Numbered from the stretch's first letter, positions 1 through 34,003 are shown. The stretch: 34,003 bases of DNA from an uncultured Lachnospiraceae bacterium (GCA_946629665.1 CAMOYC010000006.1:1-34003); one strand, 5' to 3'. Numbers and translations are program-made. Notes: generated by a model not told the origin, from the letters alone.

Positions 1-1195
1 CCATCTCGCCGGGAGCCATAACCTGTTTTCTTCTGTGCTGCTTTCTCTCGTCATTAAAGTATACGCTGATATAACTGTTCTTGAATACATCTCCTACACG
101 GAAACGAACAGTAAGCAGGTCTGTCATGTTCTCTAAGTGGATGGTGGTAGGTACGGTGTAGCGAGCGCCGTCTACTGCCTTCACTTCGATTACCTTGTCG
201 GATTTCTTCTTTGCAGTGCCATAGCGTTCTTTCACGTATCTGGCTGCGTTGGTTCCTGCTGTGGTTGCTTCCTCGGATACATAGTCAACCAGGTCATGTA
301 CATGGAGTACGTTACCGCAGGCGAAGATACCTTCCACGTTGGTCTCCAGGCTTTCGTCTACTAACGGGCCGTTTGTTACCTGGCTCATCTCAACCTCTGC
401 CTGCTTGGACAGCTCGTTCTCCGGGATCAGACCTACGGAGAGGAGAAGGGTATCACAGTCGTAATGCTCTTCGGTTCCGGGGATGGGCTTTCTGTCCGGG
501 CCTACCTCAGCGATGGTTACGCCAGTCAGACGTTCTTTACCCTCAATGTCGATTACGGTATGGGAGAGCTTCAGCGGGATGTCAAAGTCATCCAGACACT
601 GAACGATATTTCTCTTTAAGCCGCCGGAGTAGGGCATAACCTCTGCGACAACCTGTACATCTGCTCCCTCGAAGGTCATACGTCTTGCCATGATCAGACC
701 GATATCGCCGGATCCTAAGATGACAACCTTCTTGCCGGGCATGTAGCCTTCCATGTTAACGAGTCTCTGGGCAGTACCTGCGGAATAGATTCCTGCGGGA
801 CGGTAGCCGGGGATGTTCAGGGCTCCACGAGGACGCTCACGGCATCCCATAGCCAGAACAACAGCCTTAGCCTGGTACTGTACCATACCTTCGGTACGGT
901 TCATCACTGTGACAACCTTTTCTTTGGAAATGTCAACAACGATGGTATTCAATTTGTAGTCTATGCCAAGCTCTGCTGCCTGATCGATAAAACGCTGTGC
1001 GTACTCAGGTCCTGTGAGCTCTTCTTTAAATGTATGGAGACCGAAACCATTGTGGATACACTGGTTCAGGATTCCGCCGAGACGGTCGTCTCTTTCGATC
1101 ATTAACAGACTGTCGATTCCCTCTTTTTTAGCGGCGATCGCTGCTGCTAATCCGGCAGGGCCTCCACCTACGATTACAACATCATAAGTTTTCAT
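1..1195 (-). CDS. NAD(P)/FAD-dependent oxidoreductase (GlpB-like partner of a GlpA-type dehydrogenase), C-terminus off the window
   Basis: Hand translation of the reverse strand from ATG at 1195 gives MKTYDVVIVGGGPAGLAAAIAAKKEGIDSLLMIERDDRLGGILNQCIHNGFGLHTF..., open to position 1. Rossmann GxGxxG motif. Confidence 0.88.
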   Translation of the reverse strand, partial: MKTYDVVIVGGGPAGLAAAIAAKKEGIDSLLMIERDDRLGGILNQCIHNGFGLHTFKEELTGPEYAQRFIDQAAELGIDYKLNTIVVDISKEKVVTVMNRTEGMVQYQAKAVVLAMGCRERPRGALNIPGYRPAGIYSAGTAQRLVNMEGYMPGKKVVILGSGDIGLIMARRMTFEGADVQVVAEVMPYSGGLKRNIVQCLDDFDIPLKLSHTVIDIEGKERLTGVTIAEVGPDRKPIPGTEEHYDCDTLLLSVGLIPENELSKQAEVEMSQVTNGPLVDESLETNVEGIFACGNVLHVHDLVDYVSEEATTAGTNAARYVKERYGTAKKKSDKVIEVKAVDGARYTVPTTIHLENMTDLLTVRFRVGDVFKNSYISVYFNDERKQHRRKQVMAPGEM

Positions 1196-1221
1196 ATTGA
1201 TTAACCTCACTTTCCCCGATC

Positions 1222-2667
1222 TTATAACTCTTCTTTAATCTTGCCAACGAGAAGCTCAGAGCCTGCTACATTCTTCTTGACCTCTGTCATCGGAATATCA
1301 AGCTCTCTGGAAAGAATCTCCATGGTCTTCGGTGTACAGAAACCTGCCTGGCAGCGGCCCATTCCGGCACGGGTTCTGCGCTTGATCGCATCCATGGATC
1401 TTGCAGGGATCGGACGATGGATCGCATCGACGATCTCGCCTTCTGTAACCATCTCGCAACGGCAGATGATATTACCATAGAGAGGATTCTTCTTGATCAT
1501 CTCATTTCTTTCCTCTAAGGAAAGCTGGTCCATCTTAACGAAACCTTTACGTTTTGCAATAAAATTATCTTTCTTCGGGAAATTATACTTATCCTGGATC
1601 AGGCCCTCGATCATCTCGCCGATTGCCGGTGAGCTGGTCAGACCTGGAGACTCGATACCTGCTGCATCGAAGAATCCGGGAGCATCTGCAACTTCCTCGA
1701 TAATAAACTCATGATTCTCTTCATGGGCACGCAGTCCTGCGAAAGAGGTGATAACCTTGCCCATAGGAAGTACGTCTTTGGTAAGGTAGCTGTGCTGTGC
1801 CTTGTAAACAAGATCGTTGATGATCTCCTGGGTTGTGCTGGTATCTTCCTTGTCCTCCTGGTCTGTAGCGGAAGGTCCTACGAAAAGATTTCCGTGAATG
1901 GTAGGAGCAGTCAGGATACCCTTGCCCATCTTGCCGGGCAACGGGAATACGGTTGCGCTGAAGTAGTCACCCAGCTCATGGTCCATAAGCAGGTACTCGC
2001 CTTTACGAGCGATGATCTTCATCTTCTTCTCGCTTACGAAGTTGTGCATCTTGTCAGCGTAAACGCCGGCTGCATTGACAACAATCTTTGTCTCAAATGT
2101 ACCCTTGTTGGTTACCACTTCGAAATAACCGTCTTTCTTCACGATATCGGTTACTTCCGTCTCAAACTTGAACTCACAGCCGTTTACTGCTGCGTTCTCA
2201 GCGAAAGCTACGTTCATGTTGAAAGGATCTACCAGCCCACCTGTGGGAACATATAATGCTGCTACAGCATTCGGTGTCAGGTTCTTTTCCATGGCAAGAA
2301 GTTCTTCTTTTTCTACGATGCGTACGCCAGGAACTCCGTTGTCAATACCCTGCTGAAGGAGAACATCCAGTTTTCCTCTTTCTTCCGGTACCGTACAAAC
2401 GATCAGGGAACCGTTTTTCTTTACCGGGAAATCCAGTTCCTCTGCGAGCTGATACATAAGCTCGTTGCCGCGGACGTTCATCTTAGCCATGAGAGTACCT
2501 GGCTTACAGTCATATCCGCCGTGAACGATCGCGCTGTTAGCCTTGGATGTTCCGGAACAAACATCGTCGCCTTTCTCGATCACGCACATGTTCACCTGAT
2601 ACTTTGACAGTGCTCTGGCAGTACAGGCACCGGTAACTCCAGCACCAATTACAATAATGTCATACAT
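1222..2667 (-). CDS. GlpA-like anaerobic glycerol-3-phosphate dehydrogenase / FAD oxidoreductase with C-terminal BFD-like [2Fe-2S] domain
   Basis: MYDIIVIGAGVTGACTARALSKY N-terminus (DAO fold); C-terminal ICRCEMVTEGEIVDAI...GMGRCQAGFCTPK typical of Fer2_BFD. Confidence 0.88.
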   Translation of the reverse strand: MYDIIVIGAGVTGACTARALSKYQVNMCVIEKGDDVCSGTSKANSAIVHGGYDCKPGTLMAKMNVRGNELMYQLAEELDFPVKKNGSLIVCTVPEERGKLDVLLQQGIDNGVPGVRIVEKEELLAMEKNLTPNAVAALYVPTGGLVDPFNMNVAFAENAAVNGCEFKFETEVTDIVKKDGYFEVVTNKGTFETKIVVNAAGVYADKMHNFVSEKKMKIIARKGEYLLMDHELGDYFSATVFPLPGKMGKGILTAPTIHGNLFVGPSATDQEDKEDTSTTQEIINDLVYKAQHSYLTKDVLPMGKVITSFAGLRAHEENHEFIIEEVADAPGFFDAAGIESPGLTSSPAIGEMIEGLIQDKYNFPKKDNFIAKRKGFVKMDQLSLEERNEMIKKNPLYGNIICRCEMVTEGEIVDAIHRPIPARSMDAIKRRTRAGMGRCQAGFCTPKTMEILSRELDIPMTEVKKNVAGSELLVGKIKEEL

Positions 2668-2840
2668 ACCTATTCATACCTCCATTTTGTTATAAACGCA
2701 TGAAAATGACCAGCCTTTCGGATGATAATTCTCATTAATTCCATACAGAATCATTTTAACTCATTTTAATGACTATGTAAATTATACACTTTTGCGAAAA
2801 TATCTAATAAAATAGGGTAATTTGCACCAATCCCCTCCAA

Positions 2841-2892
2841 AACAAAAAGGATTACTTTTCCAATTGAGAAAATAATCGAAAAAGTAATCCTT
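2841..2892 (-). terminator. Rho-independent terminator after secY
   Basis: Inverted repeat AAGGATTACTTTT(T)C (2847-2860 / 2878-2892), followed on the minus strand by TTTTTGTTTT. Confidence 0.85.
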
Positions 2893-2902
2893 AATTCTAA
2901 TA

Positions 2903-4216
2903 TTAGTCTGTCAGGAATCCTGAATAATGGCGAACCAGCATCTGGGACTCGATCTGCTTGATTGTCTCGAGAACAACACCGCATACGATGATGATGGATG
3001 TTCCGCCGAAGGAAACATTGGCCCCGAAATATCCGTTAAAGAAGATCGGGATCACTGCTACGATACATAAGCCGATCGCACCGATGAAGATGACATAGTT
3101 CAGGATCGTGGAAAGGTAGTCTACCGTAGGTTTTCCGGGACGGATACCCGGGATGAAACCTCCCTGTTTTTTCATGTTGTTTGCGATCTCGATCGGGTTG
3201 AAGGTGATCGAGGTATAGAAGTATGCAAACAGGACAATGAGCAGCAGGTATACGACCAGACCGATGGAATACTCCCAATGGTCCGGATTACACCACTGTG
3301 ACTGACTCAGGCAGTTGAAGATAAAGCCTGCAGCTCCCTTGGGGTTGGCGCCAAGCAGCTGCTTGATCACAACCGGGAACTGGAGCAGAGAGGAAGCAAA
3401 AATGACCGGAATAACGTTGGCAGTGTTCACCTTGATCGGAAGAACAGAACCCTGACCACCATACTGGTTACGGCCCTGCAGTTTACGGGAATACTGTACC
3501 GGGATCCTGCGCTCCGCATCGTTTAAGATGATGGTAAGAATGATCGTACCGATCACAACGAAAAGGATCACAGCTACCGCGATAACAATACCGCCGATCT
3601 GCTTGCCCTTGACGAACTGCTCGTAAAGATGATAAAAGTCACTTGGCATACGGGAAACAATGTTGATAAGAAGGATGATGGAAATACCGTTTCCGATTCC
3701 CTTCTCTGTGATCTGCTCACCAAACCACATTACAAGGACGGACCCTGCGGTCAGGCACACGATCATCTCAACCATGATCAGGGGGCTCATATCTGTTACG
3801 ACCCCCTGGTTCTTGAAACCGATCGCGATTCCGGCACTCTCGAGCAATGACAGACCGAGAGTGACAAATCTTGTAATGTTGTTCATTTTCTTTCTGCCGT
3901 CCTCGCCGTCGCGGTACATCTCCTCCAGTGCCGGAATGGCAATGGTAAGAAGCTGAATGATGATGGACGCCGTGATGTAAGGCGTTACATTCAGAGCGAA
4001 CAGGGAGAAGTTTTCGAAAGATCCTCCTGTGAAGGAGTTCAGCAGGTTGAAGGAATCTCCCAGCAGGGAATCCAGATACTGCTGAACGGTTGCACTGTCA
4101 ATTCCCGGAACGGGAAGCTGGCAGCCAAGCCTGCAGATCACAAGAATGAACATTGTAAATCCGAGTCTTTCTCTAATATCCTTAACTTTCAGAGCATTTC
4201 TGAGAGTTTCGAACAT
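2903..4216 (-). CDS. secY: Preprotein translocase subunit SecY
   Basis: MFETLRNALKVKDIRERLGFTMFILVICRLGCQLPVPGID..., last gene of the spc cluster. Confidence 0.98.
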   Translation of the reverse strand: MFETLRNALKVKDIRERLGFTMFILVICRLGCQLPVPGIDSATVQQYLDSLLGDSFNLLNSFTGGSFENFSLFALNVTPYITASIIIQLLTIAIPALEEMYRDGEDGRKKMNNITRFVTLGLSLLESAGIAIGFKNQGVVTDMSPLIMVEMIVCLTAGSVLVMWFGEQITEKGIGNGISIILLINIVSRMPSDFYHLYEQFVKGKQIGGIVIAVAVILFVVIGTIILTIILNDAERRIPVQYSRKLQGRNQYGGQGSVLPIKVNTANVIPVIFASSLLQFPVVIKQLLGANPKGAAGFIFNCLSQSQWCNPDHWEYSIGLVVYLLLIVLFAYFYTSITFNPIEIANNMKKQGGFIPGIRPGKPTVDYLSTILNYVIFIGAIGLCIVAVIPIFFNGYFGANVSFGGTSIIIVCGVVLETIKQIESQMLVRHYSGFLTD

Positions 4217-4660
4217 TTATACCACCTCAGCTTTTCCGCCGGCTGCTTCGATCTTGGCTGCAGCACTCTTAGAAAATGCATTCACCTGAACGGTAAGCTT
4301 CTTGCTTAAATCTCCATTTCCAAGAATTTTTACTCCGTCAAAGGAGTTTTTAACCATGCCTGCTTCTCTTAAAAGATCTACAGTTACCACTGTATCAGCA
4401 TCAAATCTTTCCAGCTCGGAAACGTTGATGGAGATGATCTTCTTGGAGTTGATGCATGTGAAGCCTCTCTTAGGAAGTCTTCTGTATAAAGGCATCTGAC
4501 CGCCTTCAAAACCTACTCTGGTGTTACCGCCGGAGCGGGACTTCTGTCCTTTCTGTCCTCTGCCAGCTGTCTTTCCGTTTCCTGATCCATGTCCGCGACC
4601 TACACGAAAAGCATCACTGTGCTTGGAACCTGCAGCAGGACGTAAATTTGATAAATCCAT
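4217..4660 (-). CDS. rplO: 50S ribosomal protein L15
   Basis: MDLSNLRPAAGSKHSDAFRVGRGHGSGNGKTAGRGQKGQKSRSG. Confidence 0.98.
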   Translation of the reverse strand: MDLSNLRPAAGSKHSDAFRVGRGHGSGNGKTAGRGQKGQKSRSGGNTRVGFEGGQMPLYRRLPKRGFTCINSKKIISINVSELERFDADTVVTVDLLREAGMVKNSFDGVKILGNGDLSKKLTVQVNAFSKSAAAKIEAAGGKAEVV

Positions 4661-4683
4661 TATTGGTACCTCCTTATCTGCAA

Positions 4684-4866
4684 CTAGATCTCTTCAACCT
4701 TTACCAAATGTCTTACATGCCAGATCATTCCGCGGATTGCTTCGTTATCAGGCATCTCTACTGTCTTGTTAAGCTTGCGAAGGCCAAGAGCCTCAACAGT
4801 CTTTCTCTGCTTCGGAACGGCACCAATCGGAGACTTAACTAATGTGATTCTTAATTTATCTGCCAT
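4684..4866 (-). CDS. rpmD: 50S ribosomal protein L30
   Basis: [41 protein letters not shown]. Confidence 0.97.
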
Positions 4867-4881
4867 CTTAATTACCTCCTC

Positions 4882-5385
4882 TTACAGCTCATCTACAGAT
4901 TTGCCACGGAGTCTTGCAACTTCCTCAGGAGTCTTCATTGCCTTAAGGCCTTCGATCGTTGCGAGTACCACGTTCTGTTTGTTGTTGGAACCAAGAGCTT
5001 TTGAACGGATATTCTTGTATCCTGCAAGCTCAAGTACAGCACGGGAAGGGCCGCCGGCGATGATACCGGTACCTTCCGGAGATGCTTTCAGCAGAACCTC
5101 GGCAGAACCGAACTTGCCGATGTAGTCGTGAGGAATGGATCCTGTCTCATTGATCGGAACCTTCACGAGCTTCTTTGTTGCATCTTCTTTTCCCTTACGG
5201 ATCGCTTCAGGAATCTCAATAGCCTTACCTAAACCGGCTCCAACATGACCATTCTTGTCACCTACAACTACCAGAGCTGCAAAGCGCATGTTACGTCCGC
5301 CTTTAACAACTTTGGTTACTCGTTTGATGGCTACTACGTTTTCTTCTAATTCTAATTGACTTGCATCAATTAATTCACGCTTCAT
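4882..5385 (-). CDS. rpsE: 30S ribosomal protein S5
   Basis: [43 protein letters not shown]. Confidence 0.98.
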
Positions 5386-5401
5386 GTCATATCCTCCTTG
5401 T

Positions 5402-5770
5402 TTAGAAATTCAGACCGGCTTCACGGGCTGCATCTGCCAGAGCCTTGATCTTACCCTGGTAAATAAAGCCGCCTCTGTCGAAGACTACTGTCGTGATACC
5501 TTTTTCTACTGCCCTCTTACCGATTACTGTTCCTAAGTGAGCTGCAGCTGCAACATCGTTTGTCTTCTCAAGCTCAGCTTTTACTTCCTTCTGTACGGTG
5601 GAAGCGGAAACGAGTGTGTTGCCGGCAACGTCGTCAATAATCTGGGCGTACATATGCTTGTTACTTCTGAATACTGCTAAACGAGGAGTAGAAGCTGTAC
5701 CGCTGATGCGGTTACGGATTCTTCTGTGTTTTTTAGCACGAACCTCACTTCTGGATTTCTTACGAATCAT
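5402..5770 (-). CDS. rplR: 50S ribosomal protein L18
   Basis: [31 protein letters not shown]...[26 protein letters not shown]. Confidence 0.98.
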
Positions 5771-5785
5771 TTCAACGACCTCCTA

Positions 5786-6325
5786 TTATTTACCAGTCTT
5801 GCCGACTTTACGTCTGATCACTTCATCAGCATACTTGATTCCCTTGCCCTTGTAAGGCTCAGGTCTTCTCTTGTCTCTGATTTCAGCTGCGAACTGTCCA
5901 ACTTTCTGCTTATCGATACCCTTGACAGTGATCTTGTTCTGTCCATCGAGAACTGTCTCGATACCTTCAGGATCAACCATCTCAACAGGATGAGAATATC
6001 CCAAGGAAAGAACGAGGGTCTTGCCCTGCTTCTGTGCTCTGTAACCAACACCGTTGATCTCGAGAACCTTCTCATATCCCTTAGTAACACCTGTTACCAT
6101 GTTAGCGATCAGAGTTCTGGTAAGACCGTGATAGGACTTCATTTTCTTTAAGTCGTTCGGTCTTGTTACGATAACCTGATTATCTTTTACTTCGATGTCC
6201 ATCTCTGTGGGAAGACTCTGGGACAGTGTTCCCTTAGGACCCTTTACAGTCACTACGTTATTCTCTGCCACGTTTACCTCAACGCCTGCAGGAATCTCAA
6301 CTGGTAATTTACCAATTCGTGACAT
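5786..6325 (-). CDS. rplF: 50S ribosomal protein L6
   Basis: [17 protein letters not shown]...[27 protein letters not shown]. Confidence 0.98.
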
Positions 6326-6393
6326 ATTGCACCTCCTTAAATTGTCGGAAAAGACTCGCGGGTCTTTTCTGTTTTCAGCAGTTTATTAATCGA

Positions 6394-6795
6394 TTACCAA
6401 ACAAATGCGAGAACTTCGCCGCCAACGTTGAGCTGACGAGCTTCTCTGTCTGTAATGATACCTTTGTTCGTAGAAATGATAGCAACGCCTAATCCGCCGA
6501 GTACCTTGGGAAGGTTCTCTACATCAGCGTACACACGAAGTCCCGGCTTGGAGATTCTCTTCAGACCGGAGATGATCTTCTCATTTTTATCAGCACCGTA
6601 TTTCATAGTAACACGGATTACCGGAAATGCACCGTCTTCAACGACATCATAGCTCTTGATGTATCCTTCTTTGAAAAGGATCTCAGCGATGGCTGTCTTG
6701 ATCTTGGATGCAGGAATATCTACTGTATCATGCTTTGCAGTGTTGGCATTACGGATTCTTGTAAGCATATCTGCAATAGGATCGCTCATTGTCAT
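6394..6795 (-). CDS. rpsH: 30S ribosomal protein S8
   Basis: [33 protein letters not shown]. Confidence 0.98.
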
Positions 6796-6818
6796 TGTAG
6801 TTTGCCTCCTTCCAAATT

Positions 6819-7004
6819 CTACCAGCTTGCTTTTCTGACACCAGGGATCTGGCCCTTGTATGCTAACTCACGGAAGCAAATTCTGCAGATTCCGTATTTT
6901 CTCAGATATGCATGTGGACGACCACAGATTTTGCAGCGGGTATATTCTCTTGAAGAGAATTTCTGCTTGCGCTGCTGTTTGATTTTCATTGCTTTTTTAG
7001 CCAT
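6819..7004 (-). CDS. rpsN: 30S ribosomal protein S14, zinc-binding type Z
   Basis: 61 aa with CKIC...CRIC zinc motif; located between rplE and rpsH. Confidence 0.97.
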
Positions 7005-7019
7005 TAGAAATCCTCCTAA

Positions 7020-7559
7020 CTATCTTGCGAACGGCATACCGAATAATCTCAGTAATTCACGGGCTTCTTCGTCGGTCTTAGCGGTTGTAACGAACACAAT
7101 GTCCATACCGCGAACCTTCTCTACCTGATCGTAATCGATCTCAGGGAAGATCAGCTGCTCTTTCAGACCGAGAGCATAGTTTCCTCTGCCGTCAAATGCG
7201 TTAGGGTTAACTCCACGGAAGTCACGTACACGAGGAAGAGCAAGGTTGATCAGGCGATCAGCGAACTCATACATCTTGGATGCTCTGAGAGTAGTCTTGC
7301 ATCCGATTGCCATTCCTTCACGTAACTTGAAGTTTGCGACAGACTTCTTAGCCTTTGTGATAACTGCCTTCTGACCGGTGATCTTCTCCATGTCCTTTAC
7401 AGCAGCATCGAGAACCTTGCTGTTCTCCTTGGCATCGCCAACACCCATGTTGACAACGATCTTCTCAAGCTTCGGAATCTGCAGCTCGTTTTTATATCCA
7501 AACTTTTTCATCATGGCAGCTTTAATTTCGCTGTCATACTGTTCTTTGAGTCTACTCAA
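7020..7559 (-). CDS. rplE: 50S ribosomal protein L5
   Basis: [46 protein letters not shown]. Confidence 0.98.
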
Positions 7560-7578
7560 CTTAGGTCAGCCTCCTCTC

Positions 7579-7887
7579 TTAGTCAATCACTTCGCCTGTT
7601 GCTTTTGCGAAACGAACTTTCTTACCATCAACAAACTTGAAGCCAACGCGAGTAGGCTGTCCCTTGTGAACGAGCATAACATTAGAAACGTCGATCGGAC
7701 CTTCCTGCTGAATGATTCCGCCTGCCTGGTTCTGCATGCTTGGCTTTGTGTGCTTTGTAAGCATGTTAACGCCTTCAACAACAACTCTGTGTTTCTTGAC
7801 ATCAACGGAGAGAACCTTGCCCTCCTTATCAATATCTTTACCGGCAATAACCTTTACCAAATCGTCTTTCTTAATCTTATGAGCCAC
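7579..7887 (-). CDS. rplX: 50S ribosomal protein L24
   Basis: [47 protein letters not shown]. Confidence 0.98.
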
Positions 7888-7899
7888 GAAAATACCTCC

Positions 7900-8268
7900 T
7901 TATAATACTTCCGGTGCTAAGGAAACAATCTTCATAAATTTCTTTTCACGAAGCTCTCTGGCAACCGGTCCAAAAATACGGGTTCCTACTGGAGTTAAGT
8001 CATCTTTGATGATGACTGCAGCATTTTCGTCGAAACGGATGTAGGATCCGTCTTTGCGGCGTGCGCCCTTAACGGTACGTACCACAACGGCCTTAACTAC
8101 ATCACCTTTTTTAACAACGCCGCCTGGTGTTGCATCTTTAACAGTAGCGACGATGGTATCTCCAATGTTAGCATATCTTCTGGTAGAGCCACCCTTTACA
8201 CGGATACAAAGAAGTTCTTTTGCTCCAGTATTATCAGCAACTCTAAGTCTTGATTCCTGTTGGATCAT
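7900..8268 (-). CDS. rplN: 50S ribosomal protein L14
   Basis: [33 protein letters not shown]. Confidence 0.98.
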
Positions 8269-8291
8269 AACTCTATTCTCCTTCCGTGATA

Positions 8292-8546
8292 TTATTTAGC
8301 TCTCTCGATCACTTCGACAACTCTCCATCTCTTGTCTTTGGATAAAGGTCTTGTCTCCATAACCTTAACACGATCGCCTGTATGGCAGTCGTTATTCTCA
8401 TCATGAGCTTTCAGTTTATATGTTCTTTTTACAATCTTGTTATATAAAGGATGCTTTACGTTATCAGTAACGCTGACAACGATCGTCTTGTCCATCTTAT
8501 CGCTGGTAACGAGACCAACACGAGTCTTTCTCAGATTTCTTTCCAC
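8292..8546 (-). CDS. rpsQ: 30S ribosomal protein S17
   Basis: [44 protein letters not shown]. Confidence 0.98.
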
Positions 8547-8566
8547 AGCAAATTCCTCCTTCCCGA

Positions 8567-8770
8567 TTACTCAGCACTCTTCTCGACGATGATACCCTGG
8601 ATTCTTGCAATATTTCTGCGAACTTCCTTGATACGACTGGTGTTGTCTAACTGGTTAGTCGCATTCTGAAATCTCAGGTTAAATAATTCTTTCTTAGCAG
8701 CTACTAATTCATCCTTAAGCTCTGCGACGGATTTTGTTCTTAAATCTTCTACATACTTAGTTACTTTCAC
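8567..8770 (-). CDS. rpmC: 50S ribosomal protein L29 (GTG start at 8770 preferred over 8779)
   Basis: (M)[52 protein letters not shown] Shine-Dalgarno-like element lies in the rplP 3' end just before the GTG at 8770. Confidence 0.93.
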
Positions 8771-9191
8771 TGTTATCACCGCCTTCTAAATCTGCTTTGG
8801 AAACGATCTTACATTTTACAGGCAATTTATGCATAGCAAGACGTAACGCTTCTCTTGCTGTCTCCTCAGGTACTCCGGCAACTTCAAACATTACGCGGCC
8901 CGGCTTAACAACTGCTACCCAGTACTCAACGGTACCTTTACCGGAACCCATACGTGTCTCAGCAGGTTTTGCTGTGATAGGCTTGTCGGGGAAGATCTTG
9001 ATCCAAACCTTACCACCACGCTTCATATAACGGGTTAAAGCAACACGGGCTGCCTCAATCTGGTTGGACTTGATCCATGCGGGCTCAGTTGTCACGAGAC
9101 CGTACTCACCGTAAGTGATCTTGTTGCCTCTTGTAGCTTTTCCTCTCATGGAGCCACGGAACTGCTTACGACGTTTTACTCTCTTAGGCAT
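8757..9191 (-). CDS. rplP: 50S ribosomal protein L16
   Basis: [33 protein letters not shown]; start trimmed by two codons from the ORF call. Confidence 0.97.
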
Positions 9192-9196
9192 TAACA

Positions 9197-9865
9197 TTAT
9201 TTATCGCTCCCTTCCTGTGCTCCCTTAGTCGGAAGAACTTCTCCAAGATAGATCCACACCTTAACACCAACTTTACCGTAAGTTGTGTTAGCCTCTGCGA
9301 ATCCGTAATCAATGTTCGCTCTGAGTGTCTGCAGCGGAATTGTACCCTCGCTGTAGAACTCGGTACGCGCCATATCTGCACCGCCAAGACGACCGGAGCA
9401 CATAGCCTTGATTCCTAAAGCTCCGTTTCTCATGGATCTCTGCATGCAGGACTTCATAGCACGACGGAAGGAAATACGGTTCTCAAGCTGAGCTGCAATG
9501 TTCTCTGCAACAAGCTGAGCGTCTTTATCAACGTCAAATCTCTTGATCTCTTTTACTTCGATGATCACTCTTCTTGCGGATGTGATCTTCTCGATCTCTT
9601 TTCTCAGCACCTCGATCGCGGAACCCTGACGGCCGATCACAACACCGGGTTTTGCTGTGTAGATCACAAGCTTGATGGTGTCAGCTGTACGCTCGATCTC
9701 TGTCTTGGAGATTCCTGCGGTGAATAAGCGCTTCTTGATAAATTTTCTGATTTTATTGTCTTCAACAAGGTAATCTGCAAAGTCTTTTTTCTCTGCGTAC
9801 CATGTGGAATCCCAATCCTTGATGATTCCGACTCTTAAACCATGAGGATTAACTTTCTGTCCCAT
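9197..9865 (-). CDS. rpsC: 30S ribosomal protein S3
   Basis: [36 protein letters not shown] trimmed to the conserved MGQKVNP start. Confidence 0.97.
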
Positions 9866-9875
9866 TATATCCCTC

Positions 9876-10262
9876 CTATCTCTCGTCAAGAACAACAGTG
9901 ATATGGCACTGTCTCTTCTCAATTCTGTAAGCGCGGCCCTGTGCTCTTGCTCTGATTCTCTTCATTGTAGGTCCCTTGTTTGCGTAACACTCTGCAATGT
10001 AAAGATTCTCTCTGCTCATGCCGTTGTTGTTCTCTGCGTTGGCAATGGCAGACTTCAGAAGCTTACCGATCAGCTCAGAAGCATATCTGGGATTGTACTC
10101 TAAAATTCCTAATGCTGTTTCTACATCTTTGCCTCTGATGGCATCCAGTACGAAACATGCTTTTGTAACAGACACTCCCGCGTAGGAAAGCTTAGCGGAT
10201 GGTCTGGTATCTTTATTGGCATTTCTTTCTCTTTTAATCTGGGATCTATGTCCTTTTGCCAT
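9876..10262 (-). CDS. rplV: 50S ribosomal protein L22
   Basis: Order between rpsS and rpsC; ...[27 protein letters not shown]. Confidence 0.97.
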
Positions 10263-10288
10263 GGATGAACCCTCCTTTCAGGCGTAAA

Positions 10289-10570
10289 CTATTTCACTCT
10301 GGACTTCTTCTCGTCTTTTCCGTGTCCTCTGTAAGTTCTTGTTGCAACGAACTCTCCTAATTTATGTCCTACCATATCCTCTGTTACGTATACCGGAACA
10401 TGTCTTCTTCCGTCATGTACCGCAAATGTGAGGCCTACGAAGGATGGGAAAATAGTGGAACGACGGGACCAGGTCTTGATCACGCTCTTGTTGCCGGACT
10501 GATTCATCGCATCAACTTTCTTTAATAAACTTTTATCAGCAAATGGTCCTTTTTTCAGTGAACGAGCCAT
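10289..10570 (-). CDS. rpsS: 30S ribosomal protein S19
   Basis: [46 protein letters not shown]. Confidence 0.98.
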
Positions 10571-10585
10571 GAGTTACCTCCTTAA

Positions 10586-11428
10586 TTATTTAACGTTCTT
10601 ACCGTCTCTTCTTCTTACGATCAACTTGTTAGACTGCTTGTTTTTCTTTCTGGTCTTGAGACCTAAAGCAGGCTTGCCCCAAGGTGTTGACGGACCCGGA
10701 CGACCGATGCCGGCCTTTCCTTCTCCACCACCGTGAGGGTGATCATTCGGGTTCATAACGGAACCGCGGACTGTAGGACGGATACCCATGTGACGTTTAC
10801 GTCCTGCCTTACCGATACTGATCAGGTCATGCTCTACATTTCCTACCTGGCCGATGGTTGCACGGCACTGGATCGGAACCATTCTCATCTCGCCGGAAGG
10901 GAGACGCAGTGTAGCGTACTTACCTTCTTTTGCCATGAGCTGTGCGGAGTTACCTGCGGAACGAACCATCTGAGCGCCCTTGCCGGGGAAAAGCTCGATG
11001 TTGTGGATCTCGGTACCAACCGGGATGTTCGCTAACGGGAGGCAGTTTCCGATGTGGATCTCAGCGTCAGGGCCGTTCATGATCGTCTGGCCAACCTCTA
11101 ACTTGTAAGGCGCGATGATGTATGCCTTCTGTCCGTCTGCGTAGCAGATCAGAGCGATGTTAGCGGTTCTGTTCGGATCGTACTCGATACCGATAACTTT
11201 TGCCGGGATACCATCTTTATTTCTTTTGAAATCGATTAATCTGTATTTCTTCTTTGCTCCGCCGCCACGATGTCTAACGGTGATCTTACCCTGGTTGTTG
11301 CGGCCTGAGTGCTTCTTTAAGTTATAGGTCAAGGACTTTTCAGGAGTCTTCTTGGTGATCTCTGAAAAATCAGAACCTGTCATATGTCTTCTGGAAGGTG
11401 TATATGGGTTATATGTTTTGATGCCCAT
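10586..11428 (-). CDS. rplB: 50S ribosomal protein L2
   Basis: [21 protein letters not shown]...[32 protein letters not shown]; start trimmed to MGIK. Confidence 0.97.
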
Positions 11429-11528
11429 CCCTTTCACTCCTTTCGTTACCGAATATTTATTATCACGCTTTTATGCGTATAGATGTGTCTGTTTCCTGCC
11501 GGTTTCATCCGGTTCTTACTGACTGATC

Positions 11529-11828
11529 TTACAGACCTTCAAATACCTGGATATCTTCGCTGTCCTCTGTCAGTTTCACGATGGCTTTCTTCCTCTTGGC
11601 AGTTCTGCCGAAGATGTAGCCTCTTCTTTTCTTCTTTCCGGGAAGGTTCATGGTGTTGACTTTCTCAACAACGGTTCCCTCGAACATTTTCTCAACAGCC
11701 TCTTTGATCTGAGTCTTTGTTGCATCCGGATGAACATCAAATGTGTACTTCTTTTCGCCCATTAAGGTCATGCTCTTCTCGGTAACGACCGGTCTTAAGA
11801 TGACGTCATAATACTTTAAATCTGCCAT
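11529..11828 (-). CDS. rplW: 50S ribosomal protein L23
   Basis: [41 protein letters not shown]. Confidence 0.98.
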
Positions 11829-12448
11829 TATGCATAAACCTCCTCAATCTTTGCAACTGCTTCCTGTGTGATCACTAAGGTATCATACTTGAGCATATCG
11901 TAGACGTTGATGGTGTTCAGTGCAGCTGTAGCAACCTGAGTTAAGTTGTTCGCTGACTTCACTACGGTATCGTCTTTCTCATTAGTTACGATTAAGGCTT
12001 TCTCAACCTTAAGGTTGTTTAATACAGTCTTAACTGCCTTGGTCTTGATCTCTGTAAGCTTAAGCTCGTCTAAGACAATGAACTTGCCCTCAGCAACCTT
12101 TGCGCTTAAAACAGACTTGATCGCAGCAACTTTCTCTTTCTTGTTAACCTTTACGGAATAATCTCTCGGTGTCGGAGCAAATACAACTCCGCCGCCCTTC
12201 CACTGCGGTGCGCGGATGGAACCCTGACGGGCATGTCCTGTTCCCTTCTGTCTCCAGGGCTTTCTTCCTCCTCCGGAAACCTCGCCGCGTGTCTTAGCTT
12301 TCTGAGTACCCTGACGCTTGTTTGCAAGCTGTGCAACAACTGCCTGGTGTACTAAATGCTCGTTAACAGGCACTGCAAAGATAGAATCGCTTAACTCGAT
12401 TGTACCAACCTGAGCACCTTCCATATTATAAACAGATACTGATGCCAT
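11828..12448 (-). CDS. rplD: 50S ribosomal protein L4
   Basis: [49 protein letters not shown]. Confidence 0.98.
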
Positions 12449-12474
12449 TTATAAGTCCTCCTTCCTTACAAGCC

Positions 12475-13104
12475 TTACGCTTTTGCTGCAGATTTCAGTG
12501 TCACTAAGGACTTCTTCGGTCCGGGTACGGAACCCTTCACCAGAATGACATTGTTCTCTGCATCTATTCTAACTACCTCAAGATTCTGAACAGTAACCTG
12601 TACATGACCCATATGTCCGGCCATCTTCTTACCCTTCATAACCTTTGCAGGGTCGGAAGCCATACCGTTGGATCCGGCATGACGATGGTACTTGGAACCA
12701 TGTGTCTTGGGACCGGTGTGCTGACCATGTCTCTTGATGGCACCCTGATAACCTTTACCTTTGGAGATAGCAGTTGCATCCACCTTGTCACCTGCTTCAA
12801 ACATGGAAACGGTGATCTCCTGGCCGAGCTCGTAGCTCTCAGCATCATCAAGTTTCAGTTCTTTTACATATCTCTTTACGGATGTTCCTGCTTTTTCGAA
12901 CTGTCCTTTCATCGGTTTGTTGGCAAGTTTTTCTCTCTTGTCCATGAAACCAACCTGTACAGCGCTGTATCCGTCGTTCGCTACGGTTTTAACCTGTGTT
13001 ACAACACAAGGGCCAGCCTGTAATACGGTAACCGGAATTAATTCTCCGTCTTCTGCGAAGATCTGAGTCATACCGATTTTAGTTGCTAAAATAGCTTTCT
13101 TCAT
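12475..13104 (-). CDS. rplC: 50S ribosomal protein L3
   Basis: [40 protein letters not shown]. Confidence 0.98.
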
Positions 13105-13230
13105 TTTTTCTTCCTCCTGGTTTTCTACAGCGGATCACGCCGATCGCTGACTTCGGTGTGATCATTCTAGTCTACAGCGGATTACATAACAAGTTGTCAT
13201 ATAATCATGAAGCCATAGGACATCTCGCTA

Positions 13231-13542
13231 TTATTTCTGCTTGATCTCAATGAATACACCTGCGGGCATCTCAAGTCTTGATAACGCATCAACCGTCTTG
13301 GACGTAGGGGTAAGGATATCAATTAATCTCTTGTGGGTTCTCTGCTCGAACTGCTCTCTGGAATCCTTATACTTATGTACCGCTCTTAAGATCGTAACTA
13401 CTTCCTTCTTAGTCGGCATCGGTACAGGACCGCTGACCTTAGCACCTGTCTTCTTGACAGTGTCGATAATGCTCTTTGCAGATGCATCGATTAATTTGTG
13501 ATCGTACGCCTTCAACGTGATTCTGATAATTTGACTTGCCAT
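13231..13542 (-). CDS. rpsJ: 30S ribosomal protein S10
   Basis: [46 protein letters not shown]; upstream 29 codons of the ORF call are leader. Confidence 0.97.
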
Positions 13543-13772
13543 AAAAAAAGTCGCCTCCTTTTCGCACTTTGTTAGTACGACAAGCGGTGACTGTACACTC
13601 TTCCGTGTGTATCCTGTTTTCAGACACAATCCACAGAAGTTCTACTCGCTATGGTAGTTATTAATAGTACAGTGACTTGTCGCCAGTTTCATAACTTGAC
13701 ATTCGCTCCACGGAAAACCTGCATCTGATGTGCAGCAACCTCACGCTTCACAGCTATCAATGTCACACAGCA
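13543..13772 (-). ncRNA. Candidate structured mRNA leader of the S10 operon
   Basis: About 230-nt untranslated region with a long-range helix: GCGACAAG/CTTGTCGT (13676-13683 with 13577-13584) plus ACTGTAC/GTACAGT (13667-13673 with 13590-13596). Local hairpin ACACACGGAAGAGTGT inside. Confidence 0.6.
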
Positions 13773-13778
13773 TTTATT

Positions 13779-13806
13779 ATTATACACGAATCAAAAAATA
13801 AAGCAA
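13779..13806 (-). promoter_or_regulatory. Sigma-A-like promoter of the S10 operon
   Basis: Minus strand TTGCTT (13801-13806), 16-nt spacer, TATAAT (13779-13784); A/T tracts just upstream of the -35. Confidence 0.7.
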
Positions 13807-13877
13807 GAGTTTTTTTGAAACTATTCAGAGCCATGCGGTTTTTTTTACAATATGACGATAGAAGCTCACTTATATCG

Positions 13878-14393
13878 TCATCTATTGGGAGAAAATGTCT
13901 CCCGGAAGACCGGATCCAGCCTCTTTAAGAGCAGGCCGCTGAGGATTCCGATAAGCACTCCGGCTCCGAGGCCGGCCAGGATGAGGACCGGCAGGTAGTA
14001 GATCAGGGCCTTTGTCTCCAGCACAAACATGGCTACCAGAATCTGACCCACATTATGGAATACACCTCCGGCCACACTGACTCCCACCGGGGAAAAACGA
14101 CCGGTTTTTTTGAGCAGGGCCATGACCAGCATGGACAGGGCAGCGCCGGCTGCGCTGTAGACGATGGCGAACCCGTTTCCGAACAGGAGGCCGGAAAGCA
14201 GGATCCTCATGGCACTGATCCCGATCGCGGCGGGCAGACCGGCCGTGTACAGGACCAGCATGGTGATGATGTTGGCCAGGCCAAGCTTGGCTCCCGGGAC
14301 GCCCAGGTTAATGGGGATCAGCATCTCCACATATCCGGCCACCAGGGCCAGGGCAAGAAACATGCCGTAAAAAGCTGTTTTCTTAGCAGACAT
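13878..14393 (-). CDS. Gx transporter family / heptaprenyl diphosphate synthase component I-like membrane protein
   Basis: Multi-TM protein with PGAKLGLANIITMLVLYTAG motif typical of COG4769-type proteins. Confidence 0.8.
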   Translation of the reverse strand: MSAKKTAFYGMFLALALVAGYVEMLIPINLGVPGAKLGLANIITMLVLYTAGLPAAIGISAMRILLSGLLFGNGFAIVYSAAGAALSMLVMALLKKTGRFSPVGVSVAGGVFHNVGQILVAMFVLETKALIYYLPVLILAGLGAGVLIGILSGLLLKRLDPVFRETFSPNR

Positions 14394-14420
14394 AAGAGAT
14401 TTCCTCCTAGTTTAATCATC

Positions 14421-15263
14421 TTAATAAATATAGTAGATCATACCAAATAAAAGGGCTGCTTTCAACAGCAGCATGGGCAGCCTGAATTTCTTCGGGATAC
14501 TGTCGCCGGCGTTCTGCCTGGGACATACTCCGGCGCATTTGCCACAGGAAAAGCACTGGCCGCTTTTCAGGTTATCTCCTTCCCGGGTCGATGGCAGCTC
14601 CAGGTTCGCCGGGCAGATCCTCTGACAGGCACTGCATCCCGAAATACACTGGTCCCTGTCCCTTTTAAATATCGAAAAGGGAAGGATCGGCATCAGAGAA
14701 AAAACTGCTCCCATGGGACAAAGAAAACGGCAGAAAAATCTGGGTTCCAGAGCCATGCCTATTATTATAAGAAGAAAATGGCCCAAAGCGATGGAACTTT
14801 TCGGCCTTGTCCGGGCATAGAGCTGGGAGAAAGCCGTGAACGGGCTGTTTAAAGATACCTGATTGTTATAGCCGGCTATCACAGCCGCCAGGATCCCCAA
14901 AGCCAGCAGATATTTCAGGCAGAGCAACTTGTCTCCCCATTTCCCGAAAACCCGAAAGGGCTTCTTTTTCATTTTCTTCCTGATCCAGGAGGATACAGAA
15001 TAAATGAAATCTCCTAAACTGCCGAATGCGCAGGCGTATCCACAGAAAAACCGCCCGAAGACTATGGTAAAGAGCAACAGGATGATCAGGGTCAGGGTAA
15101 AGGAATTCAGTTCGATCGCCGCAAGATCTTTCACTTCCTCCACGATCATCTTGATCCCGCCCCAGGCGGTAGAGAAAAGTGCCGGCCAGGCAAAGAAGAA
15201 AATGACCCGTATCCCGGTCTCGCATATCATATTCGCAGTAATCTTGTTCTTTTTCTTTGCCAT
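14421..15263 (-). CDS. NapH-type membrane 4Fe-4S ferredoxin protein
   Basis: Membrane CGYACAFG and CRFLCPMG motifs; two 4Fe-4S motifs CISGCSACQRICP and CFSCGKCAGVCP. Confidence 0.9.
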   Translation of the reverse strand: MAKKKNKITANMICETGIRVIFFFAWPALFSTAWGGIKMIVEEVKDLAAIELNSFTLTLIILLLFTIVFGRFFCGYACAFGSLGDFIYSVSSWIRKKMKKKPFRVFGKWGDKLLCLKYLLALGILAAVIAGYNNQVSLNSPFTAFSQLYARTRPKSSIALGHFLLIIIGMALEPRFFCRFLCPMGAVFSLMPILPFSIFKRDRDQCISGCSACQRICPANLELPSTREGDNLKSGQCFSCGKCAGVCPRQNAGDSIPKKFRLPMLLLKAALLFGMIYYIY

Positions 15264-16493
15264 CTATTTCTCCGCTTCTTTCAGGGCCGCACCTACCGCT
15301 TCCAGGATCCCCCCGGAAGAAAAGGTGGCACCACTGACCGTATCGATCTCCACGCTCTGTTTCTCCAGGATCTCATCAATGATCTCACTGGCTGTCTTCA
15401 GGTAGGCCGGATCCTCGCCTTCCGCCTCCGTGATCTCTATGTTGGTGATCTGGCTGTCTTCCACCGTGACTTCCGTCACAATCTGTCCGCCGAATCCCTG
15501 CCCGCTACCGGTGTAGGTACCGTCCTTCCATGTGGCCGGATCTGTAGTCTTTACAGGTTTCTTCCTGCTTTTCTTTTTCTTCTTTTTCTTCTTGCCGGTA
15601 TCGGTTTTCTTTTTCTTCTTATCCGTTTTTTTCGAGGCCTTTTTGGCTTTAGCCAGAGCATTCCGGACTGCCTTGATGACTCCGTTGGAAGAGTAGGTTG
15701 CTCCGCTGACTGCACTGAGATTGGTGGTCTGTTTGGCAACGATCCTCTTCAGCAGGGCTTTCGCCTTGTTCAGGTAAGAGCTGGTCTCGCCGGAGGCCGA
15801 CAGGATCTTCACAGATTTGATCTTACCCTTTTTGATCGTTACCTCCACCTTGATCTTGCCGCCAAAACCCCGGGCAGAACCGGTGTAGGTCCCATCCTTA
15901 TATTCTCCGGATTCGTCGACCTTCCCCACATCCTTCGGGCCGTTACCGGAAGGGACTCCGTTGCTGACAGGAGCAGCAGTTGACTCTGTCCCGTACAGGG
16001 CATTCTTTACGGCAGCGATGATCCCCCGGGAAGAATAGGTCGCTCCGCTCACCGTATCCACATCCGCACTCTGGGATGACAGGATTGAATCGATCACACC
16101 CTTTGCCCTGGAAAAGAAGGGCTCAGTCTCGCCGGGAGCGCTCACAATATCGATGGCTGTGATCGCTTTATCTTTCACTGTCACTCTAACGGTGATCCTG
16201 CCTCCAAACCCATTGGCAGAACCTTCATATTCCCCGTCTTCCAAATCAATGACACCCTTGGCCTCTGACTCGGCTTCTTTTTTTGCTGTCCGGGAGGCTT
16301 TTTTCTTTTCCGCTTCCATGGCAGCCGTTTTTTCCGCAAGGACCTCCTCCACCCGGGTCACATCATCGGCCTTTCCTGTGTATTCCCTGGCCACAGGTTT
16401 CTGATAATCCGACATAGCCATGGAAAGTAAAAGAATAACTGCGATCGCAGGTATAAACATTCCTATTGTTTTTGCAATGTTTGTCAGTTTCAT
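15264..16493 (-). CDS. Membrane-anchored FMN-binding protein with three tandem FMN_bind domains
   Basis: N-terminal TM, then three DG.Y.G...GFGG...(V)SGAT[YF]SS modules with DTVSGAT, SAVSGAT and DTVSGAT; Lys-rich linker between modules 2 and 3. Confidence 0.92.
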   Translation of the reverse strand: MKLTNIAKTIGMFIPAIAVILLLSMAMSDYQKPVAREYTGKADDVTRVEEVLAEKTAAMEAEKKKASRTAKKEAESEAKGVIDLEDGEYEGSANGFGGRITVRVTVKDKAITAIDIVSAPGETEPFFSRAKGVIDSILSSQSADVDTVSGATYSSRGIIAAVKNALYGTESTAAPVSNGVPSGNGPKDVGKVDESGEYKDGTYTGSARGFGGKIKVEVTIKKGKIKSVKILSASGETSSYLNKAKALLKRIVAKQTTNLSAVSGATYSSNGVIKAVRNALAKAKKASKKTDKKKKKTDTGKKKKKKKKSRKKPVKTTDPATWKDGTYTGSGQGFGGQIVTEVTVEDSQITNIEITEAEGEDPAYLKTASEIIDEILEKQSVEIDTVSGATFSSGGILEAVGAALKEAEK

Positions 16494-16518
16494 CCTTATG
16501 AATCCTTTTCTTTAATCT

Positions 16519-17613
16519 CTATCTTTCCAAAAGTTCCCAGTCATGATCAGAAGTAAAGGAATCTGCCAGTCCCTGACTTACCAGGATCCTCCCATCTTCC
16601 AGGCAAAGGATCATGTCAAAGACTTCCTCATGTTCCCGCCAGAACACGATCGCTTTTTCCGGCCCCATGGTAAAGAGAGCAGTTGACAGTCCGTCAGCCA
16701 GGGTTCCGCTCTCGCTGACAACTGTCACAGAGTTCAGACCCGTCTCAGCCGGGTAGCCGGTAAAGGGATCGATAATGTGATGATATCTCTTTCCATCTTT
16801 TTCGAAATACCTTTGATAGTTGCCGGAAGTGATGACCGCCGCGGTCTCCACTTCCAGGGTCCCGAGATATCCACCCTCATCCATGGGGTCTTCGATCCCG
16901 ATCTTCCATAAGCTGCCATCGGGCTTTCTGCCTATGGTCTGCACATTTCCGCCCAGGCTTACCACTGCCTGGGAGACTCCCTGTTCCTGAAAGACCTGCA
17001 TGATCCGGTCGGAAGTATAGCCCTTGGCGATTCCGCCAAGATCTATTTTCATCCCCTTCTTTTCCAGGGTCACAGCAGTTAGATCCTTTTCCCGGTCAAG
17101 TTTCACCTTGGAGGAATCCACCAGCTTCAGCAGGCGGTTGATCTTTTTCTTCCCGGGTACCTGGTAATGATCATCCGGAAATCCCCATGCTTCCACAAGA
17201 GGATATACAGTAATGTCAAAGGTACCCGCAGTCATCTCATTCACATCCAGGGCAGATTGGATCATCTGTGCGGTATCCTCGGATACGCTTCCCTTTCCTT
17301 CTGTATTTATCTGAAAGATCTCACTGTTCTCGTCGGTGGCGGATACCAGCTTTTCGATCCGGCTGATCTCATCGGAAGCCGCATTCAAAGCTTTATGATC
17401 TTCATCGCCGTAAGCTGTTAACGTCATGTAAGTATCCATCGCAAACACGTCGATAGTCTGGGCTTCTGTTTTCAGGTCCTGTCCTCCGGTAGATAATTCC
17501 GGGGAAGAGCCGGCACAGCCGGTAAGCACCAGGGACAGACTCATTACAATCCCCAGGCTGTACAAAATGATATCCCTGTATCTTCTGATCTTATTCATGA
17601 TTCTATTATTCAT
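16519..17613 (-). CDS. apbE: FAD:protein FMN transferase (ApbE), lipoprotein
   Basis: LTGC lipobox; DLGGIAKGY, SLGGN, TSGNYQRYF and HIIDPFTGYP motifs. Confidence 0.95.
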   Translation of the reverse strand: MNNRIMNKIRRYRDIILYSLGIVMSLSLVLTGCAGSSPELSTGGQDLKTEAQTIDVFAMDTYMTLTAYGDEDHKALNAASDEISRIEKLVSATDENSEIFQINTEGKGSVSEDTAQMIQSALDVNEMTAGTFDITVYPLVEAWGFPDDHYQVPGKKKINRLLKLVDSSKVKLDREKDLTAVTLEKKGMKIDLGGIAKGYTSDRIMQVFQEQGVSQAVVSLGGNVQTIGRKPDGSLWKIGIEDPMDEGGYLGTLEVETAAVITSGNYQRYFEKDGKRYHHIIDPFTGYPAETGLNSVTVVSESGTLADGLSTALFTMGPEKAIVFWREHEEVFDMILCLEDGRILVSQGLADSFTSDHDWELLER

Positions 17614-17734
17614 GATTCCATTCCACTCCCCTTGATTGCTGAACTTTGATCACTCCTAGAATAATTGATGCCGGCAATTTTATCAACCAGTCAGCCAACA
17701 ATAAAGGCATATACTATATTGATTAGATTCAAAT

Positions 17735-17749
17735 AACTATAGTTAGTTA
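17735..17749. promoter_or_regulatory. Operator-like site 1 (AACTATAGTTAGTTA)
   Basis: Contains perfect palindrome AACTATAGTT; 14/15 identical to the site at 17974-17988. Confidence 0.5.
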
Positions 17750-17973
17750 TAACTTAGAATATCTGATTTTTGGGAAACCGTCAAGAGAGGGCAGGATTTT
17801 CAGTCCTTAAAAGAGTTTTTTTATCAACACATTCATTTATCGACTATATCATATCGATTATTCCCGATATTGATCAGACTCTCTCAAGTAAAAAAAGGTA
17901 CAGGAAAATCTCCCTCCTTTTTGATATGGACACGTTTCGATTCCATGATGTATATTAGCTATTAGTAGCAACT

Positions 17974-17988
17974 AACTATAATTAGTTA
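17974..17988. promoter_or_regulatory. Operator-like site 2 (AACTATAATTAGTTA) overlapping a TATAAT -10
   Basis: Same motif as site 1; TATAAT at 17977-17982 lies about 64 nt upstream of the 18046 start codon. Confidence 0.5.
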
Positions 17989-18045
17989 ATACTTGCAACC
18001 ATCAACCCATGCCACAATCATTTCCACATTAGTAAGGAGGAAACA

Positions 18046-19184
18046 ATGAAAAAAATGCATTCTATCCTGACTGTCATTTTATCCTTTGCTCTTGCATTGG
18101 GGCTTTGTCCCGTTCATTCGTTTGCAGAGGGTGCCGCAGTCAAAAGCTGGAAGGATCTCTATTCCGAGCTTGGCGTAACCGCCTCTGCAGAGGAGGGCTA
18201 TTATGACGCCGTTACCAGCGCAACTTCTTTTTCCAGCCGTCATGCAGGTGACATCCCGGATGTAGTACATCGTGTAACGGATGCGGATGGCAAGACGACT
18301 GTACTTGACGGGGTTGTTCTTCCGGGGCTCAGGTAAATGTTACACCGGCCCTCGGTTCCACGGATTACACGGACAGCAGTTCCTACGGCACTGACGGACT
18401 TGTAATCTATCCGGATGATACCGTAGAGGGTTATGTCTGGAATAACTACCTGAAAGCCATGTACGCTGTCACCGTCTCTGACGGGACCACAACGGTCGGC
18501 GCGCTTCCATGGATTGATTTCTATGGAGAACAGTCCACTTCCGGATTCCATTATAACAAGATCCAGGTTGCTTTAAACAGCGGCACTTCCGTTGGCAAGA
18601 ACAAGGCAACCGTCCACCGCTATGATGCTTTCTACGAGAATGGCTCTGTAAAACCCAGAGATTATACCGTAACTGTATATGCGGATGGATTTGCACCGCT
18701 TACCGCTACAGTAACTGTTCCTACCCTTTCCGGAAAGCTGGATAAGGATATCACGGGTGCGGATACTTATGTTGCAAACAAGGACAATTATACCGAAGCA
18801 AGTTACGCTGCTTTTGAGGAGGCTTTGACGAAAGCGAAGGAAGTTGCCGCAAAAAGCAATGCAACCGATGAAGAGATCACGGAAGCAAGAAAGGCACTCT
18901 CCGATGCAGAAAAAGCTCTGGTCACCAAGGTTACTCTTAAGGCAAAAGCGAAAAAAGTAAAAGCCGGAAAGAGTCTGAAACTGACTGCCACTGTAAAGAC
19001 CAGCAAGGCAAAACCCGTTAACAAGACATTGAAGTGGACATCATCCAACACAAAATATGCTACCGTAAACAATAAGGGTCTTGTGAAGGCAAAGGAAGCC
19101 GGCAAGGGCAAGACCGTGAAGATCATGGTACAGTCAACAGACGGAACGAACAAGAAGAAATCCGTAAAGATCAAGATCAACTAA
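18046..19184 (+). pseudogene. Secreted protein with N-terminal DAVTSAT domain, FIVAR-like helical repeat and Big_2-like domain; reading frame broken at about 18324-18327
   Basis: RBS aaggagg before ATG; signal peptide MKKMHSILTVILSFALALGLCPVHSFAEG; frame 1 stops at 18336 but the next frame continues as AQVNVTPALGSTDYTDSSSYGTDG...; one extra G in GGGG restores VVLPGAQVNVT. C-terminus LKWTSSNTKYATVNNKGLVKAKEAGKG is Big_2-like. Confidence 0.8.
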
Positions 19185-19239
19185 GGAACTGTCCGGATGT
19201 CAACTGACACCCCGGCTATGGACGAATCCTAAGAAAAAA

Positions 19240-19290
19240 GACACCGCTTCATTTTTCATTCAGGGAGGAAGAAAAATGATCGCGGTGTCT
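19240..19290. terminator. Bidirectional terminator between convergent genes, nested two-part stem
   Basis: AGACACCGC...GCGGTGTCT outer stem, CATTTTTC...GAAAAATG inner stem; A-tract on the left and CTTTTT on the right. Confidence 0.75.
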
Positions 19291-19344
19291 CTTTTTATGC
19301 TTATGAGACTCAGCAAGGAGTCTTGTATTGTCTTTTTGCTCCTG

Positions 19345-20205
19345 TCATACCGTCCATCTGCCAGATGCGCCGCAGGGCAGTACCAGGCCGTTTGTGCTGA
19401 CCGGAAGGCCGATCTCCTGGGATTCCACCCGGCCTCCGTGTTTCTTCTCGATCAGAGATCCCAGCATATAGGAAAGCACAGCGGGCTGGAGTCCGGTGGT
19501 ATAGGAATTGATCAGGAAAAACAGGGGATCTTTGGAGAGCAGTTTCTCGCAAAGCCGGATCAGAGGAAAGATTTTTTCCTCAATCTTCCAGATCTCCCCT
19601 TTCGGCCCTCTTCCGTAGGAGGGAGGATCCATGATGATCCCGTCATAGTGGTTGCCCCGGCGGATCTCCCGCTCGACGAACTTCACACAGTCATCCACCA
19701 GCCAGCGGATCGGTGCATCCCCGAGGCCGGAAGCCACTGCATTTTCTTTGGCCCAGGTCACCATACCCTTGGAGGCATCCACATGGACCACAGAAGCGCC
19801 TGCCGCTGCCGCTGCTAAAGTAGCCCCTCCGGTGTAGGCAAAGAGGTTCAGGACCTTGATGGGCCTGCCAGCCCGGCGGATCTTCTCGGAAAACCAGTCC
19901 CAGTTGACCGCCTGCTCCGGGAAGAGCCCGGTATGTTTAAAATGAAAGGGTTTTAAATGGAAGGTCAGATTCCGGTAATGGATGTCCCACTGCTCCGGCA
20001 GATCAAAGAACTCCCACTCTCCGCCCCCGCGGCTGCTGCGATGATAATGGGCGTTCAGCTTTCTCCAGCGCCGGTCCTGCCGTTTGGTATCCCAGATCAC
20101 CTGAGGGTCCGGCCGCAGCAGGATGTATTTCCCCCAACGCTCCAGTTTCTCTCCCTTGCTGCAGTCTATCACTTCATATTCTTTCCATTGATCGGCAATC
20201 CACAT
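19345..20205 (-). CDS. Class I SAM-dependent methyltransferase, RlmI-like (COG1092 type)
   Basis: VLNLFAYTGGATLAAAAAGASVVHVDASKGMVTWAKENA and IMDPPSYGRGPKGEIWKIEE motifs. Confidence 0.88.
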   Translation of the reverse strand: MWIADQWKEYEVIDCSKGEKLERWGKYILLRPDPQVIWDTKRQDRRWRKLNAHYHRSSRGGGEWEFFDLPEQWDIHYRNLTFHLKPFHFKHTGLFPEQAVNWDWFSEKIRRAGRPIKVLNLFAYTGGATLAAAAAGASVVHVDASKGMVTWAKENAVASGLGDAPIRWLVDDCVKFVEREIRRGNHYDGIIMDPPSYGRGPKGEIWKIEEKIFPLIRLCEKLLSKDPLFFLINSYTTGLQPAVLSYMLGSLIEKKHGGRVESQEIGLPVSTNGLVLPCGASGRWTV

Positions 20206-20225
20206 AAGTCTTTTCTCCCCTTTCT

Positions 20226-23200
20226 TTAGAGTAAATGCAGTCGGAATATCCTGTGAACAAAATGGATCCGTCCTGCCATTTTCCTGCGGACCGTATTCAG
20301 GTAGCGGACCGCTTTTTCTGCCTCTGCCCGGGTCAGTTCCCTCGGAGCATAGACCGCCTTCTGCCGGATCCGGATCATTTCAGCCAGTTTTCGCTTCGAT
20401 AGCGTGCCGTCCAGAGCCAGCAGGCGCTGCTCGGTCCGGCAGGTACGATTATCCCGGCATTCTTTCCATTTTTTCTGATTCTTCCCGGCCACCTCAAGTT
20501 CCAGAGCGTCCAGGGTGCTGATCAGCCGGTCATAATGGAGAACAACCAGCTCTCCGTATCTGCCCCGCTCATAGAGGCTTCGGCCCTTCCAGGCAAAGAT
20601 AGCTGTGTGGAAGACAAAGCGCAGGAGCATAAACACAAGCAGGAAGGCCAGTCCGATCCCGAGAGTCATCAGCAGGAGTATCAGTGCACTCCGTCCTTCC
20701 CCGGCTGTTTCGCTCTGCAGATCCATCTCCTCTTCCTGAGCCTGAGATTTTTCTTCGGTCTTGTCCTTCTTGGACCCCCGGTCCGATTCTGTGGCCTGAT
20801 CCGTGTCCTCTTTTTCCCGGGAATTTTCATCCTTTTTCTTTTGCTCTTCTTTACGGGACTCCTGTTGATCTTTTTCTTTCCCGCTGTCCTCATCGCCTGG
20901 CTTTGTTTCCTGCTCTTTATCCAGAGCATTTTCTTTGTCATCAGAAGTATTCTCCGGGTCTTTTTCCGGATCCTGGCTGGCCAGGGCAGCTTCTTCCTTA
21001 TAGTAAGGCTGCCCCATCATCTCCTCGTATTCCGGTAATACTTCAACCGGGATCCAGCCCTTCTCTTCGATATAGACTTCCGGCCAGGCATGGGCGTATT
21101 CTTCCGTGATCGTCTCGTTTCTCACGCCGCCTTTCCCCTGCCCGGGAGGCAGGATATAGCCTTCCACGTACCGGGCCGGGATTCCGTAATAGCGGAACAT
21201 AAGTACAGCCGCGGCTGCATAGTGCACATCATATCCTTTTTTATTGTCACGGAAAAACCATTCCGCGAAATCTTTCTCCGCCGTCAGTTTTCCGGGGTTT
21301 TCATCATAGGTGACCGATCTGTTCAGCCAGGTCTGGACCCGTCCGATGATCGATGTTACGGTATCATTCTTACGCCGGCCGTCCTCCAGGGTCTTCTGGA
21401 GGAGAGTCTGGATCTTCCGGTCCAGGAGCAGGCAGGTGGCATCCACGTAATTACTGTAGATACCGGCATTCTCATCTTCCCCGTTCAGCCGGCTCATCCT
21501 GCCTGCCGCAGAGGGCAGGAGGGTCATGCTCCATCGATTGCGTCCGAGAAAGCCGGAAGCCCTCATGGTTTCTCCGGTACCTACCAGGCAATCCGTCTCC
21601 GTGGTGTACCAGGCCGGGTCTGCTTCGTAAGGAACGTACATATATTTTCTGCTGCCACCCACATTCTGCAGGGACAGGGAGTAGCTTGTTTTCCTGATGG
21701 AGGGATCTTTCCGGTCTGAGGACAGGTACCGCCTCATCCCCTTAGCCAGCTGGGAAAGGCCGTAAAAGTCTGCTTTCTCATGCAGATAGTCTGTCACCGA
21801 GACCCATCCTCCGCTCTGGGCGGTCCAGTCTCCTGTGTAGGAATTCTGCAGGGAGAGACCACCTACTGTTTCCATCATCCGGATCATCTCCTGGTCCGCT
21901 CCCCAGAGATTATCCTCAAAGATAATCCCGGTAAAGCCACGCAGATAGATTCCGTCCCGGCTGCCGGTGCGCACTTTCAGGTCCGGGCTGTCATCCCGGG
22001 CCATCTTTCCGGCTTTCATCAGATCTCCGTCCGGGAGCACTCCTGCATCCTGGTGATAACGAAGACTGTCAAGCCATTTGCCTGCCGCGCTCCTCCCGGA
22101 TCCCATCTGCAGGCCGCCAATGCTCAGAATACAGACGATCAGCAGCATGGGCAAGGCTCCGATGGCTGACCCCCAGGTGGACGGGGCGATCAGCAGCAGG
22201 TAAAACAAAAGAAGGCAGACCAGGGCTGTGATCCCCGGCTGCGTTCCGACCCTGAGCACAGGAATCAGAAAAGCCACAGAAAGCAGAAAAGTCAGCAGAG
22301 CAGGCCATCTTTTCCTCAACTTCCCGCCCAAACCGGTCAGCAGCATGCTGACTGCCAGGCCTGCCGCGATCTGGCAAAGGATCCTTCCGGCTCCTTCCGA
22401 CAGGTCAATGATCCCGATTCCGAAAGATTCCTGCAGGATTCCGGGAAAGCCCAGCCTGACTCCGGCATCTTTCAGAAGCACCGCCATCTGGTTCCAGCCG
22501 TCCCCGAACCCCCGGCGGGGCCAGGGCAGGGCCATAGCCAGAAGCGGCAATAGGAAGAATACAGTTACTGTCAGCCATTTTCTTGCTCCAAGATGGATCT
22601 CGCTCCTGCCGGAGTCCATGAGAACAAACAGGAAAGCCAGGCCAAAGGCCGCCAGGGACAGCACCAATCCGGTGTAGGTCCAGCCGGTCTGCCCGCAGAA
22701 CAGCCAAAGCAGGGACAACATGGAAAAGGCCAGGGTAAAGGCCGGTCCGATCCCGGTAAGGGACGTATCCTCCAGGCGGTCCGGATCGCGGAAATGATAG
22801 GCCTCGTCACTGTTTCCGAACTGCGGCTCCCAATCTTCCTCCATCCGATAGACGGAAGTTCCGCACCAATCCGGAAGGACCGCGCTTCCCATCCAGTAGT
22901 CGGTCAGGTATATGATCTCGCTGCACAGGTTCTTATATTCCTCCGGGATCTCCGCCAGGGCAGGTATGTCATGCTCGTAAAAGGATGCCCGAAAGAGAAG
23001 GCTGAAGGTCTCATCCAGCATGGAGAGATTCTCCACACGCCGGAGGATCCATTCTCCCTTAAAGTCACTGCGCCAGCAAAGAAAATGAGGCTGGCCCCTC
23101 TCCACCAGATGCTGGGACAGGGACACATACATCTCGACCAGCTCATCGATCCTCCAGATCTTCTTCTGATCCATCCGGGTCTCCAGAAACAGGACCGGCA

Positions 23201-23894
23201 TGTGACGGACCGGGCTCTCCAGTTCCTTCACCATATAGTCATCGCTTTTTCCGGTAAGTTTCCAGTGGATCTGCCGCAGGGAATCCTCCTGCTGATAGGG
23301 CCGCACACCGGACCAGGAGGTAGGGTCCGTTCCCCTCCGGTTGGCTATATCCTCCTCCCCGTAGAGGTTGGAGGTACCCGGCTCCAGACTGATCTCCGGT
23401 TCCCGGGTTTCCGGCAGGACCATCAGTTCCTGGTCCTGATCCAGGGGAATGACCTTCAGGAACAGGCCGTAAAGGCCAGGCAGACGGGCAGAGTCCGCCT
23501 GCAGACGGATCAGGCCCAGGTATTCAGGCCGGATCTCCAGACGTGCCTGCCAGACGCTGTCACCCACATAGGTAAGCTTCAGGATTACAGGATCTTCGTC
23601 TCCCATAAAATAAGAACTCAGCTTCACCCGGACCGTACCTGCAAACAAAGGCAGTTTCCTGCCGGGAGCCTGCAGACGGATCACGGCAGTTATTTTTTTC
23701 TTTTTTACGGTATAGGCGGGCAGATCGATGCTGCAGCGCATATCCCCAGGCAGCAGCAGATCGTAGACCAGCCCGATGCAAGCTGCCAGGACCAGTGAGG
23801 CTGACAGCCAGACCGCATAGTTTCCGCCAAGGAAAATACTTAACAGCACCACCGTACAGACGGCAATGCCCGCCGATATTCTCCTTATTTTCAT
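20226..23894 (-). CDS. DUF58 - TM - transglutaminase-like (TgpA-type) fusion protein, 1222 aa
   Basis: DUF58 motif SWSGVRPYQQEDSLRQIHWKLTGKSDDYMVKE; multi-TM middle; transglutaminase-core segment KKGYDVHYAAAAVLMFRYYGIPARYVEGY...EYAHAWPEVYIEEKGWIPVEV; charged linker, terminal TM and cytoplasmic tail. Confidence 0.9.
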   Translation of the reverse strand: MKIRRISAGIAVCTVVLLSIFLGGNYAVWLSASLVLAACIGLVYDLLLPGDMRCSIDLPAYTVKKKKITAVIRLQAPGRKLPLFAGTVRVKLSSYFMGDEDPVILKLTYVGDSVWQARLEIRPEYLGLIRLQADSARLPGLYGLFLKVIPLDQDQELMVLPETREPEISLEPGTSNLYGEEDIANRRGTDPTSWSGVRPYQQEDSLRQIHWKLTGKSDDYMVKELESPVRHMPVLFLETRMDQKKIWRIDELVEMYVSLSQHLVERGQPHFLCWRSDFKGEWILRRVENLSMLDETFSLLFRASFYEHDIPALAEIPEEYKNLCSEIIYLTDYWMGSAVLPDWCGTSVYRMEEDWEPQFGNSDEAYHFRDPDRLEDTSLTGIGPAFTLAFSMLSLLWLFCGQTGWTYTGLVLSLAAFGLAFLFVLMDSGRSEIHLGARKWLTVTVFFLLPLLAMALPWPRRGFGDGWNQMAVLLKDAGVRLGFPGILQESFGIGIIDLSEGAGRILCQIAAGLAVSMLLTGLGGKLRKRWPALLTFLLSVAFLIPVLRVGTQPGITALVCLLLFYLLLIAPSTWGSAIGALPMLLIVCILSIGGLQMGSGRSAAGKWLDSLRYHQDAGVLPDGDLMKAGKMARDDSPDLKVRTGSRDGIYLRGFTGIIFEDNLWGADQEMIRMMETVGGLSLQNSYTGDWTAQSGGWVSVTDYLHEKADFYGLSQLAKGMRRYLSSDRKDPSIRKTSYSLSLQNVGGSRKYMYVPYEADPAWYTTETDCLVGTGETMRASGFLGRNRWSMTLLPSAAGRMSRLNGEDENAGIYSNYVDATCLLLDRKIQTLLQKTLEDGRRKNDTVTSIIGRVQTWLNRSVTYDENPGKLTAEKDFAEWFFRDNKKGYDVHYAAAAVLMFRYYGIPARYVEGYILPPGQGKGGVRNETITEEYAHAWPEVYIEEKGWIPVEVLPEYEEMMGQPYYKEEAALASQDPEKDPENTSDDKENALDKEQETKPGDEDSGKEKDQQESRKEEQKKKDENSREKEDTDQATESDRGSKKDKTEEKSQAQEEEMDLQSETAGEGRSALILLLMTLGIGLAFLLVFMLLRFVFHTAIFAWKGRSLYERGRYGELVVLHYDRLISTLDALELEVAGKNQKKWKECRDNRTCRTEQRLLALDGTLSKRKLAEMIRIRQKAVYAPRELTRAEAEKAVRYLNTVRRKMAGRIHFVHRIFRLHLL

Positions 23895-24823
23895 CGTTTA
23901 TCCGGCACCCTTACCTTTCCGCAGATCTCCCGGGTCACACGGACCGCATCATGGTCGGACAGTCTTGCCCGGGAGTGGAGGATCAGCCGGTGTCTGTAGA
24001 CATCCACGATCACATCCTGCACATCCTCCGGCACCACATAATCTCTTCCTGCCAGATAGGCTCCTGCCTTGCACATGCGGACCAGAGCCAGAGAACCTCT
24101 GGGGCTGACCCCCAGCTGCACCATCTCATGTTTTCTGGAGGCTTCCGCCAGCAGGGCAACATACTCATAGATCAGGGGGGAAACTTTTACCGCATTTACT
24201 TCCTCCCGCATGGCCAGAAGCTCCTCTGCGGTGATCACACAGGAAACCTGGTCGATCGGGTCGGAATGTCCTCTTGCTGCAAGAAGTTTCACCTCATCTT
24301 CCACACCGGGATATCCCATGGACAGCTGGATCGCAAAACGGTCTAGCTGGGATTCCGGCAAAGGCATGGTTCCGGAAGATCCCACGGGGTTCTGGGTGGC
24401 AAATACAATAAAGGGATCCGGCAGAGTCCTGGTCACTCCATCCACAGTGACCTGCCCTTCCTCCATTACCTCCAGCAGGGCGGACTGGGTCCGGCTGGAG
24501 GTCCGGTTAATCTCGTCGGCCAGCAGCAGGTTGGTCATTACCGCACCTTCCCGAAAAGAAAATGTTCCGGCCTCCTTGTCATAATAATAGAATCCGGTCA
24601 CGTCAGAAGGCATGACATCCGGCGTGAACTGGATTCGCCGATAGGATAAACCTAAAGACCTGGAAAAAGCCAGGGCCATGGTTGTTTTCCCCACCCCGGG
24701 CACGTCTTCCATCAGGATGTGGCCGCCGGAGAGGATCGCCATCCAGACCTTGCGGATGATCTCACGCTTTCCCATGATCACTTTATTTACTTCGTCAAGT
24801 ATCGCTTTTGCTTTGTTTTCCAA
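23891..24823 (-). CDS. MoxR-family AAA+ ATPase (likely TTG start at 24823)
   Basis: GGHILMEDVPGVGKTTMALAFSRSLGLSYRRIQFTPDVMPSDVTGF; LLADEINRTSSRTQSALLEVMEE. GGAGG lies just before TTG GAA AAC AAA GC. Confidence 0.93.
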   Translation of the reverse strand: MENKAKAILDEVNKVIMGKREIIRKVWMAILSGGHILMEDVPGVGKTTMALAFSRSLGLSYRRIQFTPDVMPSDVTGFYYYDKEAGTFSFREGAVMTNLLLADEINRTSSRTQSALLEVMEEGQVTVDGVTRTLPDPFIVFATQNPVGSSGTMPLPESQLDRFAIQLSMGYPGVEDEVKLLAARGHSDPIDQVSCVITAEELLAMREEVNAVKVSPLIYEYVALLAEASRKHEMVQLGVSPRGSLALVRMCKAGAYLAGRDYVVPEDVQDVIVDVYRHRLILHSRARLSDHDAVRVTREICGKVRVPDKR

Positions 24824-24847
24824 TGAATTTTCCTCCGAGGGGAATGA

Positions 24848-24890
24848 AAAGCGCCGGCACCGGTGGCAAGAGGCCACAGGTACCGGCACC
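24848..24890 (-). terminator. Candidate terminator between superoxide reductase and moxR
   Basis: 15-bp imperfect GC-rich stem GCCGGTACCTGTGGC-CTCTT-GCCACCGGTGCCGGC followed by GCTTTTC on the minus strand. Confidence 0.6.
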
Positions 24891-24938
24891 GTATTCATTC
24901 AATCTTTGATCAGCCAGGATAAGTGCTGGGCCTGTCAA

Positions 24939-25316
24939 TTATTTTCCTTCCCAAAGTCCGTGAAGGTTACAGTATTCCAGTGCGGATACAAATTCCTCAC
25001 CGTCAGCCAGCAGGAACTCTGCATAAGGCTTCTCAGCCGGTTTCAGATACTTGATCTGTCCGCCCTTTGTCGTGTTGATCGCGATGAACTGGATATAATG
25101 AGCATCCAGCATCGGATGTTCTACGGATCCTACTGCCACACAAACTTTATTACCCTCAACAGTCACAGCGGGAACATGCTTCTCTGCAGCGGCATCTGTT
25201 GTTCCGGGAATGAGAACTTCCATATCCTCGCCACAGCAAACAGTACCACAAGGGGAATCAATTAAAGTAGCGATGATCTTCTTGCACTTGTTACATCTGC
25301 TAATTTTCCATGCCAT
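24939..25316 (-). CDS. Desulfoferrodoxin / superoxide reductase
   Basis: CNKC...CC N-terminal iron site; EKHVP, HPMLDAH and CNLHGLW active-site motifs. Confidence 0.95.
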   Translation of the reverse strand: MAWKISRCNKCKKIIATLIDSPCGTVCCGEDMEVLIPGTTDAAAEKHVPAVTVEGNKVCVAVGSVEHPMLDAHYIQFIAINTTKGGQIKYLKPAEKPYAEFLLADGEEFVSALEYCNLHGLWEGK

Positions 25317-25405
25317 AGTTATACTCCTTTCAATGACAGAGCCGGTTAGGGAAGCTCTGCATCATACACAACATAGAACAATAAACCTCTTCAAAATGTA
25401 CATAT

Positions 25406-25434
25406 ATAATACAATATATATGATTTAAAGTCAA
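25406..25434 (-). promoter_or_regulatory. Promoter of the superoxide reductase gene
   Basis: Minus strand TTGACT (25429-25434), 17-nt spacer, TATTAT (25406-25411). Confidence 0.65.
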
Positions 25435-25489
25435 TCAAACTCCACCGCAGATCAGACGCTTTTCAAAACTGTCTGACAGAGACTTTTCA

Positions 25490-26431
25490 TCACATTTTCA
25501 GGCAGAGATAAGCGAAGTATCCTGCGTAGAAAAGAAGGAGGAGCGCACCTCCCGGCCTGGTCAGTTTCCGCTTTCTTACCACCAGGATCCAGAGCAGGAC
25601 CGCTGCAGCGATCGCAATGATCCCGTCTACGAGGAACTCCGGGGAAAATACGACCGGACAGATCAGGCCTGTGGTACCCACAACAAACAAAATATTGAAA
25701 ATATTGCTGCCTACGATATTGCCGATCGCGATATCCGCACTTCCTTTTCTGGCAGCCGTCACGGAAGTGAACAGTTCCGGGAGAGAGGTTCCCAGGGCAA
25801 CCACAGTCAGGGCGATAAATCTTTCACTCATTCCCAGAATCCGTGAGATTGCCGTCGCCGCATCGACAGCCACATCGGACCCCTTTATGATCATGATAAT
25901 CCCCACGATCGTCAGCAAGATCAGCAGCCAGATCGGCTTATCCTTATTGGCTGCCGCCTCCTCCTCGCCATCCGATTGACGGGCCATCCGAAACAGGTAG
26001 ATCATGAATCCGATGAAGAATACCCAGAGGATCACTCCTTCGAAAAAACCAATCTTATGATCCGTCATCCCCAGTACCAGCAGGAGAACCGTCATGGCTA
26101 TCATAAAAGGCATTTCCACCTTCACGGTACTCTCGGCCACCGCGATGGGAATCAGGACCGCTGACAGTCCAAGGATCACCAGAACATTAATAATATTACT
26201 GCCCAGCACATTTCCGATCGTGATGGCTGCGCTGCCTTTTAAAGCGGATGCGATGCTGACTGCAGCCTCCGGGGCACTGGTCCCCATCGCCACGATCGTC
26301 AGACCGATCACCAATTGGGGAATCCCGAACTTACCTGCAATTCCCGCAGCACCATCAACAAACCAATCTGCCCCTTTCATCAGAAGGACAAATCCTATGA
26401 TCAACAGACCAAGCTGGATTAATATCTCCAT
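25490..26431 (-). CDS. Calcium/sodium antiporter (CaCA, YrbG type)
   Basis: Two inverted repeats with GTSAPEAAVSIASAL...GNVLGSNIINVLV and GTSLPELFTSVTAARKG...GNIVGSNIFNIL. Confidence 0.95.
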   Translation of the reverse strand: MEILIQLGLLIIGFVLLMKGADWFVDGAAGIAGKFGIPQLVIGLTIVAMGTSAPEAAVSIASALKGSAAITIGNVLGSNIINVLVILGLSAVLIPIAVAESTVKVEMPFMIAMTVLLLVLGMTDHKIGFFEGVILWVFFIGFMIYLFRMARQSDGEEEAAANKDKPIWLLILLTIVGIIMIIKGSDVAVDAATAISRILGMSERFIALTVVALGTSLPELFTSVTAARKGSADIAIGNIVGSNIFNILFVVGTTGLICPVVFSPEFLVDGIIAIAAAVLLWILVVRKRKLTRPGGALLLLFYAGYFAYLCLKM

Positions 26432-26457
26432 TTTTAATCCTTTCTTTCCAACCGTTC

Positions 26458-27057
26458 CTAGAGGACGGATTTTAAATATTCCATCAGTTTGTCAAAATCC
26501 TCGAAAGCCGGCAGGTCCGGATTATCTGCCAGGATCTGGTCCGTGCTCCGGAACAGGAACCCGTTTTCTCCGGCACGGATCATGCCCAGGTCGTTGTAGC
26601 TGTCCCCGCCGGAAATCGTTGTAAAACCGATGGACTGCAGTGCTTTTACCGTCGATAACTTGGAATTCTCGATCCGCATTTTATAGCCGGTGATAGCACC
26701 GTTATCCGCTACTTCCAGAGAGTTGCAGAACAGGGTAGGCCAGCCCAGCTTCTCCATCAAAGGTTTGGCAAACTGGGTAAAGGTGTCACTGATAATGATC
26801 ACCTGGGTCATAGCCCGCAGTTCATCCAGAAAAGCCCTCGCTCCCGGAAGCGGATCGATCGTAGCGATCGTGTCCTGGATCTCTTTCAGGCCAAGGCCAT
26901 GTTCCTTCAGGATTCCCAGTCTCCAGTTCATCAGCTTGTCATAATCCGGCTCGTCTCTGGTCGTTCTCTTTAATTCCGGAATCCCGCTCGCCTTAGAAAA
27001 TGCAATCCAGATCTCCGGCACCAGTACTCCTTCCAAATCAAGGCACACAATTTTCAT
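26458..27057 (-). CDS. thrH: Bifunctional phosphoserine phosphatase/homoserine phosphotransferase
   Basis: MKIVCLDLEGVLVPEIWIAFSKASGIPELKRTTRDEPDYDKLMNWRL...GGDSYNDLGMI; HAD family, ThrH type. Confidence 0.92.
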   Translation of the reverse strand: MKIVCLDLEGVLVPEIWIAFSKASGIPELKRTTRDEPDYDKLMNWRLGILKEHGLGLKEIQDTIATIDPLPGARAFLDELRAMTQVIIISDTFTQFAKPLMEKLGWPTLFCNSLEVADNGAITGYKMRIENSKLSTVKALQSIGFTTISGGDSYNDLGMIRAGENGFLFRSTDQILADNPDLPAFEDFDKLMEYLKSVL

Positions 27058-27127
27058 AGTCTAATCTCCTATTGTAATGATATTTTTTGTGATTATATTT
27101 AATGTTGATCCATGCGGACGACAGGGC

Positions 27128-29545
27128 TTAGTCTGCCGGGGCCGGCTCAGACCAATAATGCTGGTTATAGATGTCCGTGAACCGGTAGAGTAACTTAACA
27201 TCACCTTTCCCGACATTGGTATTACTGATGACCAGCTCATCCATGTCTCCGGGAACCGTGAACCGCTCACCCAGCTCGTAGTTGTCAATGAATTTCCCGT
27301 TGTAATCATAGAAATCACAGAGGAAGTCGATCTTGTCACCTTTCTTCAGAGGGGTCAGGCCCCTGGCTACCGTCTCCGTGTCTTTCTCATCATAATCTGT
27401 CCGGGCACCCGCCACATATCCTTTCGGGTGCTCATTGTCGAACATCAGGATCAGCTGCACATCCTCACCGTTCAGCACGGCCGGAACCCTGCCGGTGATC
27501 GTGTAAGCGTCTCCGTCTTCCGTCGTATCCAGGTGATAGTAGGCAACCGGTTTTCCGTTGATGGAAACCCAGGTCTTGTCATCGCCGGCAAGCAGGTTGC
27601 CGTCTTCATCGAAATCAAAGACATTGTCAAGGCCCAGGTCAACGTATCCCTCACCGTCATCGTAGAACATGTTGAGATCCAGCTGGGTCACCAGATTCCA
27701 CTGGTCCTCATCCAGAGAGATCACCTGCTGGCCATCCGAATTCTCCTGCCATACCAATTTGGAAGCATCAAACTGATTCTCTCCAATATAAGCTGCCATG
27801 TTCTCATCGCTGATGGACTTGCCTGTAAAGAAATCCATGTTTCCGCTGTTCAGGCCGGAGATGTTGATCCCGCCGGAACCACCCATGAACAGACCAAGCA
27901 GGTCTGCGATATCGGAACTGCTCGGACCGGAACTGCTTTGTCCGGAGCTGCTCTGTCCGGAGCTCCCCTGGACCAGGTTGCTGAAGTCAAACAGGGAAGG
28001 AGCCGGGCTGGTTGTGCCGCCGCTTGCGATCTGGCCGCCGACTTCCATGCTGGCGAACTCGCGGATACACTCGGAGAAGTCATTATCCACGCCGATCTCC
28101 TGGTTGATCTTTACCGCTTTGTCCACGTTCCGTGTCTGCTGATAAGGGAAGTAGACCGAGAGTCCGTAGGCATTGGTCATATTACGGGATGTCATATTGT
28201 ATTTTACTGCATCCAGAAGAACCTGAGCGAGGTTGTCGCCTTCCGCAGTCTCCATTTTTTTCGCAAAATGTACCAGGTCGATCTGGTCGATCCTGGAGGA
28301 CCGGGCGAATTCTCTTGTAACGCTTCTTGCTGCAGAAACTTTACTGTAATTATTATTCTTGATCAGCTCACGGGTGTCTTTGGCAAAGGCCGTGAAATCA
28401 TCCGGGAATGTCTCCTGGAGCTCCGCCAGGTCCACCACGGAAAGGGTGGTCTGCTGCCCTGCGCACTTCTGGTTGCACACGCTGACAAAGTCGTCGACAA
28501 TATTTTTTCCGATCTGGAGCGTGCTCATGGAAGTGTCCGCGGAGAACCTGGACAGCCAGTTGGTATAGTACCAGCCTACACCGGGCTCCGTCTCCTCGGA
28601 AGCGATCATGTAGTCCGCATATTGACTGAGCATCTTGGCATTCTCTACAGTAGCCATCAGACAGCAGTCAAATCCGATAAAGTCAAACTTCATTCCCGCG
28701 TTATTCAGCGCAGTATTGATTCCGGAAAGAGTCATGGAACCGCTGCGGGGATTCTTCTCATCGTAACCGTAGCCGCTGATGGAGCCGCCGCCGTGATCCC
28801 AGAAGATCAACTCATTCCTGTCCGCAGGGAAGTGCTTCTTGCCCCACTTGATGAATTCCGTGAGGGTAGCGGGGCTGGTCATCGCACCGGTGCCCATGTT
28901 CTTCTCCAGGCACCTGAGACCGCCTCCGGTCACCTGGTAGATCTGGTTGACCTTGCTGCTGACGATATTGTTCCGCCAGCCCTTGCAGCCACCTGTGTAT
29001 ACGATCACATTCATTTTCTTCCCGATGTCAGCCTTCGCCATCTCGGAAAGATCGCTGGTTGCCATGCCGCTTCTGGACTCTAAGTCCGTACCGCACATGT
29101 AGACCATGATCGTTACCGTATCTTCTCCGCCGCCCTTGATGGTCTGATACTTGGGCCGGGCCTCGGAAGACACCCTCTCATTCAGTTTGCCGGTATTGGC
29201 ACCGTTAGTCCATCCGCTCTGGTCATTCTGGCCGCCGCTGATGCTGCTGTAATAGCCGGGACCGTTTCCGGAGGAGGAACTTCCGCCTCCGAGGCCGCCC
29301 AGCAGACCACTGCCAAGACCTCCGCCTCCGCCCAGCAGGGCGATCAGGAGGATAATGATCGCCGGGATCGGCAATCCTCTCTGTCCTCCGCTTCTCTTTC
29401 CGCCGGAACCGCCAAAGTCCCCACCGCCGGAAGGGCCATGACCGGTACCCACAGGACCGGTACCCCGGCCCTCTCCTCTTCTATGCACACCGGAGCCTCC
29501 TCCGGTAACGTACTTGTCTCTACTTCTCGGTCTCTTTCTGTCCAT
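27128..29545 (-). CDS. Clostripain-family (C11) cysteine peptidase with Gly-rich N-terminus and single TM
   Basis: FWDHGGGSISGYGYDE and FDFIGFDCCLMATVENA catalytic His/Cys contexts. Confidence 0.9.
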   Translation of the reverse strand: MDRKRPRSRDKYVTGGGSGVHRRGEGRGTGPVGTGHGPSGGGDFGGSGGKRSGGQRGLPIPAIIILLIALLGGGGGLGSGLLGGLGGGSSSSGNGPGYYSSISGGQNDQSGWTNGANTGKLNERVSSEARPKYQTIKGGGEDTVTIMVYMCGTDLESRSGMATSDLSEMAKADIGKKMNVIVYTGGCKGWRNNIVSSKVNQIYQVTGGGLRCLEKNMGTGAMTSPATLTEFIKWGKKHFPADRNELIFWDHGGGSISGYGYDEKNPRSGSMTLSGINTALNNAGMKFDFIGFDCCLMATVENAKMLSQYADYMIASEETEPGVGWYYTNWLSRFSADTSMSTLQIGKNIVDDFVSVCNQKCAGQQTTLSVVDLAELQETFPDDFTAFAKDTRELIKNNNYSKVSAARSVTREFARSSRIDQIDLVHFAKKMETAEGDNLAQVLLDAVKYNMTSRNMTNAYGLSVYFPYQQTRNVDKAVKINQEIGVDNDFSECIREFASMEVGGQIASGGTTSPAPSLFDFSNLVQGSSGQSSSGQSSSGPSSSDIADLLGLFMGGSGGINISGLNSGNMDFFTGKSISDENMAAYIGENQFDASKLVWQENSDGQQVISLDEDQWNLVTQLDLNMFYDDGEGYVDLGLDNVFDFDEDGNLLAGDDKTWVSINGKPVAYYHLDTTEDGDAYTITGRVPAVLNGEDVQLILMFDNEHPKGYVAGARTDYDEKDTETVARGLTPLKKGDKIDFLCDFYDYNGKFIDNYELGERFTVPGDMDELVISNTNVGKGDVKLLYRFTDIYNQHYWSEPAPAD

Positions 29546-29585
29546 CTGATCTCCTCCTTCCCAAACAATGTGCTTTCAGGGAAGA

Positions 29586-31250
29586 TTACAGCTTCAGGAA
29601 GGTACCCAGGATCGACCTTCCCAGGCTGGCACCCAGGTTACCGCCCAGCTTCTTGCCAAAGCTTCCACCGACTTTACTGCCAAATTCTTTGCCGACCTCG
29701 CGGCCTACCGTGCCGACTACACTGTTGCCGACCGACTGGAATTTTCTTTTCTTCTTTCTGGCCTCCGCCTCTGCCGCCTTCTTCCTGGCAGCCTCTTCTT
29801 TCTCCGCAGCTTTTTTGGCATCCGCTTCCGCCTTGGCCGCTGCCTTGGCTGCTGCGGCAGCATCTTTCGCCGCCTGCTTCTCGGCCTCTGCAGCCGCCTT
29901 CTCCTCTTCCTTCTTCCTGTGAGCCTCCTCGGCTGCTTCCTCAGCCGCCCGGGCATCCTCTGCCCCTTTTCTCAGAAGGAACTCATAGGCTGAATCCGGA
30001 TCCACGGCTATGGCATACCTTGAATAATAGAAATTGGACTTGATCGCCTGGTCTCTCTCCTCGTCCGTGATCGGGCCCATCCGGCTCTGGGGAGGCAGGA
30101 TGCAGGTTTTCTGAACCATACCCGGGATACCGCCTTCCTCCAGGCAGGAAACCAGGGCTTCCCCGATCCCCAGGTTGGAGATTACATCCATAGTATCAAA
30201 GGCAGGATTCTCGCGGAAAGATTCCGCCGCTGCCTTCACCTTCTTCTGGTCAGCCGGCGTATAGGCCCTGAGCGCATGCTGGACCTTGTTGCCCAGCTGG
30301 GCCAGGACGCCGTCCGGAATATCCTTGGGATTCTGGGTGCAGAAATAGATGCCCACGCCCTTGGACCGGATCAGCTTCACCACCTGCTCGATCTTATCCA
30401 GAAGCTCCGGTGTGGCATCGTCAAACAGCAGATGAGCCTCGTCGAAGAAAAATACCATCCGGGGCTTGTCCAGGTCTCCCACCTCCGGCAGTGTCTCAAA
30501 GAGCTCGGACATCAGCCAGAGCAGGAAGGTGGAATAAAGCTTGCCGTTGTTGATCAGACTCTCACTGTCAAGCACGGTGATCATTCCCCGTCCGTTGTAA
30601 TCCAGGGAAAGCCACTCATTGATATTCAGGGCCGGCTCCCCAAAGAAGGTCTCGCCTCCGGCAAGTTCCAGAGCAACCAGAGCTCTCGTGATCGCCCCGA
30701 TGGAAGCCGGACTGATCTTGCCGTACTCCATGGCAAATTCCGCATTATGTTCACTCACGTAATTCAGCATGGCCTTCAGGTCCTTGGTATCGATCAGGAG
30801 CAGGCCGTTATCATCCGCGATCTTGAAGACGATCGTCAGAATATCACTCTGCAGGTCATTGAGATTCAGGATCCTGGACAAAAGGAGCGGTCCGATCTCG
30901 GAGATCGTCGTCCGCAGCTGGATTCCTTTCTCCCCGAACAGGTCCCACAAAGTAACCGGATACCCTTTATAAGAAAATGTATCCGCCAGCCCGAACCGAC
31001 CTATCCTTTCCTGCATGTTTTCGCTGTCTGCACCCGGAAACATGGTTCCGGCCAGATCTCCCTTCACGTCCGCCAGGAAAACCGGGACGCCCAGATCACT
31101 GAAAGATTCCGCCAGGACCTTCAGGGTAACCGTCTTTCCGGTACCGGTTGCACCGGCCACCAGCCCGTGCCGGTTTGCCATCTTCGGTGCGATGGTCACC
31201 GGAGTCCCGTCTTCTGTATTTGCAATCCAAATCTTCCCGTCTTTAATCAT
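29586..31250 (-). CDS. HerA/YjgR-like DUF853 ATPase
   Basis: GLVAGATGTGKTVTLKVLAESFSDLGVPVFLADVKGDLAG; RMVFFFDEAHLLFDDA; Ala/Lys/Glu-rich segment and Gly-rich tail. Confidence 0.9.
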   Translation of the reverse strand: MIKDGKIWIANTEDGTPVTIAPKMANRHGLVAGATGTGKTVTLKVLAESFSDLGVPVFLADVKGDLAGTMFPGADSENMQERIGRFGLADTFSYKGYPVTLWDLFGEKGIQLRTTISEIGPLLLSRILNLNDLQSDILTIVFKIADDNGLLLIDTKDLKAMLNYVSEHNAEFAMEYGKISPASIGAITRALVALELAGGETFFGEPALNINEWLSLDYNGRGMITVLDSESLINNGKLYSTFLLWLMSELFETLPEVGDLDKPRMVFFFDEAHLLFDDATPELLDKIEQVVKLIRSKGVGIYFCTQNPKDIPDGVLAQLGNKVQHALRAYTPADQKKVKAAAESFRENPAFDTMDVISNLGIGEALVSCLEEGGIPGMVQKTCILPPQSRMGPITDEERDQAIKSNFYYSRYAIAVDPDSAYEFLLRKGAEDARAAEEAAEEAHRKKEEEKAAAEAEKQAAKDAAAAAKAAAKAEADAKKAAEKEEAARKKAAEAEARKKKRKFQSVGNSVVGTVGREVGKEFGSKVGGSFGKKLGGNLGASLGRSILGTFLKL

Positions 31251-31450
31251 AAAAACGCCTCCTCTATCATAATTCCTCCATCAAAATTTCCGATCAGTTT
31301 TCTGTCTCTATTGTACCATGACAGAGCTCAAGGAAAAAGGATTTCTTTTTTGCAATTGTTTCCGGTTGGTAATTCTATTTTCCGCTGATTGGTGATACAC
31401 TATGTATAGAAGCAATCCAAAACCTATCATGGAAAAGGCAGGAGATCCAT

Positions 31451-31828
31451 ATGACATTATTTGATAAATCCAAAAAACATTCTTCCACTGAAAAAGCAAA
31501 AGAGACCATCGTCATTCCCAAATTCATTTCTCGCTCGGGTTCTTTGATCTACTCGGAACCGGATAATCCCTATGAGACCGTGGAAGTGTATATAGATACC
31601 TATGAATACTTTGTGATCAAGCAATACATCTTTGATCGGGGAGATGGCGCCGGAGGCTGGAGGGCCCTTTTCCTGGATGAAGAAAATGAAAAAAAACTCC
31701 GTGACCTGACCAATGGCCAGCCGGCAGAATCCCTGCGGGACCACTTTAAGGATGGCGGAAGCATGTATTCCCTGATGAAAAAGCTGGATGAAGCGGGCAT
31801 CGAATATGTCCCGGGATATTATACATAA
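31451..31828 (+). CDS. Uncharacterised 125-aa protein
   Basis: ATG ORF with RBS-like aaggcaggag upstream, 17 nt from the following K+ channel ORF. Confidence 0.75.
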   Translation: MTLFDKSKKHSSTEKAKETIVIPKFISRSGSLIYSEPDNPYETVEVYIDTYEYFVIKQYIFDRGDGAGGWRALFLDEENEKKLRDLTNGQPAESLRDHFKDGGSMYSLMKKLDEAGIEYVPGYYT

Positions 31829-31845
31829 AAAGGAGTATCCAAAGT

Positions 31846-32331
31846 ATGAGAGCCAAAAGAAGAAGAAGGACATTTCGACTGCTCAGGCAGTCTTTCCATA
31901 TAGCAGGAGTCGATAAGATCCTTTCAATCTATTTCGTTTTTTTCCTGGTAACAACCGTAATCCTGTTGTATGTGGAACCGCATATCAAAAACTACTCTGA
32001 CAGCCTGTGGTACTGTTTTGCAGTAACGACAACGGTAGGCTTTGGCGATATTACCGCAACAACTGCTGTCGGCCGGATCCTCACTGCTGTCCTGTCGGTC
32101 TGTTCCATTATTGTCGTGGCGATCGTCACCGCAGCCATCACCAGTTTCTGTCTGGACCAGGCCAAATTGAAGGCGAGCGACAGCGCAAAACAATTTATGG
32201 ATGATCTGGAACATCTCTCAGAGCTTTCCCCGGAAGAGCTGGACGAACTCTCTGCCAGGATCAGGCAGTTCCGTCTCACAGGAGAAAGAGAGCTGGACAA
32301 GATCCGAAAAAGAAGAAAGGGTAAGCATTAA
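31846..32331 (+). CDS. Two-TM potassium channel family protein
   Basis: SLWYCFAVTTTVGFGDITATT selectivity filter flanked by two TM segments (Ion_trans_2). Confidence 0.92.
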   Translation: MRAKRRRRTFRLLRQSFHIAGVDKILSIYFVFFLVTTVILLYVEPHIKNYSDSLWYCFAVTTTVGFGDITATTAVGRILTAVLSVCSIIVVAIVTAAITSFCLDQAKLKASDSAKQFMDDLEHLSELSPEELDELSARIRQFRLTGERELDKIRKRRKGKH

Positions 32332-32350
32332 AAACCCACTTAAATTCAAG

Positions 32351-32420
32351 AAAAAGGCGTCATACAAACAATCTGTCCATTTTACAACTTGAGCAGAATC
32401 GTTAGTAGAACGCCTTTTTT
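32351..32420. terminator. Bidirectional terminator between convergent K+ channel and Rpn genes
   Basis: AAAAAGGCGT (32351-32360) / ACGCCTTTTT (32410-32419), 49-nt loop, T-tract on each exit side. Confidence 0.6.
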
Positions 32421-32421
32421 A

Positions 32422-33231
32422 TTACTCATCTGATGGGGATGCAAGTAACTGCCTCATTTGGTCAACCGAGATGCCAAGCTGAGCAGCCCCTTGGGCAGGA
32501 GTAATGATTTCCTGTCTGATCAGAGAAAGAATTATGTTTGTCTCGCCTTGAGCCAGGCCCTCAGCCAAACCCTCAGCCCGGGCTTCATCCCTTAGTCTCT
32601 CAACAATTTCGCACATCCTGCTTAACCCTCCTTCATCCTTTTTAAGATATCTTTTCTCTCTGGAAGACACGGGATATCTCCCATCATCATAATACTCGTC
32701 ATCCACAAACAATTTCATGAGATCTGCAATGTCACTGCCATCATCCACTGAAGCATTCACATAAACTTCAGATAAGCCATTATACACTTTCATGCTTGTT
32801 TCTCTGATAATACGATCCACATGGTAGACTGTTTTGTTTTGATGAAAGATATCGAATTTCGAGATAAAAACACTGATGATATCCGGAATCTCCTTAAAGC
32901 ATTGTCCTGGGTCCGTAGTATTAGTTGTCAAACATGCGGTATTATAACGCACTCTCCTCTGGTGGTCATCCAAATCGGATTTTTGAACCTCAACCGCAAC
33001 TTGGGTACCATCTCCCAGAATACAATCAAGATCTAACTCTACAGATCTTCCCTGTAGATTCCTAAGCTCTCGCTGTGTCTTATTCTGTAACACTAATAAA
33101 TCCGAATCCTGAAGTATCACCCTTAATATTTCCTGGCAAAAATCATTTTTTTCTGCCATCACCTGAAACATTGTGTCATCAATGGGGTTGAGCTTCCTGG
33201 CTTCTTCTCTGATTTTAGCCCTGTTGCCCAA
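32422..33231 (-). CDS. Rpn-family recombination-promoting nuclease / PD-(D/E)XK transposase-like protein
   Basis: NPIDDTMFQVMAEKNDFCQEILRVIL...GRSVELDLDCILGDGTQVAVEVQKS (D...ExQ core); C-terminal AEGLAEGLAQGE repeats. Confidence 0.9.
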   Translation of the reverse strand: MGNRAKIREEARKLNPIDDTMFQVMAEKNDFCQEILRVILQDSDLLVLQNKTQRELRNLQGRSVELDLDCILGDGTQVAVEVQKSDLDDHQRRVRYNTACLTTNTTDPGQCFKEIPDIISVFISKFDIFHQNKTVYHVDRIIRETSMKVYNGLSEVYVNASVDDGSDIADLMKLFVDDEYYDDGRYPVSSREKRYLKKDEGGLSRMCEIVERLRDEARAEGLAEGLAQGETNIILSLIRQEIITPAQGAAQLGISVDQMRQLLASPSDE

Positions 33232-33361
33232 ATATCCACTCTCCTTTCCTTGTTTGGAAAGGCCTCTCCAGGATTTTATTAGTATATCATGACAGAGCCT
33301 GAGACAAAAGGATTTCTATAAATAAAAATGTAAAGAAGGAGACCTGAACGTGTGAGCCATA

Positions 33362-33450
33362 GAAAAAGCGCACTTGGCCAGGCCTTCTGGTTTTGGCCGA
33401 AGACCTGGTATATCGATTTTTGAATATCCTAAATTTATGCGCTCTTTTTC
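33362..33450. repeat. Nested inverted repeats at the 3' end of the IS1182-type transposase
   Basis: Outer GAAAAAGCGCA (33362-33372) / TGCGCTCTTTTTC (33438-33450); inner CCAGGCCTTC (33378-33387) / GAAGACCTGG (33399-33408). Confidence 0.6.
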
Positions 33451-34003
33451 AGTTCAAACAGATACCGGCCGGTCTTGTCTGCCTGGATCTTGTTGTGATA
33501 TTTGTTGACATTATGCGCAATAGCCAGGATGACGCTCTGGGCTGTGGCGTTCTCGATCCCCCGGTAGGCGTATCTCCGGAATCCCATATCTTCCTTCACA
33601 TTGGCAAAGGATCCTTCTGCCTGGATGCTCCGGTTCATTCTCAGCTGGATCCCGTAGTCACTTGTGATCCTTTCCAGATCTTCCTGTCGTTTCTGTTTCA
33701 TCGTTTTGGAAACATGCAATGTCTTCAGACGGTCTTCCATGGGAGTCTTGCAGTTGTTTCCTTTGATGCAGCTTGTCTTATAAGGGCATCCTTTACAATC
33801 CTCACACCGATAGATGGATGTGACCCGTTTATAGCCGGTCGCTGTCTTTTCTTTCCGATCATAAACCCAGGTGAGTTCCTTTCCCGCATGGCATATGTAG
33901 CAGTCCTTCTCTGCATCATAGGTCATGTTTTCCATCCGGCCGATGTCTTTTTTATACTTTCGTGTTTTTGACTTTTCATAATTGTTGGGTTTGATAAAAG
34001 CGA
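33435..34003 (-). mobile_element. IS1182-type DDE transposase, C-terminal part; N-terminus beyond the window
   Basis: Open to window end: AFIKPNNYEKSKTRKYKKDIGRMENMTYDAEKDCYICHAGKELTWVYDRKEKTATGYKRVTSIYRCEDCKGCPYKTSCIKG...NRSIQAEGSFANVKEDMGFRRYAYRG. Confidence 0.9.

Follow-up and report, generated by a model that had tools for sequence, protein, structure and literature searches.

A probable flavin-based electron-export operon in a gut Lachnospiraceae bacterium, and the recurrence of Tp47-family genes beside such modules

NapH-like flavinylation systems are defined operationally by a PF12801 protein encoded in a cluster with FMN_bind or ApbE genes; 2,465 such clusters have been described, and in 539 of them the FMN_bind protein is encoded separately (Meheust et al. 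2021, PMC8238504). Some of the clusters with multi-flavinylated proteins also encode large proteins of the cell wall in which FIVAR, SLH, Rib or LysM domains occur (PMC8238504). The family PF07456 defines EetB, a flavin-export ECF-S subunit; in Listeria, EetB has been shown to bind FAD and is required for flavinylation, and eetB adjoins apbE in 2,169 genomes, and some NapH-like clusters include it too (PMC9973259). Clusters of the NapH-like, multi-flavinylated and EetB-linked types are already published (Meheust 2021; Rivera-Lugo 2023), and reading a further cluster as electron export is not new in kind.

The locus considered here lies in a window that is the whole of a 34,003-base contig (C6) from a 2.14 Mb genome assembly of 209 contigs, which is 87.5% complete. 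The host is most likely a gut bacterium of the genus Anaerobutyricum. The window has a PF12801 protein encoded in a cluster with FMN_bind and ApbE genes and, by the operational definition (PMC8238504), would belong to the NapH-like, multi-flavinylated class.

Gene content and context of the flavin operon

The features of the locus are as follows.

13878..14393, minus strand: eetB homologue (PF07456, E=6e-38), membrane protein of the ECF-S type, predicted to export FAD for ApbE
14421..15263, minus strand: napH-like polytopic 4Fe-4S membrane protein (Fer4_5, 2e-12)
15264..16493, minus strand: triple FMN_bind protein of 409 aa with N-terminal membrane anchor (FMN_bind x3, 8e-45)
16519..17613, minus strand: apbE, lipoprotein-like FAD:protein FMN transferase (PF02424, 3e-93)
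17730..17749, no strand: operator-like palindrome at the apbE end, with its TAACTATAGTTAGTTA core at 17734 (34-nt repeat)
17969..17988, no strand: second palindrome copy, on the side of the secreted gene, TAACTATAATTAGTTA core at 17973 (34-nt repeat)
18046..18336, plus strand: 5' block of the secreted gene, encoding a signal peptide and a YDAVTSAT motif (DAVTSAT at 18205-18225; ORF, blastp to L189 and L188b)
~18345..19184, plus strand: 3' block in another frame, with core domain (18345-18725), FIVAR (~18735-18920) and Big_2 (~18921-19154; Pfam, matches to L170, L188b and L189)

The four minus-strand ORFs found by ORF calling are separated, from apbE (17613) down to 13878, by gaps of 25, 0 and 27 nt. 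This spacing is operon-like, and the four genes form one operon. The first-pass annotation, which had described four adjacent genes here, was mostly right: the ORFs and Pfam matches bear it out, except that it took the membrane protein encoded at 13878-14393 for a Gx/HepT type. A HepT or prenyl synthase identity was replaced by EetB, because PF07456 (6e-38) is the Pfam family used for that protein (PMC9973259). The gene encodes a PF07456 membrane protein close to apbE (Pfam and gene order), and since this is the family of the FAD-binding Listeria EetB needed for flavinylation, the last gene of the operon is likely to be a flavin exporter for ApbE and not a prenyl synthase.

In the NapH-like protein, weaker 4Fe-4S models accompany the Fer4_5 match (Pfam), and TIGR02163 (NapH/MauN) matches at 6e-23, below the cut-off of that model. 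The motifs CGYAC and CRFLCP, two ferredoxin-type 4Fe-4S motifs and about five hydrophobic segments are present (motifs, hydropathy).

FMN_bind domains 1, 2 and 3 of the triple protein are encoded at 15984-16238, 15642-15899 and 15270-15524, respectively, and a Lys-rich linker precedes domain 3. With three such domains behind an N-terminal anchor, the protein is extracytosolic with more than one FMN_bind domain, as in the multi-flavinylated type. The flavin motifs read, in order, DTVSGAT, SAVSGAT and DTVSGAT, with threonines T152, T266 and T390; two of the three have the full D-x-x-S-G-A-T and the second has no Asp, a replacement reported to have only a minor effect (PMC12052999). In a tree of 48 FMN_bind domains, domains 1 and 2 group with domains 1 and 2 of the multi-FMN proteins of congeners, and domain 3 groups with all the single-FMN proteins (support 91/94, on few alignment columns). 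No separate single-FMN gene is present in the window. The simplest reading is a fused, condensed version, because the triple protein corresponds to two proteins in relatives and its domain 3 groups with the single-FMN type; the fusion would have lost the last domains of the multi-FMN protein and the anchor of the single-FMN protein. Such a fused, condensed FMN protein is new here.

The neighbourhood is conserved across relatives, as the first-pass annotation had expected, with the recurring order ApbE, multi-FMN, single-FMN (~160 aa) and NapH, and EetB nearby. Within the genus the distribution is patchy, 8 of the 23 congeners having a match to the FMN protein at E<1e-3, several of them weak. 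In one relative (G005), single-FMN, NapH and EetB genes were found in the examined stretch, where ApbE and the multi-FMN gene went undetected.

No RnfA/E, RnfD or RnfC was found among the ORFs of the module (ORF calls and Pfam, at the locus only). Rnf-Nqr family matches in the genome are confined to another contig (C1), whose Rnf cluster includes RnfG, the only FMN_bind protein found outside the window. The earlier statement that no Rnf/Nqr subunits are seen in the window holds at the locus, but Rnf is present elsewhere in the genome. A degenerate Rnf remnant, which had been named as a possible outcome, is ruled out by the lack of Rnf subunits at the module and the presence of the cluster on C1. 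The search of the 87.5%-complete assembly for ApbE gave one match, the apbE of the window; being the single ApbE found, its product probably also serves the RnfG of the C1 cluster. Therefore, the proposed stand-alone arrangement applies to the locus, but presumably not to the ApbE. Among the Pfam-scanned proteins of 13878-26431 there is no Ndh2 with a transmembrane helix, and the stretch examined around the module revealed no Ndh2, FmnA or EetA.

The divergent secreted gene and its control region

A 432-nt divergent region lies between apbE and the secreted gene, with one 34-nt repeat centred on TAACTATARTTAGTTA on each side, the two being 79% identical. The TAACTATARTTAGTTA core pattern, which was derived from these sites, has two exact copies in the 2.14 Mb genome, both of them here, and each copy of the palindrome lies just downstream of a -10 (weak promoter matches). 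Such a placement is as expected of a repressor common to both directions and suggests shared regulation. The palindrome is not conserved in the divergent regions of congeners (L035/L122, L043/L163), which show single half-site-like words only.

The secreted protein had been described as encoded divergently. The orientation and the signal peptide agree with this description, but there is no single ORF, the gene consisting of two blocks in different frames. The 5' block matches L189 (E 2e-10) and L188b (E 4e-9) by blastp, and the 3' block matches L188b (E 2e-41) and L189 (E 3e-39). About 55 codons present in both intact homologues, which lie at 14313-16316 of L188 and 6524-8458 of L189, are absent at the frame change, so the gene appears to be disrupted in this assembly, unless this is an assembly error. 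A programmed frameshift was considered and rejected, since no canonical slippery heptamer is seen by eye at 18301-18345 and the homologues show missing sequence.

Of the 299 genomes of the family that were searched, only G170 and G148 also have the core domain. The full homologue in G170 (667 aa) is at the same module, divergent and past a two-component system; that in G148 (644 aa) is also at the same module, between the multi-FMN gene and apbE. A phage origin of the core domain was also considered, and no phage match was found.

Tp47-family genes beside flavin modules

Tp47 is the main antigen of syphilis, and its family is poorly understood and known mainly as that antigen. Tp47-family proteins carry the label penicillin-binding. 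In A. hallii, where the system is intact, the divergent gene at the same place encodes a Tp47_a/Tp47_c/FIVAR protein (8e-67, 3e-78), and the Tp47_a and Tp47_c domains in the partner proteins of relatives match the 47-kDa antigen of T. pallidum (1o75; E 2e-27). In the window, the core domain matches the stretch directly before Tp47_a in L170 (119 bits, E 3e-35). Profile comparisons connect the window type (A3) to a paralogous unit of Tp47 proteins (A2; prob 78, E 2e-5), and the paralogous unit to Tp47 (prob 89, E 2e-6). Neither PF14889 nor PF14888 has a match in the secreted protein of the window, and PF14889 has none in its own genome. The gene is therefore called Tp47-like and not a member; it appears to be a distant cousin of the PBP-Tp47 family.

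With a structure model of the paralogous unit (pLDDT 85), Foldseek gave no PDB structure below E 0.2, and the model of the window-type unit (pLDDT 38) is too poor to use. Tp47_a carries Dx[VF][ST]RAT and the paralogous units Dxx[ST]SAT, both close to the ApbE motif Dxx[ST]GA[ST]; the window has DAVTSAT. Flavinylation of Tp47 and the paralogous units is speculation. Tp47 or the paralogous unit as a diverged FMN_bind domain was rejected, as the profile comparisons (prob 1.2 and 0.2) showed no homology apart from the motif.

Scanning GTDB contigs with the Tp47 profile gave 52 loci in Firmicutes and Actinobacteria, including Lachnospiraceae, Faecalibacterium, Ruminococcus, Thomasclavelia, Collinsella and Eggerthella. 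A NapH gene lies within ~10 kb in 44 of the 52 (examined flanks), and in 32 of the 36 loci with full flanks. In the examined flanks, the multi-FMN gene accompanies 42/52, apbE 38/52 and eetB 27/52. An FMN_bind domain is fused in eight of the 52 Tp47 ORFs (confirmed by Pfam for L139 and L148). Two loci that lack NapH (L131, L143) have instead apbE and a protein with a hydrophobic N-terminal part and a C-terminal FMN_bind domain. Across 299 genera of the family, Tp47_a exceeds the cut-off in 12 genomes, all of which have a close NapH (10 of the 12 nearby on the same contig), compared with a close NapH in ~26 of the 299 genera overall; the Fisher p of ~1e-14 for this association is only a guide, because the genomes are related and the test overstates their independence.

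No paper linking Tp47 to flavin or electron transfer was found in the openly accessible literature searched, and the name Tp47 is absent from the flavinylation papers found. The recurrent Tp47-family partner of the flavin module appears to be new here, and it is the main interest of the locus. The neighbourhood suggests a role for this poorly understood family. We tentatively propose, at somewhat less than even confidence, that Tp47-family proteins may act at the wall or surface of gut Firmicutes and Actinobacteria as the redox partners of flavin electron export driven by NapH. They may carry flavin themselves, possibly via the fused FMN_bind domains or the Dx[VF][ST]xAT motif, and may have the same role in Treponema. 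We take TP0574 of T. pallidum to be Tp47. The two names occur together in several papers, and TP0572, whose locus number differs from that of TP0574 by two, carries an annotation as FMN-binding membrane protein (PMC5607219).

Probable electron export, alternative roles and comparison with known systems

Taken together, the locus probably constitutes a flavin-based electron-export operon and belongs to the published class of NapH-like, multi-flavinylated systems. In the proposed mechanism, EetB would put FAD outside the membrane with shared ECF subunits, and ApbE would attach FMN to the anchored triple FMN_bind protein at Thr152, Thr266 and Thr390. NapH would take electrons from a membrane or cytoplasmic donor via its 4Fe-4S clusters and pass them to the third FMN domain, the counterpart of the separate single-FMN subunit encoded beside napH in relatives; from there they would move to domains 2 and 1 and toward the cell wall. 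The wall-side partner would be a secreted protein, either of the Tp47 family or Tp47-like, whose gene would be controlled jointly with the divergent operon and is disrupted in this assembly. The path from NapH through three flavins to a wall-side acceptor, as put forward in the first-pass annotation, fits the anatomy of the locus, the conserved neighbourhood and the published model of the class. Its wall-associated partner fares less evenly: a Tp47-like secreted gene is present, but it is disrupted in this assembly. Because that gene is broken, the final partner of the electron-export chain may be missing here. The patchy distribution in the genus and the second FMN motif without Asp were counted against the model.

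A less likely role, though the most serious competitor, is that the module supplies electrons to a reductase acting on a particular extracellular acceptor, organic or sulfur, and does not serve general extracellular electron transfer. NapH-like modules are known to serve dedicated enzymes in nitrous oxide and organohalide reduction (PMC8238504). However, neither the ORFs checked near the module nor the Pfam-scanned proteins of relatives include an annotated extracytosolic oxidoreductase, in which the recurring wall proteins are of the Tp47 type and the fibronectin/Big/FIVAR type only. It is unlikely that the operon mainly feeds flavin to Rnf (RnfG/RnfD) and that its NapH and FMN genes are the decaying remnant of an electron-export system without acceptor. 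The single ApbE beside an RnfG on C1, the disrupted secreted gene, the condensed FMN protein and the common tie of eetB to Rnf in Clostridia (PMC9973259) would agree with such a decay, whereas the NapH and triple FMN_bind reading frames are uninterrupted and retain the cluster motifs and flavin sites, and the fused FMN protein is encoded in frame and closely packed within the operon. Least probable is that the secreted gene encodes a cell-wall protein with no relation to the operon, which it would adjoin by chance: FIVAR and Big_2 are common wall modules, Big_2 matches being scattered across the genome, but among the 299 genomes the core domain occurs elsewhere only at the same module, in two genomes, directly precedes a full Tp47 in L170, and shares with the operon the twin palindromes that suggest common control.

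The near-constant Tp47 partner and the FMN_bind-Tp47 fusions offer a concrete wall-side candidate and a testable role for the Tp47 family. The carriers include common gut genera (Blautia, Faecalibacterium, Collinsella, Coprococcus, Anaerobutyricum), and therefore many gut bacteria may release electrons by the flavin route.

Compared with known systems, the module has an FMN_bind domain in common with the Rnf complex (RnfG), but is without RnfA-E, the Rnf of this genome being on another contig. The PBP-Tp47 proteins (PDB 1o75; PF14889/PF14888) have a Dx[VF][ST]xAT motif that is kept in the relatives of the window, whereas the window protein itself has distant Tp47-like units only. Like the Listeria EET locus (EetB/FmnA, FmnB, PplA; PMC9973259), the window combines an EetB homologue, ApbE and a multi-FMN wall-side carrier, the last two corresponding in role to FmnB and PplA; in contrast, the membrane entry would be NapH and not Ndh2. 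The closest likeness is to the NapH-like systems (PMC8238504), with their ApbE, PF12801 NapH protein, FIVAR wall proteins, separate FMN_bind proteins and proposed electron route across membrane and wall. The window differs from them in that its multi- and single-FMN proteins appear to be fused into one, and its relatives in that their recurrent wall partner is of the Tp47 family.

Genes flanking the module in the window

Features on either side of the predicted flavin electron export module (apbE, the triple FMN_bind gene, the napH-like gene and the eetB homologue) are the following.

13677-13759, minus strand: S10-Clostridia ribosomal protein leader RNA (91.9 bits)
19345-24898, minus strand: SAM methyltransferase, fused DUF58-like/transglutaminase ORF and MoxR ATPase
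24939-25316, minus strand: desulfoferrodoxin (superoxide reductase) gene
25490-26431: Na/Ca exchanger family gene, next after the desulfoferrodoxin gene

The leader RNA separates the module from the ribosomal protein operon. The DUF58-like/transglutaminase fusion is an ORF of 1222 aa in the window and corresponds to separate genes in A. hallii (L035). In A. hallii and in the relative G005, the methyltransferase/DUF58-like/transglutaminase/MoxR set is placed between napH and eetB; the same neighbours have therefore been reshuffled.

Variant gene arrangements in relatives

In the G170 locus, apbE is separated from the divergent secreted genes by a histidine kinase and a response regulator (L188:9881-11820), which are a candidate for the type of regulator serving the module. 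At L155:4058-6346, a truncated ApbE domain and a Tp47_a/Tp47_c pair share a single ORF, which is either a fusion or an assembly join. In the Agathobaculum Tp47 ORF (L169:7508-11521), the FMN_bind-like motif DAVTGATVS is located at the C-terminal end, not the N-terminal.

Tp47 loci with different gene sets

Two Tp47 loci, L131 and L143, are without NapH. In both, a protein with a hydrophobic N-terminal part and a C-terminal FMN_bind domain (L131:8460-9854 and L143:7142-8593) adjoins apbE, and it may provide an alternative membrane entry.

At five Faecalibacterium loci (L156-L158, L164 and L165), neither ApbE nor EetB was found within 10 kb. The Tp47, multi-FMN, single-FMN (the latter two being separate FMN_bind proteins) and NapH genes are grouped there, and this set could serve the genus as a flavin-dependent path for exporting electrons.
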